Assembly: GCF_000739655.1 (NCBI RefSeq)
Contig: NZ_BATR01000164.1
Span: 124,001 to 188,000, forward strand
Length of the DNA stretch: 64,000 bases
Direction of reading: 5' to 3'
Origin: Verrucomicrobium sp. BvORR106
GTDB lineage: Bacteria > Verrucomicrobiota > Verrucomicrobiia > Verrucomicrobiales > Verrucomicrobiaceae
Shown here: piece by piece, positions 1 to 64,000 of the stretch
Layout of the letters: each line of letters starts with the position of its first letter
Position numbering within the stretch: the first letter of the stretch is position 1
The notes under the pieces: model-generated
The model's input: only the letters and a program-made list of their open reading frames with translations
Databases searched by the model: none
What the model was told of the DNA's origin: nothing
Position numbers and translations under genes: made by a program

Positions 1-83
1 TGGATGTTCGCCCGGCTCTTCTTTGGCTTTCTGTTAAGACTTCCAAAGTTGCTTGGAAGGAAGCTCCGTAGTAACTAGTTCCC

Positions 84-710
84 ATGAGAAGACCTCCCGC
101 GACGCTGCTTAGACTCTGCCTGGGCGCTGGTATGGCGCTGATTCTTGCCTCCTGCTCCTCGACCCCAGTCAGCCTGGACTATCAGCCAGGACTGAGCCAG
201 GGTCCCGTGGGCCCCCGCCGTGTCGCCGCCGGCCGTTTTGCCGATTTGCGCAACGATCACCCCTACTACTTGGGAACGGTCAAGACTCCCATCGGCACGC
301 CGATCGAGAACATCATGGCCAACGTGCCTGTGGCAGAACTGGTTCGGAACGCCTTCGCGCACGGCTTGAGCGCCCGGAAGATGCTGGTCTCCCACACCAC
401 AGCACCGTACATGATCACGGGTGAGATCCTCGAACTTCGCTGCGACCAGGTCGTCAGGCCGGCAGCTTATGTTAAGATTCGCGTGAACGTGGTCCGGTCC
501 GGCGGTGGCCAGGTGCTCTTCAGCCGCGTCTATGCTGGCGAGCGTGAACTGGGTGCCTACATGCCCGGGAGCGGCTCCCCGGTCCCGGTGCTGCGCGAGC
601 TGATGTCTCGTGCTCTACAGGACGTAATTGACCGCGCCCTGGATGACAGCGCCCTTCGGTCACGACTCAAGTCCCCGGCGGCAACCAGCTATGGTACCGA
701 CGTGCTGTAA
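84..710 (+). CDS. Putative outer-membrane lipoprotein (YajG-like)
   Basis: A 208-residue protein with a basic, hydrophobic N-terminus and a lipobox LASC that places the lipidated cysteine at residue 24, so it should be a membrane-anchored lipoprotein. The mature part has no motif I can name with certainty. Its layout (a short beta-rich domain in which a solute- or partner-binding region is followed by a segment on expression of a virtual value in an ABC- or YajG-type lipoprotein) only loosely resembles YajG-like auxiliary lipoproteins. The methyltransferase gene begins shortly downstream on the same strand and may be cotranscribed. There is no clear Shine-Dalgarno sequence just before the ATG. 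The lipoprotein call is firm; the family is a guess. Confidence 0.8.
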   Translation: MRRPPATLLRLCLGAGMALILASCSSTPVSLDYQPGLSQGPVGPRRVAAGRFADLRNDHPYYLGTVKTPIGTPIENIMANVPVAELVRNAFAHGLSARKMLVSHTTAPYMITGEILELRCDQVVRPAAYVKIRVNVVRSGGGQVLFSRVYAGERELGAYMPGSGSPVPVLRELMSRALQDVIDRALDDSALRSRLKSPAATSYGTDVL

Positions 711-776
711 CCTCCCTGTTTGACCCCGCTTCCTCCAGCACCTGCCCCAGCGCCTCCCACCCACGTGGCGAGGCGG

Positions 777-1466
777 ATGGATGCGCAGCCGTTGAAGTTG
801 GTCGCCCGCACCATCTCGGGCCGGTACGGCAAGCCGTTTGACCGCCACTTCGCCTACTGGAAGGTGCAGATGGACCCCCTCTACCAGGGGGTTGGCGGAT
901 TGCTGGCAGGCTCATCCCTGCCCGTGCTGGATGTAGGCTGCGGCACCGGGCTGCTCTGTTTCTACCTCCTGGAGCAAGGCGTCCTCGGCCCGCTGCATGG
1001 GCTGGACTTTGATCCCCAAAAGATCGCGGCAGCACGAAAGGCCGCAGAAGCCCTGTCGAATCCCCCTGTTTTCCATCAGGGAGACGCCCGTGATCCCTGG
1101 CCAGATATCTCTGGTCACGTCTGCCTCCTGGATGTGCTCCACTATCTGCCCCCAGACGCCCAGGCATCCCTGCTCACTTCCGCAGCCCGCCACGTCGCCC
1201 CCGGTGGGCGGCTCGTGATTCGCACCGGCCTAAAGGCGGAGAACTGGCGCTACCGCGTCACCCTCATGACGGACCGGCTCATGAACCGTCTGAAACTCAT
1301 GAAATCCCCTCCCGTCTCCTATCCAGAGCAAGGGGCTCTGGAGACGATGCTGAATGGAGCCGGATTGCAGCTGATCACGGCGCGCCCCCTCAACGAGGGC
1401 ACCCCGTTCAACAATCACCTGCTGATCTTCGGACGAGGGACCTCGCTGGAAAGCAACTTGGCCTAA
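777..1466 (+). CDS. Class I SAM-dependent methyltransferase
   Basis: The protein carries the SAM-binding motif I VLDVGCGTGLL near residue 50, followed by an acidic residue in HGLDFDP that should contact the ribose and a DARDPWP segment typical of motif II/III. This is the Rossmann-fold methyltransferase type found in small-molecule, lipid and quinone methylases; the substrate cannot be told. I chose the ATG at 777, where GAGG lies just upstream. The frame is open to a TTG at 720, but that extension is only a proline-rich stretch. The gene converges with the next gene, and the two stop codons overlap (1463-1466). Confidence 0.85.
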   Translation: MDAQPLKLVARTISGRYGKPFDRHFAYWKVQMDPLYQGVGGLLAGSSLPVLDVGCGTGLLCFYLLEQGVLGPLHGLDFDPQKIAAARKAAEALSNPPVFHQGDARDPWPDISGHVCLLDVLHYLPPDAQASLLTSAARHVAPGGRLVIRTGLKAENWRYRVTLMTDRLMNRLKLMKSPPVSYPEQGALETMLNGAGLQLITARPLNEGTPFNNHLLIFGRGTSLESNLA

Positions 1467-3220
1467 CGCCGCTGGCGAATGTTCTTCCCGCCCCCCTGGC
1501 TGACCTGGTTCCCCTCGCGGTCCAGCACAGATTGCGTCCAGTCCATGACTCCGTCCCGGGGAAACACTGCCCGGGTCACCATGGTGTATCCGGTGAGATC
1601 GTTGGCAGCGGTCCAGATGAAGGTCTTGGTCGCCGGGTCATAGGTCCCCTCGGCCACACTGGGTGTGTCAGTGTCCTTCGCCACGATCTGGGAGTGAAAC
1701 TTCCCGGTCAGTTCATCGAACTTCATGATCATGGAGCTGTACACCGGGGACTGGGTCGCGGGATCAAGGGTGACACTGCTGTCACGCATCAACTGGGTGC
1801 GGGCCGAGTTCCAATTGCAGATCATTTTCACGCGAGAGTTGGCCTGACCATTGATGGTGCCGGACCATTCCCCGGCATACAGATCCAAAGGCGCCTGAGC
1901 TGTCGCCCTGGTCGCCGCAGCAGTCCCAGATGGTGACACCGGAACCGCGACGGTAGTCTTCGCTGGCGAGGGCACGGCCTTTGCGATCGTCTCCTCTGTC
2001 ACTGCCAGAGCTTTCACTGGCACCGGGTCTCCACCCGTAAACGTGGCACGGAAGGCCATCAGCCTTGTCTCTTCACCAATAGGCCGGGCAAACAGGATCC
2101 AGCGGCCTTGATGCGATTCGCAGTGGCGAATGAGGGGCTCAACACTGGAAGCTCCGTCAGACAGCGGGTCTTCGATATCCACGGTGAAGGTCGCACTGGG
2201 CAGCGGCATCTGCCACTTCCACCGGACGACCATGGCGTTCCCCACCACCCGCTGGGGTTCTGAAGTTGCGGCCAGGGGCAGCGTCGGCAGAGCCGAAAAG
2301 GAACCTCCGGCTTCCTGCATCGTTTTGACAAGGAGGCCCCACTTCTCATCCGGCCAGTAGAGATCCAGCACCCGACCCGCATATGCCGGCGGGCGAGCCA
2401 GATCTGGACGCACATGATTCACCACTCGCCAGAAGAGCGAACTCGGCACACGCCCCTCTACCAACTGGAGACTGCCGCCCTGGAAACGAACGGGCTGCCC
2501 CGGTTGGGCCACCAGCGAAGGACGACTGGCAATCGGGAGGATGAAAACAGAGTGGTGCAACCGCGCCCCCGCACCCGGCAGCAGATGCCCAGCCACCGCA
2601 GTGGCTTGTTGCAACCCTGCCTCCCATTGGTACTCCAGTTCTTTGCCTGCCTGAGTGCCTTGCAGGCCGGCCAAAACGCCTGCGGTACGCCCTTCCATGG
2701 GAGCGCGGAGCAGACGGGTGAGCGTCAACCCCTCCTTCAGCGACTTCCCGGCTGGACTCAAAGCACCGATTGCAGCGGCGAATTGAAACTTCGCTCCATG
2801 CGCCTGGGCCACCATTCTTAGGGTCAGCCCCGGCTCCCGCACTCCTGGTCCGCCTGGCGTCGCCACCACCTGCCCGCCGGAAGAATCAAAATGGGGACTC
2901 ACCGTACCGGCGCCCACCGGCATCAAAAATCCTTCGTCCACAATCACCTCACCACTTCTCGAGGTGCGCCACCGTTCCAGTTCCTGGTTGAAGGCGGATT
3001 CGCTCAACTGGGTCCCCTTCTCCACGAGCTGGGAACTGCTCTCCACGACTACAAGTCGGCAGACCAAGACCGGGACATCGTCATAGGATGGGGCACCTGC
3101 CGGAGCCGCCGTTGCGGATGCCAGTGCCAGGCCATTTAGCCCCCCCAAGACGGCGGCGATGATTTCACGTTTTAAGACCGGCCAGCGATGGAAGGAGGAA
3201 ACACGACGCGCAGAAATCAT
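1463..3220 (-). CDS. Secreted protein of unknown function, tandem paralogue A
   Basis: A 585-residue protein with a hydrophobic N-terminal segment ending near ALASATAAPA, consistent with a signal peptide. It is clearly homologous to the next gene upstream. Both share the N-terminal block (S-Y/F-DD-V/I-PV followed by a VES or LES segment and V-D-E/K-GF), a central region with a conserved CESHQ.RW motif, and a C-terminal domain starting LYAGEW.GTI.G that looks like a small beta-barrel of the lipocalin/DUF1579 kind. A proline/alanine-rich linker precedes that domain. I do not recognise a named family. Its own upstream region shares short blocks with that of its paralogue. Confidence 0.75.
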   Translation of the reverse strand: MISARRVSSFHRWPVLKREIIAAVLGGLNGLALASATAAPAGAPSYDDVPVLVCRLVVVESSSQLVEKGTQLSESAFNQELERWRTSRSGEVIVDEGFLMPVGAGTVSPHFDSSGGQVVATPGGPGVREPGLTLRMVAQAHGAKFQFAAAIGALSPAGKSLKEGLTLTRLLRAPMEGRTAGVLAGLQGTQAGKELEYQWEAGLQQATAVAGHLLPGAGARLHHSVFILPIASRPSLVAQPGQPVRFQGGSLQLVEGRVPSSLFWRVVNHVRPDLARPPAYAGRVLDLYWPDEKWGLLVKTMQEAGGSFSALPTLPLAATSEPQRVVGNAMVVRWKWQMPLPSATFTVDIEDPLSDGASSVEPLIRHCESHQGRWILFARPIGEETRLMAFRATFTGGDPVPVKALAVTEETIAKAVPSPAKTTVAVPVSPSGTAAATRATAQAPLDLYAGEWSGTINGQANSRVKMICNWNSARTQLMRDSSVTLDPATQSPVYSSMIMKFDELTGKFHSQIVAKDTDTPSVAEGTYDPATKTFIWTAANDLTGYTMVTRAVFPRDGVMDWTQSVLDREGNQVSQGGGKNIRQRR

Positions 3221-3338
3221 GGAAATTTATGGATAAGCTACTTTCAACACAGAACGGGTTCCGGCTCGCGTCGTCAAACGCAAAGCTGTGGCCTCCCAGA
3301 CCTGTGTGGATCACCTCTCCATCGCAACTGAAGGGCGT

Positions 3339-5183
3339 TTAGCGCTGCACTCGCACGCTGCGTCCACCTTCATTGATCGCTTCCTCGCCATTGGAGTGGA
3401 TGAGGACCTGACGCCATTCCATGATGCCCTCTAGCGGGAACATCGCGGTGGTAACCATGCGGCTGCCCGTGCGCTTGTCGACCGATGTCCAGGTGAAGGT
3501 GCGCTTGACGGCATCCCATTCACCATCAGCCACCGCTGGAGGAATCTTGTTGGTGGGCACCATGCGGGACTTGAACACCCCGGTCACGGGATCACGCGTT
3601 AGGACGGTGGTATTCAAGATGGGCCGGGAGTAACCGGGCTCCATGTCGATCTTGGTATCACGGGTCAACTCCTGGCGCTTCTCATCCCACATGCAGCTGA
3701 GGCGCATCCGGGCGTTGGGGCGCCCATAGATCGTCCCCTGCCACTCGCCGGCATAGAGTTGGAGCGCCTGGGCCGCCGGGACCGGGGCCATTGGAGGAGC
3801 ATCCGGGAGCGACGGGGGGCCTTTTGGTTCAGGCAACGCTGTTGGGGCTGGTGCAGGAGCAGGCGTGGGCGCGGAGCCCACAGGAGCGGTTGCCATCGCG
3901 CCTGGCACGGTATCCGGTACCGCGACGGCCCGGGAAGGCTCGACATTGGCGGCCTCTTCAAAATGAGGCCGGAACGCCAGCAGATAAGTGACACTCCCCG
4001 CCACCCGTGCGAAAACCGTCCAACGATTTTGATGCGATTCGCACAACGCCGGAAGCGAAACGCCAAACTGGTCCCCCGTGATCTTCGTTTCCCCTGCCTC
4101 GGATGTCATGGTGGGGCAGTCCAGCTTCAGCAGATAGCCTTGCGAAGGCAGTTCGCTGGCCAGAGAGATGCTGACGTTCATCTGGGGAGAGTTCAGCTTG
4201 ATCGAAGGTTTTTCCTTCGAAAGCCGTGCATCGGGTAGGTTGGCCCATGCAGTCCCCGTCTGCTTGGTCATGTCAGTGAAGGTCTGCCACTCGGCATCGC
4301 TCCAGAAAAGTTCGAGAATCCCGCCACCCATCACCTTGGGACGAATGATGTCGGGCCGGGTGTTTTTGATGTGACTCCAGAAAGTGCTGGAGGGCACCGC
4401 GCCTCCCACCATCCGCAAATCGGCGGACTTGTACTGCTTGGGCAGTCCCGGCTGGTCGATCCAGGAAGGGCGCGAAGAGATCGGATTCAGGAACACTGTG
4501 CAATAGCGGCCCGATCCTGCGCCGGACTGACAAACCAGAGCCGTGACCGTCCGAAGGGCGCTGTCCCAAGCGTGCGTCACTTCTGGGCTCTGCTGGCACG
4601 CCACATCCCCGACCTTTGGCCCCTGGCTGCTCACCGGCGCGGCCCCGGTCACCATGGCAGGATTTTCCAAGGTGGTCAGGCTGTCCTTTAGCGAATGCCC
4701 CGCCATCGCCCAAACGCTGAGCTTCACTTCGGAATGGAATCCATCAGCAGTACGGGCAGACTTGATCCGCATGGAGGGGCCAGGAGAACGGTTGTCCTGG
4801 GTCCCCATCATGATGGCCCGGCCGCCGGCCCCGCTGAAATTGGGATCGATGGCCTGCGCTCCTTCTGGAAGGATGAACCCCTTGTCCACCACCACGTCAG
4901 CAGCGGCGCTTGATCGCCACTGTTGCAACTTGGCTGAAAATTCCGCTTCAGAAAACTGCGCGCCATGCTCGACGAGAGGCCGGCGGCTTTCCAGGATGAC
5001 CATGCGGTAGATGATGACCGGGATGTCATCGAAGGAGGGCCCCACCTGGGTACCCCCACGATATACCTGGGCTTGCAATGCTCCGGCACCGGACAGCATC
5101 GCCAACCCAAGACACAACACAACCCGGCGGAGAAACTCCCCGGGGGTAAATCTTCCTAGGGTGAGAGAGCGTGTCAGCTTCAT
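3339..5183 (-). CDS. Secreted protein of unknown function, tandem paralogue B
   Basis: A 614-residue paralogue of the protein encoded at 1463-3220. It has an N-terminal signal peptide (hydrophobic stretch ending at GALQAQ), the same DDIPVI start to the mature protein, CESHQNRW in the middle and LYAGEWQGTIYG opening the C-terminal domain. The linker before the last domain is longer here and almost entirely proline and alanine (about residues 435-480). The linker sits where the two proteins differ most, so it probably joins two independent domains. Function is unknown. The 118-bp gap between the paralogues suggests separate promoters rather than one transcript. Confidence 0.75.
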   Translation of the reverse strand: MKLTRSLTLGRFTPGEFLRRVVLCLGLAMLSGAGALQAQVYRGGTQVGPSFDDIPVIIYRMVILESRRPLVEHGAQFSEAEFSAKLQQWRSSAAADVVVDKGFILPEGAQAIDPNFSGAGGRAIMMGTQDNRSPGPSMRIKSARTADGFHSEVKLSVWAMAGHSLKDSLTTLENPAMVTGAAPVSSQGPKVGDVACQQSPEVTHAWDSALRTVTALVCQSGAGSGRYCTVFLNPISSRPSWIDQPGLPKQYKSADLRMVGGAVPSSTFWSHIKNTRPDIIRPKVMGGGILELFWSDAEWQTFTDMTKQTGTAWANLPDARLSKEKPSIKLNSPQMNVSISLASELPSQGYLLKLDCPTMTSEAGETKITGDQFGVSLPALCESHQNRWTVFARVAGSVTYLLAFRPHFEEAANVEPSRAVAVPDTVPGAMATAPVGSAPTPAPAPAPTALPEPKGPPSLPDAPPMAPVPAAQALQLYAGEWQGTIYGRPNARMRLSCMWDEKRQELTRDTKIDMEPGYSRPILNTTVLTRDPVTGVFKSRMVPTNKIPPAVADGEWDAVKRTFTWTSVDKRTGSRMVTTAMFPLEGIMEWRQVLIHSNGEEAINEGGRSVRVQR

Positions 5184-5302
5184 GCAAGAAACGACCGCAA
5201 ATGAGCGACGACGGCCCCTGTCGTCAAACGCTATTCAGCACAATCCGCGCTGCCTTGCCAGCAAGGTGACCTCTCAGACGTCTTCGCCTGCCAGGCAATC
5301 AG

Positions 5303-6451
5303 TCAAGCTGCCTCCGACCAAGTCACCCGGCTCGCTGCATTCAAGTGCCCAGCAATCGCAGGAATGCTCTGTCGGACAAACCACAATTTCTCCACCACTG
5401 GTCCGTTGAGGACGAAGGGGTAAGAGTTGGGATGCCCCAGTGCACGGGACATCTCGTTGGTCAGGAGACTGAGTTTCACCCAAGCGTTGATGTCTTCCAG
5501 GAAGAGTCGCGCCTCACGCTTGGGCACCCGCGATCCCAGGACCTTCAAATCAAACTTCTGAATCGCGAACGGCAGCTGTCCGCCTTCCAACCCATAGGTG
5601 CGCGCCACATGCACACCCTCATGCAGGTGCAGGAAGTGAGCAAAGGTCTCCGCCCAGTCCTCCCACGGGTGCGCTGATGCATAGGGGGTGATGCAGTTCT
5701 GGTTCCAATCGAGCCTCGCCCCTCCCCCATAGTACTGGGTGAGACTGTCACCATAATCCACTTGCTCGTCTCCGAAGCGCTCCCGGAACGCAGGCAGCCA
5801 CGCGGGGTCGGATGCCAGCAGATCCCAGTAGTAGTGAGCCAGTTCATGGCGCATGTGTCCGGCCAGAGTACGAAACTCCTCCCCCAACTGCTGCCTGACC
5901 AGTTCGCGAGAAGCGGCGTCGGCTTCATCCACGTTCAGGGTGATGACGCCATTCTCATGCCCAGTGATGACGGGCGCATCCCCAGGTGGGGTCTGCAGAA
6001 AATCAAAACACACACCTTCCGGTGCCAGCAACTGAGACACCAGAGGGATGCCCAACCGCTGCAACTGCGAAGCCACCCGCCGCTTGGCGGCCTCCGCCTG
6101 GGCCCACTTGGCATCATTGCCGGGAATGTTGATGTCTGGGTAGGTTCGGGTCAGCAAGCAGGATTGGCATTGGTTGACCGGCTCTCCGGTAGGGATCATC
6201 CAGTTACAGCCGAGAACACCACCGCGATGCTCACAGGCGCGGTAGTGCCGCTGTTTCAGCGCAGGATCGCCGCTGCGGTAGTTTCCTGAAGAAGCATCCT
6301 GGGTGAACGAATGGATCCGCCCCGTCTCCGGAACATATCCCAACAAGCGCCCGCATCCGACACAGGCGGTGTTTTCAAAAAAGACGATGGTACCACACTC
6401 GCACGTGGAGGGAACCGCTGCAGGGCGCTTGGGAAGGTTGAAGAAAAGCAT
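5303..6451 (-). CDS. Putative zinc-binding metallopeptidase (DUF2248/COG4307 type)
   Basis: A 382-residue protein with an N-terminal zinc-ribbon-like pair CEC...CVGC, a second cysteine cluster (CEHRGGVLGC and CQSC at about residues 73-98) and a gluzincin-type HELAHYYWD around residue 202. A downstream ETFAHFLH segment could supply the third metal ligand. This combination is the COG4307 'putative zinc-binding metallo-peptidase' family. There is no signal peptide, so it is probably cytoplasmic. Substrate is unknown. It is divergently transcribed from the sulfatase, with about 330 bp between them. Confidence 0.85.
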   Translation of the reverse strand: MLFFNLPKRPAAVPSTCECGTIVFFENTACVGCGRLLGYVPETGRIHSFTQDASSGNYRSGDPALKQRHYRACEHRGGVLGCNWMIPTGEPVNQCQSCLLTRTYPDINIPGNDAKWAQAEAAKRRVASQLQRLGIPLVSQLLAPEGVCFDFLQTPPGDAPVITGHENGVITLNVDEADAASRELVRQQLGEEFRTLAGHMRHELAHYYWDLLASDPAWLPAFRERFGDEQVDYGDSLTQYYGGGARLDWNQNCITPYASAHPWEDWAETFAHFLHLHEGVHVARTYGLEGGQLPFAIQKFDLKVLGSRVPKREARLFLEDINAWVKLSLLTNEMSRALGHPNSYPFVLNGPVVEKLWFVRQSIPAIAGHLNAASRVTWSEAA

Positions 6452-6780
6452 GCCAGCCCATGGGCACAGGGCATACCAAGAGCACTCACCCTATTTCGAA
6501 GGCTCAGCATGAAGCGATTGTGCGATGAGGCAGGCTGTCGTTCAGAGCAACAAACATGCGGAATGCACTTCCCTCGCGCCTCCGAGCAGGAAAATCGCAC
6601 GAGGCACACCCGCGGCCCCTATCAGACCTGATCCTTCGACGGCTGAGTTGGCCGCAGGTTTAAAAGGACATAGACAAGGATCGACTGGACCAGTTTCACT
6701 TCACTTTCAAGACCACTATGGAATCTCCAACTGGTAAACCAAAACAGCAAGATTCCGTCAATGGTTTCGTTCTCGGGCGG
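6452..6780. other. Divergent intergenic region, metallopeptidase/sulfatase
   Basis: About 330 bp with no convincing gene. It should hold the promoters of both flanking genes. Close to the sulfatase side there is an inverted repeat, ACCAGTT at 6689-6695 and AACTGGT at 6729-6735, and the left arm overlaps a short palindrome CTGGACCAG (6685-6693). These could be operator half-sites or a leader hairpin. An in-frame ATG at 6718 lies within this repeat. I prefer the sulfatase start at 6781 because it directly begins a signal peptide. Confidence 0.4.
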
Positions 6781-8223
6781 ATGAAATTTTCTGCTTCGCT
6801 TGTCTTCCTAGTTTGTGCGGTAACGGCCGCTGCCGCGGCGGCGGCTGACAAGCCGCGCAATGTGCTGCTCATCATGGCGGACGATCTGAACACTTCGCTG
6901 GGATGCTATGGACACCCTTTGGTGAAATCTCCGAATATTGACCGGCTGGCCAAGCAGGGGGTCCGGTTCGAGACCACCTACTGCCAGTATCCGCTGTGCA
7001 GCCCAAGTCGCACCTCCCTGCTCACCGGACGCAAGCCCACCGCCACCGGAGTCCTCACCAATCCTGGAAGAAGGGCGGATACGGATGAACCCAACGCACA
7101 TCCCCATTTTCGTGACAAGGTTCCCGACACGGTGACCCTGCCGCAGTTGTTCAAGAACGCCGGCTTCTTCACCGCGAGAGTGGGCAAACTGTTCCACTAC
7201 GGTGTGCCGGGTGAGATCGGCACCAGTGGATTGGACGATCCACCATCCTGGCAGCAAGTCATCAACCCCAAGGGCGTGGACAAGGAGGTGGAAGATGAGA
7301 TCCACACCATCGCGCCTCCCAATGCCAAAGGCCCCGGACGCTTCGGCGGCACCTTGAGCTGGCTCTCCGTCGCCAATGACCGGGGAGAACATGCGGACGG
7401 GATCGGTGCTGCGGAAGGCATCAAACTTCTGGAGGCGCACAAGGACAAGCCCTTCTTCCTGGCCGTAGGATTCTACCGGCCCCATACGCCCTATGTGGCA
7501 CCGAAGAAATACTTCGACCTGTATCCTCTCGACCAGATTCCCCTGCCCTCCACTCCCGCCGGGTTCGCGGAACAAACTCCCAAACCCGCCATCACCACGA
7601 AGAAGAATGAGGAGGAGATGACCGACCAACAGCGCAAAGAGGCCATCCAGGCGTACTATGCCGCCACCAGCTACATGGATGCCCAAGTCGGACGACTGCT
7701 GGATGCCGTGGAGAAGCTGGGGCTGGCCAAGAACACGGTCATCGTGTTTGCGAGCGACCATGGTTATCACCTTGGTGAATACGGCATGTGGCAGAAGCAG
7801 AGCCTCTTTGAGCAATCGGCGAGGGTCCCCTTCATCATCTCCGCACCGGGCGCGGCCCGCAATGGCACGTCAGTTGAGACCCCCACCGAACTGCTCGATC
7901 TCTATCCCACCCTCGCGGATCTGTTCGCGCTTCAAGCGCCCGACTATCTGGATGGCAAGAGCCTCACTCCTCTGCTGGAAGGCACTGCCGTCTCCGTCAA
8001 GCCAGCGGCCTTTACCGAAGTGCGCCGGGGCAAGATGACCGGATACGCCGTGCGCACCTTCATGTACCGCTACATCGAGTGGGGCAAAAACGGGGCGGAT
8101 GGCGTGCAACTGTATGACATGGCGGCAGATCCCCTGCAGACGCGCAATCTCGCCAATGATCCCGGCCTCGCCGAAGCCAGGGCGGAAATGCACGGGATGA
8201 TCGAGGAGAACTGGCCGGAGTAG
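6781..8223 (+). CDS. Exported sulfatase, iduronate-2-sulfatase type
   Basis: A 480-residue alkaline-phosphatase-superfamily sulfatase. The ATG at 6781 begins a textbook signal peptide (MKFSASL...AAAAADKP), followed by the metal-binding ADD at residues 33-35. The C-x-P-S-R signature CSPSR has Cys73 as the residue matured to formylglycine, continued by the usual SLLTGR. Later motifs include GKLFHYG, the YRPHTPY block typical of iduronate-2-sulfatase-like enzymes and FASDHGYHLGE. It should remove sulfate esters from a sulfated polysaccharide in the periplasm or outside the cell. Maturation needs an anaerobic or aerobic formylglycine-generating enzyme that is not in this window. Confidence 0.93.
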   Translation: MKFSASLVFLVCAVTAAAAAAADKPRNVLLIMADDLNTSLGCYGHPLVKSPNIDRLAKQGVRFETTYCQYPLCSPSRTSLLTGRKPTATGVLTNPGRRADTDEPNAHPHFRDKVPDTVTLPQLFKNAGFFTARVGKLFHYGVPGEIGTSGLDDPPSWQQVINPKGVDKEVEDEIHTIAPPNAKGPGRFGGTLSWLSVANDRGEHADGIGAAEGIKLLEAHKDKPFFLAVGFYRPHTPYVAPKKYFDLYPLDQIPLPSTPAGFAEQTPKPAITTKKNEEEMTDQQRKEAIQAYYAATSYMDAQVGRLLDAVEKLGLAKNTVIVFASDHGYHLGEYGMWQKQSLFEQSARVPFIISAPGAARNGTSVETPTELLDLYPTLADLFALQAPDYLDGKSLTPLLEGTAVSVKPAAFTEVRRGKMTGYAVRTFMYRYIEWGKNGADGVQLYDMAADPLQTRNLANDPGLAEARAEMHGMIEENWPE

Positions 8224-8303
8224 GCTCCAGGGGCGGCAGGTCGAAACCGCCATCATTTCGGCCACCTGCGCTTGGAGCTCGCCGGGATCACCCATCCGTC
8301 AAT

Positions 8304-8371
8304 CCTCGTCTGAAGCCCCACGGGTAACGAAAGCGACACTTTCGCCACCTTGCCTGTTGCTCCAGACGAGG
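8304..8371 (+). promoter_or_regulatory. Two-level hairpin in the leader of the ligase-like gene
   Basis: A perfect 9-bp inverted repeat, CCTCGTCTG (8304-8312) and CAGACGAGG (8363-8371), encloses a second hairpin CGAAAG/CTTTCG (8328-8333 and 8339-8344, loop CGACA). It lies 42 bp before the likely start at 8414 and has no T-tract after it. It may therefore be a structured leader or a binding site rather than a terminator of the sulfatase gene. Confidence 0.4.
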
Positions 8372-8413
8372 CACAAATTTTGCTACCATGAGCCCGGCGT
8401 CTTCCCCCTCAGC

Positions 8414-9772
8414 ATGATGTCGTTCCCACCTCCTTTCTGGACCCCTTTGCGGTTGTGGTTGCGTCAGCATCGCTCTTTTTTCCTCTGGTTGGCGCTGGTA
8501 GGATTCATGGCCGGATTCTTCGTTTTCCGTTACGGAGAGCTACAGATTGCCTGGTTAGCAGTGCTTGGGGTGGTTCCGCTCCTGGTTTCCTACCGGAAGC
8601 GGGTGGGCCACATCCTGGTCTCCCAGCCCCTTCCTGCCGTGGTGCTGGGGGGAGCCGTGGTCATGCTGGTGACCTCCATCCTCATGCTGGATGATCCCCT
8701 ACCAGACCGATGGCAGGTCATGGCCGCTCTTGCGAACCTGGTGCTGCTGGCGGCGTTTTTTGCCATCCCGACGCTGGCCATCGCCAGACGCAAGTTCCGG
8801 CTCTCCCGCATGCTGAAGACGGTGGTCGTTGTGGCCGCTGCCGCCACGCTTGTGAGCTTCATCGTGCACTATGGCATCCGTCAGGCGGTCTTCCCCATCG
8901 AGCGCTTCAAGAACGTGCTGGTGTACTCGGACGGGTTAAACCCCGTGCTCACCGGGCTGTCCTGCGGATTCGCTGGCGTGCTGTCCCTGGGTCTGGCCCG
9001 CCGTGCGGAGACTAGCGCGGGCTTCTGGGTTTGGTGGGGCACCTCGGTCATTCTCATGGCCGGAGTCTTCTATTCCGCCAGCCGCAGCGCCATGATCGCA
9101 ACGGCGGCCGGCACTCTGGTGATGGTCCTCACTGGTCCCAAATACAAGCGCTGGCTCCTGGCAGCCCCCCTCGTCTTGGTAACCATGCTCTACGGCACGG
9201 GTTTGGTAGGAGCCAGCACGGGCCCCCTCGGCCCCGTGGTGGATCTCGTCAAACGGGGTGACTCCGGCCGGATGGCCATCTACAGCGCCATCAGCAAGCG
9301 GATGGTGGAGCCGGCCCACGTGTTTCTTGGACACGGCCTTTGGACTCCCGAATCCCTCCCTCCGGAGGAGGCGGGCTCCCTCGCCTTCCATGCTCACAGC
9401 ATGTATGCCTCCACATTCTACCACAGCGGGCTCCTGGGAGCGGTCTGGCTCTTCGCCGTACTGGGGCTGGGCCTGGAGCGGGCGTGGTCGGTCTGGTGGC
9501 GGTCTGGCGACGCGGTCTGGCTGGGGCTGCTGGCCTTCGGCATGGTAGGCCTCCTGTGCGATGGCACCATGCCCTTTCGCGTGATGACCATCACCCGCAT
9601 TGAGCCGGTCTTGATCCTCTTCCCTCTGGCCGTATCCAGCGCCATGGCCACCACTCTGGAGAGAAACCGACGCCGTGAAGAGTACCGTCAGACCATGCCC
9701 ATGGCAGTCTCCTCACTGGTGGATGAAGCGGTGCCCGTGCCGGTGAGGGTTCGTCTGGATCAAAAGGGGTAA
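8414..9772 (+). CDS. O-antigen ligase/polymerase family membrane protein
   Basis: About 452 residues with roughly ten hydrophobic segments and a large extracytoplasmic loop late in the protein. The SASRSAMIA motif before that loop, the glycine-histidine LGHG and the HAHSMYAS motif after it are the hallmarks of the Wzy/WaaL (Wzy_C) superfamily, which joins or polymerises lipid-linked oligosaccharides at the periplasmic face. The start is uncertain: paired ATGs at 8414 and 8417 fit best, while the frame stays open to a TTG at 8357. Which glycan it handles is not shown by the neighbours. Confidence 0.85.
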   Translation: MMSFPPPFWTPLRLWLRQHRSFFLWLALVGFMAGFFVFRYGELQIAWLAVLGVVPLLVSYRKRVGHILVSQPLPAVVLGGAVVMLVTSILMLDDPLPDRWQVMAALANLVLLAAFFAIPTLAIARRKFRLSRMLKTVVVVAAAATLVSFIVHYGIRQAVFPIERFKNVLVYSDGLNPVLTGLSCGFAGVLSLGLARRAETSAGFWVWWGTSVILMAGVFYSASRSAMIATAAGTLVMVLTGPKYKRWLLAAPLVLVTMLYGTGLVGASTGPLGPVVDLVKRGDSGRMAIYSAISKRMVEPAHVFLGHGLWTPESLPPEEAGSLAFHAHSMYASTFYHSGLLGAVWLFAVLGLGLERAWSVWWRSGDAVWLGLLAFGMVGLLCDGTMPFRVMTITRIEPVLILFPLAVSSAMATTLERNRRREEYRQTMPMAVSSLVDEAVPVPVRVRLDQKG

Positions 9773-9792
9773 CGCTGCCTGATGAATCTATC

Positions 9793-10158
9793 TCAGTCCC
9801 CGTCCCGGTGCACCGTGGCTGGGGAGAATGCGGGCAGACAGACAGCGATGTACTCCGCCCCCTCCGGCCCGGGACTGCTGTAGCGGATCCACTCACCCGC
9901 GTTGACAACAATCCCCTGCCCTGCGGACACATGCAGGATGCCAGCGCGCGTTTCCACCTGAAGGGTGCCCTTCAAGACGACTGTGTATTCATCGAACTCG
10001 GGGGTCTGACCGGGCTCGCTCCAGCCCTGGGGACTGACCATGCGGGCGATGCTGACCGCCGCGGTTCCGGTATTCACATGGCCGACATACTCCTCGATGA
10101 TCTTGGGAGGGTGGCCGACGGCTTCGATGCGGGTAGGATGAGAGATCAGGTGCGCCAT
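9793..10158 (-). CDS. Cupin-domain protein
   Basis: A 121-residue single-domain cupin. The first motif includes PEFDEYTVVLKGTLQVE, where the acidic residues and glycine fit cupin motif 1 in weakened form, and the second lies at GQGIVVNAGEWIRY. The usual two histidines of motif 1 are replaced (no HxH is visible), so metal binding is uncertain. It starts 33 bp after the nitronate monooxygenase gene on the same strand and is probably cotranscribed with it. Confidence 0.8.
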   Translation of the reverse strand: MAHLISHPTRIEAVGHPPKIIEEYVGHVNTGTAAVSIARMVSPQGWSEPGQTPEFDEYTVVLKGTLQVETRAGILHVSAGQGIVVNAGEWIRYSSPGPEGAEYIAVCLPAFSPATVHRDGD

Positions 10159-10191
10159 GGGATGAAGGATAAAGTTTTAACACTCGACGGA

Positions 10192-11247
10192 TCAATCCAG
10201 AATCGCCCCGGCGGCCAGTGCCAGTGTGACCTCAGCGGCGGAGACGCTCTGGCAGACGGAGGCATTCTGCCCCGCCCACAGGGGTGAAAAGTCACTCACC
10301 CCCAGTCGGCTCCCCTCTGCCCGCAGAGGAGCCAGGGTGTTGCCAGCCAGGGGAAACTCGGGCACAGAGGCATGGAGAGGCCCCAGTTCGCTCATGATCC
10401 GGTTCACAATGCTGCGGGCCGGACGGCCTGTGAAGAGATTCGTCAACGCCGTGTGCCGGGCCCCTGGGCCGGTCAATGCCTGACGGTGCTGGGCACTGAT
10501 GCGCGCCTCAGGACAGAGAAGATAGGCGGTGCCCGATTGCACGGCGGCAGCCCCCAGATCCAGCGCCGCCTTTACTCCCCGGGCATCCACAACGCCGCCC
10601 GCTGCGATCACCGGGACCCTCACCGCACTCACGATCTGAGGCAGCAGCGCAAAGGTGCCCATCTGGAGGGTGAGGTCATGGGAAAGGAAGTGCCCGCGGT
10701 GACCTCCTGCTTCCAGCCCTTGGGCAATGATGCCATCCACTCCCTGCTGCTCAAGCCAGCGGGCTTCGTCCACCGTCGTCGCAGAACTGATCACCCTGGC
10801 ACCCAGCTTCCGCACGCCTTCAAGCAATGCTGGCTCTGGAAGACCAAAATGAAAACTGACCACGCGAGGACGGAATTGGGAAAGCACTTCAAGCTGCGCT
10901 TCGCCAAAGGGCTCCCGCTCCCCTTCCCGACGTACCGCAGGCTCCGCCAGCCCGAGCTCATGGAAATAACGCCGCAACAGCGCACGCCAGGCCGTTTCCC
11001 GGAATTCATCAAACACAGGCCGGCGGTGCGCGAAAAAGTTCACATTGTAAGGCTGGGCAGTGCCCTCGCAGATCTTCTTCAACTCCGCGCGCATGGCCTC
11101 AGGGCTGAGCAAGGCACAGGGAAGCGACCCCAAAGCCCCGGCGTTGCATACAGCGATGGCCATCTCACTCCCCTGGGCACCGGCCATGGGAGCCTGGATG
11201 ACAGGAAGCTGGGTTCCCAGCAGTTCGCGGAATGCGGCAGTGGACAT
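10192..11247 (-). CDS. Nitronate monooxygenase family flavoprotein
   Basis: A 351-residue TIM-barrel flavoprotein. It opens LLGTQLPVIQAPMAGAQGS, the FMN-binding start of the family, and contains EAGGHRGHF, which carries the conserved histidine, and the phosphate-binding AAGGVVDARGV and GAAAVQSGTAYL. Members oxidise alkyl nitronates such as propionate-3-nitronate and detoxify nitro compounds. I chose the ATG at 11247; an upstream in-frame start at 11307 would run into the terminator of the preceding gene. The cupin gene follows. Confidence 0.9.
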   Translation of the reverse strand: MSTAAFRELLGTQLPVIQAPMAGAQGSEMAIAVCNAGALGSLPCALLSPEAMRAELKKICEGTAQPYNVNFFAHRRPVFDEFRETAWRALLRRYFHELGLAEPAVRREGEREPFGEAQLEVLSQFRPRVVSFHFGLPEPALLEGVRKLGARVISSATTVDEARWLEQQGVDGIIAQGLEAGGHRGHFLSHDLTLQMGTFALLPQIVSAVRVPVIAAGGVVDARGVKAALDLGAAAVQSGTAYLLCPEARISAQHRQALTGPGARHTALTNLFTGRPARSIVNRIMSELGPLHASVPEFPLAGNTLAPLRAEGSRLGVSDFSPLWAGQNASVCQSVSAAEVTLALAAGAILD

Positions 11248-11273
11248 ACTCGAGAGGTCTATCTGAAACCGCG

Positions 11274-11317
11274 AAAAAAGACAAGGGGAGGAAACGGCGA
11301 CAGCCATCTCCTCCCCT
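11274..11317 (-). terminator. Intrinsic terminator of the SGNH/propeller gene
   Basis: A perfect 9-bp stem, AGGGGAGGA (11284-11292) with TCCTCCCCT (11309-11317), is followed in the minus direction by a run of six T (complement of 11274-11279). It sits 28 bp after the stop codon at 11345 and separates that gene from the nitronate monooxygenase gene. Confidence 0.65.
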
Positions 11318-11344
11318 GGTGCGTGATCAACTTGAAGACGGGAA

Positions 11345-14300
11345 TTACTTCACCGGAGGTGCCGCTGGCATGGTGGCCATGGGCAGATGCGGCATAGGGT
11401 TGGCCTGAAGATAGCCTTCCACGTCTCCCGTCACCACCACTTGACCCCACATGATCATGGCATGCCCGGGGAAGGTGCAGACGAACTCGTAGTTGCCTTC
11501 CTTGTCAGGTGCCTTCAGCTGAAGCTTCTCCTTCTGCCCAGGCTCCAGCATGTGAGTGGCGTCCAGGACTTTGAAGTCTTTTGGCAGATAGGCGCGGCCT
11601 TTCTTGTCCTTGTCGTTCGGGGACATCGTCATGGCAGCCATGCCGATGTTCAAGTGCTGATCCGGCTCCACCACCACCAGGTTGTGGGGCATGACGTCCG
11701 TGTTCTCAAAGAGGATCTCGAACGGCTTGCCCTTCTCCACCACGATGCGCTGGGTATCGAAGCGAAGCTGCTCATGCACCGTCTTGATGACGAACACGCT
11801 CACGCCCAGGCTACGCAGTTCTTTGCGCAAACCCGCGTTCCCAGCCAGCGAAGCCAGCTCCATGCCGAGCTGGTTCAACTCGACAAAGTCCTGCTCTGCG
11901 CGCCGTTTGGCATCCACGGATTTGGCATAGTTCAGCACGCCTTGAGCGAGTTCACCGGCAGCGGCCTTGTCCCAGCTGGTCCGGGGCAGTTGCGCCATGG
12001 CGCTTGCCACGGCCGCCCGCTCACGACCTTCTTTCAACTCGTTAGCCAGCACCTTGAAGCCCGCCTCAGCATTCTGAGTCCCTGTCAGGGGGAGAGCCAG
12101 GATAGCCGCCTTGCGCACTGCACCTTCTGTTTTGGCATCGGCCAGCAGAGAGGTGAGCTGGGGGTAGAAGGCAGCCCGCACTGCAGGGTCCGTCACCAAT
12201 GCCAAACCGGAGACCACCGCGAGGCGGGACTTGGCATCAGTTGAGGCAACCCAGACATCATCCGCCTTGCGATCCTTCATGATCAGGGTCGCCCAAGCGG
12301 TACGGCTCACGGCTGGCATGCGAGCGCCTTTGGCAAGTTCCGTGACCTGAGGGATCACTTTTTCCAGACGCGCAGCCGGAGTGGCCACGAGCATCTTGCC
12401 AAGTTCCGTGGCAACGGAGGCATCTGCCCCATCCTTGCCATCCAGGGTCTTGATCGCGTTGACCAACTCCGCCACTGGATCTGTGTTGCGAATGCGGGCG
12501 AGTTCCTTCAGGAATCGGTCACGCTTGGCGAGATCGTAGCTCTTGCGTTGCAGCTTCGCCACCAGCACGGCTTCCACCGCGGGCTGGGCGTCGAGCTCTT
12601 TGTCATCCATGCGGGTGATGAGGGCGGCAAGCACTGCCGGTTCGGCAGGCAACACCTTCTCCTTCGAAAGCGACTGCAGCTGGCGGAGAGTCTCCTTCAA
12701 GCAGTAGTCGAGATAGTAGTCGGTGTCGTACTTGAGGACATCGTAAGCAACATCAAGCGCCTTGGGAACGTCAGCGCCATTGAAGAAGCTGGCGGCGCGT
12801 ACGGCTTCCAGCCTCACTCGGGGGCTGGGATCGTTGGCAGCGGCCTTGAGGAGCTCCAGGGCCTTCGGAAGGCGATCGCGCTGATAACACACCACACGTA
12901 CCGCCTGGGCACGGGCGCGGGGTTCAGGAGACTTCAGCACCGTGGCGATCAGCTCTGGATTCACCACGTTGTGCCACTGGTGGACCCAGAGGGCTTCCAG
13001 GATGTGGTGGGCATCTTCCACCTTGTTCGGGTCAAACTGCTTCACCCATTTCTGGGTCGCAGCGATGACCTCTGCCGTGGCATGCTTGTGCAGCTCGATC
13101 TTCGTGCGGGTGCGCACGTCGTTCTCCGGTTCCTTGAGCAGGTCGAGCAGCTTCTCCACTGGCTCGCCGTCGATTTTCTTGGGCTCCAGCAACGGACGCC
13201 CTTCATAGGTCACGCGGTAGATGCGGCCATGGATGTTGTCACGGTTGGGGTCACGCAGGTGGTGCTGCATGTGCCCGATGATCGAGTTGCTCCAGTCACT
13301 AAAGAACAGAGAGCCATCCGGAGCCACCGCAGCGGCACTGGGGCGGAACTTCTCGTTGTCCTTCGGCGAGCTCTCCACCAGCGTGGTGAGTTTCTCGCCA
13401 TTCCAGTCGTACTCGATGTTCTCGCCCTTCAAGCCGGAGCCCTCCTCGGTCATCTTCACACGGAAGATGCCATGGATGCTGATGACGTTGAGATTCAGGA
13501 AATTATCCTTGAACCCCTCGGGGAAGTGGCGGCTGCTCAGGATGGTCGTGCCGGCGCAGGGGCGGGACGGGCGATTCCAGAACTGCTGATAGTTGGAGTG
13601 CTTGCCTTCGCTCAAGAAACCGCTGAAGCCGGGTCCGTAGTAGTTGGCATTGCCGGTAGCGTCCGTGATGAGGTCGTTGCCCCAATAGTCGAACACGCGA
13701 CCATGCGGGTTGGCGAAGCCGTAGGCGGCATAACGCTCGAACTTCCCGGTCTGGGGTTCGTAGCGGTAGATGGCACCATCCGTGTTGCGCACGGGACCTG
13801 CAGCAGTCTCAAGCTGGGTGCGGTGGAACACCCCATCCGAGCAGTACACGGCACCGCCGGGCTCATAGCACATGGAGTTGGTCTCATGGTGGGAGTCGGA
13901 GGCGCAGAGGCCGGTGAGCACGCGTTCTACTTTGTCGCCGCGGCCGTCGCCGTCCGTGTCACGGACGAAGAGCAAGTCAGGGGACTTCATCACCAGCACG
14001 CCGTCCTTGTAGAACTGGAACCCGGTGGGGCAGTTCAGATTGTCCAGGAAGGGAGTGCACTTGTCCGCCTTGCCGTCATTGTTGGTGTCTTCAAAGACGA
14101 GCAGGCTGTCACCTTTGGTGCTCGTGGGTGTGCGCTCGGGATAGTTCGGCCAGACGGCCACCCAGAGACGGCCTTTGGTGTCGAAGGCCATCTGCACGGG
14201 CTTGATGAGCTCCGGGAACATCTTCTCGTCCGCAAAGAGCTGCACCTTGATGCCCGGAGGCGTCTTCATCTTGCTGATGGACTCCTCACCGCTCAGGAAG

Positions 14301-15355
14301 GTGTGCTTGCCGTCCGGCAGGTCGCCGGGCTTGTTGGTCTCCACCGGCGTCACGGTCGGCAGATTGGAATCATCTGGCTTGGCGTCCTTGCCCTTGGCAA
14401 CCGACCAGATCACTTTGTCGCGGTTCGCGGTCAGCACATCGCGTACGCTCATCTCCTCCTGCATCACCTTGTAGTTGGAGAGGTAGGGTGCCGGAGCGTT
14501 GCGGTCGTTGACAAATCCACCTTTGCCCGGCTGGTAGGCCAGGGCGGAGCGCCCGCCATACACGTTGTAGCCATCCACCGTGCGGTAGCGGTTGTGCCAT
14601 GCTTCATTGCGGTCCACCACCGCGGCCCGCAGCTTTTCCAGCCCGTCCAAGGATGGTGCCTTTTCTCCGAAAAGAGCTTCGAAGAAGGCGGGGGCCAGCG
14701 CTTTGTAGCTTTCGTCCTTCAGGTGGATGCCATTAAAGGTCAGCGGGGTCTTGGACTCCGCAAAGAGCTTCTGGGAGATCTTGTAGAGATCTACGAACTG
14801 AACCCCTTCTGCAGCCGCCACTTCAGACATGGCTGCGGTATAGTTCTGAATGTTCGTATTGTTCTCGCCTGGATCAGGAATGTTGGGATCCGTCTGCTTC
14901 TCCGCAGCGATGGGTGAGACCAGCACAATCCGAGGCGAGCCTTTGCCGCTGTAGTTCTGCGCTTTGGCGTCCTTGAGGAACTTCTCCAGGTTCTTCTTGA
15001 AGGCATCGATGCCCTCGTAGCCCTTGAACGACTCGTTGAATCCGTAGAAGGCCAGGATCACATCCGTGCCTGTCTTCCCCAGCCATTCATCCCGTGTGCC
15101 AAAGTTGTCCACCCGGTGCCAAGTGTTCACCTCATCTCCACCGAAGGAGAGGTTGCGCATCACCAGGTTGTCCTCTTTGAACCGGCTGTAAATCAGCGTC
15201 TCCAGCCAGCCGAAGTGCTGCATGCGATCTGCGAGCGTGTTGCCGAGGATGCTGATGTGATCGCCGGGCTTGAGTTCCAGCCGGGCGGGTGCCTGGGCAT
15301 GCAGCCCTCCGGCCATCGCCAGGGTGAGCAGTGTGGTGAACAACGTGGGTTTCAT
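11345..15355 (-). CDS. SGNH hydrolase / PVC-type propeller / HEAT / cupredoxin fusion protein
   Basis: A 1336-residue exported protein, signal peptide 1-20 (start at 15355, MKPTLFTT). Residues about 30-220 look like a GDSL/SGNH hydrolase, with block I read as ILGNT and a late FNGIHLKD that carries the catalytic-type histidine. Residues about 350-715 are a Piru_Ver-type membrane-bound dehydrogenase/gluconolactonase-like propeller (PPGIKVQLFA, GRLWVAVWPNYPE, DTDGDGRGD). Residues about 740-1120 are HEAT-like repeats. Residues about 1215-1320 form a cupredoxin with MPHN and CTFPGHAMIM, giving the His-Cys-His-Met set for a type 1 copper site. No CxxCH haem site is present, unlike many relatives. 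It probably acts as a periplasmic electron-transfer enzyme; the substrate is unknown. Confidence 0.88.
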   Translation of the reverse strand: MKPTLFTTLLTLAMAGGLHAQAPARLELKPGDHISILGNTLADRMQHFGWLETLIYSRFKEDNLVMRNLSFGGDEVNTWHRVDNFGTRDEWLGKTGTDVILAFYGFNESFKGYEGIDAFKKNLEKFLKDAKAQNYSGKGSPRIVLVSPIAAEKQTDPNIPDPGENNTNIQNYTAAMSEVAAAEGVQFVDLYKISQKLFAESKTPLTFNGIHLKDESYKALAPAFFEALFGEKAPSLDGLEKLRAAVVDRNEAWHNRYRTVDGYNVYGGRSALAYQPGKGGFVNDRNAPAPYLSNYKVMQEEMSVRDVLTANRDKVIWSVAKGKDAKPDDSNLPTVTPVETNKPGDLPDGKHTFLSGEESISKMKTPPGIKVQLFADEKMFPELIKPVQMAFDTKGRLWVAVWPNYPERTPTSTKGDSLLVFEDTNNDGKADKCTPFLDNLNCPTGFQFYKDGVLVMKSPDLLFVRDTDGDGRGDKVERVLTGLCASDSHHETNSMCYEPGGAVYCSDGVFHRTQLETAAGPVRNTDGAIYRYEPQTGKFERYAAYGFANPHGRVFDYWGNDLITDATGNANYYGPGFSGFLSEGKHSNYQQFWNRPSRPCAGTTILSSRHFPEGFKDNFLNLNVISIHGIFRVKMTEEGSGLKGENIEYDWNGEKLTTLVESSPKDNEKFRPSAAAVAPDGSLFFSDWSNSIIGHMQHHLRDPNRDNIHGRIYRVTYEGRPLLEPKKIDGEPVEKLLDLLKEPENDVRTRTKIELHKHATAEVIAATQKWVKQFDPNKVEDAHHILEALWVHQWHNVVNPELIATVLKSPEPRARAQAVRVVCYQRDRLPKALELLKAAANDPSPRVRLEAVRAASFFNGADVPKALDVAYDVLKYDTDYYLDYCLKETLRQLQSLSKEKVLPAEPAVLAALITRMDDKELDAQPAVEAVLVAKLQRKSYDLAKRDRFLKELARIRNTDPVAELVNAIKTLDGKDGADASVATELGKMLVATPAARLEKVIPQVTELAKGARMPAVSRTAWATLIMKDRKADDVWVASTDAKSRLAVVSGLALVTDPAVRAAFYPQLTSLLADAKTEGAVRKAAILALPLTGTQNAEAGFKVLANELKEGRERAAVASAMAQLPRTSWDKAAAGELAQGVLNYAKSVDAKRRAEQDFVELNQLGMELASLAGNAGLRKELRSLGVSVFVIKTVHEQLRFDTQRIVVEKGKPFEILFENTDVMPHNLVVVEPDQHLNIGMAAMTMSPNDKDKKGRAYLPKDFKVLDATHMLEPGQKEKLQLKAPDKEGNYEFVCTFPGHAMIMWGQVVVTGDVEGYLQANPMPHLPMATMPAAPPVK

Positions 15356-15694
15356 GAACTTGAGTAAGGAAGACTCCGGCAAAAAAGGCCGGACACATTT
15401 TACGGAGTTTGCAGCATTATTTGTTCAGTCGATTCCAGCCGGGCAATTCAGAGCCACCCCGCCCCATCCCTGAGCAAAGCTCACAGGTAATGGAGTGAAG
15501 GACGGCTCTGGGACTGGAATTTCCTGCACACATGGAGAGAATGACTCTGAAGGAGGGCAAGCCTCCGGCCATTTCCCCACCCGGTGCGCGGGCATGAAAA
15601 AGGGCGACGAGAGCTTCAATGGCACCCGTCGCCCCGATTGGGACAAAGAAATCTACCGCCGGGGGTTCCGAACTGAAACACCCGCCCGCCAGGA
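15356..15694. other. Intergenic region between the fusion protein and ABC transporter genes
   Basis: About 340 bp without a convincing gene. It holds the terminator of the ABC transporter gene at one end (listed separately) and should hold the promoter of the fusion-protein gene. A small hairpin, TCCGGC (15375-15380) with GCCGGA (15388-15393) around an A-rich loop, lies 20 bp before that gene's ATG and would be in its leader. Confidence 0.4.
15597..15634 (-). terminator. Intrinsic terminator of the ABC transporter gene
   Basis: An 8-bp perfect stem GGGCGACG (15602-15609) with CGTCGCCC (15627-15634) is followed on the minus strand by five T (complement of 15597-15601). It lies 60 bp beyond the stop codon of the ABC transporter. 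Confidence 0.65.
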
Positions 15695-17827
15695 TCAATC
15701 CACCGCCGCTTCCAGCACGCCGGTTTCGTAAGGCTCGTCCAGGTTCACATCTTCCACCGCATGGCTGGGGTCCACATTACCACTGCGGAACTGCAGGTGA
15801 TAGAGACGTTTGTAGAGCTCGCAGCGCTGGAGCAGGTCGTGGTGCGGCCCGACATCCAACACATACCCCTTGTCCATGACCACGATCTTGTCGGCCTCCA
15901 GCACGGTGGAAAGACGGTGGGCGATGGCGATGACGGTCTTGCCCTTGGCCAGGGTCTCAATGGCCTCCTGAATGATCTTCTCACTCTCGGTATCCAGCGC
16001 CGCCGTAGCCTCATCCAAAAGGAGGATCGGGGCATTGCGCAGGATGGCGCGGGCAATGGAGATGCGCTGTTTCTGACCACCGGAAAGCTTGTTTCCGCTG
16101 TCACCCACGATCGTGTGGTAACCGTGCTCCTGATCCTGCACAAAGTCGTGCACGTGGGCCTTCTTGGCCGCCTCAATGATCTCGGAGTCGGTGGCGTTCA
16201 GACGGCCATAGCGGATGTTGGCCTCAATGGTGTCGTGGAAAAGGAAGGTGTCCTGGCTCACCACACTGACGTTGTTGCGCAAGGACTCCTGAGTCACCGA
16301 ACGCAAGTCGTTGCCATCAATGCAGATGGATCCGGTGTCGGGGTCATAGAAGCGCAAGAGCAGGGAGAACAAAGTGCTCTTGCCTGCGCCACTGGGGCCG
16401 ACCAGGGCGTAGAACTGACCCGGCTCCAGCTCGAGATTGACCCCCTGCACGGCAGGTTGCATCTCCCCTTCCTTGGTCTTGTGGAGCTTGGTCTTCTTCT
16501 TCTTTTTCTTCTTCTCGACCTCCTCGGGGGTCGGCACGTAGGCGTACGGGGAGGCTTTCTTCTCCTGAGCCCGGTAAGTGAAGGAGACGTCCTGGAAACT
16601 CAGGGCGCCCTTGGCGTTCTTGAGCTTCTTGGCATCTGGAGCGTCCTTGATGTCGGGCTCCCTCTCCATGATCTCGAAAAGACTGCTCGTGGCCACCACC
16701 GTCTTCTGCATGAGAAGCTGGATGCGACTGAGTGCCTTGGCATGAGGATAGATCTGGGTCAGCGCCATGGCGATGACGAGGAACTCCTTGGCCCCCATGC
16801 CACGCTGGGAGGCGTAGACCAGGCCCGCGGCAAGCCCCAGGGATGCAGTCGTCTCCACGATGGGACCCACGATTTCCAGGGCCTTCGTCCAACGAATGAT
16901 GAGCTCCTGCATGCGAAGGGCCGCACGCTTGAACTTGGACATCTCATAGTCTTCACGGGCATGAGACTTCACCACGCGAATGCCGGCGAAGGTTTCGTGC
17001 ATGGTGACCATGAGCATGCCAGCTTCCTCTTCTTCCTTGGCCCCCGCTTTGCGGACCTTGCGCCCGACCGCCATCACCGGCCCAATACAGAGGGGGAATA
17101 CGATGAGGGATGCGACGGTGAAGAACCAGTCGTAATAAAGCAAGGCGGCAAAGATGGCCAAGATGGCGGCAGGCCTCTGCACCAGATCCTGGGAAAGCGT
17201 CACGACGTTCTGCTGGGCCACGCGCGCCTGGTTGAACACCACCTGAATGAGGTCTCCCACCTTCGCATGGGTGTAGAAGCTCAGGGACTGCCTCAACAGC
17301 GAGGCAAAGACCTCATTTCGCAGGTCATACAGCACCCGGTTCCCCACCCACATCAGGCAGTAGTTGGAGAAGTAAGTCAGCATGCCGCGCACAAAAATGA
17401 GCAGCGGGATGAGGGCGGAGAAAAAGACGATGAGAGGAATCTCCTGCGGCTGCTCCTCCGGCATGCCCAGCATGATGGGCATGCCCGTGGCCGCCATCAT
17501 CTCAATGTTGGGCTGGGACCCGTCCACCTTGTCCGGGAACCAGTGGCTGACCCACTTGGCGGGATCCACCTGGCCGACGAAGGGGATATGAGGCTTCTCC
17601 ATCGCCTCCCCGGGCAGCACCACAGAGAAGATGATTTGGAACCCAATGATCATCACGGCATTGAACAAGCCAGAAATGATCCCAAAGAATGCCCCCGCGA
17701 CGAACCTCCCGCGGTAGGGCTTCATGTAACTGAAAAGCTTGCCGTAAGCCTTGGTGGCCACGCGAACCACTTCGCGTGTGCTCATTTGGGAAAGCTGTTT
17801 GCGGCTGATCTTGTGAGAATCGGACAT
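15695..17827 (-). CDS. ABC exporter, MsbA-like lipid flippase
   Basis: A 710-residue half-transporter: an N-terminal membrane domain with about six segments (residues about 40-390) and an ATP-binding domain with Walker A GPSGAGKST, the signature LSGGQKQR, Walker B ILLLDEATAALD and the switch histidine in IAIAHRLST. This layout is that of MsbA-type exporters of lipid A core or other lipids. The GT9 glycosyltransferase gene lies just upstream on the same strand, which supports a role in envelope glycolipid. Oddly, about 40 extra residues, including a run of seven lysines, are inserted in the ATPase domain between the A-loop (SFTY) and the strand before Walker A. Confidence 0.92.
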   Translation of the reverse strand: MSDSHKISRKQLSQMSTREVVRVATKAYGKLFSYMKPYRGRFVAGAFFGIISGLFNAVMIIGFQIIFSVVLPGEAMEKPHIPFVGQVDPAKWVSHWFPDKVDGSQPNIEMMAATGMPIMLGMPEEQPQEIPLIVFFSALIPLLIFVRGMLTYFSNYCLMWVGNRVLYDLRNEVFASLLRQSLSFYTHAKVGDLIQVVFNQARVAQQNVVTLSQDLVQRPAAILAIFAALLYYDWFFTVASLIVFPLCIGPVMAVGRKVRKAGAKEEEEAGMLMVTMHETFAGIRVVKSHAREDYEMSKFKRAALRMQELIIRWTKALEIVGPIVETTASLGLAAGLVYASQRGMGAKEFLVIAMALTQIYPHAKALSRIQLLMQKTVVATSSLFEIMEREPDIKDAPDAKKLKNAKGALSFQDVSFTYRAQEKKASPYAYVPTPEEVEKKKKKKKTKLHKTKEGEMQPAVQGVNLELEPGQFYALVGPSGAGKSTLFSLLLRFYDPDTGSICIDGNDLRSVTQESLRNNVSVVSQDTFLFHDTIEANIRYGRLNATDSEIIEAAKKAHVHDFVQDQEHGYHTIVGDSGNKLSGGQKQRISIARAILRNAPILLLDEATAALDTESEKIIQEAIETLAKGKTVIAIAHRLSTVLEADKIVVMDKGYVLDVGPHHDLLQRCELYKRLYHLQFRSGNVDPSHAVEDVNLDEPYETGVLEAAVD

Positions 17828-17895
17828 CGGGGAAGGTACTGTCTCACTGTCTCCGGGGAGCCAGGGGGGTGAGCATCGCCCCTCCCTTCACGGAA

Positions 17896-18936
17896 TCAAG
17901 AGATAAGCGCGTCCACCGCCTGAAGCACCGCCCGGGTGGGGATCGCGGCCATTTCACCCCCTTTAGCCTTGGGTTTGAACACTTTTTGAGGCAAATCACC
18001 CTCTGGCGTGAGCACCACGGAGCGCTCATGACGGGCGCGCCAGTGGAAGGGATTGGTGGGACCAAACAGGGCAACTTGGGGCCGATGCTGGAGCGCGGCG
18101 AGATGCATGGCCATGCTGTCCACCCCCACGATCATCTGGCTTCCAGCAATGAGGGCCGCCATTTCCATGAGGGAGCAGGCCCCCGTGAGATCCACGACGG
18201 GGGTGTGCAGGGCGGTCTTCAAACGCTCCAGATGGTGCCGCTCCAACCCGTCCCCCGAACCGGTCAACAACACGTGCAGGCCGTGACGGTCATGCAAATG
18301 CGCCGCTACCTCAGCCCAGCGATCATCCAGCCAGAACTTCTCCTCCCGGGCGGTTCCAGGATGGATGATGGCGTAGCGGGCATCACGATGCACCCCCAAG
18401 CTGGCCAGGCGGCTCCGCATGTCATCCCGCAGCGCATGCGCCGTGACCAAGGCCGGCCCCGGATCGGGATGGGTCGCCGGGTCAGGGGCATGCTCGCCCA
18501 GCTGGCCGAGGAGCTCATTGACCAGGGCCAGATGAAAATCCACTGTGTGCAGATCCCTCACCGACGCCTCGCTCAAATGGGTGTAGGCCATGCGGCGAAG
18601 ACGCCTCCCGGCAAACTTCGCATAGCCGAGCCGATGCACCGCCCGTGACAACTGGACAATCAAGGCTGCGCGATCAGTCCCGGTGAAATCCAACACCGCT
18701 TCCCACTCCCCAGCCAGGGCAGAGCCCCAAGTTTCAAGATTGGCTCTCCCCGCGCGATAGGGAATGATTCTGTCCACCCCAGGCACACACTCAGCCAGTG
18801 CGGTCACCTGCGTGGGCACCAGCAGCACAATTTCCGCATCGGGCCGGGCTGCCCGCAATGCCTGCACAGCGGGCGCGGTGAGGATGAAGTCACCGATGCG
18901 CTTGAGCTGAATCAAAAGATATCGTGCGGAAGACAT
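17896..18936 (-). CDS. Glycosyltransferase family 9 (heptosyltransferase-like)
   Basis: A 346-residue GT-B enzyme. It opens with LLIQLKRIGDFILTAPAVQALR, the standard first strand and loop of family 9 with the conserved GD, and ends with the donor-site block LTGACSLMEMAALIAGS...VGVDSMAMHLAAL and ALFGPTNP. Family members add heptose or other sugars to the inner core of lipopolysaccharide from ADP- or UDP-sugars at the inner membrane. It is 68 bp upstream of the MsbA-like exporter gene and likely cotranscribed. Confidence 0.9.
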   Translation of the reverse strand: MSSARYLLIQLKRIGDFILTAPAVQALRAARPDAEIVLLVPTQVTALAECVPGVDRIIPYRAGRANLETWGSALAGEWEAVLDFTGTDRAALIVQLSRAVHRLGYAKFAGRRLRRMAYTHLSEASVRDLHTVDFHLALVNELLGQLGEHAPDPATHPDPGPALVTAHALRDDMRSRLASLGVHRDARYAIIHPGTAREEKFWLDDRWAEVAAHLHDRHGLHVLLTGSGDGLERHHLERLKTALHTPVVDLTGACSLMEMAALIAGSQMIVGVDSMAMHLAALQHRPQVALFGPTNPFHWRARHERSVVLTPEGDLPQKVFKPKAKGGEMAAIPTRAVLQAVDALIS

Positions 18937-19157
18937 GTGAGCGCGTGGCGAAGGCGCAATGCACCATAGAAGCGGGTTGGGAGAATTTCAGTTTCTACTT
19001 TCAAGTTTTGCGGACCAAACCGGGGTTTCCCGATTCCCTGTTCCTCGCTCCATCCCCCGACCGCCGGGGTGGCGGGCTCCAGCTTTTTTGACCACCGGGA
19101 ACCCGAAATGACTCAACCAGAAGTCATTCAGTTGCCCTTCGCCCGGCAGCGCAGGGT

Positions 19158-19883
19158 TCAGCGCCGGATTTCTCCTGCGATCTCCTCGGTGTGGACAAAC
19201 GCCTTCACCACATCAGGCGGCAGCGCCGTGTCCGCGGCGAGAGATCGTGGAACGGTCATCGTGGAATTGATCACGCGAGTTGCCCGCGAGTCAGGAGCCA
19301 GAATGCGAGCCCCGTGAAGTACGCCGGGCGTATGGCAAGGATCACCCGGAGCGGTCGAGCAGTTGTTCACCACGACCACCCGCGGCTGAAGTTCCTGCCA
19401 GTCTCTCAGGAGGGTGAGATGACCCTCCAGCAACTCAGCCTGACCTGACATCATGGGATTGTGCGCGGCCAGAAACTTCTGTGGCGTGAGCCCCAAGTCT
19501 GCGGCACAACGCGAGTAGTCAGCTATCTGAAACTCGCTGGGCACCGTGGTCGGCTCATACCCCAGCATCAGGAATGAGCGAACGGGCGCCCCGTCAAGAT
19601 GGAGCCTCGTGGTGTTCTGTTGGTCAAACCGCCCCATGGAGACGTACTCCAGCGGGTCCCCAAACCGACGCTCGTACAGGTTTGAAAGCGCCTCCTTCAG
19701 TGCGACCATCAGACCGCGTAGCGTCACTGAGCCAGTGGACTGGGGAAATGCCACCACGCAAAAGCCTGGTTCATGGAAATCGCCCCTGAAGACCCGGTCT
19801 GCCACGGCCCGTGCGACTTCCGGAGTGATGGAAGCCGTTTCCAAGTCGATCCAGCAGCGAGATGACGAAAGGGGCGTGTTCAC
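19158..19883 (-). CDS. Unknown protein, possible 2-oxoglutarate/Fe(II) oxygenase fold
   Basis: A 241-residue protein starting at a GTG, 2 bp after the stop codon of the adenosyltransferase gene, so the pair is almost certainly cotranscribed and coupled. It contains RLHLDGAPVRSF, an HxD of the sort that binds iron in the double-stranded beta-helix oxygenases. A later GVLHGARI and then RATRVIN could supply the distal histidine and the arginine that holds 2-oxoglutarate. The assignment rests on motif spacing alone. It could equally be a conserved unknown family that takes part in cofactor handling. Confidence 0.6.
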   Translation of the reverse strand: MNTPLSSSRCWIDLETASITPEVARAVADRVFRGDFHEPGFCVVAFPQSTGSVTLRGLMVALKEALSNLYERRFGDPLEYVSMGRFDQQNTTRLHLDGAPVRSFLMLGYEPTTVPSEFQIADYSRCAADLGLTPQKFLAAHNPMMSGQAELLEGHLTLLRDWQELQPRVVVVNNCSTAPGDPCHTPGVLHGARILAPDSRATRVINSTMTVPRSLAADTALPPDVVKAFVHTEEIAGEIRR

Positions 19884-19885
19884 GC

Positions 19886-20455
19886 TTAACCCGCGGCGGC
19901 GGCCTCTGCACCGCTGGTGCCTTTTTCTTCAACTCGCGCGATCAGCCACAGGACATCAGAGAGGCGGTTCAAGTAGCGGACAATCTCCGCATTCGGCACC
20001 GCCTCTGGGGTCCCTTCCAGCAGTACCAGACAACGTTCTGCTCGTCGGCAAACGGTCCGGGCCACATCGGCATGCGCGCCGCCCAGCGACCCTGCCGCCC
20101 CTGGCAGCGCCCACCCATGAAACTTGAGAGCGCCCGCCATTTCCAGATCACTCACCAGCGCGTCCAGATAGTCCACGGAATCTGCATTCACCCGCTGTGG
20201 GTGGCTCGCCGCATAGCGCTCCTCCTCACCAGGCGGCGTGGCCAGCTCTCCCATTAGGGAAATCAAAGTGAGCTGCACCTTGTGCACCTCCCGCGTCGCA
20301 TAGTCCGTCTTGCCCGTCACCCGCAGCAACCCCAGCGCGGCGTTCAGCTCATCCACACACCCGATGGCATCAATGCGCGGATAGCTCTTTTTAACACGAC
20401 ATCCAAACAGGAGGTCGGTTTCACCGGAGTCTCCACGGCGGGTGGTGATGGACAT
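19886..20455 (-). CDS. Cob(I)alamin adenosyltransferase, PduO type
   Basis: A 189-residue enzyme that transfers the adenosyl group of ATP to cob(I)alamin to make coenzyme B12. Diagnostic features are the N-terminal TRRGDSGETD (ATP loop), RIDAIGCVDELNAALG, the RRAERCLV helix and YLNRLSDVLWLIAR near the C-terminus. I chose the ATG at 20455 because it begins directly before the TRRGD motif. The extra upstream frame would cross the palindrome-bearing spacer. No B12-dependent enzyme or other cobalamin gene is in the window. Confidence 0.92.
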   Translation of the reverse strand: MSITTRRGDSGETDLLFGCRVKKSYPRIDAIGCVDELNAALGLLRVTGKTDYATREVHKVQLTLISLMGELATPPGEEERYAASHPQRVNADSVDYLDALVSDLEMAGALKFHGWALPGAAGSLGGAHADVARTVCRRAERCLVLLEGTPEAVPNAEIVRYLNRLSDVLWLIARVEEKGTSGAEAAAAG

Positions 20456-20515
20456 GGGGCAGGAAGGTTGAGGTGAGGATGCTTGGACTCCCCAAGTGAT
20501 ACTGCTTCCTATGCG

Positions 20516-20581
20516 AGGGACAAGGGAAAAGGGAAGAGGCAAAAGCCAGCCCTTATCCCTCTTCCCTTTCCCCTTGACCCT
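20516..20581 (-). repeat. Long palindrome after the DUF1501 gene
   Basis: Two purine/pyrimidine-rich arms (20516-20539 and 20558-20581) form a stem of about 24 bp with one mismatch and one position that is G-U on the minus-strand RNA, around an 18-nt loop. It begins 6 bp after the DUF1501 stop codon. There is no T-run beyond it, so it may end or protect the upstream operon's mRNA by structure alone, or be a dispersed palindromic repeat. Confidence 0.65.
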
Positions 20582-20586
20582 GAGCC

Positions 20587-22008
20587 TTAAGCCAACACCT
20601 CCCGAATCACCCGGCCATGCACATCCGTGAGCCGGTAGTCGCGGCCGCCGAAGCGGTAGCGGAGTTTTTCATGATCGAATCCGGCGAGGTGGAGCACGGT
20701 GGCCCAGAGGTCGTACACGCTGGTGACGTTTTCCACGGCGTGGTAGCCGAGTTCATCCGTGGCACCGTAGATGGTGCCGCCTTTGACCCCGCCGCCGGCC
20801 AGCCAGATGCTGAAGCCGTAAGGGTTGTGATCCCGGCCATCGCTGCCTTGGGAGAAGGGTGTGCGGCCAAACTCACCTGCCCAGATGATGAGCGTCTCTT
20901 CGAACAGCCCCCGGGATTTAAGATCCTTGATGAGACCGGCCAGTGGCTGGTCCACCTGATAGCCCATCGCCCCGTGGCCTTCAAAGATCTTGCCGTGCTG
21001 ATCCCAAGGATTGGCAGCGTTGCCCGCACCAATGCCTTTGTTGAGGCAGGTGAGCTCAATGAACCTCACCCCGCGCTCCACCAGACGGCGGGCAAGAAGG
21101 CACTGCTTGGCATACCCGGCTTTTTCCTTGTCGGCGGAGTCGAGTCCGTACAGCTTTTTTGTCGCTTCGGACTCATCGGAAAGGTCGCACAGTCCGGGCA
21201 CCGCACTCTGCATGCGATAGGCCATCTCATAGTTGCGGATGGCGGCCTCGACCTGCGCGTCCTGCTGGGTCGTTTCCAAGAACCGATGATCCAGCTTGCT
21301 GATCAGCCCCAGACGGCGGCGCTGGGCAGCATCAAGCTCCCGCGGCTTGACGTTGCTGAGGGGCTCGTCGGCATCAGGATTGATGAAGGAAGCCTGGTTC
21401 ACCGCAGGCAGGAAGCCGCTGCCAAACAGGCCCACCCCACCGTGGGGCACATTGCCATGGCTGAGGACCACAAACCCCGGCAGGTCGTTGGCTTCACTGC
21501 CCAGCCCGTAGGTGAACCATGCGCCGGCACTGGGAAATCCGCTGAAGGGCTGGGTGCAATGAAAGAAGTAGTTGCCTTGGGCGTGCTCGTTCACCTTGCT
21601 GGTCATGGAGCGAATCACCGCCAGATCGTCCGCACACTCCCCGATGCAGGGGAACATGCTGCTCACCGGGATGCCGCTCTGGCCGTAGCGTTTGAACTCA
21701 AACGGGCTGGCCATGATGTTCCCGTTGTTGTTGAACATCGTGGGCTTCACCGGCACCGGCATGGGCTGGCCATGCCGCTTGGCGAGCTCCGGCTTCGGAT
21801 CAAAGGAGTCCACATGCGAGACCCCGCCGCTCATGTAGGCAAAGATGATGCTCTTCACCTTGGGCCGATAGCCAGAAGGACGGGCAGCAAAGGGATCCGC
21901 CAGCCCTGCGTAACTGCGTTCCGCCATGAGCGCCGAAAGAGCCGTCATGCCAAACCCCGTGGAGGCACGGGCGAGCATCTGGCGTCGGGAGAAGAGTTGT
22001 GGGGACAT
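20587..22008 (-). CDS. DUF1501 domain protein
   Basis: A 473-residue member of the DUF1501 family, which is distantly related to the alkaline phosphatase/sulfatase fold and very common in Planctomycetes and Verrucomicrobiota. The N-terminus [10 protein letters not shown] with a following hydrophobic stretch suggests Tat export. Family blocks include [18 protein letters not shown] near residue 55, [22 protein letters not shown] and the C-terminal [27 protein letters not shown]. Such genes almost always follow a DUF1549/DUF1553 gene, as here. The reaction is unknown. Confidence 0.92.
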
Positions 22009-22033
22009 CAGGGGTTAGAGGAGATGAGGGTTA

Positions 22034-22061
22034 AACCACAGAGGCACAGAGAACACAGAGG
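22034..22061. repeat. ACAGAG-type interspersed repeat
   Basis: Three ACAGAG units at roughly 9-10 base spacing (within AACCACAGAGGCACAGAG and its continuation) lie in the 71-bp gap between two genes of the operon. From memory this resembles a short repeat seen between genes in many unrelated environmental bacteria. Its role is not known. Confidence 0.5.
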
Positions 22062-22079
22062 AATGAATGATTTGCCGTG

Positions 22080-25000
22080 CTATCTCAGATAAATGAACTC
22101 CTTCAGAGCGAACACCGCCTGCAAGTAGTCCTTCCACACCGCTTCAGTGTCCTCTCCAGCGAAGTAATCTTTGGCCACCTGCTGTTCCTCTGGCGTAGGG
22201 GGTCTGCCGAGAGCGGTCGCGTAAACGGTCGCCACCTTGGCTTCAAGCGTTGCTCCGGCTTCGGGACGGGCCATCTGACGGGACCAGACGAGGGCCAGAT
22301 CAATGACGAAGCGGTCGTTCATCATGGTCAGGCTCTGAGCGGGGATGTTGGTGGCATCGCGCTGACCGCGCGTGGTGGTGGGCTTGGGCCGGTCAAACAC
22401 CTCCAGGAAGGCATGGGGAGCGGTGCGGCGCTCGCGCAGGTAGAGGCTGCGACGCTTTTGGGCATCGCCCACCGGCTCGCCGTAAAGGGTTTCACTCAAT
22501 GCTCCGGAAACGCGGAGCATGGCATCGCGGATCATTTCCGCCTCCAGACGACGAACCCTGGCGCGGCTGAACCACTGATTGGCGGCGTCTCGTTTCACGG
22601 TTTCCGCCGGGGCCTCGCTGCTCTGCTGCCAGGTCTGCGAGGCGAGGAGGAAGCGGATCATCTGTTTGACCGATCCGCCCTCTTCCTCGAACCGTGTCGC
22701 CAGATAGTCCAGAAGTTCCGGATGAGTCGGCTTGTCGCCGAGGCGGCCAAAGTTGTCCACCGTCCCCACGAGCCCCTGGCCGAAGAGCCAGTACCAGATG
22801 CGATTGACCATGACACGGTCCAGCAGCGGGTTCTCCTGGTTGGTCATGGCGGCGGCGAGTTGCCGACGACCGCTCCCCTGATCTTCGCAATTAGCACCTC
22901 CCAGGGCGCTCAGGAAACCACGGTGCACCAGGTCTGACGGCTTAAGGTGATCTCCACGAACCATCAAGGGGGCGTTGTAACCATCTGCCTCTACCGGCCC
23001 GGGAGCCCGCTGAGGAACGGGCACCTCCGCCTCCAGCTTGCGATACTGCCGCACCAGCTCCGCCAGTTTGGGGGAAGAGTCAGCCGTCACCGGCACCAGG
23101 CCACGACGAACGAAGTCATTCAGATAGGCCAGCTGCTCGGGACTGATGCGCCCCTCCTTCCAGGCGACGACGGCGTCTGCCAGAGACTTGCCCATGAGCT
23201 GAGCCAGCCCACGAGCATCGGCGGGAGCGGGGCTCCCTAAGATGCCCGTCAAAGCCAGGGGCAACTCCCGGGGCGGATCATTCACGCCCGGTTTGTTGAG
23301 GACGATTCCCGCCACGCCGAACCATGAACGGCCGTCATACTCTTTTGGCTTCTGCCCTTTTTTGGGAGCCTGAGTGGAAGGAGGTTGCGGGCGGGTGGAG
23401 TCATCCCTTGTGCCGAGTTCCACGTACGCCTGCGCCCCTTTCCGGTAGCTGGTGTCCAGTTTCAACCAGCGCAGGGGCTCCGCTGCCGGGCGATACTGCG
23501 GGTAGGTGTTATTGTTTCCTAGAGGGTAGTTGTCCACCATGACGCGAACACCTCCCCCTTCGTCACCCGTGAGCTGCAGGCTGAGGGCCTCAGTATCCAT
23601 CTTGAAGAAGGGAGACACCAGCAGGCCCGCGTGGCGGGCGGACAAGAGGGAACTATACACCCCGGCAGGCAGCAACCCATCCACCACTGCATTCCCATCG
23701 GCCTGAACCATGAACTCCCCTGCACGCGCAGGCTGGGGCGGCAGGCCCGTCCCTTTGCGGAACCAGCGGGAGTAGTCCTCCCCTTTGGACACATCCCAGA
23801 GGGTGGTGAAATTCTCCGCATTGAAACGACGACGCTCATCCAGATCCCGCGACCAGGTGGCCGCGAAGTCGCCCCACACCTTGCTGAACGACTTCCCCTG
23901 GCGGTCCTTCAGCTTTGCCCAGGGATAGAGGGCATCGCTCGCATTCTTCGCCGCACTGGAGAGCGCATCCCTCCAGGCATTGCGGGTGGGATTCTCTTCA
24001 TCCTCCTTCTCTGCAAGCTTGAGGGCCTTTGTAAGCCTCTCGAACTCCGACTTCTCCCTATCCGACATGGCTGCCAGAAGTTCCTGCTCTGGCACGGCAA
24101 CGGTGCCCACTTGGAAAGAGGCAGCCACTTCTGCGGGAGACAAAGCCCGATCATAGAGGCGGGCTTCCTCGATCTCCCCAGCCAGCAGCGCGTTCCCACC
24201 GCCCAGATGTCTTCGCCCCAACAGAAGATGGGCACCGCCGGGACCATAGGTTTGAATCTCCTCTTCGGACTGATAGGGCTGGCCGTAGGGCACGCCGTTG
24301 CGATAGATGGCCACCACATTGTCCGCACTGTAGGTGATCGCGATGTGCACGAACTGGTCCTTGGGCGTCATCTCCACAGGACCGCCCACATCCTTGGTGC
24401 GACGGTGAAAGTCACTTCCCGAGATCCATTCCCGGGGCTCTTTCTCACCGAAGACGATCCCATCAAACACATCCCCTCTTTCGGACTCAATCGACACCAC
24501 TCCTCCGCCCCGCTGTTCGGTGTTGTCGAGCCGGACCCAGGCCTCCAGCGTCCTTGCCCGAATCGCCTTCCCCAGCGGGGCCGTTCTGACATAGGCGTCC
24601 TGCCCATTGAGCACGAGCCGACCGTTGCGCACCACTGCGCCGCCCACCAGTTCTCCATCCAGTCCGCCCATCTGGTCGCGGGCATCCCCTTCAAAGTTCC
24701 AACAGGCCATCGGGTCCGAGACTCGGGCATCCTTCACCACGCTCCCTTTTCGTGCCAGGGCGACGGCGCGGGCTCGTGATCTCAGATCCGCGAGCGACGC
24801 CTCCATTTCTCCTCGAACTCCAGCATTGCCTTCCAGACCAGCCGGATTGAGCAACTGGGCCGGCAGCGTCTCTGCCGACTTCAGCCACAGTCCCGCCAGC
24901 TCAGCCTTGATCTGGCCCTTCAGCCGGGTCAGCTCCTCGCGGTGCACATCGAGCTTGGCAGGAGGATCCAGCACCACCTGCGCCGGGCGTGTGCTGGCGA

Positions 25001-26153
25001 GGATGCCGTACAGAGCGTAAAAGTCTTTCTGGCTGATGGCATCAAACTTGTGATCGTGGCAGCGTGCACAACTCACGGTCAATCCCAGGAACGTCTTGGA
25101 GAGCACATCGATCTGGTTGTCCACCGTCTTCACCTGCTCATCCAGGGAGTCCACTGGCTGGAAGCCGTGCTCCATGAGCCGGAGATTGGCGGATCCCAGC
25201 AGGGCCTCGTTCACCCCCAGCGCTTCATTCCAGCGGGGTTTCAGGAGATCACCCGCAATGTGCTCCTGCACGAACTGGCGGTAGGGCAGGTCGGAGTTGA
25301 AGGCACGAACGAGATAGTCCCGGTACATCCAGGCACCCGGAATGGCCGGATCCCCCTCACTGCCATGGGTCTCGGCATAGCGCATGAGATCCATCCAGTG
25401 ACGCGCCCAGGTTTCACCAAAGGTGGGGAGTTCCAGGTAATAATCAACCAGCCGGCCCCAGGCATCCGGCGAGGTGTCAGCCAGAAACTTCTCCACCTCC
25501 TCAGCCTTGGGAGGCAGACCCGTCAGGGCAAAGCTGAGCCGACGGATCAGCAGATGGCGGTCCGCGCTCGGCGCAGGCTGCAGCCCCTGCTCTGCCAGCC
25601 GGGCCTGGATGAAGCGGTCCACCGGATGCTCGGCCGTGCCGCTCGGCGGCACCACATTGTGGTTCACCGGCTGAAGGCTCCACCACTGCTTGCGCAGGGC
25701 AAAGATCTGGTCCCACGACACCGGTTGCGCCCCTTCCGCCACCGCAGGCTTGTCGCGAGGATCTGGCGCGCCCATGTTCACCCACTCCACAAAGTGTTTG
25801 AGGGCAGACGCATCCAGCTTGGCACCGTCTTTGGGCATGTGCAGGTCGGGATCCTTGTGGGTGTGCGCCAGCGTCTGAATCAAGAGGCTGTTTTGAGCAT
25901 CACCGGGAATCAACGACGGGCCGTTCTCGCCGCCCTTGAGAAGACCGTCCCGTGAATCCACCACCAGCCCGCCCTTCTTCTTGCTGCCGGCGTGGCAGTC
26001 ATAGCATTCCGCCACCAGCACCGGGCGAATGTGCGCTTCAAAATAGTCGCGCCCTTCCGGGGTGATCTCGGCAGCCCGGGCAGAGCCAACACCCAGCAAG
26101 TTGGGAAGAGAGGTCGCCAGAAGGACGGAGGCGATGGAAGTGACCTTGTTCAT
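22080..26153 (-). CDS. Cytochrome-type DUF1549/DUF1553 protein with LamG-like domain
   Basis: A 1357-residue exported protein. After a signal peptide (residues 1-28) comes the Planctomycete cytochrome domain with CYDCH at residues 50-54. DUF1549 follows and ends in a second CxxCH, CARCHDHKFD, near residue 360. Residues about 480-660 form a concanavalin/LamG-like domain (SIESERGDVFDGIV, GEIEEARLYDRALSPAEVAAS) that may bind a polysaccharide. DUF1553 occupies the C-terminal part (LLDRVMVNRIWYWLFGQGLV, PHAFLEVFDRPKP). The start at 26153 begins the signal peptide. It lies 29 bp after the IclR gene and 71 bp before the DUF1501 gene, so the three probably form one operon of carbohydrate or sulfated-glycan oxidation. 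Confidence 0.93.
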   Translation of the reverse strand: MNKVTSIASVLLATSLPNLLGVGSARAAEITPEGRDYFEAHIRPVLVAECYDCHAGSKKKGGLVVDSRDGLLKGGENGPSLIPGDAQNSLLIQTLAHTHKDPDLHMPKDGAKLDASALKHFVEWVNMGAPDPRDKPAVAEGAQPVSWDQIFALRKQWWSLQPVNHNVVPPSGTAEHPVDRFIQARLAEQGLQPAPSADRHLLIRRLSFALTGLPPKAEEVEKFLADTSPDAWGRLVDYYLELPTFGETWARHWMDLMRYAETHGSEGDPAIPGAWMYRDYLVRAFNSDLPYRQFVQEHIAGDLLKPRWNEALGVNEALLGSANLRLMEHGFQPVDSLDEQVKTVDNQIDVLSKTFLGLTVSCARCHDHKFDAISQKDFYALYGILASTRPAQVVLDPPAKLDVHREELTRLKGQIKAELAGLWLKSAETLPAQLLNPAGLEGNAGVRGEMEASLADLRSRARAVALARKGSVVKDARVSDPMACWNFEGDARDQMGGLDGELVGGAVVRNGRLVLNGQDAYVRTAPLGKAIRARTLEAWVRLDNTEQRGGGVVSIESERGDVFDGIVFGEKEPREWISGSDFHRRTKDVGGPVEMTPKDQFVHIAITYSADNVVAIYRNGVPYGQPYQSEEEIQTYGPGGAHLLLGRRHLGGGNALLAGEIEEARLYDRALSPAEVAASFQVGTVAVPEQELLAAMSDREKSEFERLTKALKLAEKEDEENPTRNAWRDALSSAAKNASDALYPWAKLKDRQGKSFSKVWGDFAATWSRDLDERRRFNAENFTTLWDVSKGEDYSRWFRKGTGLPPQPARAGEFMVQADGNAVVDGLLPAGVYSSLLSARHAGLLVSPFFKMDTEALSLQLTGDEGGGVRVMVDNYPLGNNNTYPQYRPAAEPLRWLKLDTSYRKGAQAYVELGTRDDSTRPQPPSTQAPKKGQKPKEYDGRSWFGVAGIVLNKPGVNDPPRELPLALTGILGSPAPADARGLAQLMGKSLADAVVAWKEGRISPEQLAYLNDFVRRGLVPVTADSSPKLAELVRQYRKLEAEVPVPQRAPGPVEADGYNAPLMVRGDHLKPSDLVHRGFLSALGGANCEDQGSGRRQLAAAMTNQENPLLDRVMVNRIWYWLFGQGLVGTVDNFGRLGDKPTHPELLDYLATRFEEEGGSVKQMIRFLLASQTWQQSSEAPAETVKRDAANQWFSRARVRRLEAEMIRDAMLRVSGALSETLYGEPVGDAQKRRSLYLRERRTAPHAFLEVFDRPKPTTTRGQRDATNIPAQSLTMMNDRFVIDLALVWSRQMARPEAGATLEAKVATVYATALGRPPTPEEQQVAKDYFAGEDTEAVWKDYLQAVFALKEFIYLR

Positions 26154-26182
26154 GGTTCTCCAGGTGAAGTACAGACTCCGGC

Positions 26183-27025
26183 TCAACCGAAATAGTTCAG
26201 TGCCGCCTCACGGGCGGCCTCCATCATGACGGCTCCAAACTCTGCGAACCGATGCGCGGGAATTCGGGCGGAAGGGCCTGCAATCGTAATCGCAGCCACC
26301 GGGTAACCATGGCGGTCCTTCACCGATGCCGCCACGCAGTGGATGCCTTCGAAATGCTCCCCCTCGTCCACCGCATAGCCTGCTGACTGAATTCTCCGGC
26401 ACTCATCCTGGAGCCCCTTCTTGGTGGTGATACTGCGAACTGTGTGCCTCTCGAGTTTCAGTTCCTGGATGATCTTTGCCTGCTCCCCCGTCGGGAGACT
26501 CGCCAGCAGGGCCTTGCCGGGCGCGCAACAGTGCAAGGGCGGGCGGGAGCCGAGATCTACGATGTACTTGAACGGATGCGTGGAGGGCAACTGCTCCACC
26601 ATGACGCTCTCGCTTCCGGCCAGACAACACAACTGCACCGTCTCACCCGTACGGCGAAGCACCTCACGCATCGGGGCCATACAGCACTCCACCAAGGCCC
26701 GCCCCTCGTGCTTGGGCTGGGCGAGCAGGAGCAGCTTTCGCGTCAAACTGAAGCGACGCGACGGCTCCTCTCGCCGCACATAGCCGGACTCTTCCAGGAC
26801 TCCGGTCAGACGGAAAATGGAGGCGGGAGAGAGACTGAGCGCGCTGCTAAGTTCTGAGAGCGTGGCCCCTTCCTCCCGGCAGGCCAGAAACTCCAGAATG
26901 TTCAGCCCCCGTTGCAGCGCAGGAGCTTGAGATTCTGATCCTGCCGGCTCAAGGGCAGAAACTTCCTCCGACCCGCGAGTGGAGGAGCGGGAGGCTGCTG
27001 GGGTAGAGCGGGTTCCGTTTTTCAT
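26183..27025 (-). CDS. IclR family transcriptional regulator
   Basis: A 280-residue regulator with a winged helix-turn-helix at about residues 35-95 (GLNILEFLACREEGATLSELSSALSLSPASIFR) and the C-terminal effector domain, ending PVAAITIAGPSARIPAHR. The first 30 residues are a serine-rich disordered extension. It heads the probable operon with the cytochrome-type protein and DUF1501 genes and so is likely its local regulator, possibly sensing a degradation product of the substrate. It is divergent from the AlkB-like gene. Confidence 0.92.
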   Translation of the reverse strand: MKNGTRSTPAASRSSTRGSEEVSALEPAGSESQAPALQRGLNILEFLACREEGATLSELSSALSLSPASIFRLTGVLEESGYVRREEPSRRFSLTRKLLLLAQPKHEGRALVECCMAPMREVLRRTGETVQLCCLAGSESVMVEQLPSTHPFKYIVDLGSRPPLHCCAPGKALLASLPTGEQAKIIQELKLERHTVRSITTKKGLQDECRRIQSAGYAVDEGEHFEGIHCVAASVKDRHGYPVAAITIAGPSARIPAHRFAEFGAVMMEAAREAALNYFG

Positions 27026-27165
27026 AGACGTAAATCATTACGCAGATGAAAAACCGATCTTTCAAGCTTAAAACTCCTCAATCAAATGGACCCAGGTTCG
27101 CTTTGATCCCCGGCGGCAGCGTGGCATCTTGTATTCCCCTACAAAAAAACACCCCTGCAATTGCC

Positions 27166-27729
27166 ATGGACCACCTTGAAGTGACGGTCACTCCGACCTA
27201 TCTCGCGCCATCGGAAGCCGACGACTTGTTTCACGCCCTCACGACCCAGATCATCTGGGACGAGCGCATGAAGTCCCGGAAGACAGCCTGCTTTGGCCAG
27301 ACCTACGACGACTCCGGCATCGCCTATGAAGAGGTGCTCATGCACCCTCTCCTGGCGCTCCTCTGCCAGAAGCTAACCGCGACACTCGGTTTCGCCCCGA
27401 CGAACTGTCTCATCAATTACTACGAGAATGGACGCTCCAGCATGGGGTTTCACTCTGACGCCACCTACAATCTCGCTGCAGGCACCGGAGTGGCGATCAT
27501 TTCACTTGGAGCCGAACGTGTCCTGACCTTCCGCAGCAAAACAACGCCCCATCTGGAACATGCGTTCTCGTTGCCATCGGGCTCACTGCTCTACATGACG
27601 CAGGCCACCCAGGACCACTGGATGCACGCGGTCAAGAAGACCGACACTGATGATGCCCGCATCAGCCTGACCTTCCGCCACATCCTGAAGCCCGCTGAGC
27701 TGGCAGCGAGGCAAACGGCAGCCAGATAA
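27166..27729 (+). CDS. AlkB-like 2-oxoglutarate-dependent dioxygenase
   Basis: A 187-residue Fe(II)/2-oxoglutarate enzyme of the AlkB family, which repairs alkylated nucleic acid bases by oxidative demethylation. The nucleotide-recognition INYYENG, the iron ligands HSD in MGFHSDA, the distal histidine in HWMHAV and the 2-oxoglutarate arginine in RISLTFRHI are all present. I start it at the ATG 27166; the 40 residues added by the upstream ATG at 27046 look unlike the family and include no conserved motif. Confidence 0.9.
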   Translation: MDHLEVTVTPTYLAPSEADDLFHALTTQIIWDERMKSRKTACFGQTYDDSGIAYEEVLMHPLLALLCQKLTATLGFAPTNCLINYYENGRSSMGFHSDATYNLAAGTGVAIISLGAERVLTFRSKTTPHLEHAFSLPSGSLLYMTQATQDHWMHAVKKTDTDDARISLTFRHILKPAELAARQTAAR

Positions 27730-27760
27730 TCAGGAAACAACTTCCATCACCTCATTTCAC

Positions 27761-27795
27761 AAAAAAAATGCCGGCGGACATCCATCCGCCGGCAT
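27761..27795 (-). terminator. Strong intrinsic terminator of the GlsB operon
   Basis: A perfect 11-bp stem ATGCCGGCGGA (27768-27778) with TCCGCCGGCAT (27785-27795), loop CATCCA, is followed on the minus strand by seven or eight T (complement of 27761-27768). It lies 28 bp past the GlsB-like stop codon and closes the DUF892/DUF1328/GlsB gene set. Confidence 0.88.
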
Positions 27796-27822
27796 CCACG
27801 AAATTTCTCCGGCCAGAACGCG

Positions 27823-28080
27823 CTACTTCCTGCCGCTCACCAGGCGGAAGCCCAGGAGCAGGATCAAGGAGCCAATGATGGCGATGCCCAGGCTGCGGAA
27901 GTCAAAGGCGTTGACGTCGCCCCACCCAAAGAGGGTCGAGCCCAGCCAGCCGCCGACGATGCCGCCGGCAATCCCCAGCACGGAGGTGAGAATACAGCCG
28001 CCCTTTTGATCGCCCGGCATGATGAGCTTGGCGAGTGCGCCTGCGATGAGGCCGAGAATGATCCAGGAAAGAATGCCCAT
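27823..28080 (-). CDS. GlsB/YeaQ/YmgE family stress membrane protein
   Basis: An 85-residue, three-segment membrane protein with the family pattern: ILGLIAGALAKLIMPGDQKGGC, then a glycine-rich second helix (GIAGGIVGGWLGSTLFG) and a third helix ending at the C-terminus. Members are induced by general or envelope stress in many bacteria; the molecular role is not known. It is the last of three stress-type genes on this strand and is followed by a strong terminator. Confidence 0.92.
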   Translation of the reverse strand: MGILSWIILGLIAGALAKLIMPGDQKGGCILTSVLGIAGGIVGGWLGSTLFGWGDVNAFDFRSLGIAIIGSLILLLGFRLVSGRK

Positions 28081-28245
28081 ATAGGTGTGCAGTTAGAGGT
28101 TATGCTTGTTTGGTTGGATGTGGTTTCACTGATTGATCCAAGCCACTGGCGTCCGAACCGGCGGCTCTGGAAATGATTGCGCCATGCAACTTCTGATATC
28201 GTTTTTCCCCAAGCGTTCATTCATTTGTCGCTCGGGACACCCAGT

Positions 28246-28410
28246 TCAGAGGGTGTTTCTGGGCACGCTGAGGAAAGCCGCCGCTGTGAGCACCAGGAAG
28301 ACGAAGCAGAGGATTTTTGCCACCCACGCTGCTGCTCCGGCGATGCCAGCAAAGCCGATCACCGCGGCGACGACCGCGATGATCAGGAAAAGCAGGGCGT
28401 AGGGGAGCAT
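28246..28410 (-). CDS. DUF1328 small membrane protein (YtjA-like)
   Basis: A 54-residue protein with the DUF1328 signature: a first hydrophobic helix [27 protein letters not shown] leading directly into a second, [16 protein letters not shown] place the start at 28410 because family members begin M-L-x-x-A. An in-frame ATG at 28440 would add ten residues. It sits between the DUF892 and GlsB-like genes and is probably cotranscribed with them. Confidence 0.85.
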
Positions 28411-28477
28411 GGGGAATAGATGAGGTAAGCTGTGTTTCATGGCTGTCCGAGGGAGTGAGAGTTTAAGATGCGACCTC

Positions 28478-29080
28478 TTAACTTGGGACGTCCATTCTGG
28501 AGGAAGGGGTACTGGGCGCCCCAATGCCGGGGGTCGGGGTTGGCTTAAATGCGGGATCTGCCGCCTCATGATTGATGCCGGGCGTGAACCAGCCGCCGTT
28601 GGCGATGTAACTCAGGTCCTTGTCGTCTTGGAACGCCTGCTCTAGCAGGTGCTGCAGAATTTCAGCCACTTCACCCAGCTTTAAGCAGCGGGCAAAGGCC
28701 CTGGCCGTGCCAAAACCCGCGATTTCATAGTGGGCGATGCGTTGCGCATTGGAGATGAGCGAGGCATCAAGCGTTGCGGAGTCACCCCAATCTGAAGAAG
28801 TGTCCTTGGCCTCACGAACCAGACCCTTCATCGCCTCACAAGTCACCCCTTCGGCGGACACTTCGAGGATTCGGCAAGCGTGAGCCACCTCTTCAGCGGT
28901 GCTCAGCACTCTGTCCGAGATTTCACTCAGCTTGTCCTTCAGATGCGAGGAAGTTGCTTTCGCCACCATCTCCGGAAGCTGCGAGCCGTATTGCTTTTCA
29001 GCATCATGCAAGTCACGCAGTTGTTCGCACAACAGGTCCTTCAGATTGAAGAAGGGCCGGGAAATCTGGATGGGAGTCAT
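28478..29080 (-). CDS. DUF892 ferritin-like stress protein
   Basis: A 200-residue protein of the DUF892/YciE family, built as a ferritin-like helical bundle. It begins [26 protein letters not shown] and contains the second helix pair [22 protein letters not shown] with the conserved H-Y-E. The C-terminal 40 residues are proline-rich and unlike the family core. The family is tied to osmotic or general stress. The ATG at 29080 is used. A good sigma-54 type promoter lies 37-52 bp upstream. Confidence 0.9.
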
Positions 29081-29116
29081 GTTGAGGTGGATCAAAAGGG
29101 TTTTGACTCCCTAAGG

Positions 29117-29132
29117 CGCATTCCTCGTGCCA
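29117..29132 (-). promoter_or_regulatory. Sigma-54 (-24/-12) promoter for the DUF892 operon
   Basis: On the minus strand the sequence reads TGGCACGAGGAATGCG, which matches the -24 element TGGCACG completely and the -12 GC, with exactly ten bases between the GG and GC. Transcription would start near 29106 and give a leader of about 26 nt before the DUF892 ATG. A sigma-54 activator gene lies 3.5 kb away on the opposite strand. Confidence 0.7.
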
Positions 29133-29326
29133 CCCACCTAACTCGAAATGCAACTCGTTCATTATGAGCATGAAACACATCTCCACACTTCAACGACACT
29201 ACACTCAACGCCCAAAATTCAGACACGATTTTGCAAGATCCCCTGCCCTCCGCGATGCTTTTTGCAAGGCGAGGAAAACACCGCTTGCAGGATCAGGGTA
29301 GCAGGCGTGACACTCACCTGGGTCTC

Positions 29327-31485
<2,159 letters not shown>

Positions 31486-31489
<4 letters not shown>

Positions 31490-32637
31490 CCCCCACAGTC
31501 TTTAAGGACACCATCCTGATCATCGACGACCAGGAACAAAATCTTCAAATCGTAGGAACCATCCTTTCCATGATGGACTACGACATCATTCCTGCGCTGA
31601 GTGGGGAGCAAGCTTTCAAGCGCTTGGGCGTACGCAAGCCCGATCTGATCCTGCTGGACGTGATGATGCCGGAAATGGACGGTTTGGAGGTGTGCCGCCG
31701 CTTGCAGGCCAACCCTGACTGGTCTGGCATCCCGGTCATCTTCCTCTCCGCCGCCGACGATAAGAACCTCATCGTGCAGGCGCTGGAAACCGGGGGCGTG
31801 GATTATGTGACGAAGCCCTTCAACCGGGCGGAACTTCTCTCCCGTGTGCGCACCCATCTGGCGCTTAAACACGCCCGAGACGATTTGCGCCTGCTGGCAG
31901 AGGACAAGGACGAACTGCTGGGCATCCTGGCCCACGACTTAAAGAACCACCTCGCGGGCATGAAGCTGAGCACGAAGCTGCTTCAAGACCGCGTGTCTGA
32001 ACTGCCGCCCCGCAGCGCCCGGCTGGTGGACAACATCCATGATTCCACGGAGCGCATGCTCGTGTTCGTGAAGGAATTCCTCGCCAACCAGCTGGCAGAG
32101 AACCTGAAGGTGGATCCGACGCCGATCGACCTGAAAGAGATTCTCACCTCCGTGGGAGCCCGGCACGAACCGATCGCCGCCGCCAAGCAGATTAATATTG
32201 TGCTCGAGCTGGCTCAACGCCCTGTGATGATCAAGGGTGACCACGAAATGCTTGAGCAAGCGATGGAGAACGTGGTCTCCAATGCCATCAAATTCTCCCC
32301 AATGGGGACCACGGTCACCCTCAGAGCCATGACGGGAACCACTGGATTCGCCGTGTGCGAAGTGGCCGACCAAGGACCCGGCTTCACCGAGGAGGACATG
32401 TCCCGCATGTTCCGGCGCTATGGCCGGCTCAGCGCCCGGCCCACCGGCGGAGAGCCTTCCACAGGGTTGGGACTTTCCATCGTGAAACGCCTCATCGAAC
32501 GCATGGGCGGCACGATCCGAATGATCAGCGGCCCCGGGGAAGGGGCCGTGTTTTCCCTCCAGCTGCCGCTGGCTATTCCTGAAACCTTGGAGCAAACTCC
32601 GGAACCCCCATCGCCCGCCGCCAACCTGACCCGATAA
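31486..32637 (+). CDS. Receiver-histidine kinase (soluble)
   Basis: A 383-residue protein with an N-terminal receiver domain (LIIDDQEQN, ILLDVMMPEMDG with the phospho-aspartate, YVTKPF) joined to a histidine kinase core. The H-box reads LAHDLKNHLAGM, the N-box ENVVSNAIKFSP, and the G-boxes VADQGPGF and STGLGLSIV. It has no membrane segment. The ATGA overlap with the hybrid kinase gene implies coupled translation, and the protein could receive phosphate from that kinase and pass it on. The sigma-54 activator gene follows after 21 bp. Confidence 0.93.
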
Positions 32638-32658
32638 AAAGCAGAGAGACAACCGCAC

Positions 32659-34014
32659 ATGGACATCCTCGTCATTGATGATGAAAAACTCATCCGCGAA
32701 GCCACGATGCAGATCGTGGAGGACGCGGGCCACTATGCGGAAAGCGCCCAGGACAGCGCCACCGCCCTGGAAGCCATCAAGGAGTCCACTTTCGATCTGG
32801 TCCTGCTCGATGTGAATCTGGGCCGCGAGTACGGTCTGGACATTCTGGACGAAATTCTCAAGCGGAATCCGCAACTGCCCGTGGTCGTCTTCACTGCGGC
32901 AGCCAACATCAGCCTGGCCGTGGAAGCGATGCGCCGGGGTGCGCTGGACTTTCTGGAGAAGCCCTTCACCGGCACCCAACTGGGGCTGGTGATCACCCGC
33001 GCGCAGAAACACCGCAAGCTGGCCGAGCGAGTGGTGGAACTGCAGACCCAGGTGGCAAGCCACAGCCCGGAGCCGGTGTTTGACTCGTCCAATCCAGCGG
33101 TGAAGGACACGCTCGACGTCCTTTTCCGCGCGGCCCCCACTCCCGCCTCCATCCTCATCCTGGGCGAGAGCGGCACGGGCAAAAGCGTGGTGGCACGCGC
33201 AGTGCATCACCGCAGCGACCGGGCGAGCAAACCTTTCATCACCGTGAACTGCCCCAGCCTCTCGAAGGAGCTGCTGGAGAGCGAACTCTTTGGCCACACG
33301 CGTGGATCCTTCACCGGCGCGGTGAAGGACCAGTGGGGCAAGGTCAAGGCTGCGGAAGGCGGCACCCTTTTCCTGGATGAGATCGGGGAGCTGCCTCTGG
33401 AGATCCAGCCCAAGCTGCTCCGACTCCTGCAAGATCGCGAATACGAGCGCCTGGGGGAAAACACCATCCGGCAGGCCAACGTCCGCATCATCGCCGCCAC
33501 CAACCGTGACCTTACCAAGGCAGTGGCGGACGGCACCTTCCGCGAGGACCTTTACTACCGCCTGAACGTCATCACCGTGACCATGCCGCCGCTGCGCCAG
33601 CGTCAGCAGGATGTGATGCGCTTTTCCGAAGAGTACCTCAAGTTCTTCGCAAAACAATGTGCCCGCCCCCTTCCGGCCTTTTCAGAGGAGGCGCGCCGGC
33701 GGGTCATGGCCTACCCCTGGCCTGGTAATCTCCGCGAACTTCGCAACGTCATTGAACGTGTCGTCATCTTGGCGGCGAGCCGGGAAATCAAGGCTACGGA
33801 CCTGCCCGCCACGCTGAATGGGAGCGCCGTAGCGGAGACGTCCCCAGACGGCCCCAACAAAGGCGACTGGGTAAGCCTGGAGGAGCTGGAGGCCGCCCAC
33901 ATCAAGGCCATCCTGAGCAGAACCCAAAGCCTCGCGGAAGCCGCATCCGTGCTCGGCATCGATCAGGCCACGCTCTACCGCAAGCGCAAGAAGCTGGGCC
34001 TAGATGCCGAGTAG
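32659..34014 (+). CDS. Sigma-54-dependent response regulator, NtrC family
   Basis: A 451-residue activator: receiver domain (LVIDDE, LVLLDVNLG with phospho-aspartate, FLEKPFTG), AAA+ domain with Walker A GESGTGKS, Walker B GGTLFLDEIGEL and the arginine-rich VRIIAATNRDL region, and a Fis-type helix-turn-helix at the C-terminus (AEAASVLGIDQATLYRKRKKLG). The sigma-54 contact loop reads GSFTGA rather than the commoner GAFTGA. It completes the signalling operon and ends 26 bp before a strong terminator. It is the natural activator for the two -24/-12 sites found at the edges of this locus. Confidence 0.95.
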   Translation: MDILVIDDEKLIREATMQIVEDAGHYAESAQDSATALEAIKESTFDLVLLDVNLGREYGLDILDEILKRNPQLPVVVFTAAANISLAVEAMRRGALDFLEKPFTGTQLGLVITRAQKHRKLAERVVELQTQVASHSPEPVFDSSNPAVKDTLDVLFRAAPTPASILILGESGTGKSVVARAVHHRSDRASKPFITVNCPSLSKELLESELFGHTRGSFTGAVKDQWGKVKAAEGGTLFLDEIGELPLEIQPKLLRLLQDREYERLGENTIRQANVRIIAATNRDLTKAVADGTFREDLYYRLNVITVTMPPLRQRQQDVMRFSEEYLKFFAKQCARPLPAFSEEARRRVMAYPWPGNLRELRNVIERVVILAASREIKATDLPATLNGSAVAETSPDGPNKGDWVSLEELEAAHIKAILSRTQSLAEAASVLGIDQATLYRKRKKLGLDAE

Positions 34015-34040
34015 CCCCGGCTGTGGTGGTTGCATTAACA

Positions 34041-34074
34041 CCTCGAACTCCCGTTGTGGATTTCGAGGTTTTTT
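34041..34074 (+). terminator. Intrinsic terminator of the signalling operon
   Basis: A 7-bp stem CCTCGAA (34041-34047) with TTCGAGG (34062-34068) is followed at once by six T (34069-34074). It lies 26 bp after the activator's stop codon and insulates the entericidin-side genes from the kinase operon. Those genes therefore need their own promoter. Confidence 0.8.
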
Positions 34075-34150
34075 CTTTTGGGGAGCAGGCTCGCCTTGAT
34101 CGGCCTCCACCCCCTAAGAAACTTGGCATCTCAGCCACCGATCCCTGAGT

Positions 34151-34263
34151 GAGGCATCAGGTGTTCATGCATTCTGCAAACGAAAAACACCAGTTCGCGA
34201 TGCAGGATGCAACCTCAAGCCCGGCAACCCTGCCGGGCGCAAAGGTGTTTTTCACTGATGCTC
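34151..34263 (+). promoter_or_regulatory. Nested dyad region: enhancer sites or structured RNA
   Basis: The 306-bp gap 34015-34320 holds, beyond the terminator, several inverted repeats in 113 bp. These are GCATCAG (34154-34160) with CTGATGC (34255-34261), and GCATTCTGCA (34169-34178) with TGCAGGATGC (34201-34210). There is also GAAAAACACC (34182-34191) with GGTGTTTTTC (34244-34253), and a tight hairpin GCCCGGCA/TGCCGGGC (34219-34238). Two compact dyads TGCA-N3-TGCA (34168-34178 and 34201-34211) are 33 bp apart. They fit paired activator sites about 105-150 bp before a sigma-54 start, but the crossing pairs would also fit a pseudoknotted RNA. Confidence 0.55.
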
Positions 34264-34289
34264 AACTACTTACACTGACCTAGATGACG

Positions 34290-34305
34290 TGGCACAGCCC
34301 GTGCG
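34290..34305 (+). promoter_or_regulatory. Possible sigma-54 promoter before the entericidin-like gene
   Basis: TGGCACAGCCCGTGCG matches the -24 TGGCAC element and has GC exactly ten bases after the GG, like the site before the DUF892 gene. The difficulty is distance: transcription would start near 34316, only about 5 nt before the ATG at 34321. It makes sense if translation really begins at the GTG at 34369. Confidence 0.45.
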
Positions 34306-34320
34306 ACTTAGGAACTCGCT

Positions 34321-34521
34321 ATGAATACCACACCTTCAGTCATCAAATTCCCCTCTCCAACCCCGGTCGTGAAGCGCCCCTTCACGAAGGCAGCCATCCT
34401 GATCGGCACCCTGGCCGTGGCCGGTAGCATGGTCTCCTGCAACACGGTGGCCGGGCTGGGGCGTGACACCCAAAAGGTCGGAAACAAGATCGAGGAGAAG
34501 GCTCACGAAGTCGCCCGTTGA
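34321..34521 (+). CDS. Entericidin-like small lipoprotein
   Basis: A 66-residue protein with a signal segment (KRPFTKAAILIGTLAVAGS) and a lipobox-type MVSC, followed by NTVAGLGRDTQKVGNKIEEKA, the typical mature part of EcnA/EcnB-type lipoproteins with G.D...G..IE. These are stress-induced outer-membrane lipoproteins. AGGAA lies 6 bases before the ATG. The first 16 residues are unlike the family, and a GTG at 34369 would give a 50-residue precursor of normal size beginning with K-R. Genes for YqjD-, YqjE- and YqjK-like proteins follow. Confidence 0.85.
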   Translation: MNTTPSVIKFPSPTPVVKRPFTKAAILIGTLAVAGSMVSCNTVAGLGRDTQKVGNKIEEKAHEVAR

Positions 34522-34579
34522 TCTTGACCGCCCTCACCGCCCCCAGCGCTTCAAAAAAACCCCGCTTTCATCCTTTGCC

Positions 34580-34861
34580 ATGACCCCGGCACCAGCCCTT
34601 GTCCTCTACCCTGAAAACATCCTCCGGGATGTGCGGCATGCCCAGCATCGCCTGACCCGGCTGACCCACCACCGGGTGCTCGATCACCTGCGTCCCGTGG
34701 TCCACTCCGCCGCGGCTGTCACCCGCGAGGCCCTGAATGGCGCAGGCCGTCCCGCATCCTGGGCTGTCTCCAACCCGCTCACCGCTGTCAGTCTGGCATT
34801 GGGCGCGGGCGTCTTGGTCGCCGCCACCATTCGTGTCCGTCACCAACAGACGAACGGCTGA
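34580..34861 (+). CDS. Small C-terminal-anchored protein, ElaB/YqjD-like
   Basis: A 93-residue protein with an amphipathic, histidine- and arginine-rich N-terminal half and one C-terminal membrane helix (NPLTAVSLALGAGVLVAATI) ending in a few basic residues. This plan and its place before a YqjE-like gene match the ElaB/YqjD group of membrane-tethered, often ribosome-associated stress proteins, but sequence similarity is faint. The ATG at 34580 was chosen; the frame is open further upstream into the entericidin gene. Confidence 0.65.
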   Translation: MTPAPALVLYPENILRDVRHAQHRLTRLTHHRVLDHLRPVVHSAAAVTREALNGAGRPASWAVSNPLTAVSLALGAGVLVAATIRVRHQQTNG

Positions 34862-34885
34862 TTCCGTTCCCAGCATGTCCCCCTC

Positions 34886-35320
34886 ATGCAGTCTCCCCCA
34901 CACTCCGACCCGGAGAAGAGCTCCGCGGGCGTTACCGGCACATTGCGGCGACTTCTAGCTGCAGCCGTGATGTACCTGGAGGCCCGGTTTCGCCTGGCCT
35001 GTATGGAGGGGGGAGGCGCCTTCAAGCTGCTCGCCGCCGTGATCGTGGCGGGACTGACCAGTCTGCTCTTCGTCGCCATCGCCTATGTGCTGCTCATGTT
35101 TGCCCTGGTGGGCTGGGTGGCGGCCCACTGGTGGCAGGGCGACCTCGCCCCCGCGGCAACCGTCGTGGCGGCAGCCCATCTCGTTGGCGCAGCTGGCCTG
35201 GCCTTCTGGGTGGTCCGCGCCCTCTCCACCTCGAGCAAGACGCTCTTCCACGCCACCCGGCATGAATTCCAACAAGACAAGCTATGGCTCACCAGCTCCC
35301 AGTCGAACTCCAGAAACTAA
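34886..35320 (+). CDS. Phage holin family membrane protein (YqjE-like)
   Basis: A 144-residue protein with an N-terminal amphipathic helix, two membrane segments at about residues 47-72 and 90-113, and a cytoplasmic tail. This is the layout of the YqjE/'Holin_X' family. Despite the name, the chromosomal members belong with stress-induced yqjD-yqjE-yqjK operons and there are no phage genes nearby. The end overlaps the next gene by 37 bp. Confidence 0.8.
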   Translation: MQSPPHSDPEKSSAGVTGTLRRLLAAAVMYLEARFRLACMEGGGAFKLLAAVIVAGLTSLLFVAIAYVLLMFALVGWVAAHWWQGDLAPAATVVAAAHLVGAAGLAFWVVRALSTSSKTLFHATRHEFQQDKLWLTSSQSNSRN

Positions 35321-35646
35321 GACGTCAACTCGAAGCCAGCCGGTGGGATCTGCGCTGCGCAGTGGACGATCTGGAACATTCCTTGAACCTGCCTTCCCGG
35401 GCCCGTGAGGCCATCGCCTCCCATCCGATGCGCTACGCCCTGTACGCTCTGGCAGGAGGAGCGCTGGCCAGCAGGGTGATCCCGATGGTGTTCCGCATGG
35501 CCCGGCCCACCATGAGCGCCAAGATGCTGCGCACGATGCTCCAGGCGGTGGTCCCCCTGGCAGCGCCTTACGTCCTGCAGCGACTGTCACAGATGGCCCC
35601 CACCCCGTCCCTCCCTGTCCCCGGCACTCCGGCAGTCGGCAGTTGA
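35284..35646 (+). CDS. Small membrane-associated protein, YqjK-like position
   Basis: A 120-residue protein of unknown family. It starts with a charged helix (VELQKLRRQLEASRWDLRCAVDDLEHSL), followed by a hydrophobic stretch around RYALYALAGGALASRVIPMVF and a second weak one at VVPLAAPYVL. It overlaps the YqjE-like gene by 37 bp and takes the place that yqjK has in proteobacterial operons; the resemblance is in position and size, not in sequence. Confidence 0.65.
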   Translation: MAHQLPVELQKLRRQLEASRWDLRCAVDDLEHSLNLPSRAREAIASHPMRYALYALAGGALASRVIPMVFRMARPTMSAKMLRTMLQAVVPLAAPYVLQRLSQMAPTPSLPVPGTPAVGS

Positions 35647-35695
35647 AGATTGCCCGATTCCAGATTTTCTGCGACACTGGTTCTCCCCTAGCGCC

Positions 35696-37600
35696 GTGAA
35701 CTCAACTGAACCGCTTCCCAAGAAGAAACGGCGGCTGCGCCGATTCCTCATCGGGAGCCTTGTGTTCCTGCTTCTCCTGGCTGGCGGCGTATGGCTGGGC
35801 CGACAGTGGATTGGCGACATTCTGGCGGCCGAAGCCAACTCCCGCCTGGATGATGCTGGTGTTTACATGACCTGGGAGGATGCCAACTGGATCCCCGGTC
35901 CAGGAGTCAGCCTCACCAATGTGACGCTCTATCGCGACGACGCCAAAACAGACGCGGCGGTCAAGGTGTCCCACCTCAGCCTGGTGAAAGACAGCCCGGG
36001 CTGGCGCAACTGGAATGCGGGAAGATTCACCACCAAGAAAGCCCACCTTGAGCTACTGGAGGGCGAAACCCGCATGCAGGTGGAGGACTTCGGGATCGAC
36101 CTGAATGTACGCCAGGACCGGGTGGAGCTGGTGCGAGCCCAAGGCCTGATGGAAGGGTGGAACGCTCTGATCACCGGGGAGTATGCCTGGACCTCCAAAG
36201 CAGATCTGGCCCCTGAAGAGCAGGCCAAGCAACCACCGCGGGAGAAGGGACAGGCTCTGAAGTCTGCCCTGCGTTTCCGCTGGCTGGCTCCGACGCAGAA
36301 GTACATCAAGATCGTTTCCAAGAACCAACCGCCCGAGGCCAGGCTCGACTTCCGCAAAGCCCAGCCGGAAGACCGGGTCAAAATGAACCTCGAACTCAGC
36401 GGCGGTGACTTCACCTGGAGAGGCATCCATCTCACAGAGGCAGCGGCCAAGATCGACACCGCTGCCGAAGGCGACCCATGGTCCCGGATCGAGATCCCTT
36501 TGCTCCAGCTCTCCAGCGGCGGCGGCACGGCCACCATGTCTGGGCATGTGGACCCCGGCCAGGAGCACATCCTGATCAAGCAACTGGACTCCTCCCTGGA
36601 CCTGCCCGCGGTGATCCGCCAGCTCTCTCCCAATGCCGTGCACCTGCAGAAGCTTCGCTCGGAGGGCACTTGGAAACTTACCGGCACCGGCCTGCTGCCG
36701 TTTTCTGATCCAGGGGCCCTGGAGTGGCACGGCCACCTTGAATTGGAAGGACACCTGGCCTGGGCACTGGAGTCCGGCACCATTCATCTGGACAACCTGC
36801 GTTCTGATCTCGCGCTGAAAGATCGACGGGCCTCGCTCAAGGATGTGAAGGCCACGCTCTGGGGCGGCACCCTCTCCACTGACGAGCTCGACCTGGACTA
36901 CTCCCAACCTGCTACCAGCTTCAAAACCAGCGCCCGTCTTGCGGGTGCCAATCTAGATGTGGTGATGCGCAGCTTTGGCAGCACGGAACCTCGCCAGGGC
37001 ACGGTGACGGGCACCTTTTCCGGCGGCGGCGTGATGACACCATCTGGGGTGAAGGGCTCAGGCTCTATCGTCATCACTCAGGCGCGTTTCTATCAGGTCC
37101 CCTTCCTGGGAGCCTTGCACTTGTTGATCAATCCCCTGCAACCCGAATTTGGCAAAGATGTGGCCTCCCGCCTGGATGCCAGCTATCACCTGGGTGGAGG
37201 CACCCTGGTCTTTGACCAGCTCGACCTCTCCAGCAACACGACCAAGGTGGATGCCAAGGGCTCGATCAATCTGGAATCCAAGTACGCCCAGTTTGAAGCG
37301 CAAGCCCGGCTCAAAGGGCTGGTGCTGAAACTGGCCACCGGTGCCTTCAGTGAACTGCTCTCCTTTGAAGGGGCGGGCACGCTGCCAAACCTGAAGTGGC
37401 AGCTGAAGTTTGCTCCGGGGACACAGATTGTGAAGGGAACGGTGGACGCTGCCACAGGCATTCTCAAGGAAGGTGCCAAGATCGGCGTGGAGGGGGTGAA
37501 AGTAGGAGCAGGGGCCGCTGAAGGCATCCTGGAAGGCACGGGCAAGGCCGCCAAGGAGATCTTCAAACTGCCCGGGCGCTTGATCCCGGGCAGGAAGTAG
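35696..37600 (+). CDS. AsmA-like envelope protein
   Basis: A 634-residue protein starting at GTG. A basic N-terminus (KKKRRLRRF) precedes one membrane segment (about residues 18-37), then a long beta-rich periplasmic region. The C-terminal part (about 430-590) has the AsmA-like pattern: GTVTGTFSGGG, GSGSIVITQARFYQVPFLG, then FDQLDLSSNTTKVDAKGSI and the closing TLPNLKWQLKF. AsmA-family proteins are thought to bridge the membranes or help lipid transport. A glycine- and alanine-rich amphipathic tail of about 45 residues is added at the end. Confidence 0.85.
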   Translation: MNSTEPLPKKKRRLRRFLIGSLVFLLLLAGGVWLGRQWIGDILAAEANSRLDDAGVYMTWEDANWIPGPGVSLTNVTLYRDDAKTDAAVKVSHLSLVKDSPGWRNWNAGRFTTKKAHLELLEGETRMQVEDFGIDLNVRQDRVELVRAQGLMEGWNALITGEYAWTSKADLAPEEQAKQPPREKGQALKSALRFRWLAPTQKYIKIVSKNQPPEARLDFRKAQPEDRVKMNLELSGGDFTWRGIHLTEAAAKIDTAAEGDPWSRIEIPLLQLSSGGGTATMSGHVDPGQEHILIKQLDSSLDLPAVIRQLSPNAVHLQKLRSEGTWKLTGTGLLPFSDPGALEWHGHLELEGHLAWALESGTIHLDNLRSDLALKDRRASLKDVKATLWGGTLSTDELDLDYSQPATSFKTSARLAGANLDVVMRSFGSTEPRQGTVTGTFSGGGVMTPSGVKGSGSIVITQARFYQVPFLGALHLLINPLQPEFGKDVASRLDASYHLGGGTLVFDQLDLSSNTTKVDAKGSINLESKYAQFEAQARLKGLVLKLATGAFSELLSFEGAGTLPNLKWQLKFAPGTQIVKGTVDAATGILKEGAKIGVEGVKVGAGAAEGILEGTGKAAKEIFKLPGRLIPGRK

Positions 37601-37605
37601 CCAGC

Positions 37606-37630
37606 GTTGAGTTCGACTGGCGAACTCAAC
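37606..37630. terminator. Bidirectional hairpin between convergent genes
   Basis: A perfect 10-bp stem GTTGAGTTCG (37606-37615) with CGAACTCAAC (37621-37630), loop ACTGG, fills nearly the whole 32-bp gap between the AsmA-like and diadenylate cyclase stop codons. It has no T-run on either strand, so it probably slows both polymerases rather than acting as a classical terminator. Confidence 0.6.
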
Positions 37631-37632
37631 CT

Positions 37633-38610
37633 CTACACCTTCACCGCACCCGGGGTGGCGGAACCCATCTCGAACATGAACCGCTGACCGCGGGAGATCT
37701 GGTCGTGGATGACATACCAGAGCAGGAAGGCCAGCACCAGGGACACCAGCTTGGCCTCCCAGTCGCGAGTAAACCAGAGTTTGATGCGAGCAACCGTGGC
37801 TTTGACGTCAGCGATGGTGACTCCCTCCTGTTTGCCAGGTGTAGCCTCCTCCTCATCGTCGTCGCCGAACATGAGGATCTGCTGGAGCCGGGTACGGAGT
37901 TCGTTGGCCTCCAGGTCATGCTCCAGCTTGCCTTTGTAGCAGAGGGAGAGCGACCCCGTTTCCTCACTCACCACCAGCGCGATGGCGTCCGTTTCCTCAG
38001 AGATGCCAATGCCGGCGCGATGGCGCAGCCCCACGCTGCGGTCGTTCAGATCCTTTTGAGTTACGGGGAAGACACACCCAGCAGCGATGATGCGGCCTTG
38101 ATCCACGATCATGCCACCGTCATGCAGAGGGGTCTTGGGATGGAAGATGGTCCCCACCAGTTCCAACGACATCTTGGAATCCATGCCTACGCCGCTCTCG
38201 GCATAGGGTTTGAGCTCAATGCCACGCTGGAGGGCGAAGAGCGCGCCACAACGCTTGTGGGACAAGCTCACCATGGCCTCGATCAACTGGTCCACACTGG
38301 CCTCTTCCGTCGCATTGAACGAGAAGAACCGGTGTGAGCCCAACTCGGCCAGCACGCGGCGCAGCTCTGGCTGAAAGAGCACGACCAGACCCACCGCCAA
38401 GAAGACGGAGAACCGCTCCAGCAGCCAGTTCATGACCTGAAGCTCCAGCAACTGGGAAATCAGCGTCAGTCCGAGAAGCAGGACGAGCAGGCCGGTGAGG
38501 ATGCGGGCGCCACGGGTAGCACGCAGGAACCTGTAACCATGATAAAGCAAGACGGCGAGAATCAGAATCTCCACCCCGTCTCTCCAGTGATCCTGGATGA
38601 AATTCCACAT
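37633..38610 (-). CDS. cdaA: Diadenylate cyclase, CdaA type
   Basis: A 325-residue membrane enzyme making cyclic di-AMP from two ATP. Three N-terminal membrane segments (about 15-77) are followed by the DAC domain (about 95-245). The aspartate motif reads PLHDGGMIV (D164), with DGG where DGA is usual, and GLRHRAGIG carries R196-H197-R198. After an acidic linker (DDDEEEATPG) there is an extra C-terminal membrane segment, WEAKLVSLVLAFLLWYVI, that resembles the first membrane helix of the CdaA regulator YbbR/CdaR. No separate ybbR or glmM lies nearby. It converges with the AsmA-like gene. Confidence 0.93.
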   Translation of the reverse strand: MWNFIQDHWRDGVEILILAVLLYHGYRFLRATRGARILTGLLVLLLGLTLISQLLELQVMNWLLERFSVFLAVGLVVLFQPELRRVLAELGSHRFFSFNATEEASVDQLIEAMVSLSHKRCGALFALQRGIELKPYAESGVGMDSKMSLELVGTIFHPKTPLHDGGMIVDQGRIIAAGCVFPVTQKDLNDRSVGLRHRAGIGISEETDAIALVVSEETGSLSLCYKGKLEHDLEANELRTRLQQILMFGDDDEEEATPGKQEGVTIADVKATVARIKLWFTRDWEAKLVSLVLAFLLWYVIHDQISRGQRFMFEMGSATPGAVKV

Positions 38611-38667
38611 GGTTGGCGGAAACTAATGTGCAGCCCCGTCCGGCGCAAATGATTTGCTGCCAGCGTC

Positions 38668-39492
38668 CTACGGCAAAACGCAGCGGTACCCATGCTGCCG
38701 CAGCCAGGTGAGGAGTTTCTCCAGCACCTGAGGGGCCAGTCGCCCTCCTTGCCCGTCATCCCGCCCCTCATGCATGAGAAGAATGGCTCCCGGCTTCACC
38801 CCCGCGATCAGTCGGCTTAGGATGGCTTCCTGGTCCTTGATGACGCCATCCCGCCCCCGGCTGCTCCATCCCGCGAGACGCAAGCCCTGTCTCTCCACCT
38901 CAGCCTGGACCAGAGGATTTTTGAAACCTGCGGGAGCGCGGAACCAGCGCGGAGCTTCCCCACCCGACAGCTCCCCCAGCACATCCTGGCATGCCCCTAC
39001 CTCGCGGGACACTGAGGAGGGCCCGAATGCCCAGAACCAGAACTGCACGTGATTCAGGGTATGGTTTCCCACGGTATGCCCCCGCCGCAGGACCTCACCC
39101 ACCAGCTCAGGATGCTGGCGCGCCCGGGCACCGATGAAAAAGAAGGTGGCCCGGGCTCCAAATTGATCGAGCAGATCCAGCAACAGGGGTGTGTCCACAG
39201 GATCAGGGCCGTCATCGATGGTCAGCCACACTTCCTTGGCCTCCTCGTCATACGGCCGCTCATGCTGGCCATCTCGCGCTTCCTTCAAGGTGCAGACCAC
39301 CTCCCCCAGCCAGTCGCAGGCAGGCCAGAGCGTGGGTACCAGCCAGAGGGCATGCGCACTCATCAGGATGGCCAGCGCCAGCCAGCCCTGCCCGCGCAGG
39401 AGCAAGACCAGAGCCACCACAGGAGCCACTGCATTCCAAAGGATGACTCCCCGTCGAAACTGACGCCGCAAATTCTTCACCACCTCTACCAT
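38668..39492 (-). CDS. Membrane-anchored polysaccharide deacetylase
   Basis: A 274-residue NodB-type enzyme behind one or two N-terminal membrane segments (about residues 17-60). The catalytic motifs are visible: LTIDDGPD (catalytic base and metal aspartate), ATFFFIG, the metal histidines in GNHTLNH, RAPAGFKNP, and ILLMHEGRD near the end. It removes N-acetyl groups from a peptidoglycan or other amino-sugar glycan at the outside face of the inner membrane. It lies 57 bp downstream of the cdaA start on the same strand, with its own promoter likely upstream. Confidence 0.9.
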   Translation of the reverse strand: MVEVVKNLRRQFRRGVILWNAVAPVVALVLLLRGQGWLALAILMSAHALWLVPTLWPACDWLGEVVCTLKEARDGQHERPYDEEAKEVWLTIDDGPDPVDTPLLLDLLDQFGARATFFFIGARARQHPELVGEVLRRGHTVGNHTLNHVQFWFWAFGPSSVSREVGACQDVLGELSGGEAPRWFRAPAGFKNPLVQAEVERQGLRLAGWSSRGRDGVIKDQEAILSRLIAGVKPGAILLMHEGRDDGQGGRLAPQVLEKLLTWLRQHGYRCVLP

Positions 39493-39588
39493 GCCTCCTG
39501 CTGAGTCGCATCACAAGCAGCGGCTTGCACCAAAACTGGGCCAAAACAATTCGTCGCCATCACCCGCGACAAATGCTACCCATTTCCC

Positions 39589-39837
39589 ATGAGCTTGTTC
39601 GTCGTCTATCTGAGCACCCAAGAGCAGCCGAAGATCCTTCGCGCTTTGAAGGCGGTGCCGGAAGAGGACCGCTTTGAGTTCATCGTCGAGGCAGGCGAAA
39701 ACGTGGTGCTGCCCAAGTCAGACATCATCTGCTGGGAGGAGTACGCGGAGGGACAAACTGCCGCCATCCTCTCCCGCGAGGCGATGCTCGCCAAGCGGGC
39801 ACTGGCCATGCGCCACGACGAGGAAGAGGATCTCTAG
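39589..39837 (+). CDS. Small acidic protein of unknown function
   Basis: An 82-residue soluble protein with no signal or membrane segment. It starts with a beta strand and helix (MSLFVVYLSTQEQPKILRAL) and ends with an acidic tail DEEEDL. No named motif is recognised. It is isolated between the divergent deacetylase and the convergent vWA gene. Confidence 0.6.
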   Translation: MSLFVVYLSTQEQPKILRALKAVPEEDRFEFIVEAGENVVLPKSDIICWEEYAEGQTAAILSREAMLAKRALAMRHDEEEDL

Positions 39838-39864
39838 CCCGGATCGTGGCGCTTATCGATCAGC

Positions 39865-41184
39865 CTACGACTTCTTGGGCTGTTCCTTCACGACCTCCCC
39901 GCCGGAGGGCAGGCAGATCTTGTCGCGCACCTGCTCGAATGAGCGTCCCTGGCCCGAGGCGTGGATGAAGAGCTTCTGCTGACGGCGCTTCAAGTTCTTC
40001 AGCACGGCTTCCATCTGCTCGTCGTCCACCTCGTCCTGAAAGTCTGAGAACCAGTACAACGCATCCGCATCGCGCACTTCACGGATCAACAGGGAGACCC
40101 AGGCATACTGAATGCCCTGGCTCTTGATGAAATAGGTTTCGCCCCGAGTCGCCAGCACATCGTAAACTTCCTTTTCCGGGATCGGCTCAGGCTCGTCTTT
40201 CTTCTTGGGCGGCGGAGGCGGCATACCCGGCTTGGGAGCGGGCTGGTGACTCTTCCGCCAGAAGACCTCGAAGCTGCGCTCCTCATTCTTGGTGCTGGTG
40301 CGGGTGGACATGGCATCGTCATCCAGACGCACGCCCTTCTTCGGGCTCGCCACCCCGCAGCCGACATACAGCACGACCCGGCTGCCTGCCGCCACGCGAT
40401 CGAGCTCCTTGATGACCTTCGTCAGGTGCGGGGTCATGGAACCGGACACATCCATGATCACGGCAATCTTCCGGGCCTTGATGCTCTGACCGAACATGAT
40501 GATCGGCTTGAAGACGGCTCCGGAGTTGCCCCCCATCCCCTGCCCAGTGCCAAAGCCACCGCCAGCCCCGCTGCTGCCAAATCCTGCACTGCCCATGGTG
40601 CCTCCACCCATGATGCTGCTGAGCTCCGCCACGTCCATGGGCTCGGCCGGCATGTCCGGCAGGGCGATCGCGGCATTCGCGCTCGTGGAGACCACCTTCT
40701 GCATGGGCGTGCTCTTGTTCAGCAGGCTGCGCTTCTTCATCTGTACCGCCTTGGAGAGAGCCTGGTTGGCCTCCTGTCCCTGCTTGCTGCCCCCGCCGGG
40801 AAGGAAGTCCACTCTCTTCTCAGACTGGACGATGGTGGTGACCATGAGTGCCGCCACGGCCAAGATGCCGACGTGAATGAGAATACTGAGGATGAGCGAG
40901 CCCCCTCCCACCTTCCGCCAGGAGTTGTAAAAGAAACCCCGCCTGGGTGCCGGTGGCACCGATGTTGAGAGCAACAACGGACCGTGGTCCACGGAAACAA
41001 CCACCGGCTGCACGGCAGGAGCAGCAGGCACAGGCATCGGGGCCGCCGGAGGGCTGGCGGTTTGCACCGGCTGGGAGGCTGTCCCGGGCTGCACGCCGGA
41101 GAGGCTCCCCTGGATGACGATCGGGGGCACTGGACCGGAGGCGGAGGGCCGTACGGGCGACGAGTTTGATTTGTCTGGATTCAT
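39865..41184 (-). CDS. vWA-like membrane protein with TonB-type N-terminus
   Basis: A 439-residue protein starting at 41184. The first 90 residues are proline-rich. One membrane segment (about 96-122, ILIHVGILAVAALMVTTI) comes after RKVGGGS, an arrangement seen in TonB-like and ExbB-linked proteins. A glycine-rich stretch precedes a von Willebrand A-like domain whose metal site reads DVSGSM near residue 243, followed by WFSDFQDEVDDEQ. Verrucomicrobial relatives often stand beside ExbB/ExbD genes, but none is here. It may sense or assemble something at the inner membrane. A short proline/lysine loop (PPPPPKKKDEPEPIPE) interrupts the A domain. Confidence 0.75.
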   Translation of the reverse strand: MNPDKSNSSPVRPSASGPVPPIVIQGSLSGVQPGTASQPVQTASPPAAPMPVPAAPAVQPVVVSVDHGPLLLSTSVPPAPRRGFFYNSWRKVGGGSLILSILIHVGILAVAALMVTTIVQSEKRVDFLPGGGSKQGQEANQALSKAVQMKKRSLLNKSTPMQKVVSTSANAAIALPDMPAEPMDVAELSSIMGGGTMGSAGFGSSGAGGGFGTGQGMGGNSGAVFKPIIMFGQSIKARKIAVIMDVSGSMTPHLTKVIKELDRVAAGSRVVLYVGCGVASPKKGVRLDDDAMSTRTSTKNEERSFEVFWRKSHQPAPKPGMPPPPPKKKDEPEPIPEKEVYDVLATRGETYFIKSQGIQYAWVSLLIREVRDADALYWFSDFQDEVDDEQMEAVLKNLKRRQQKLFIHASGQGRSFEQVRDKICLPSGGEVVKEQPKKS

Positions 41185-41300
41185 GGAGGCGGTGTGGAGC
41201 GGAAGGCACAACACTCCTGGCAAACCACGTCGCCACGCCAGGAGATGGCTGAATAATGCAAATTCTATTCCAACCCAGATCTAACGTCCATGACAAGCTC

Positions 41301-41367
41301 ATTGTTAGGCGTTTACAACCATACAATAACCTAACTAATGGACACTATTTATCCACTATCATTGTCC
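41301..41367. promoter_or_regulatory. AT-rich upstream region with two inverted repeats
   Basis: Within an AT-rich stretch (about 41250-41395) that stands out from the GC-rich surroundings lie GTTAGG (41304-41309) with CCTAAC (41330-41335) and GGACA (41340-41344) with TGTCC (41363-41367). This is upstream of the vWA gene and downstream of topoisomerase IB, so it most likely contains the vWA promoter and operator sites. Confidence 0.4.
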
Positions 41368-41391
41368 GATTGATACTAAAATATCCATTCG

Positions 41392-42483
41392 CTACCGACG
41401 GGGCTTTTTTCCGCTCTTCAGGCGCCGCTGCAAAAGCACGACCACTGCTGCCTCTTCCGGGCGCATTCGACGCAGCGAGGCATCAATGCCCTCCCGGATG
41501 CGCTGCGATACTGTGGAAATGGTGGCCCCGCTGAGATAGGAGTCCAGAATGCCGGGATGGATATAACACTTCCGGCACACCGCAGGAGTATTTCCCAGCA
41601 TGGCGGCGACGGATTCCACCGCGGTGAGGATGTTCTTCTTCACCTGAGCCTCTGAGGTGCAGGCCTCCATTTCCCGGAGGGCGATGGCGGCCAGGACCGT
41701 GCCGGCCCAGGTGCGGAAGTCCTTGGCCGTGTATTCTCCTCCAGTGATCTGGCGCAGGTAGTCGTTGACCTCCTGAGATCCTACGTCCACCACCGCGCCG
41801 TCCTCGCCCTCGTACGCGAAGAGCTCCTGCCCCGGCATCTCCTGGCAGCGACTGACCACAGCGGCCAGCCGACGATCTTGGAGTGTTATGTCATGAACCC
41901 TGCCGCTCTTGCCACGGAATTTGAAAGTGATCTGCCCGCCTTTCACCTTTGCATGGCCGTTGCGCATCGTCGTGAGGCCGTAGGATTTATTGGTGCGGGC
42001 GTATTCATCGTTGCCAATGCGAATCAGCGTGGTCTCCAGCAGCTTCACCACTGCCGCCAGCACCTTGTTCCTGGGCATGCCGCTTGAGGCGAGATCTCGC
42101 CCGACCCGACGGCGGATCTTCGGCAGCATCCGGGCAAATCCCAGCACATGGCTGAACTTGTTGTCGTCCCGGTGGCGTCGCCATTCATGGTGGTAGCGGT
42201 ACTGCTTGCGCTGACGCAGGTCCCGCCCGGTGGCCTGGAGGTGGCCGTTCGCGGTGGGACAGATCCAGACGTCGGTCCAGGCTGGAGGAATGACCAGCGA
42301 CTTGATGCGCCCCAGAGTCGTGGCATCGGTGACACGCCGCCCCTTCGCGTCCTTATAATCGAAGCCGTCTCCCTTTCGGTGGCGGCTGATCCCGGGGCGG
42401 TTGTCACTGGTGTAGCGCAGCCCTGCCGCGTCGGCAGCGCGGAGATTCTCAGCCGTTGGGGCATCGAGCACGGCGTGTTTCAT
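41392..42483 (-). CDS. DNA topoisomerase IB
   Basis: A 363-residue type IB enzyme of the poxvirus-like bacterial family, which relaxes supercoils through a 3'-phosphotyrosine link. It has the N-terminal GLRYTSDNRPGISR, then the active-site residues RIGNDEYARTNKSYGLTT, FKFRGKSG, KDFRTWAGT, and the catalytic tyrosine in RKCYIHPGIL close to the C-terminus. The ATG at 42483 was chosen; the frame is open for 39 more codons but they hold no family motif. It ends in a basic tail (LKSGKKPRR). Confidence 0.92.
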   Translation of the reverse strand: MKHAVLDAPTAENLRAADAAGLRYTSDNRPGISRHRKGDGFDYKDAKGRRVTDATTLGRIKSLVIPPAWTDVWICPTANGHLQATGRDLRQRKQYRYHHEWRRHRDDNKFSHVLGFARMLPKIRRRVGRDLASSGMPRNKVLAAVVKLLETTLIRIGNDEYARTNKSYGLTTMRNGHAKVKGGQITFKFRGKSGRVHDITLQDRRLAAVVSRCQEMPGQELFAYEGEDGAVVDVGSQEVNDYLRQITGGEYTAKDFRTWAGTVLAAIALREMEACTSEAQVKKNILTAVESVAAMLGNTPAVCRKCYIHPGILDSYLSGATISTVSQRIREGIDASLRRMRPEEAAVVVLLQRRLKSGKKPRR

Positions 42484-42675
42484 AGTGGGAAGGGTGGCAC
42501 ACACCACCACCTCCGATTCGCGGCACCATTTGCTTTCGGCGGTGTGCACCACGCGTCCCAAATCGGCGTCTGGAAGAATTTCAGAAAAGTTGTCCCGCAT
42601 GTCCTTCCCCCACCGGGCGGTTCGTCATTTCACTGAAGCACCCGGCCCCCAAACACAGGAGGGATCCACCTCAAC

Positions 42676-43500
42676 ATGAGCACCCGAAGCAACGACCTGC
42701 CCGCCCGCAACACCATCGCCATCCACCCTGAGCCGCGAAGGCACCGGGTGGTCTCCCGCCAGGCCTGGATTCAAGCTCGTCTGGCTCTGCTGGAAGAGGA
42801 GAAGGACCTCACCCATCGGCGGGATCGGCTAAATGCCAAGCGCCGGGAACTGCCCTGGGTGCGGGTGGAGAAGTCCTATGTCTTTGAAGGTCCCCAGGGC
42901 AGGCTGACACTCGCTGATCTTTTTGACGGGCGCAGCCAGCTCATCGTGCAACACTTCATGTTGGGCCCCGGCTGGGTGGAGGGCTGTGTGGGATGTTCCT
43001 TCCTGTCCGACCACATTGAGGGAGCCCGCGTGCATCTGGAAAACCACGGGGTCACCGTCGCGGCCATCTCCAGAGCCCCGTGGTCGGAGATCGCCCCGTT
43101 CAAGGCCCGCATGGGCTGGCAGTTCCCGTGGGTCTCCTCCTGCCACAGCGATTTCAACTTCGACTACCACGTCTCCTATACCGCCGAGGACCGTGCCCGG
43201 GGCGTGGTGGAGTACAACTACCAAACCTCCCCGTACATGATCGAGGAACTGGGGGGCACCAGCGTGTTCTACAAGGGCCCGGACCATGTGGTGTACCACA
43301 CCTACTCATGCTTTGCGCGGGGCGACGAGCTCCTGCTCAACACCTACAATTTCCTGGACCTCACCCCGCTGGGACGCAATGAAAACGGCCCCTCGTTCGA
43401 CCTCACCGACTGGGTGCGCCACCACGATCGGTACGAGGAAACTCACCACGGCGCAGATTGCGCCTGCGGCGGCAACCGCCCCGGGAGGACACCATCATGA
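42676..43500 (+). CDS. DUF899 thioredoxin-like protein
   Basis: A 274-residue member of the DUF899 family, a thioredoxin-fold group sometimes described as predicted dithiol-disulfide oxidoreductases. Clear landmarks are RVEKSYVFEGP, the QHFMLGPGWVEGCVGCSFLSDH block carrying the CxxC pair, and the C-terminal TYNFLDLTPLGRNE. The C-terminus carries CACGG. It overlaps the MerC-like gene by four bases (ATGA), and the two proteins may work together with the thiol. Confidence 0.9.
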   Translation: MSTRSNDLPARNTIAIHPEPRRHRVVSRQAWIQARLALLEEEKDLTHRRDRLNAKRRELPWVRVEKSYVFEGPQGRLTLADLFDGRSQLIVQHFMLGPGWVEGCVGCSFLSDHIEGARVHLENHGVTVAAISRAPWSEIAPFKARMGWQFPWVSSCHSDFNFDYHVSYTAEDRARGVVEYNYQTSPYMIEELGGTSVFYKGPDHVVYHTYSCFARGDELLLNTYNFLDLTPLGRNENGPSFDLTDWVRHHDRYEETHHGADCACGGNRPGRTPS

Positions 43501-43949
43501 ACACCCCTGATGTCAGCCCCCGGCCCGCCCCCCGGGGATTGCGAGCCCTGGGTTGGGTGGGCCCGGGGGCCCTCCTCATCCTCATGCCCAAGTGCCCGGC
43601 CTGCATGGCCGGCTACATTGCGGTGCTGACCGGTCTGGGGGTCTCACTCTCCACCGCGGCCCTGGTCAGATACGGTCTGATGACCCTTTGCGTGTTGGCA
43701 CTGGTCTATCTGGTGATCAAGCGGGTCCGCCAGCTCTCCCACCGACGACGCCCCCACCTGCTGTACGGGTTGAATTCACTCGCCCGCCGATCCAGAATAT
43801 CTCAACTTCCTCAGCGAGACACCGAAGTAGTCAGCGTCCTCCATCCCCTTTCTCTCGAATCCTATGAACTCCAACTCTCCCGTCCACAACGAATCCCAGT
43901 ACCTGCTCCTCTTTCGCGGCACGCATTGGGACAAAGGCCTGGCTCCTGA
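43497..43949 (+). CDS. MerC-like small membrane protein with CPxC motif
   Basis: A protein of up to 150 residues. Two membrane segments flank MPKCPACMAGY, a cysteine pair typical of small metal- or thiol-handling membrane proteins, and it starts in the stop codon of the DUF899 gene. From about residue 85 the sequence becomes basic and low in similarity to anything, and its last 86 bp lie inside the start of the YCII gene in another frame. The C-terminal third may be an accidental run-on or the sign of a frameshift. Confidence 0.65.
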   Translation: MNTPDVSPRPAPRGLRALGWVGPGALLILMPKCPACMAGYIAVLTGLGVSLSTAALVRYGLMTLCVLALVYLVIKRVRQLSHRRRPHLLYGLNSLARRSRISQLPQRDTEVVSVLHPLSLESYELQLSRPQRIPVPAPLSRHALGQRPGS

Positions 43950-44295
43950 AGAACTCCAACGCGTGATGTCGGAGTGGATGGCCTGGTTTGACCGCATCTC
44001 CGCCTCGGGCAAGATGGTGGGGGCCAACCCTCTGCATCCGGAAGGGCGCATCCTCACGGGAAAAAAAGGACGCCAGATCGCAGACGGCCCATTTGCGGAG
44101 TCCAAGGAGACCATTGCAGGTTATTTCCTCATCAGCGTGGACACCCTGGAGGAGGCGGTGGCCCTGGGCCAGCAGTGCCCGGCACTGGAATACGGCATGC
44201 AGGTAGAGGTGCGCCCAGTCGCCGCAGCCTGCCCGCCAAGCATCGTCGCTAAGGAGTACGCGGAAGCCGCCGCCGCAGCCGCCGCGGGTGCCTGA
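43864..44295 (+). CDS. YCII-related (DGPF) protein
   Basis: A 143-residue protein of the YCII/DGPF family: QYLLLFRG near the start, GKMVGANPL, and the motif that names the family, ADGPFAESKETIAGYFLI. The C-terminal tail is an alanine-rich stretch. Its gene is 30 bp before the ECF sigma factor gene, and DGPF proteins are the standard partners of group ECF42 sigma factors, so the two almost certainly belong together. Its own function is unknown. Confidence 0.93.
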   Translation: MNSNSPVHNESQYLLLFRGTHWDKGLAPEELQRVMSEWMAWFDRISASGKMVGANPLHPEGRILTGKKGRQIADGPFAESKETIAGYFLISVDTLEEAVALGQQCPALEYGMQVEVRPVAAACPPSIVAKEYAEAAAAAAAGA

Positions 44296-44325
44296 ATCGA
44301 TTGACCCTTCTTCAGCAGCCCCGTC

Positions 44326-45660
44326 ATGCAATTGACCCGTCACACCGACGAGCCGGATCCGGACCAGGAGCCACTGCCGGACAGCCCGCCGCCGCGGGAG
44401 ATCCCCCGGCTGGCGGAGCACCTCTTCCGTCGGGAGTCCGGACGTCTGGTCTCCATGCTCACGGGCATCTTCGGGGTGGAGCATCTGCAGCTGGCGGAGG
44501 ACGTCGTCCAGGAGGCCCTGGCCCGCGCCCTGCGCACCTGGCCCTATTACGGTGTGCCCTCGAACCCCACGGCCTGGCTCATGCAGACCGCCAAGCACCT
44601 GGCCCTGGACGTGGTGCGGCGGAACAAGATGGCGGCAGACAAACAGCCGCAGATCATCGCGGCCACGGACCTGTGGTCTGGCGGCAACTCAGAGGAGACG
44701 CCGCCGATGTTCGAAGACGAGATCAAGGATCAGGTGCTGCGCCTCATGTTCGTGTGCTGCCACCCTGAGATCCCCGCAGACGCCCAGGCGGCCCTCGCGC
44801 TGAAAACGCTCTGCGGATTCGGCGTGACGGAGATCGCCCGAGCCTTCCTGGCCTCAGACGCCGCCATCGCCAAGCGTCTCACCCGAGCCCGACAGCTCAT
44901 CCAGGATCTGAAGATCCCTTTTGAGATCCCTTCCGGGCAGGAGCTCAAACCGCGCCTGGACGGCGTCATGCAGATCCTGTACCTCCTGTTCAACGAGGGA
45001 TACAAAGCCTCCAGTGGCGAGCATCTCGTGCGGGAGGACCTCTGCAATGAGGCCATCCGTCTGACCAGCCTCCTCGCGGGTCACCCATCCGCCAATCTCC
45101 CGCGCACTCATGCGCTGCTCTCCCTCATGTTGCTGACCACCGCCCGACTCTCTGCCCGCCTGGACGGAGCCGGAAACATCCTGCGTCTGCAGGAGCAGAA
45201 TCGCGCCACTTGGGACCAGATGATGATCGCCCGGGGCCTGGTGCACCTGTCCCGGTCTGCCTCTGGCACGGAGTTGAGCGAGTACCATCTGCAGGCTGGC
45301 ATCGCCGCCTGTCACGCCACAGCCAGAGACTTCTCATCCACCGACTGGATCCGCATCCTGGATCACTACGACCGCTGGGTGGCCATGAGCGACTCCCCGA
45401 TTGTTGCCTTGAACCGCGCGGTGGCGGTGGCTCATGTGGACGGCCCGGCTGAAGGGCTCCGGGCGGTGCAGCAGATGAAACACCGGGACCAGCTCGACTC
45501 CTACTTTCTGCTGGATGCCGTGCTGGGTGACCTCGAGTACCAGCTGGGCCGCACGCAGGCGGCTGCCGGACACTTCCGCCGAGCACTGGACAAGGCGGAC
45601 CTGCCCTCAGAAAGGGAGTTCATCTCCCGCAGGCTCCGGGAGTGCGGCGTGGGAGCGTGA
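44326..45660 (+). CDS. ECF42-type RNA polymerase sigma factor with C-terminal TPR-like extension
   Basis: A 444-residue sigma factor. The sigma-2 region includes LQLAEDVVQEALARALRTWP, and the sigma-4 helix-turn-helix lies at VTEIARAFLASDAAIAKRLTRARQ. The remaining 250 residues form a helical extension with YLLFNEGYKASSG and HYDRWVAMSDSPIVALNRAVAVAH, the TPR-like part that in the ECF42 group replaces a separate anti-sigma factor. No anti-sigma gene is present. It probably regulates the YCII gene and perhaps the DUF899 and MerC-like genes. Confidence 0.93.
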   Translation: MQLTRHTDEPDPDQEPLPDSPPPREIPRLAEHLFRRESGRLVSMLTGIFGVEHLQLAEDVVQEALARALRTWPYYGVPSNPTAWLMQTAKHLALDVVRRNKMAADKQPQIIAATDLWSGGNSEETPPMFEDEIKDQVLRLMFVCCHPEIPADAQAALALKTLCGFGVTEIARAFLASDAAIAKRLTRARQLIQDLKIPFEIPSGQELKPRLDGVMQILYLLFNEGYKASSGEHLVREDLCNEAIRLTSLLAGHPSANLPRTHALLSLMLLTTARLSARLDGAGNILRLQEQNRATWDQMMIARGLVHLSRSASGTELSEYHLQAGIAACHATARDFSSTDWIRILDHYDRWVAMSDSPIVALNRAVAVAHVDGPAEGLRAVQQMKHRDQLDSYFLLDAVLGDLEYQLGRTQAAAGHFRRALDKADLPSEREFISRRLRECGVGA

Positions 45661-45661
45661 A

Positions 45662-46588
45662 CTAGACGCCCATCCCGCTCTTCAGCACCGCCGCCAGCTC
45701 GCGGATGCGTGACTCCTCGATCCCGCGACGTTGCATCTGCCGCTCACTCCAGTGCAGCACCAGGGTGCGAACGTGGGGCTGCAGGAAGGCCATGGGCAGA
45801 AGTTGAAAGCGCCGAGGATCCAGCCGGGTGGTGAAAAACTCCGGTAGAATCCCCGCACAACAACCGCTCTCCACCACGGCCCGGACTTGCAGGAAAGACT
45901 GGCAGGCCACGACCGGCTCCCAAGTGACCCCGCTCTCCAGCAGAGCCTCCGTCACCATGTGATGAAACGTGCCGCCCGCGACCTGAAGCGCCAGCGGCAA
46001 GCGGGCCGTGTCTTCCAATTGCGGGCGTTCCGGCAGTTTTGCCTTCCTGGCCAGCGCCACCGGCACCGCCAAGAGATAGCGGGCACGAGCCAGCTTCAGG
46101 CGCAACTGGTCTTCTGGCACCGCATTTTCGCGCACCAGGGCAAAGTCCAGCCGCCCGTCCCGCACCCGATTCACCAGTTCTGCGCTGCGCCAGGTCTCGA
46201 GATGGAGCCGGGCGTTCGGAAACTGTTTGAGGAGTTCCGGCATCCGCGGGCACACGAGCCATTCCATGAGGCTCGATGTGGTGCCGAATGAATACGTGCG
46301 CAACTGACCGGTCTGCTCCAGCCGAAAATCATCCAGCGCGTGAAGGTGCTGGCGGATCAGCGCCGCCAGGCGGAGCCCCTCGGCCGAGATGGCAATCGAC
46401 TTGCCCCGGCGATGAGTGAGCTCGACACCGAAGAAGGCCTCCAGGTCCCGGATCTGCCGGCTGAGCTGGCTCTGCTTTACCGGATCACCCGCCGCCGCCC
46501 GGCTGATATTGCCTGCCTCCGCCACACACAGAAACCCATGCAGGCGGTCGAGGGAGAGGCCGTGTCGGGAGAGCAAGTCTTCAAACAT
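45662..46588 (-). CDS. LysR family transcriptional regulator
   Basis: A 308-residue LysR-type regulator: winged helix-turn-helix at about residues 12-72 (LHGFLCVAEAGNISRAA, QSQLSRQIRDLEAFFGVEL) and a substrate-binding-like effector domain behind it. It ends one base after the sigma factor gene, converging with it. It is divergent from the metallophosphoesterase gene with only about 54 bp between them, so that gene is its most likely target. Confidence 0.93.
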   Translation of the reverse strand: MFEDLLSRHGLSLDRLHGFLCVAEAGNISRAAAGDPVKQSQLSRQIRDLEAFFGVELTHRRGKSIAISAEGLRLAALIRQHLHALDDFRLEQTGQLRTYSFGTTSSLMEWLVCPRMPELLKQFPNARLHLETWRSAELVNRVRDGRLDFALVRENAVPEDQLRLKLARARYLLAVPVALARKAKLPERPQLEDTARLPLALQVAGGTFHHMVTEALLESGVTWEPVVACQSFLQVRAVVESGCCAGILPEFFTTRLDPRRFQLLPMAFLQPHVRTLVLHWSERQMQRRGIEESRIRELAAVLKSGMGV

Positions 46589-46593
46589 GATCG

Positions 46594-46634
46594 CACAATG
46601 ATATATCCTGCATTATCCTCACTACAACATTGTG
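46594..46634. promoter_or_regulatory. Candidate LysR operator in the divergent promoter
   Basis: The 54-bp gap contains CACAATG (46594-46600) and CATTGTG (46628-46634), a perfect 7-bp inverted repeat. Inside it is the AT-rich dyad GATA-N10-TATC (46600-46617). LysR regulators usually bind such interrupted dyads between divergent genes. The exact T-N11-A pattern is not met. Confidence 0.4.
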
Positions 46635-46642
46635 TTTTCAGA

Positions 46643-47647
46643 ATGCACTTTGAGTTCGTCATGAAACACGAACTTCTCCTCCAGTGCCCTCCCCTTCATC
46701 ACGCAGGCTACGACTTCATTGGCGACATCCACGGCCAGCATGGCAAGCTGCTGCAACTGTTGCACAAGCTGGGCTATGAAGAGCGCAACGGCATCCACCG
46801 CCATCCGGAAGGGAGGATCCCGGTGTTCCTGGGTGATCTGCTGGATCGTGGGCCAGACGTCCGCGGACTGGTCCGCCGGGTCAGGACCATGGTGGAGGCG
46901 GACGCTGCATTCTGTATTCTGGGCAATCACGAATACAACTTCATCCTTCTGCACACTCCTGACCAGCAGGGAGGATGGCTGCGCCCGCGGACGAAAGAGA
47001 ACCTGCGCCAGGGCGAGGCCACTCACCGTGCTTTCGCTGGGTACGAGGAAGAACTGACCGGTCACTTGCACTGGATGAAAGGTCTCCCTCTCGCGTTGGA
47101 TCTGGGAAAGTGCCGGGCCATCCACGCCTGCTGGGATGATGCCCTGTTGGAACGCGTGGCCCATCATACCCTGCGCGATCCCGAATTTCTCCTCGCCTGC
47201 GGAAACCGCACCACGGAGGCGCATACCGCCATGGAGATCCTCGCCAAGGGACCCGAACTGGCCCTGCCTCAGAATCTGGCCTTCCTCGACAAGAAGGGCA
47301 TCGAGCGGCGGAACATGCGCACCCGCTGGTGGAATCTGAAGGGCCTGACCAAGCTGGCGGAGCTCGCCATGCCACCGGGCACCCTGGTGGGCGACATGCC
47401 CGTCCAGGAGGAGGACCTGCGCCTTCTCCCGAATTACCCGGCGGAGGCACCTCCGGTCTTCTTCGGGCATTACTGGATGCCCCCGGCAGGCCCCAAAGCG
47501 CCGCTGGCGCCCAACCTCGCCTGCCTGGACTACGGAGCCGGGCTCGACGGCCCGCTCACCGCGTATCGCTGGAATGGAGAAGCCGCTCTGGACGCTGCCA
47601 ACTTCGTGCAGACCGACTACCCTGCGGAAGAGAGAGCCGCAGCTTGA
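46643..47647 (+). CDS. Metallophosphoesterase (PrpE/ApaH-like)
   Basis: A 334-residue calcineurin-type phosphoesterase with all the metal-site motifs: YDFIGDIHGQ, FLGDLLDRGPD, LGNHEYN, and a late FFGHYWMP. The nearest functional relatives are the serine/threonine phosphatases PrpE and diadenosine tetraphosphatase. The ATG at 46643 or the one at 46661 is the start; the frame reaches back into the LysR gene but that part has no family motif. It ends four bases before the pseudopilin operon's last stop codon, converging with it. Confidence 0.9.
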   Translation: MHFEFVMKHELLLQCPPLHHAGYDFIGDIHGQHGKLLQLLHKLGYEERNGIHRHPEGRIPVFLGDLLDRGPDVRGLVRRVRTMVEADAAFCILGNHEYNFILLHTPDQQGGWLRPRTKENLRQGEATHRAFAGYEEELTGHLHWMKGLPLALDLGKCRAIHACWDDALLERVAHHTLRDPEFLLACGNRTTEAHTAMEILAKGPELALPQNLAFLDKKGIERRNMRTRWWNLKGLTKLAELAMPPGTLVGDMPVQEEDLRLLPNYPAEAPPVFFGHYWMPPAGPKAPLAPNLACLDYGAGLDGPLTAYRWNGEAALDAANFVQTDYPAEERAAA

Positions 47648-47651
47648 GACT

Positions 47652-50351
47652 TCACGGTGTGAGTGGCTGATACTCCAGACGGCGGAACCGGGTTACGCCC
47701 GTGGCGGAGGGATCCGCGTAGCGCTCCAGCATCGTTTGCTGGCGACTCTCGGCCGTGATCACCAGATTGCCGTTGCGCGTCTGTTTCAACGCCTGGCCGA
47801 TGCTGTACACCATGAAGACGCTGCCCCGGGTGGTGACGAGGTTCGCAATACCTCGAACCACCGCTTCGCTCTCCTCACCCCCGTCCGCCACCCCCGCAAT
47901 CTCCACGATCTCCCCGGGTGAGTCGTAGGCATCGGCATAGCCATACTTTTTGCCCTTGGCAGCGAGGGTGCGGTTGTAGATGTTCTTGGCGATCGTACGC
48001 GCCTTGGCGATGCTGATGGTCTCGCTGCTATTGGTGGAAGTGGGGGCCGCCACCCCGGCCAGCAGGGCCACCAGCGGCAAGGAACGCTCCAGAGGCGAAG
48101 AGACCTGCAAGGCATCGCCATACGGCTGGACCTGGGAGTTGATGTTGATGCGACCCGCCGTGCTGGTGGAATGCGGAGCAAACATGCCTTTGGCGCGATC
48201 CGGCACATCCACCGGCACCGTGAACAAATCCATAAAAGCCCAGTCGGGCACCATCGTGGCCGCATCTTCATTGGGCTGAAGGTGGAGCGTGCGCCAGGGC
48301 ACCCCGGCTCCGGCACCGCTCTCCATTCCCGTATGAATGTAGCCCAGCTCACCCACAGAATCGACCTGGCCACTCGCGTTCCCCGTAGAGCCCGCCGGGG
48401 CTGGCATGTAGAGGCTGGTATCGGTGATCACGCCACTGGCATTCGTGTCCTGTTTGGGAGTCGTGGTCGTTGCCTTTCCCAGCGTGCGAATGGCCACTCC
48501 GCCCACTGTGCCATCGTTCTCTTTGCCGAAGCTGTTTCCGTAGTCGCGCTTCTTCCAGTCATTGCGATGCGTGTTCACCCGCGGATCGTCCACCTCGATC
48601 GAGTGGATGTCCTTCTCGGCCACCCCGGTGCCGTCCAGCGTGCAGGAGGCGGCCGTACCCAGTGGGGCCACATCAAGCCTTCGGGTGCGGGAGATCGCAT
48701 ACCGCAGACTCACTGTGGTCGGCCGCGTGCCGGTCAGGGTCGCCGTGGAGGTGCGGGTGATGCTGGCGTAGCCGCCTGCAGTCAGGATCGCATTGCCCCC
48801 CTCAATCTCCGCCGCAGTGATCGCGGTTTCTGTCGGTGAACCACTCAGACCAGTGCCGGAGGCGGAAAGAAAAAGGTTGAGCTTCGTGAGGTCGATCTGG
48901 TCCAGTCCGAAGTTCTTGGGCAGATGAACCTCCAGTTTGTACTTGGCCTGGTAGGTGGTGCCGCTGCTGGCAGAGGCTGCCACCCACAAGCCCATCTCTG
49001 TGATCTTGGGTGAGCGGGTAATGCCAATGAAAGCGATGTCAGAAGTAGCGACCTCCATGAGCTGGAAGCGACCACCCGCTGCCTGCTCGCCACGCAGGGG
49101 CACCACCGCCTTGGTCACACTCTCCCCTACCGACTCCTTGGAGCGGACATAGTTGATGATGTTAAGCGAGAGCTGGGTGAGCCGCTCGGGCTTGTTGGCA
49201 TAGTACTTGGCCTGGAAGTTGGAGTCTGGGGCCACGGGCCAGTCCGTCCGCTTGAGGTAGGAGTTGAGCAGATCGATCGTGTCCGCCAGCTTGGTGGCAT
49301 CCGTGTGGGCAATGGGATCCCAGATCTCCGTCGCCCCATCCTTTTTGATGTCAATGAAGGGTCGGCCCGCCGCCTTGGTCTTGTCGGTGGTGAGGACAAT
49401 CCGTGGTTCGTTGAAAAACGTGGTGTCTGGCTCGTGATTGTAATGGGTGATCTCGAACTTGGCGCGGTTCAACACCGTGGTGAAACTGCCCGCCCCATCG
49501 TCGAGATTCCGCAGTTCCCGGGTGGAGTTGAAGAACCGCTTCACGGTGCTGAAGTCGTAAGGGTCCGGTGCGATCGCCGCGTGCATCCGGTCCACCATGT
49601 CCACGGTCATGCCATAGTTGGTGAGGGACAGGAGATTGATGCTGGCAGGGTGACTGGTGGTGAAGGGGCTCTTCACTCCGGTTCCGCCGCTGGAGCCGTT
49701 GCGCTTCCAGGCCGTGTTGATGTTGATCTTGCTGGACTCAGCGTCGGCCCACCAGGCAAAGCGGCCCACAATGGGGTTCGCGGAATTCGTCAACACAGGT
49801 GACTCAGACTCCTCCAGCGTGCCGTCCTGTCGCACATAGATCCAGCGCAGGGGCAGAGTCGCCACCGGGCTCGTGCTGTCATTGGGGTCCGTCTGCTGGT
49901 CAGTGATGACGTGAGTCACTGGACTCTGGTCATTGAAGGTCTGGACATTGAGGTTGGCCGGGGCCAGCGGATCATCTGCCGCCAAGGCAAGCGCCGCCGA
50001 TCCGGGCAAACCCGAGTGCAACGGCAGCCGGCGGCCCAGGCGGATCAAGGAGGATCCGCTGGCCGTCTCCACCGGCAGGATCAGGGCCCCGGGCTGACTC
50101 GCCCAGACCTTGGTGCCATCCGTGGTATGATTGCGCAGGACACCGGTGACCATGTTCACCCCCATCTGGGAGTACCCCTGAGCTCGGGCCCGGTCCAGAT
50201 GAGCACCGGAAGCGGCGGTCTCGTTTCTCACCATGTCGGCAAACCCCAGCACCATGATGGTGATGAGGGCGAGAATGATGACCGTGATCACCAACGCCAT
50301 GCCGTGACGGGTGCGGCCATACGGATGACGGGGAGGAAAGAGGGTCTTCAT
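47652..50351 (-). CDS. GspK/PilX-like pseudopilin, Verru_Chthon cassette A type
   Basis: An 899-residue protein opening with a prepilin-type hydrophobic helix, HGMALVITVIILALITIMVLG, that lacks the glutamate at +5, exactly the exception that marks GspK and PilX. At about residue 200, FAWWADAESSKININTA matches the GspK segment of the form DE.G.LNIN. Further on it is a long mixed domain. It is far larger than T2SS GspK (about 330 residues). As I recall the family it is the 'Verru_Chthon cassette protein A' model. It overlaps the preceding gene by four bases and is the last gene of the operon. Confidence 0.85.
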   Translation of the reverse strand: MKTLFPPRHPYGRTRHGMALVITVIILALITIMVLGFADMVRNETAASGAHLDRARAQGYSQMGVNMVTGVLRNHTTDGTKVWASQPGALILPVETASGSSLIRLGRRLPLHSGLPGSAALALAADDPLAPANLNVQTFNDQSPVTHVITDQQTDPNDSTSPVATLPLRWIYVRQDGTLEESESPVLTNSANPIVGRFAWWADAESSKININTAWKRNGSSGGTGVKSPFTTSHPASINLLSLTNYGMTVDMVDRMHAAIAPDPYDFSTVKRFFNSTRELRNLDDGAGSFTTVLNRAKFEITHYNHEPDTTFFNEPRIVLTTDKTKAAGRPFIDIKKDGATEIWDPIAHTDATKLADTIDLLNSYLKRTDWPVAPDSNFQAKYYANKPERLTQLSLNIINYVRSKESVGESVTKAVVPLRGEQAAGGRFQLMEVATSDIAFIGITRSPKITEMGLWVAASASSGTTYQAKYKLEVHLPKNFGLDQIDLTKLNLFLSASGTGLSGSPTETAITAAEIEGGNAILTAGGYASITRTSTATLTGTRPTTVSLRYAISRTRRLDVAPLGTAASCTLDGTGVAEKDIHSIEVDDPRVNTHRNDWKKRDYGNSFGKENDGTVGGVAIRTLGKATTTTPKQDTNASGVITDTSLYMPAPAGSTGNASGQVDSVGELGYIHTGMESGAGAGVPWRTLHLQPNEDAATMVPDWAFMDLFTVPVDVPDRAKGMFAPHSTSTAGRININSQVQPYGDALQVSSPLERSLPLVALLAGVAAPTSTNSSETISIAKARTIAKNIYNRTLAAKGKKYGYADAYDSPGEIVEIAGVADGGEESEAVVRGIANLVTTRGSVFMVYSIGQALKQTRNGNLVITAESRQQTMLERYADPSATGVTRFRRLEYQPLTP

Positions 50352-51271
50352 GGTGCGTTCTCCAAGTGAACTTTCAGAGTCTGGGAGGACATGCCCCCTA
50401 TCACCCGGCTCAGGCTGGCGTTCGCCTGGAGAGTCTCCACACAGTCCGCCGCCGTGGCGCTCTGGGCGACAACGGCCTTGATGGTTGACGCCGTGGCGGC
50501 CGTGAGCAGTGAGGCGGATCGTGTATCCAGAACCACCACAGACACCTCCACCGCCGTGGGCAGCACCGGAGCGGCGCGAGTGATGCTGGCAACCGTGCCC
50601 GTGGACTCATGAACCTGATCGACGTATCCCACGCGGGAATCATATCCCCCTGAGCCCACACCCGTCTGGGTGATGGGATTGCCAGAGGCATCCAGACAGC
50701 GCACCCACAGACCAATGACATTCTCCGCAAACAGCCCCCGGTAGGAACTGGCGACGTCTGCCGGGGCGGAAGAGTTCAACACCGCCTCCGTCATCCAGGA
50801 GAGCTGGCTGTACACCAGATGGTCGCTCGCTCCGGGATTCAGAAAGATCCGGCACAGGGAGGCCCGCGGTGTGCTGGATGATTCATCCCAGCGGACGAAG
50901 TAGCCAATCTCAGCCATGTTTCCGTGAACCGTGGAGGTGGCGAGCGGTGCCTGCCAGAACACCGCCTGCGGCTGCCGGTACTGGGCGGGCACACCCGCGG
51001 GATTGACCACAAATTGCAGATCCGGTGTGGCTCCAGTAGAGCGGGAGTCCACAGGAAGCGCCGCCGAGCGCAGATCCCGGCCAATGAAGTCCACCAGCGC
51101 ACGACCGTTCTGGGTGCGCTCAGTGCGGCCGTTGCCCTGTGACCAGGTGTTGCTCACCATGCCGGCCACCTGCACCAGCAGCACGACGATGAGGCTCAGC
51201 ACCGCCGAGGCCACCATCACCTCCACCAGCGTGAAAGCAGACAGGTTATTTCTCTTTTGCGAGGGAGACAT
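50348..51271 (-). CDS. GspJ/PilW-like pseudopilin (cassette member)
   Basis: A 307-residue protein with the N-methylated prepilin start LSAFTLVEVMVASAVLSLIV (phenylalanine at +1, glutamate at +5) and an uncleaved length and acidic linker (SQGNGRTERTQNGRALVDFIGRDLRSA) of the GspJ/PilW kind. I chose the ATG at 51271, 26 bp inside the end of the previous gene. Its stop overlaps the GspK-like start by four bases. Likely one of the four tip pseudopilins. Confidence 0.85.
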   Translation of the reverse strand: MSPSQKRNNLSAFTLVEVMVASAVLSLIVVLLVQVAGMVSNTWSQGNGRTERTQNGRALVDFIGRDLRSAALPVDSRSTGATPDLQFVVNPAGVPAQYRQPQAVFWQAPLATSTVHGNMAEIGYFVRWDESSSTPRASLCRIFLNPGASDHLVYSQLSWMTEAVLNSSAPADVASSYRGLFAENVIGLWVRCLDASGNPITQTGVGSGGYDSRVGYVDQVHESTGTVASITRAAPVLPTAVEVSVVVLDTRSASLLTAATASTIKAVVAQSATAADCVETLQANASLSRVIGGMSSQTLKVHLENAP

Positions 51272-51704
51272 GGATGATCTGCGGGGCACGCCCCGGCTCC
51301 AGGTTGAAGGTCCATTTCAAGGTGGCCAGACAGGCATCTGTTCCCACATCAGGGATGCCCCCCTTCGCCGCAGCCGTTGAGGTGGGCGTCGGTATCTGGC
51401 TGAAGGTCACATGGCAGAGGTAGAGCGCCTGCTCATCCCCTGCAGCCACGGTGCCCGATTCGTTGAAGCGGAACTCGACCGTCTCAGTCAGACTGGAGGG
51501 AAAGGTGCGGGAGCGTAATTCCCCCACCGCGACCGACACCATCCTGGGGAGGAGGGAGTTGAACCCGCTGTCCCGCTCCGTCTTCATCAAGGGCGGCAGC
51601 AATCCCACCACCGCCAGCAGGGAGAAGCCGATGATGGCAATGGCAAGGGCGACCTCCACGAGGCTGAAGCCATTGCGGCGCCCGGTTGTTGGCAGGCATT
51701 TCAT
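51246..51704 (-). CDS. GspI/PilV-like pseudopilin (cassette member)
   Basis: A 152-residue protein with the prepilin start RNGFSLVEVALAIAIIGFSL (F+1, E+5) and the small size and single beta-domain layout of GspI/PilV. It overlaps the GspH-like gene by four bases at its start and the GspJ-like gene by 26 bp at its end. In type II secretion GspI nucleates the tip complex with J and K. Confidence 0.85.
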   Translation of the reverse strand: MKCLPTTGRRNGFSLVEVALAIAIIGFSLLAVVGLLPPLMKTERDSGFNSLLPRMVSVAVGELRSRTFPSSLTETVEFRFNESGTVAAGDEQALYLCHVTFSQIPTPTSTAAAKGGIPDVGTDACLATLKWTFNLEPGRAPQIIHVSLAKEK

Positions 51705-52381
51705 GGCCGTTCCACCTTGGTTTTGCCGGTGGTGCCCAGGAGCACGACACGATAGTAGTTTGAAGGAACCCCTCTTTCCGCCTGGCTGAACTGCACCTTG
51801 CCGCCAGACACAGTGCCCTCCACCAAGCGGAACTGGGCCGCATCATCCGGATTCAGCAGCCCACCACCGGGCAAAAAGATCCGGGCGGCATAGGTGCCCG
51901 CCGGTAGACTGGAGTTGGACCCGTACGCCACGGGCGCGCCCGGGCGGCTGGCATCCGCAAAAGGAAACGGCTGGGGTCCATTGGAGAAGAAGGAGGCATC
52001 CGTCCCCGTGGCCCCCACGTCCACAACAATGCCGTCTGGCAATACCTCCCACTCACGGATCTGACGCCAGCCCCCGGCCACGGTGTACTCCAGCACGGTA
52101 AAGGCCCGGGCATCGACCTCGGTGCCAAGAGACTTCATCAGAACCACGGCGTTCAGCGTGTTTTTGGTGATCGCCTGCTGTCGGGCCGCCTCGATAAGCC
52201 GGGTCACCTTGTTTCCGGCATTGGTCAGCGTCATGGAGCGCAACGCCCTGCCTACGCCAAGCCCTCCCATGGCCAGAATGGAGGCCATGACAGCCATCAC
52301 CATGAGCATCTCCACAAGGGTAAACCCCACGTGATGCCTTGAACCGCTGTTGTGACCGTGGATCCTGTTCCCAATATTCAT
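51701..52381 (-). CDS. GspH/FimT-like pseudopilin (cassette member)
   Basis: A 226-residue protein with HHVGFTLVEMLMVMAVMASIL (F+1, E+5) followed by GLGVGRALRSMTLTNAGNKVTRLIEAARQQAITKN, the alpha-helical stalk typical of GspH/FimT. The ATG at 52381 overlaps the stop of the upstream giant repeat-protein gene by four bases, so translation is probably coupled to that gene. Longer frames upstream lie inside the giant gene and are spurious. Confidence 0.88.
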   Translation of the reverse strand: MNIGNRIHGHNSGSRHHVGFTLVEMLMVMAVMASILAMGGLGVGRALRSMTLTNAGNKVTRLIEAARQQAITKNTLNAVVLMKSLGTEVDARAFTVLEYTVAGGWRQIREWEVLPDGIVVDVGATGTDASFFSNGPQPFPFADASRPGAPVAYGSNSSLPAGTYAARIFLPGGGLLNPDDAAQFRLVEGTVSGGKVQFSQAERGVPSNYYRVVLLGTTGKTKVERP

Positions 52382-55300
52382 GACTTCATGCCTCCTCGCT
52401 GAGAAGATGTCCGGCGACGCCGGCTGGTTGTGCAGGCCAGGGCCAGCAGAATGAGCACAGCCCGGGAGGGCTCGGGCACCACGTAGATGATGCCGTCCGT
52501 GAGAAAGAGATCCGTGTTGAAATACCAGCCATTGCCCAGATCCGCCACAGACGACAGGTCGAGATAGTCTGAGACGTTGCCCGTGTTGCTGTCCAGCGTC
52601 GTCCAATCCACGAGGTTGAAGACATCGCCCCATTGCACAGCGTATCCGGAGGCCAGTTCCACCTTGATCACGCCTGTCTGCTCCAGATTCAGCGTGCCAC
52701 TGACCACGATGCTGTCATAGAGCCCGCCTGAAGCTGCTGTCGAGTAGCTCGCTGCGCTCCCTCCCGAAAGGTTGCTCTGGGTGCCGCCCAACTGCAACAC
52801 CACGCGGGTGGCCCCGGCACTGAGCGTCAGATCGCCATTCACCGTGAGTGTCCCAATGCCCGCTCCCGCATTGGCCACGACATCCGTGCCCACCGTGGCG
52901 CCGGGCCGGATGACGCTTGTGCCGCTGATGATAAGACTGCCGGTGACACTCCCAGTGCCACTCAGCGTCTTGTTGGTCAGCGTGTAGTTGCCAGAGGTGC
53001 GGCCACTGACGCTGAAGACAGCACCGCTGTCGATCTGGATCCAGGGAGTGCCGTCGATGTTGCCCGTGCCCGAAAGCGCGAGGGTGCCCCCGCTGATGGT
53101 GGTCTTGCCCGTGTAGGTGCTGGTGGTCGCGGTGGGCGTTGTGGTGTTGTAAGTATTGGCCAGGGTGAGGGTGCCGCTTCCCGTCTTCACCAGTGCCAGA
53201 TTCCCGGTGATGCGGCCATAGTAGATCTGCGCCGTGCTCTGATTGATCGTGAGCATGGAGAGGGTGGCACTGTTGGAGTTCGTCACCGCCACCACGTCAC
53301 TGGCCCCGGCCGGGACCACACTGGCCAGTCCGGCAATGGTCTGGTTGTACCCGGCCAGATCGAATGCGGTGGTCTCCGTGACCGAGTTCGCGGAATAAAC
53401 CGTCAGCACCGTGGTGGAAGGCAGGCTGTTCGTCGCCCCCAGCTTCAGCGTGCCGCGAATGATCGAGGTCGATCCCGTGTAGGTGTTCGCGCCGCTGACC
53501 ACCACCGTGCCTCCCGCCCCGCTGGAGGAGAAGGCCACCGAGTTGGCCGCACCATCTCTGATGACGCCACTGAGGGTGAGAGTCCCGTAATTGTTCACGC
53601 CGATCCGGGAGTTCGCCGTGCCAATCAAGATGTCTCCCGCCCAGGTTGCCGCAGCCGTGGCGGCGGCACTGGCGCCACCGGTCAGGTTCAGCGCCCCGTA
53701 GTTGCTGCCATTGCCGTTGATGGTGAGCGTCTCCCCTTGGACGACAATGCCATCACTCAATCGAAGGATGGCCCCGTCCGCCACCGTGGTGCCGCCATCG
53801 GCAGATCCGAGGGCCAGATTGTTCGCCACCACCAGGATCCCCTGGCTCACCGTCGTCTCACCCGTGTAGGTATTGGCTCCGCTCAGAGTCAGTATGCCGG
53901 TGCTGGAGGTGCCGCCTGTTTTCTTCAAATCACCCTCGCCAGAAATGATGCCTCCGTAGGTGAGAGTGGCCACTCCCGTACTCAACGTCCCTCCACCCGC
54001 AAGGAGCGTGATGCCTCGATTGCTGTTGAGCACCGTGTTCACAGCAATCTGGAGTGTCCCGCCGTTGAAAGTGAGATTCGCAGCCTGCACTGCGATAGGC
54101 GCCAGCCCCAGACTGCCATCGCCGGAAATGAGCACGGTGCCGGCATTGAACGTCGTCCCACCGCTATAGGTGTTGTTTGTATTAGCCAGCACCAGGGTGC
54201 CGCTCCCGTTCTTGACGAGATTCACCACGCCAGTGCCGTTGTTGGTGATGGCCACATTCACCGTGATGGCATTGGTGGAGGAGTAGTTGTAGAAAATGAG
54301 GGTGCCCGCGGCATTGTCCGCCGAGCCTCCCGCCGTGAGGCTTCCCCCATTGTGGGCGGTCGTGCCGATGGTGAGCGCCCCCGCCCCATCCACCAGCATG
54401 ATGCCTCCCACCTGACCCAGCCTCAAGGTCCCCTGCTGGGCGTCGGAGTTGTCATTGATGTCGACGATGGTGGCGGTGGTGGCCGCAGATACGAGCGTGT
54501 TGATGTCCGTCATTCCCGTGGCATCGGCCAGGACCACGCTGCCGCTGGTGCCGCCGTCCACGATCTTGATGTTGGCAGAGGCGCTGTCTGGAATGGGCCC
54601 CACTGCCCCCGCTCCGGAGCTGTAGGAGGTCACAGTGGTGTACCCGGTGTAGGCCACGATGTTTCCTGAACCATTCACCGCCGCCCAGTCCGTGCCGTTC
54701 ACCGTGGCCCATGCGCCCAGGATGCCGGTGGCATCATTCACGCTGCTGGTGGTGATGCCATTGGTGCTGCTTGCCTCCCCCGCCGGGAGGACAAAGTTGA
54801 CGGTGCCGCCACTGTAAGTGATCGCGCCCAGGGAGAGCAGCAAATCCTGGGGAGTGGTGCTGCTCTTGGTCAGGCTGATGGTCGAACCGCCAACTGACAG
54901 GGTGAGCCCGTTGAACCGCTGGCTATTGGCCGCGGTGGTGCCCCCCGCCAGGCTCAGCGTGCCGCCCTTCATGATCAGCGAGGAGCTGTTCGCAGTGTTG
55001 TTGATGATGTTGCTGACGGTGGAGGAAAAATTCAGAGCCAGCGTACCGGCGGCGACCGTCGTGCTGCCAGTATAGGTACTGGCCCCGGTCAGTGTCTGCG
55101 TCGCGGTCCCAGTCTTGATGAGAGACAACTTGCCGCCCGCGTCTCCGTCTCTCAGAACGCCGCTGAAGGTGTAGCTGCTGCGTGCCTCGAGGGTCAGCGA
55201 GGCTGCCGTGATGCTGTTGTTTTCCACATAGTTGTTCGTGGAGCCCGTATTCCCCAGCGTCAATCCCGCCACGGCCACGCTGTTGCCGTTCAGTTGAAGG

Positions 55301-56355
55301 ACCTTCGTGCTGGAGGAAGCCGTCGTGGGACCGAAGGTCACCAGATTGGGGTTTGCGGTATTCAATGCTCCGGCGCTCCCCAGCTTGAGCGTGCCTATAG
55401 TGAGGATCACTCCACCGGTGAAGGTGTTGTTGCCACTGAGCACCAGCGTCCCGGCCACCCCGCTGCTGTTGATGGTAAGCGACCGGCTCCCGCCTGATTC
55501 GCCAATGTTGCCGGAGATGGTCCCGGTAATGTTGGTGGCGTTGATAGAGATGGCCGCACTGGAACGCAGGGTCAGGCTGCCAGCCAGCGTGCCGGACGCA
55601 TCAAAGCGAATGGCACCACGGGTGCCGGTGCCAACGCCGATCTCCATAGGCACCGTGATGGTGCCCGTGTCAGACACCGCCAGCGTGACGCGGTCTCCCA
55701 CGACGATCTTGCTCAGACTGTTGAGTGCCGTTGCATACGCCTGCACAAAGAGACCGTCTGTGGTGTTGTTCACCTGATCCAGCAGCGTCAGGGTACCGGT
55801 CCAGGTGTTGGCCCCATAGAGTTGAATGGTCGCCAGCGTCTGGGTAGTGTCCGTACTGACGGTCTTGGCAATCGTGATGTTGTTCCCGGACAACACCGAG
55901 TTGAAGAGCAGACGCTTGTTCCCATCCGCCGAGGTGGCCCCATTGCCAATGGAAATCCACGCACCATCTGCCAGCGCAATGGTGCCGCCGGTAAAGGCAT
56001 AGGCGGCCGTGTTTGTACCGGGATTAAAAAGCAATCCCCCCACCTGAACGGTACCCGAGACCGTCACCGTCTTGGATGCGCTGGTTGGGCCGGTGGTGCC
56101 GTTGCCGAACACGGCAATCACGGAAGAACCAGCAGCCCCGGAGGGCCAGGTGGTGTTGCTGGAGCTGGTGGTGTCCAGCCAGTTCGCCCCTCCCGCTGAC
56201 CATGTGCCACTCCCATCCTGCACGCCTGCCGTGGAGGTGCCCACATCCCAGGTCAGGCTGGACGCCCCCTCGACCACAGGCGCAGCCAGCAGCAGCATCG
56301 ACAAATATTTCATATAACCCGCATGCAAAAAACGGGCAATGGTCAGTGTGGTCAT
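52378..56355 (-). CDS. Giant autotransporter-repeat protein with PEP-CTERM tail
   Basis: About 1325 residues. A signal peptide (MKYLSMLLLAAPVVEGASS, start at 56355 or 56313) leads into a long beta-helical region made of autotransporter-associated beta-strand repeats. These repeats (TIGR02601 type) read like KTGSGTLTLANTYNT or LTLSGANTYTGETTVSQGIL. The C-terminus is a PEP-CTERM sorting signal: VVPEPSRA, a hydrophobic stretch, then an arginine cluster (SRRRRTS). Such signals are processed by an exosortase, which is not in this window. There is no autotransporter beta-barrel. The next gene's start overlaps its stop, tying it to the pseudopilins. Confidence 0.9.
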   Translation of the reverse strand: MTTLTIARFLHAGYMKYLSMLLLAAPVVEGASSLTWDVGTSTAGVQDGSGTWSAGGANWLDTTSSSNTTWPSGAAGSSVIAVFGNGTTGPTSASKTVTVSGTVQVGGLLFNPGTNTAAYAFTGGTIALADGAWISIGNGATSADGNKRLLFNSVLSGNNITIAKTVSTDTTQTLATIQLYGANTWTGTLTLLDQVNNTTDGLFVQAYATALNSLSKIVVGDRVTLAVSDTGTITVPMEIGVGTGTRGAIRFDASGTLAGSLTLRSSAAISINATNITGTISGNIGESGGSRSLTINSSGVAGTLVLSGNNTFTGGVILTIGTLKLGSAGALNTANPNLVTFGPTTASSSTKVLQLNGNSVAVAGLTLGNTGSTNNYVENNSITAASLTLEARSSYTFSGVLRDGDAGGKLSLIKTGTATQTLTGASTYTGSTTVAAGTLALNFSSTVSNIINNTANSSSLIMKGGTLSLAGGTTAANSQRFNGLTLSVGGSTISLTKSSTTPQDLLLSLGAITYSGGTVNFVLPAGEASSTNGITTSSVNDATGILGAWATVNGTDWAAVNGSGNIVAYTGYTTVTSYSSGAGAVGPIPDSASANIKIVDGGTSGSVVLADATGMTDINTLVSAATTATIVDINDNSDAQQGTLRLGQVGGIMLVDGAGALTIGTTAHNGGSLTAGGSADNAAGTLIFYNYSSTNAITVNVAITNNGTGVVNLVKNGSGTLVLANTNNTYSGGTTFNAGTVLISGDGSLGLAPIAVQAANLTFNGGTLQIAVNTVLNSNRGITLLAGGGTLSTGVATLTYGGIISGEGDLKKTGGTSSTGILTLSGANTYTGETTVSQGILVVANNLALGSADGGTTVADGAILRLSDGIVVQGETLTINGNGSNYGALNLTGGASAAATAAATWAGDILIGTANSRIGVNNYGTLTLSGVIRDGAANSVAFSSSGAGGTVVVSGANTYTGSTSIIRGTLKLGATNSLPSTTVLTVYSANSVTETTAFDLAGYNQTIAGLASVVPAGASDVVAVTNSNSATLSMLTINQSTAQIYYGRITGNLALVKTGSGTLTLANTYNTTTPTATTSTYTGKTTISGGTLALSGTGNIDGTPWIQIDSGAVFSVSGRTSGNYTLTNKTLSGTGSVTGSLIISGTSVIRPGATVGTDVVANAGAGIGTLTVNGDLTLSAGATRVVLQLGGTQSNLSGGSAASYSTAASGGLYDSIVVSGTLNLEQTGVIKVELASGYAVQWGDVFNLVDWTTLDSNTGNVSDYLDLSSVADLGNGWYFNTDLFLTDGIIYVVPEPSRAVLILLALACTTSRRRRTSSQRGGMKS

Positions 56356-56461
56356 GGCTGTGCGTTTGGGTTCAGGGGTTCCAGCCGCGCTATCCCATCT
56401 AAACCGCGATGCGGCGTCCTGGTTGCGCGTCAAGACTTAGTAAGTTCAAATTACCGCCAGA

Positions 56462-56920
56462 TTAGCAGGCATAGAGATCAGCGAGGCTTTCCATGAACTC
56501 ATCCAGCTCTTCGCCAGGATCCAGCACCAGGGACTCAATGCTGCTACGGGTAAGAGCAACACCCGTACTGGAGATCAACGAATGGAGCTGGCAGGGATCC
56601 ACCATTCGGACACGCTCCTCTTCCTGATCATAGACATAGATATCCCCCCCGGACAGGGTGGCCAGGGTCCAGAAACCCAGCACCGCCACACGACTGCCTG
56701 GATCGTGCAGGACATTGGCCTCAAGAAAGGCCTCACCTCCCAGGATCATCATCTCCCCCAGATCAAGACTGGCGGAAGGAATGACTCGCTCCACATAGTC
56801 CCGCAACTGACCACTTAGCTGCCGCCCCAGGCCATCCAGCCGCTTCACTAGAAGGGGATCTCCGAGGGCCACCTCGGAGAAACCCATCCGCCGGATCAGA
56901 CGCCGCAGGGATCGTTTCAT
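56462..56920 (-). CDS. Unknown small protein between two giant repeat-protein genes
   Basis: A 152-residue soluble protein with a basic N-terminus (MKRSLRRLIRRMGF) and an acidic C-terminal third. A core segment, GFWTLATLSGGDIYVYDQEEERVRMVD, faintly recalls the SMI1/KNR4 (SUKH) fold, in which a glycine-rich turn precedes a D-x-Y-V-F strand; this is only a resemblance. It overlaps the giant gene upstream by four bases. It may be a chaperone or accessory for its neighbours. It has no signal peptide. Confidence 0.65.
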   Translation of the reverse strand: MKRSLRRLIRRMGFSEVALGDPLLVKRLDGLGRQLSGQLRDYVERVIPSASLDLGEMMILGGEAFLEANVLHDPGSRVAVLGFWTLATLSGGDIYVYDQEEERVRMVDPCQLHSLISSTGVALTRSSIESLVLDPGEELDEFMESLADLYAC

Positions 56921-59900
56921 GGTTGTTTCCCGTATTTCAGGCCCGTGGGACCGGACCGCTTCCTTCTGCGCACCACCATCACTCCCAGGGCAAGAAGGAC
57001 GAGTCCCGCCCTGGAGGGCTCGGGCACCGCCGACAGAGTGATGACGCCCGTGGTGTAGAGATTGCTGTAGTCCCAGGACAAGCCGGTCCCTGAGAGAGCG
57101 GAATCGAGTTCCGTGGTCACGAAGGTGCCGGTCCGCGAGGTGAGCCCCGTCCAGTCGATAAGCTGCCAGGTGTCCCCTATCGCCCAGGTGGTCATGTTGT
57201 TCGTCTCGACCTGGAGAGACACGTTCGATCCAATCACCAATGTGCCGGAGACGACCAGAACATCCGACTCCCCGCCCCCGGTGCCCGCGCCATTCACCAG
57301 ATCCAGCGTGATCACACTGCCCGTCTGGAAGGTCAACGTTCCGGAGCCACTTGCCAGCGTCAACGTGCTGGCCACAGCAGAGCTGAGCGACTCATCCCCT
57401 ACCGCGAGAGTCCCGCCAATCGTCATGCCAGCAACGCTCGTCACCGTGCCACTGCCCTCCAACCGCGCGCCCGCAGCCAAGGTCAACGAGTTCACGGTCG
57501 TGGTACCGCCAAAGTAAGTCGTACCCGCATTCAGCAGCACACTGCCGGAGAAGGACTGAGTGCCAGATACCGCCAGCCGGCCGGATCCGGTCTTCTTGAG
57601 CCCATTACCCGTGACGGTGCCCAGCAGGTTCAGCACCCCAGCGGCATTGGCCACATTCACCGTCGCCTGGGAGTTGGCCAGGACCAGGTTCGTGTTCAGA
57701 GTCACGGCCCCGGTGCTGGTCACCGACACCGCACTGGCACCGTTTACAGTCAGCTTGTTGTCCAGGTCGTTCAGAGCTGCGGCAGTGGTGTTATTGAACT
57801 CCAGACTGCCCACCGCCATATCCGCCCCCAGCCGCATGTCGGTCTGGTTGGTCGCACCGGTGGCGGAGAAGATCACCTTGGTGTTCGCACCCGCCACCTG
57901 CCCCGTCGCGCCCGTGCCAGCGCTGTCAGTGGTCCAGTTGCTGGTCGAATTGCCATTGGAAATGGCCCAGACATTCGCCCCACCGCTGTAGCCACCCTTC
58001 CAGTAGGCCTCGGTGAGCGCGGCGGCCGTGGCCACATTGAGCCAGACCTCCGTGCTGCTCGATCCCACACCGGTCACGGTGTAGCCAGACATGTTGTAGT
58101 AGTTCCCCAGCGCATAGCTGGCCCCACTGAGCCCGCTCGTGGCCGAGATCACCGTGTACTGCCCGGCCGTGTACGTCGCGCCCGCAACGCCAAACACATC
58201 CAGCGTCACGGAGCCGGTGGTGCTGGCCGCTCCCTGGACGATGATGCGGTTCCCCAGCTCCACACCAACAGTGGATCCGCTCTCCAGAGTCAGAGTCGCG
58301 CCGGACTTCAACGTGAGATTGTTTCCAATAACTCCCGAGGTGTACCGAAAGGATGCTCCGGATTTGACCGTGAGCGAGGCGGTCCCCTGAAGGGCCGTGT
58401 TGCTGCGGGCCCAGAGCGTTCCTGCACTGGCCACCGTCGCCCCGGTGTAGCTGTTGGTTCCAGCCAGGTAGAGAGTTCCAGTGCCGGTCTTGGTCAGAGC
58501 GGTGGCCCCGCCATTGATCTGGGCCACGTTTTTGAGCGTGCCCGCCAGCAGGTTCACCGCATCAATGTTGTTGGTCGCATCGCCAATGTTGTGCCCGGTC
58601 ATGTCCAGGGTGCCAACAATGAGGTTGATAGTGGAGGTCGCCGTACCGCCGCCGTCTTTGATGTCCACATTGGTCACCAACTTGCCACCGGTGATGTTCA
58701 GAGTGCCGCTGGCAGTTCCTGATCCGGACTGGGAGGCCAGGGTAAATGTTCCTCCCGAATTCACGGTGAAGACACCGTTGCTGATGTTCAGCGTGGCCGT
58801 CGCCGCCCCCGTTCCCGCATTGGTCTTGGCCGCCATCACCACGGAGTTCGCGGTGAACGTACCGCCGTCAAAGTACACCGTGCCCGTAGCACCGCCGGCA
58901 TCCGTGCCATCTCGCTTGCCAATGGTCAAGACACCTGCGGTGACCGTGGCCGTCATGCCCCGCAGATCGAGGATGCCGGTCGGGGTGCTGGCGGTGCCCG
59001 TGCCCGCGGTGCTGCCCACGGTGATGGTGGTGGTGCTGCCCGTCTTCCCGCCAATGGTGACGCGACCACCGCTGGCGGAAGCGACCACGGTGCCCAATGC
59101 CTTCGACACGCCGATGTTGAGCGTGTCCGTCTTCAGGATGTTGGTTCCTGTGCCGAAGTAGAGGGTGCTCACCGTCCCCGCATTGGACCCCGCACTGCTG
59201 CCCACATGGGTGGTGGTGGCCGTGATGGAGTTGTAGGTGTTGGACAGCGTCAACGTGCCGGTTGTGAGTGACCCGTAGCCCAGCCGCAGCTCGTTCACAT
59301 TCGCCACAAACGATCCCAGCGCCGCGAGGTTGAGCGCGGCCGCATGGGTGGAGCCGGAGTTGATCGTGGCATAGGCAATGCCCAGCTCCAGATTGGCGCT
59401 GGTGTTGCTGACCACCAAGGCCCCACCACCGGAGAAGGTGGCATTGGTCGTCATGGCTGCATTGGACGCGCCCGTGCCGAGGTCCAGCCCCGTGGTGCCG
59501 GTGATGGAGAGCTTTTGCCCTTTGCCAATCACGACCTCATTGGCCGTGGCGGTGTTGCTGGTGAAGACGAGGCTGTCCACTGTCTGGCTGTAGCTGTTGA
59601 GCTCCAGGCGGCCCACCGTGGTGCCCGATCCAATCGTCACCGCCCCGGTGGTGGGAAGGGCATTTGTGGTGCCGATGATCAGCGTTCCCTGGTTGATGGC
59701 AGTGGTGCCTGTGTAGGTGCTTTTGCCTGAAAGCGTCTGCGTCCCCGTTCCAGTCTTCACCAGTGAGAGGACGGATCCCGACGTTCCATTTTTCAACACC
59801 CCGCTGAAGACGGCGCTGGCCTCATTGCCGGAGCCCACCGTCAGCGTGGCCGCAGCGCTGTTGCTGATCACCACCCCGGAGCCGTTGAGGCCGTCAATCG

Positions 59901-62900
59901 TTTCATTGAACCCGTAGAGATCCAGCGTTCCTCCGCTGTTCACGATAACGTCGGAGGTGTTGACAATTTGCTCCGAGGCGGAGAGCTGCACCAGGGCCGT
60001 GGAGCCCGAAGCATCCCCCACTTCCAAGTTGCCCGACACCGCTGCCAGACCCGCCGTCTTGGCCAGGTACACCGTGCCGCCATACACCTTGAGCGTACCG
60101 GTGAAGTCATTGGCCAGGTTCCCGGAGAGGGTCAGCGTGCCGCTTCCGGTCTTGGTGAAGGCGTTGCCCCGCACTCGCGTCAGGTAGAGCTGACCGCCAG
60201 AGGCCACACTCACAACGGCCGCCGCGTTGTTGAAGATCACACTCGTATCGAGAGTGACCTGCCCAGCCCCAGAATTGACAGTGATGGCGGCCGCCCGGTT
60301 CAGCGTCAGGGAATCATTCAGATCCTGGAGCCACACCGCATCACTGGTGTTGAAGGTCAGCGAGCCGACCTTCATGCTGAACCCGAGCGTCATGGGTGCC
60401 GCCTGCTGCACCGCGCCAGTGGCCGAGAAGATGAGCTGCGTGTCCGCCCCAGGGGTCAGCGAGGTGTCGGTGCCCGCGGCATCCGAGGCCCAGTTGCTCT
60501 TGGTGCTGCCATCCGTGATGGCCCAGACCGCTCCATCGGAGGCGCTGAAGCCACCCTTCCAATACGCCACGGAAAGCTCGGCTGCCGCCGTCACATCCAG
60601 GTAGACCGCCGTACTGGTGACGCCAAGACTGTTGATCTTGAAGTTGGTGATGTTGTAGAGCTTGCCCAGCGTGTAAGTCGCATTGTTCAAGCCGCTGGCC
60701 GCCGTGATCACGTTGTACTGCTGCGTCAGGTAGGTGAAGCCCGACACGCCGTTCACGTCCAGGGTGATCGAACCGGTCGTCGTCGCCGCCCCTGTGGAGG
60801 CGATCGCGCTACCCAACTCAACCCCCAGCTTGCTTCCGGTGGCGAGACTCAAAGTTCCGACCGTGAGGGTGTTGCCCGTCGCCCCCGTCTGATACTGGAA
60901 GGTGGCGCCATTCGCCACACTCAGTGACGAGGTACTGCCCAGCGCGTTCTTGTTGGTTGCCCGCAGGATGCCCGCATTCACCGCGGTGGAACCGGTGTAG
61001 CTGTTTACGCCGGAAAGCGTCCATGTCCCGGAGCCGGACTTCACCACATTCACTGAGGCTCCACCAGTGCCATTGATGATGGAACCGCTGATGATGCCCT
61101 CGCTGGCACCGAAGAGCTGTAGATACCTGCCGGTGCCCGTAGTGGCACCGCCGGAGATCTGCCCGGTGATGGTGAGTGTGCCGGACTCTGAAGCGAGGTT
61201 GTAGTAGCTGCCACCCGTGGTGAACGTGATGGTGCCCGCCCAGACGTTGTTGCCGCTGTAGTTGCTGATAGCAGCCGCGGCAATCCCATCACTCTGCCGG
61301 GCCTCCAGGGTGACGTTCTCATTCACCACAATGTCGCCGGCCAGTTCCAGCCGAGAGAGCTGTCCCGTGTTGCCGGAGATCGTGGTCGTGCCCGTGGTGC
61401 TGCCCAGCGCCGCACCGTTGGTGATACGCAGGATACTGTTCACGCCGCCGCTCACCACCGTGGCCCCGGTGTAGGTGTTGCTTCCTGACAGGATGACCAG
61501 GCCGTCGGTGGACTTGGTCAGGCCAGCGGTGCCAGCCAGCACCACGCTGACCGTGCCGCTCTGCATGAGATAGGTGGAGGTGCTGGTGATGGAGGAGCCA
61601 GTGCCAACGATCTGCCCCCCACCCGCAACGGTCACCTGCCCCACCGTGTCTGAATATCCATTCAGATCCCAGACAGCCGTGGAGCCATTCACGGTGACCG
61701 CCCCGGTATTGATGACGTTGCTTGCACCGTAAAGAAGTGTTCCCTGCAGGATGCTGGTAAGACCGGTGTAGGTGTTCGCCCCGCTCAATGTCAGCGTACC
61801 TGCCCCAGTCTTGGTCAATGCAGTGATCATCGTCCCGGTGGTGGTGCCATTGGAGATCACACCGCTGAAGGTGGAACTCTCTCCCCCTGATCCCACGGTC
61901 AGAGTCCCAGTGCCCACCGCATTGCTGGTGACCGAGCCTGCGCCAGCGAGAGCCCCGATGGCTTCGTTGTGCCCATTGAGGTCCAGCTTGCTTCCGGTGT
62001 AGATGGTGACATCCACGCCATCTGCAATCTGCTGATCCGCATTCAGCACGACCGAGGCATAGAGCCCCGTTGCGGAAAGCGTGGATTCGCCAATGAACAA
62101 CTCCGATCCCGACACCGCTGTGACTCCAGCGGTTTTGCCCAAGATCAAAGTCCCTTGCTCGATCTTGGTGGTGCCGACAAATGTGTTCGCCGTGGTGCCG
62201 GAAAGCGTCAGAGTGCCCGCGCCGCGTTTGGTGAACGCGTTGCCGCTCAACTCGCCGGAGATGGTCAAGGTGCCGAGCCCCAGCTGGGTGCCGTCCGTCA
62301 TCCCCACTGTCAGAAGCGGGAGTGCTGACTCCAGCACGACATCGTTATTGAGCGTGAGGCCACCGGTGAGATAGCTCACATAGATCGTGGGCGTGGAGGT
62401 GCTGGAGTCCCCACCCGTCAGCGTCAGGGAATAGAGCGAGTCATTCACCACCACGGCACTGGTCCCTGCGCTGCCACTGGCCTGCCCGTCCACTGACAAC
62501 GTCCGGATGCGCATGTCATAGCCCAGCGTGGTGTTTTGCATGTAGGTGGTGTTGGCCCCATTGGCCGCAAAGATGACGTCCGTGGTCTCTCCTGGCACGA
62601 TGCCATAAACATACTGTCCCCCACGGTCGAAGGACCAGTTGCTCTGCCCGCCGGTAAGCAGACCGTTCGATACCGCCCACACTGTCTCTTCACCCGTCAT
62701 GCCCCCCACCCAATACATGGCCGTGAGGTTCTCCGCCCCCACGCTCATGAAGGTGCCCGTGATGGAGGTGCTGGTGGTCGTTACCGAGGTGAGCAGCGCA
62801 TTGGAGAGACCGTAAAACTTGAGATCATAGGTCGCATTGGTGATGCCACCTGAGCTGGAGGTGAGGAAGGTGTAAGTGCCATCCGGCGACAAACCCACCT

Positions 62901-64000
62901 TCGCAAACACATTCAGGCGAACCAACCCGGAAGCGGTGAGCGCACTGGTCGCCAGAGTGTCACCGATCCCCACGCCGATCTTGCTTCCGGACACGAGAGT
63001 GAGGCTGGCAGCCGTGTTCAGCGTGGCTCCCGTGGTGCCGGGAGTGATGAAATAGAGCCCGGCTCCCGAGGCCACGCTGATGGCGGGACTGGCGCCGAGA
63101 CCGGCCGCATTGGTGACCACCAGAGTGCCCTCACTAACCTCCACGGTCGAGCCGCTGAGCGTGTTGGTCCCGGTGATGAAAGTCCTCCCGGAGCCAGACT
63201 TCTTCACCTTGCCCGAGCCCTCGATCAGATTGGCCACGGTGTAGTCGTCACTCCGGTTGAAAGTGAGGGTCCCCGAGGCACCGACCGTCACCTTCCCGCC
63301 GCCCAATGTCCCCGTCGTACCGCCAGTCCCCACCTGAAGCACCCCGGCAGAAATCAATGTGGCCGCCGTGAACGTGTTGGAGCCATCCAGAATGAGCGTG
63401 CCCGTGCCTGACTTCGTCCAGGTTCCCACGGTGAGCGCGCCGTTGTAGATCTCCAGCACGTTTTTCAAGGTGCCGCTCTGGGCGGTGAAAGTGTCCACAT
63501 TGATGTAGCCCGCGGTCAGGTCAAGCGTTCCACCATTGAGGACCAGCGTACTGATGTTATTTCCTGTTGCGCCTTCCGTCAGATTGCCTCCCACCGTGAG
63601 GGAGCCGCCGGTGATGTTGAGAGTTGCGTCCGCATAGCCGGAGCCCGGTGTGGCGGAGGTGTGGGTCCCCAGCACGACATCACCGGTAACAGTCGCCGCC
63701 CCACCGGAGAGATTGAAGACCCCTTTGCTGTTGGGGTTGCGGGTGTAGATGCCGCTGGTGCTGGTGTTGTTGGCGCTGCTGTCCTGGTTCTCAGCGATCA
63801 CAATCGTCCCCGCCAACAACGTCCCCCCCTGCATGTTGAGCGTGGCATGGGTGGCCGTCGCATTGGTCCCGGCAGTGTTGGAAGTTGCGGAAGTGGAGCT
63901 AATGTCCATGGTCCTCCCGAGCACCACGTTGGTCGCATCGATCGTTCCCGAATTGAACGTCATCGTCCCCAGGCCATAGCCAACCCCGTTGCCGTTATCG
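56917..64000 (-). CDS. Giant autotransporter-repeat protein with PEP-CTERM tail, N-terminus outside window
   Basis: At least 2360 residues; the frame stays open to the window edge, so the start and signal peptide are missing. It is made almost entirely of autotransporter-associated beta-strand repeats (KTGSGTLTLSG..ANTYTG type) that should fold as one long beta-helix. Three long segments repeat internally, each with Y-W-K/V-G-G, VWA-I/V and SNW landmarks, at about 62.7, 60.6 and 58.0 kb. It ends with AVPEPSRAGLVLLALGVMVVRRRKRS, a PEP-CTERM signal that shares PEPSRA with its smaller neighbour. It is the first gene seen of the pseudopilin operon and is likely a surface or extracellular-matrix protein. 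Confidence 0.88.
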   Translation of the reverse strand, partial: DNGNGVGYGLGTMTFNSGTIDATNVVLGRTMDISSTSATSNTAGTNATATHATLNMQGGTLLAGTIVIAENQDSSANNTSTSGIYTRNPNSKGVFNLSGGAATVTGDVVLGTHTSATPGSGYADATLNITGGSLTVGGNLTEGATGNNISTLVLNGGTLDLTAGYINVDTFTAQSGTLKNVLEIYNGALTVGTWTKSGTGTLILDGSNTFTAATLISAGVLQVGTGGTTGTLGGGKVTVGASGTLTFNRSDDYTVANLIEGSGKVKKSGSGRTFITGTNTLSGSTVEVSEGTLVVTNAAGLGASPAISVASGAGLYFITPGTTGATLNTAASLTLVSGSKIGVGIGDTLATSALTASGLVRLNVFAKVGLSPDGTYTFLTSSSGGITNATYDLKFYGLSNALLTSVTTTSTSITGTFMSVGAENLTAMYWVGGMTGEETVWAVSNGLLTGGQSNWSFDRGGQYVYGIVPGETTDVIFAANGANTTYMQNTTLGYDMRIRTLSVDGQASGSAGTSAVVVNDSLYSLTLTGGDSSTSTPTIYVSYLTGGLTLNNDVVLESALPLLTVGMTDGTQLGLGTLTISGELSGNAFTKRGAGTLTLSGTTANTFVGTTKIEQGTLILGKTAGVTAVSGSELFIGESTLSATGLYASVVLNADQQIADGVDVTIYTGSKLDLNGHNEAIGALAGAGSVTSNAVGTGTLTVGSGGESSTFSGVISNGTTTGTMITALTKTGAGTLTLSGANTYTGLTSILQGTLLYGASNVINTGAVTVNGSTAVWDLNGYSDTVGQVTVAGGGQIVGTGSSITSTSTYLMQSGTVSVVLAGTAGLTKSTDGLVILSGSNTYTGATVVSGGVNSILRITNGAALGSTTGTTTISGNTGQLSRLELAGDIVVNENVTLEARQSDGIAAAAISNYSGNNVWAGTITFTTGGSYYNLASESGTLTITGQISGGATTGTGRYLQLFGASEGIISGSIINGTGGASVNVVKSGSGTWTLSGVNSYTGSTAVNAGILRATNKNALGSTSSLSVANGATFQYQTGATGNTLTVGTLSLATGSKLGVELGSAIASTGAATTTGSITLDVNGVSGFTYLTQQYNVITAASGLNNATYTLGKLYNITNFKINSLGVTSTAVYLDVTAAAELSVAYWKGGFSASDGAVWAITDGSTKSNWASDAAGTDTSLTPGADTQLIFSATGAVQQAAPMTLGFSMKVGSLTFNTSDAVWLQDLNDSLTLNRAAAITVNSGAGQVTLDTSVIFNNAAAVVSVASGGQLYLTRVRGNAFTKTGSGTLTLSGNLANDFTGTLKVYGGTVYLAKTAGLAAVSGNLEVGDASGSTALVQLSASEQIVNTSDVIVNSGGTLDLYGFNETIDGLNGSGVVISNSAAATLTVGSGNEASAVFSGVLKNGTSGSVLSLVKTGTGTQTLSGKSTYTGTTAINQGTLIIGTTNALPTTGAVTIGSGTTVGRLELNSYSQTVDSLVFTSNTATANEVVIGKGQKLSITGTTGLDLGTGASNAAMTTNATFSGGGALVVSNTSANLELGIAYATINSGSTHAAALNLAALGSFVANVNELRLGYGSLTTGTLTLSNTYNSITATTTHVGSSAGSNAGTVSTLYFGTGTNILKTDTLNIGVSKALGTVVASASGGRVTIGGKTGSTTTITVGSTAGTGTASTPTGILDLRGMTATVTAGVLTIGKRDGTDAGGATGTVYFDGGTFTANSVVMAAKTNAGTGAATATLNISNGVFTVNSGGTFTLASQSGSGTASGTLNITGGKLVTNVDIKDGGGTATSTINLIVGTLDMTGHNIGDATNNIDAVNLLAGTLKNVAQINGGATALTKTGTGTLYLAGTNSYTGATVASAGTLWARSNTALQGTASLTVKSGASFRYTSGVIGNNLTLKSGATLTLESGSTVGVELGNRIIVQGAASTTGSVTLDVFGVAGATYTAGQYTVISATSGLSGASYALGNYYNMSGYTVTGVGSSSTEVWLNVATAAALTEAYWKGGYSGGANVWAISNGNSTSNWTTDSAGTGATGQVAGANTKVIFSATGATNQTDMRLGADMAVGSLEFNNTTAAALNDLDNKLTVNGASAVSVTSTGAVTLNTNLVLANSQATVNVANAAGVLNLLGTVTGNGLKKTGSGRLAVSGTQSFSGSVLLNAGTTYFGGTTTVNSLTLAAGARLEGSGTVTSVAGMTIGGTLAVGDESLSSAVASTLTLASGSGTLTFQTGSVITLDLVNGAGTGGGESDVLVVSGTLVIGSNVSLQVETNNMTTWAIGDTWQLIDWTGLTSRTGTFVTTELDSALSGTGLSWDYSNLYTTGVITLSAVPEPSRAGLVLLALGVMVVRRRKRSGPTGLKYGKQP

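Follow-up and report, generated by a model that had tools for sequence, protein, structure and literature searches.

Enhancers of the nitrogen regulator NtrC consist of paired palindromes and act through DNA looping on sigma-54 promoters, and the consensus of their sites differs from TGCA-N3-TGCA. Sites of LuxO are described by the consensus TTGCA-N3-TGCAA (PMC3352281); in Vibrio fischeri, qrr1 has two LuxO sites in which half-site changes weaken activation, and LuxO shares sites with another regulator, SypG (PMC10162802). The sigma-54 regulome described for Desulfovibrio vulgaris includes response-regulator targets termed 'general stress response' (DVU3305) and 'envelope stress response' (DVU3381) (PMC4641369). 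Outside sigma-54 control, the EcfG general stress response of Sphingopyxis granuli is reported to have csbD and ecnAB among its direct targets (PMC7083833).

Here we analyse a cluster of inverted repeats (positions 34151-34263) in a stretch of 64,000 nucleotides (hereafter the window) from Verrucomicrobium sp. BvORR106, a member of the genus Verrucomicrobium with an 8.69 Mb genome. The conserved part of this cluster is very probably a LuxO-like sigma-54 enhancer of a two-component envelope-stress regulon, with the NtrC-family regulator encoded upstream as its presumed activator. The remaining repeats appear to be peculiar to this strain, and the locus illustrates cleanly how inverted repeats confined to one strain can mimic a pseudoknot.

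Gene content and inverted repeats of the locus

The repeats lie between a group of signalling genes and a presumed operon of small proteins. The features are as follows (positions in the window):

29231-31489, plus strand: hybrid histidine kinase with a CHASE3 domain, the presumed sensor; the start codon is uncertain (Pfam PF05227, PF00512, PF02518, PF00072)
31486-32637, plus strand: hybrid of REC and histidine kinase, belonging to the signalling cluster (Pfam PF00072, PF00512, PF02518)
32659-34014, plus strand: NtrC-family response regulator (REC, sigma-54 AAA+, HTH_8), presumed activator (Pfam PF00072, PF00158, PF02954)
34040-34079, plus strand: terminator-like stem-loop and T run, 3' of the regulator gene, folding at -15 kcal/mol; three species share the stem and the T run
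34154-34261, no strand: whole span of the window-only arms, present here and only partly kept in two same-genus relatives
34154-34160 and 34255-34261: GCATCAG/CTGATGC, window-only outer arm
34168-34178, no strand: putative upstream enhancer half 1, TGCA-TTC-TGCA; palindrome kept in two same-genus and two sister-genus genomes, ending 111 bp before the -24 element
34182-34191 and 34244-34253: GAAAAACACC/GGTGTTTTTC, window-only crossing arm
34201-34211, no strand: putative upstream enhancer half 2, TGCA-GGA-TGCA, 33 bp after half 1; kept in the same four genomes, 78 bp before the -24 element
34219-34226 and 34231-34238: GCCCGGCA/TGCCGGGC, window-only GC hairpin
34290-34304, plus strand: predicted sigma-54 (-24/-12) promoter TGGCACAGCCCGTGC, an exact match to TGGCAC-N6-TGC, kept in both same-genus relatives
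34321-34521, plus strand: entericidin-family small lipoprotein, 66 aa, presumed first operon gene (PF08085, 27.8 bits, cut-off 23.3)
34580-34861, plus strand: small protein, 93 aa, presumed operon member; no Pfam match, same-length open frame in both relatives
34886-35320, plus strand: YqjE-like membrane protein (Phage_holin_3_6), presumed operon member (PF07332, 35.6 bits, cut-off 28.4); 94% and 88% identical in the two relatives
35284-35646, plus strand: 120-aa protein, presumed operon member; no Pfam match, same-length open frame in both relatives

Every inverted-repeat arm named in the first-pass annotation was recovered at its position when checked against the sequence: the outer pair, the crossing pair, the 8-bp hairpin and a 10-bp pair with one G-U (GCATTCTGCA at 34169, TGCAGGATGC at 34201), which lengthens to 11 bp with one G-U (TGCATTCTGCA at 34168, TGCAGGATGCA at 34201). 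GGTGTT is present at 34160, with a second copy at 34244, and the start-to-start distance of 33 bp between the two TGCA-N3-TGCA dyads is correct. Perfect inverted repeats of at least 7 bp number three in the 113-bp segment (10, 8 and 7 bp), a count equalled in 1.25% of 2000 dinucleotide shuffles and in 1.2% of the window's 113-bp tiles; their summed length of 25 bp is equalled in 0.2% of the 2000 shuffles (P = 0.002) and in none of the tiles. The dyads are therefore above chance level in this window. That the region is a dispersed repeat or of mobile origin was rejected: searches of its own genome (best other match 25 bp at 88%, E 0.22) and of a plasmid collection returned no copies.

The regulator, the promoter and the dyads together have the make-up of an NtrC-type regulon: (i) the presumed activator combines a receiver, a sigma-54 AAA+ domain with a GAFTGA-like loop (GSFTGA at residues 216-221) and an HTH domain (Pfam); (ii) the -24/-12 promoter at 34290 is accompanied by an RpoN gene in the genome (Sigma54_DBD, 209 bits); and (iii) the dyad is repeated, at a preferred and helically phased upstream position. 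Among 62 copies of the regulator, all loop residues but the S are conserved at 98-100%, D51 is largely conserved and the HTH helix is near-invariant, with I434, D435, T438, R441 and R443 present in all. None of the curated NCBIfam cut-offs was reached among the best 25 of 122 families. Assignments of the regulator to NtrC (TIGR01818, 389.5 bits against a cut-off of 558.6), to the PEP-CTERM response regulator PrsR (TIGR02915, 364.9 against 502.6) and to LuxO (NCBIfam equivalog, 350.3 against 800) were rejected. The entericidin-family protein, which is 98% and 92% identical in the two relatives, falls short of the EcnA and EcnB equivalogs of NCBIfam. Close to the operon, a CdaA-type c-di-AMP cyclase (DAC and CdaA_N domains) is encoded on the minus strand at 37633-38610.

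The promoter has the same-genus counterparts TGGCACAGCCCTTGC (G065) and TGGCATATCCCTTGC (G067). Its motif has four exact matches in the window and is by itself not rare; matches with at most one mismatch number 45 against 30.6 expected. The promoter ends 16 bp before the entericidin ATG (34321), and transcription is predicted to start at about 34316, five bases before that ATG. Because the promoter is downstream of the dyads, these would lie upstream of the transcript, and the location in an 'entericidin leader' given by the first-pass annotation does not hold. A scan of 33900-34600 found no sigma-70-like promoter. The hairpin at 34040-34079 is missing from the consensus scan, which has a loop limit of 8 that this hairpin exceeds. 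With the ATG 16 nt past the -12 element (interval 34304-34321), the mRNA is predicted to be near-leaderless; 16 of 70 such promoters have an ATG at an offset of 15 or 16 from that element.

Conservation and distribution of palindromes, promoter and regulator

Three other genomes of the genus were compared, two of which (G065 and G067) carry the locus; in the third, which is 76% complete, the double palindrome has no match. In a family-wide nucleotide search, these two same-genus matches stand out (E 5.6e-21 and 2.2e-13; next E 0.028), and across the aligned interval TGTTCATGCA(T/A)TCTGCAAACGAAAAAC...GCGATGCAGGATGCAACCT is near-identical in both. In two sister-genus genomes (G061 and G062), TGCAACCTGCA and TGCACATTGCA stand 32 bp apart after a regulator ortholog, with the TGGCAC promoter TGGCACGCGGCATGC or TGGCACGCGCCATGC 78 or 79 bp beyond the dyads; the remainder of the interval has no recognisable similarity to the window.

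We then examined the surroundings of the regulator across the order. Of 217 order genomes, 58 contain protein matches to it at E <= 1e-105, 66 in total, and 62 regions, chosen by protein alone and covering 63 of the 66 matches, were fetched around them; three of these regions belong to the same genus, and the rows are not all independent. TGCA-N3-TGCA occurs 105 times in the 62 regions against 11.4 expected, with 17 close pairs (20-45 bp apart) in 16 regions, while the 15 other palindromic tetramers, and spacers of 0-11 except 3, give zero close pairs. Palindrome-promoter pairs with a gap of 20-220 bp number 46, of which 20 fall at 110-113 bp and six at 78-79 bp; every other gap has at most one pair, and a control with the promoter read backward yields one pair. 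Many ortholog neighbourhoods have no strict dyad-promoter pair, which indicates that the operator is often degenerate or absent. G177 and G138 also have paired palindromes immediately ahead of the regulator's own gene, the G138 site being without a good -12 element. At least 16 genomes have an entericidin match no more than 6 kb from the regulator; a regular-expression search for entericidins at loci found via the YqjE-like protein returned none, and the regulator is the better locus anchor of the two.

The pattern TGCA-N3-TGCA, 100-122 bp, TGGCA-N7-TGC, which is strict and misses degenerate sites, was also searched in 206 whole genomes of the order. It yields 90 sites in 55 genomes, against six for the reversed pattern, and 49 of the 90 sites have a gap of 110-113 bp within the allowed 100-122 (binomial 2e-15, orthologous sites not removed). 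The regulator is carried by 28 of the 30 genomes with 110-113 bp sites, against 57 of all 206 (Fisher 1.6e-16), where order genomes without a listed regulator match are counted as regulator-negative; the two exceptions (G079 and G184, gap 110) have one common sequence. The 41 sites with other gaps occur in 37 genomes, 21 of which carry the regulator; this is also above background (Fisher 3.5e-5), so genome size, lineage or real sites with other spacings may partly account for the association. Some sites with gaps near 101 and 122 are identical in sequence across genomes (e.g. G038, G042 and G060; G021, G034, G039 and G049) and were taken as conserved coding sequence, the others at these gaps not being shared; the shared-sequence sites and those of G079 and G184 were kept in the counts.

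A second palindrome, scored as perfect or degenerate (at least six of eight core bases), follows the first by 30-34 bp at 21 of 63 distinct promoters, against a mean of 1.2 and a maximum of 5 in 300 shuffles. Second dyads cluster at 21-22 and 31-33 bp, spacings of two and three helical turns such as would be expected for protein dimers on one face of the DNA. A search of 228 genomes for a double palindrome with TGGCA behind it gives 14 occurrences, in 13 genomes, and zero for the reversed pattern. By position, ten of these occurrences are near a regulator ortholog or an entericidin gene; the other four are a G018 pair read on the other strand, tandem repeats in G103 and G026, and one in G013 near neither.

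At the phylum level, the site (gap 109-114 bp) is found in 26 of 288 genomes, against one reversed match. In genomes of the class outside the order, the regulator (E <= 1e-110) is present in all five with sites and in five of seven controls without them, so this comparison does not discriminate. Outside the class, none of 11 site-bearing genomes has a regulator ortholog at this threshold; a common regulator for sites beyond the class is thus not supported, and another activator may use the same site there. The enhancer and sigma-54 pattern in such ortholog-free genomes is seen at L274, L289, L273, L288 and L275, and G346 has two pattern sites 1.5 kb apart on opposite strands. At L208 (8898, minus strand), TGCA-N3-TGCA and a sigma-54-like site precede an rpoN gene (Sigma54_DBD, CBD and AID); with a gap of 66, this site may be due to chance.

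Candidate mechanism and alternative explanations

The sites and promoter, their spacing and phasing, their conservation, their co-occurrence with the regulator and the gene content can all be read directly from the genomes, and they suggest a working mechanism. We infer that, upon an inducing signal, the neighbouring CHASE3 and hybrid kinases would phosphorylate the regulator, which would assemble into an AAA+ ring; dimers of this protein, encoded directly upstream, would bind the two TGCA-N3-TGCA palindromes on approximately the same helix face, three turns apart. The DNA between enhancer and promoter would loop, ATP hydrolysis would open sigma-54 RNA polymerase at 34290-34304, and the entericidin/YqjE-like operon would be transcribed from about 34316. 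The same regulator may serve further sigma-54 promoters (two more strict sites are present in this genome) and thus an envelope-stress-type regulon.

The first-pass annotation had left two readings side by side, an NtrC-type DNA enhancer and an RNA pseudoknot or switching element. The former has strong support from conservation, fixed promoter spacing, helical phasing and regulator co-occurrence; this does not implicate the nitrogen regulator NtrC. The latter, i.e. a pseudoknotted RNA switch in the entericidin leader with two GGTGTT copies competing for GAAAAACACC, is extremely unlikely. Its crossing arms are perfect here, and the 113-nt segment folds far better than shuffles (z = -6.3). Aligned with the two same-genus relatives, the segment has 73.8% of its cells paired, a value attained by none of 500 shuffles, and both partners differ in four pairs; the shuffles average 1.8 such pairs, and 14 of the 500 have at least four. 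However, this covariation alignment has three sequences with the structure derived from one of them, and a control with partners slid by +2 columns also gives four such pairs. The compensated stems that the annotation had proposed to look for in relatives did not emerge: the well-kept helix (97% paired) has ten of its 11 pairs invariant, one broken and none compensated, while for the other stems the two relatives retain only 4/6 and 4/7 pairs of the outer stem (pooled 8/13), 5/10 and 5/10 of the crossing pair (10/20) and 2/8 and 2/8 of the GC hairpin (4/16). No perfect inverted repeat of at least 7 bp is left in either relative, and three of the four dyads are peculiar to this genome. Compared with shuffles, the relatives' segments have little or no folding advantage: z is -1.2 and -1.1 in the same genus and -0.7 and +1.3 in the two sister-genus segments. 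Of the latter, one has no perfect inverted repeat of at least 7 bp, while the other (L192) has repeats of 8 and 7 bp. The N3 triplets of the dyad pair in the sister genus agree at one of three positions, so no continuous RNA stem can form; similarly, among 13 promoters with two perfect palindromes, the N3 triplets are fully Watson-Crick complementary in none, and in three if G-U is allowed. Rfam gives no match at gathering score in the window; below that score, four matches close to the region (best E 0.24) are at chance level. The region also follows the terminator-like hairpin and precedes the sigma-54 promoter, in an interval where the scan found no sigma-70-like alternative.

If the conserved part is a sigma-54 enhancer, its activator could still be another NtrC-family paralog. 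Such candidates are numerous in each genome (145 at first look in G000), sites outside the class occur without an ortholog of this regulator, and the site sharing of LuxO and SypG described for Vibrio fischeri offers a precedent (PMC10162802). This is nevertheless unlikely, given that the regulator gene adjoins the site, that paired sites precede the regulator's own gene in two genomes, that sites and regulator strongly co-occur, and that the recognition helix is near-invariant in its 62 copies. Alternatively, the window-only stems might have an added strain-specific role, e.g. as an extra terminator or as a cruciform that insulates or shapes the loop. Perfect inverted repeats are indeed in excess around the enhancer here compared with the two same-genus relatives, and templated mutation or chance may account for them. 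We consider an added role very unlikely: relatives that share the regulatory layout do not keep these stems, no T run adjoins the GC hairpin, and templated mutation or chance would suffice. The enhancer reading, with the upstream regulator as the candidate activator, turns an ambiguous repeat cluster into a testable map of operator, promoter, candidate regulator and target list.

Putative regulon and comparison with known systems

Three strict sites are present in this genome, each with a counterpart in both same-genus relatives, and their predicted targets are (i) the entericidin operon, (ii) a DUF5670 small membrane protein and (iii) a short open frame before a glycine-zipper protein. The last of these is at L244 (2137-2805, minus strand), where the enhancer and sigma-54 promoter pattern precedes a 66-aa open frame without a Pfam match and the glycine-zipper protein. 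Twenty proteins downstream of sites across genomes were chosen for domain analysis: 12 are above the Pfam cut-off (entericidin, DUF1328, DUF5670, CsbD, DUF892, BON, Pmp3, fasciclin, short-chain dehydrogenase, glycine-zipper, Phage_holin_3_6 (YqjE-like) and CHASE3 kinase), three are below it and five have no match. Since csbD and ecnAB are under EcfG in Sphingopyxis granuli, a stress role for the regulon can reasonably be inferred.

More broadly, and tentatively, Verrucomicrobiales may have a small-envelope-protein stress regulon (entericidin, DUF1328/DUF5670, CsbD, DUF892, BON and YqjE-like proteins) that is run by a two-component system of its own with a sigma-54 enhancer-binding regulator, uses twin enhancers of a LuxO-like kind, produces near-leaderless transcripts and fills the role that RpoS/EcfG has in Proteobacteria; we regard this as possible, at somewhat less than even chances. 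If the stress reading is true, gene sets of the RpoS/EcfG type would here be controlled by sigma-54, which requires an activated enhancer-binding protein at its promoters. No description of such a regulon was found among the matches listed in the open-licence PMC literature.

EcfG and RpoS general stress regulons overlap with the present one in gene content (csbD, ecnAB; PMC7083833) but differ in that the promoter here is a sigma-54 promoter with an NtrC-type activator. Sigma-54 stress regulators are known in Desulfovibrio vulgaris, so the kind of system is known and the regulon here would be a new member of it; 'TGCA' does not appear in the text of PMC4641369. The locus resembles NtrC systems in its paired palindromes and sigma-54 promoter, whereas its regulator is below the NtrC cut-off.

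At Vibrio qrr genes, LuxO likewise uses TGCA-N3-TGCA, sometimes as two sites, upstream of a -24/-12 promoter (PMC3352281, PMC10162802). The core and the right flanking A of the described LuxO site agree with those here, where the left flanks are A and the N3 triplets are TTC and GGA (WWW in V. fischeri). By contrast, the sites here are without the left flanking T and the A/T-only N3, and the target is an envelope protein gene rather than a small RNA. In its predicted working, the element resembles a LuxO-type enhancer, with a regulator that is not LuxO by the curated cut-off. The PrsK/PrsR system of PEP-CTERM genes is similar in combining a kinase and an NtrC-like regulator with a conserved, sometimes repeated activator site, a spacer and a sigma-54 promoter (PMC1569441). 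Its motif, as described there, ends in TTTACA with a spacer of 32-92 nt, unlike the TGCA-N3-TGCA and preferred spacing found here (PMC1569441). On these comparisons, PrsR appears to be the nearest logical parallel to the Verrucomicrobium locus, built on a different motif.

Follow-up and report, generated by a model that had tools for sequence, protein, structure and literature searches.

The minor pseudopilins at the tip of the type II secretion system (T2SS) are held to recognize and bind its substrates (PMC6211770), and T2SS cargo choice is poorly known. Exchangeable tips are already known for pili in Myxococcus. The M. xanthus genome contains three clusters, each consisting of four minor pilins and one large PilY1 protein, all of which operate on one type IVa pilus (T4aP) machine (PMC7541494), and the Kil (Tad) pilus of the same organism can fit one filament with four exchangeable tips, encoded by paralogous gene sets whose products have enlarged extra domains (PMC12075869). 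On the side of the cargo, MYXO-CTERM and GlyGly-CTERM are three-part C-terminal tags (motif, membrane helix, and basic residues) on T2SS-exported surface proteins, according to the accessible portions of two accounts, which report no dedicated tip set (PMC11980579, PMC3237569). The PEP-CTERM tag was first met in Verrucomicrobium spinosum, in a description that left open how the outer membrane is crossed (PMC1569441). We found no description of exchangeable T2SS tips in the literature searched.

Gene content of the locus

The window, a stretch of 64,000 nucleotides from the 8.69 Mb draft genome of the soil bacterium Verrucomicrobium sp. BvORR106 (C46:124001-188000), encodes on its minus strand, in order of transcription, a giant repeat protein (giant1), a 152-aa protein, a second giant (giant2), and four pseudopilin-like proteins, D1, B1, C1, and A1 (Table 1). 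The overlaps that a first-pass annotation of this DNA had listed on this single strand (56917-56920, 52378-52381, 51701-51704, 51246-51271, and 50348-50351) are all correct in the sequence. The seven genes that it had grouped as an operon are all present in the window, but they are only part of an 11-gene array running past the window end. Just beyond that end lies a second full cassette, B2-C2-D2-A2, with successive spacings of 3, 42, 33, and 69 bp from B2 down to giant1, such that A2 is 69 bp upstream of giant1. The full array accordingly reads tip set 2, giant1, 152-aa gene, giant2, and tip set 1, with the giants flanked by two tip sets. Because a gap of 148 bp separates the 152-aa gene from the probable giant2 start, one continuous transcript should not be assumed. 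A promoter scan of 47400-57100 gave a site count no higher than in shuffles, and Rfam and tRNA scans of the window returned no matches.

Table 1. Genes of the array that lie in the window, in order of transcription (a slash marks the prepilin cleavage site)
Feature	Position	Strand	Description
giant1	56917..64000	-	PATR-repeat, PEP-CTERM protein; 2673 aa in total; extends 938 bp beyond window end; Sec signal MKLRPLIHRLLCPVVTACLLSCGVSTLRAQ
152-aa gene	56462..56920	-	Protein of no assigned function
giant2	52378..56313	-	PATR-repeat, PEP-CTERM protein; probable start ATG at 56313 (MKYLSMLLLAAPVVEGASS)
D1	51701..52381	-	GspH-like minor pseudopilin, Verru_Chthon D (TIGR02596), 226 aa, VG/FTLVE
B1	51246..51704	-	GspI-like minor pseudopilin, Verru_Chthon B (TIGR02598), 152 aa, NG/FSLVE
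C1	50348..51271	-	GspJ-like minor pseudopilin, Verru_Chthon C (TIGR02599), 307 aa, SA/FTLVE
A1	47652..50351	-	GspK-like tip protein, Verru_Chthon A (TIGR02600), 899 aa, RHG/MALVI

Both giants contain PATR repeats (TIGR02601; E 4e-51 for giant1 and 4e-26 for giant2) and end in PEP-CTERM tails, which score 20.1 and 21.0 bits, respectively, against a TIGR02595 cut-off of 16. The ortholog of giant1 in G125, the complete 8.22 Mb genome of a congener (genus group G000/G115/G125), is 96% identical. The 152-aa gene overlaps giant1 by 4 bp and is 82-86% conserved in three strains; it is known at this one locus in three Verrucomicrobium genomes and is not a general part of the cassette. Its product matches no family above cut-off, the other cassettes have no paralog of it, and a fold model from its single sequence was of unusable quality. 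Elsewhere in the genome, very large PATR frames occur on contigs C43 (7778 aa), C96 (5106 aa), C86 (4251 aa), and C197 (at least two in tandem), several of them with PEP-CTERM; no cassette was recognized in the stretches examined beside the giants of C96, C86, and C197.

The four downstream genes are adjacent, run in H-I-J-K order, and all possess class III prepilin signals, in agreement with the initial reading of the sequence. NCBIfam models identify the cassette as Verru_Chthon. A1 scores 576 bits on TIGR02600, above the cut-off of 332.3, whereas D1, B1, and C1 fall below the cut-offs of their own models (56.1/70 bits for TIGR02596, 43.8/51.4 for TIGR02598, and 60.8/256.5 for TIGR02599), each of which is still the top-scoring family for its protein. 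These three therefore represent a divergent subtype rather than strict members of each Verru_Chthon model. The name itself is an NCBIfam one without described function, and we found no use of it in the literature searched.

The K-like protein had been said to lack the glutamate at +5, and it does: A1 has Ile at this position, and none of the 67 located cleavage sites in the A family has Glu there. D1, B1, and C1 have Glu at +5, and because the motif used to search for B, C, and D signals required this residue, the +5 Glu counts for these families are not independent. The gene order resembles that of T2SS minor pseudopilins, as the first-pass annotation had proposed, but the resemblance in size that it also claimed fails for K. 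A1, at 899 aa, compares with 315 and 374 aa for the GspK proteins of the same genome, and A-family proteins generally measure ~900-1700 aa, with one of 2074 aa.

Profile comparison indicates that A is homologous to GspK in its N-terminal ~60-70 residues, the first helix, and only there (59 columns aligned, hhalign probability 92, E 5e-7). The GspK model NF037980 covers residues 16-89 only of A1, at 25.2 bits against a cut-off of 130; the GspK proteins of the same genome likewise stay under 130 bits (56-77), yet their matches extend over their length. Against GspK, the remaining ~830 residues of A scored no better than shuffled columns. A likeness of motifs noticed by eye between the C-terminal third of A and GspK was dropped after it failed against column shuffles. 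A structure model of A1 (pLDDT 57, pTM 0.46) predicts, at low confidence, that residues 14-76 form a long first helix and that a beta-sandwich lies around 442-601. Structure-search matches rest mostly on this beta-sandwich, the best being a GH2 beta-mannosidase (Z 8.0), with archaellins and FlaF also among them and GspK absent; as a common beta-sandwich in a low-confidence model underlies them, we take these matches as no information on function. A sequence search of solved structures with A gave no match.

The observation that the locus has no ATPase, secretin, or exosortase extends to the whole contig, on which we found no GspE-type ATPase, secretin, or exosortase. Two complete T2SSs are encoded on other contigs, one on C73 (E, F, G, H, I, J, K, further genes, and D) and one on C200 (E; K, L, M, D, F, G, H, I, and J; L and M named by position), and cassette 1 is not inside a gsp operon with G, E, and D. 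Since both systems have complete tips of their own, with their own G, H, I, J, and K, the cassettes are extra tips and not substitutes for missing ones. Exosortases above the TIGR02602 cut-off are encoded on C159 and C113.

Linkage and co-inheritance of cassettes and partners

The window's genome contains 20-25 A genes (40 partial matches), and G125 contains 27. We compared their positions in G125 with a null of 1000 rotations of the positions of its 63 PEP-CTERM genes. A same-strand PEP-CTERM gene lies within 3 kb of 16 of the 27 A genes (rotations: mean 1.40, maximum 6) and within 300 bp of 10 (mean 0.85, maximum 4). This linkage is due to PEP-CTERM frames of at least 800 aa (14 vs 0.94 expected, maximum 5); small PEP-CTERM proteins are not clearly enriched beside A (2 vs 0.43). 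Fourteen random 20-kb control stretches contained one PEP-CTERM gene, no PATR, and no pilin. The gene linkage is real and above chance, in a family known by name only.

Counted by cassette, a PEP-CTERM or PATR neighbor within 3 kb is found at 16 of 22 in the window's genome, 18 of 26 in G125, 11 of 18 in other family members, 4 of 5 in G078, and 4 of 14 in distant named relatives. The outcome that the first-pass annotation had named as counting against its interpretation, that most pseudopilins would stand with no repeat protein beside them, was not seen in the family (16/22, 18/26, and 11/18). Cassettes without a PEP-CTERM or PATR neighbor make up 30-40%, and ~60% of large PEP-CTERM genes lie more than 6 kb from any A gene. 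In the window's genome, A showed no co-variation with the C-terminal 160 residues of the partner (r 0.12, p 0.17). The congener (r 0.53, p 0.003) and a mixed set did give positive co-variation, but as these sets include recently duplicated or orthologous pairs, we do not use it as support. At three loci of G125 (L122, L123, and L125), A genes without recognized B, C, and D each lie divergently beside a PATR PEP-CTERM giant of ~1540-1600 aa, an A-giant pairing that seems to have multiplied in G125.

When the window's genome is compared with G125, most orthologous cassettes have retained partners that are themselves orthologous, with six pairs at 88-97% identity and three at 50-55%, and the G125 cassettes that have no close counterpart in the window's genome mostly have a giant of their own. 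A third genome, that of Verrucomicrobium sp. BvORR034, encodes an A protein 94% identical to that of the window and has lost the block B2-C2-D2-A2-giant1. The loss of some 14.6 kb begins within B2 and extends to the final codons of giant1, leaving a scar in which the 5' end of B2 is joined to the 3' end of giant1 (L097 6437-7975 vs window 52378-71676, numbering continued past 64000). Since the two truncated ends can still be read, the block must have been present before it was lost. A diverged copy of the five-gene block is found on C21 of the congener G115 (A2 77%, C2 72%, B2 65%, D2 60%, and giant1 52%); G115 and BvORR034 are not necessarily separate strains.

Cassette 1 is the exception. 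Giant2 is absent in G125 and reduced in BvORR034 to a 292-aa remnant without the signal-peptide region; an open reading frame there, considered as a small PEP-CTERM gene replacing giant2, was rejected as being this remnant. Despite the remnant, and with giant1 gone from the locus, D1, B1, C1, and A1 are intact in BvORR034 and under purifying selection (dN/dS 0.05-0.17). The retention of cassette 1 without giant2 weakens one tip, one cargo as a rule, and cassette 2 with giant1 is the clean example. The pairing of both giants with the window cassette, as originally suggested, does not hold: giant1 belongs with cassette 2, and giant2 is dispensable to cassette 1, as BvORR034 and G125 attest.

Partners also include enzymes. 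At an end of C200 in the window's own genome, a cassette stands next to the gene of a PATR protein with a GH5 cellulase at its C terminus (L067 5679-10958), and GH38, GH42, GH2-like, and SASA-type enzymes are encoded next to distant A loci. In a published verrucomicrobial genome, a pseudopilin over-expressed on alginate has 67 homologues (PMC13274419). Together, the enzyme partners and the alginate pseudopilin homologues fit with tips for exported proteins in general. In the L067 giant, the GH5 domain occupies the place of the PEP-CTERM tail; its G125 counterpart, likewise a PATR giant next to a cassette, is L119 1772-7012.

Of 59 genomes of the family, 54 encode an A protein that exceeds the TIGR02600 cut-off; in a sample of 115 genomes from the phylum, such proteins were confined to this family and one other. 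Weak N-terminal matches to A, in many copies and in frames of ~1000-1400 aa, occur in six further genomes. GspG is above cut-off in 9 of 9 genomes with many A copies, vs 73 of 115 overall (P 0.014, not corrected for kinship). In genomes of ~3 Mb from another family of the same order, two divergent A-like genes of ~1000-1340 aa stand head to head and share the same C-terminal tail (L189 4807-11985 and L191 4867-12033), possibly as an exchange or inversion system.

Proposed accessory tips and alternative readings

With a probability of about one half, we propose that the cassettes encode exchangeable accessory tips for a pseudopilus, that these are paired genetically with exported proteins, and that a shared T2SS (or T4P) uses them. 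The observations beneath this proposal are gene content, prepilin signals, genetic linkage, co-inheritance, and the presence of two T2SSs and two exosortases in the genome. D-B-C-A would form an accessory minor-pseudopilin tip, comprising H, I, J, and an enlarged K. This tip lacks its own machine and would sit on the pseudopilus of a shared system elsewhere, most likely by plugging into one of the two complete T2SSs. A tip set and a single exported partner would usually be inherited together as a unit, the partner being in most cases a giant beta-repeat PEP-CTERM protein and in some an enzyme. The partner would cross the inner membrane via Sec, and an exosortase would process its PEP-CTERM tail. 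The enlarged K-like tip protein may then contact the folded periplasmic partner, and the pseudopilus would move or display it through the outer-membrane secretin, making export of the partner dependent on the tip. At this locus, giant1 would go with cassette 2, and cassette 1 would sit with a giant2 that is dispensable to it.

A cargo-dedicated tip working on a machine elsewhere was the central suggestion of the first-pass annotation, and it survives in part. The accessory set without a machine, the two T2SSs elsewhere, the PEP-CTERM enrichment, the conserved pairs, and the loss of one block, which also occurs as a diverged copy in a congener, speak for it; the 30-40% of cassettes that have no PEP-CTERM or PATR neighbor, the glycoside hydrolase partners, and the lack of A-partner co-variation in the window's genome speak against strict dedication. 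Two further points weigh against the proposal: the T2SSs, with complete tips already, would not require extra sets for assembling a pseudopilus, and the homology of A to GspK is limited to its first ~70 residues, with no GspK match for its low-confidence model. We regard as tentative, and short of an even chance, the more specific form in which one housekeeping T2SS takes some two dozen exchangeable tips, with every tip dedicated to a partner inherited along with it, and provides the outer-membrane route of PEP-CTERM proteins.

The main rival puts T4P in the place of the T2SS. The cassettes would then be FimU/PilV/PilW/PilX-type minor-pilin tips, and the giant a tip adhesin on the pilus, like Myxococcus PilY1. 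Such an arrangement has a precedent in the M. xanthus clusters, in which four minor pilins and PilY1 work on one pilus machine (PMC7541494), and the BvORR106 genome contains further GspE/PilB-like and PilT-like ATPases and secretins. PilX_N also matches 2 of 12 A proteins, and the B and C profiles show no preference for T2SS over T4P pilins (PilV matches B weakly, at 12.6/52.2 bits). The A profile, however, prefers GspK, scoring 24.6 bits on that of the C200 system and 10 on the other, and the D profile scores highest on T2SS GspH (39.6 and 27.8 bits on the two GspH proteins of the genome), with a T4P-locus pilin second. A GH5 cellulase and neighboring glycoside hydrolases are partners typical of secretion, and the giants combine their own Sec signal with a PEP-CTERM membrane tail and gave no PilY1 match in family-model searches. 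We consider the pilus reading unlikely, if the strongest of the competitors.

A tip set and giant that are merely co-expressed, without contact, would leave the giant to exit by other means and would reduce the linkage to co-regulation in variable surface loci. That cassette 1 is under selection without an intact adjacent giant, that many giants have no cassette nearby, and that A-partner co-variation is not seen in the window's genome would all be expected of such loci, but adjacency at about ten-fold over chance, on the same strand and often at 300 bp or less or overlapping, together with partners conserved between species and one block lost as a whole, makes this account rather improbable. 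We give very little credence to the idea that PEP-CTERM giants cross the outer membrane by themselves, like autotransporters, and independently of the pseudopilins. PATR repeats are named after autotransporter passengers, but the C terminus of both giants is a PEP-CTERM tail, Pfam models detect no C-terminal autotransporter barrel in either, and the linkage to the cassettes would go unexplained.

If the cassettes do encode accessory pseudopilus tips, a repertoire of dedicated tips would supply the missing outer-membrane route for PEP-CTERM proteins. The many natural tip-partner pairs in one genome render both this route and T2SS cargo choice testable.

Comparison with described systems

The closest named entity, Verru_Chthon of NCBIfam, has the same four genes, of which A is far above its cut-off here and B, C, and D are below theirs. 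Among systems with a described function, the T2SS tip GspH-GspI-GspJ-GspK (XcpU-V-W-X) shares the gene order, the prepilin signals, and a +5 Glu in three proteins and not in the K-like one; the sets described here differ in lying outside a gsp operon, in their many copies, in a K-like protein of ~900-1700 aa, and in a homology to GspK confined to the first helix. MYXO-CTERM with myxosortase and GlyGly-CTERM with rhombosortase differ from the PEP-CTERM system of this genome in both tag and protease. Minor pilin/PilY1 clusters 1-3 of M. xanthus are alike in that several four-pilin sets each stand beside a large surface protein, but they belong to a type IVa pilus, and the partner here combines PATR repeats with a PEP-CTERM tail and does not match PilY1. 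The Kil pilus differs in being of the Tad type with three-part tips, compared with about two dozen sets here.
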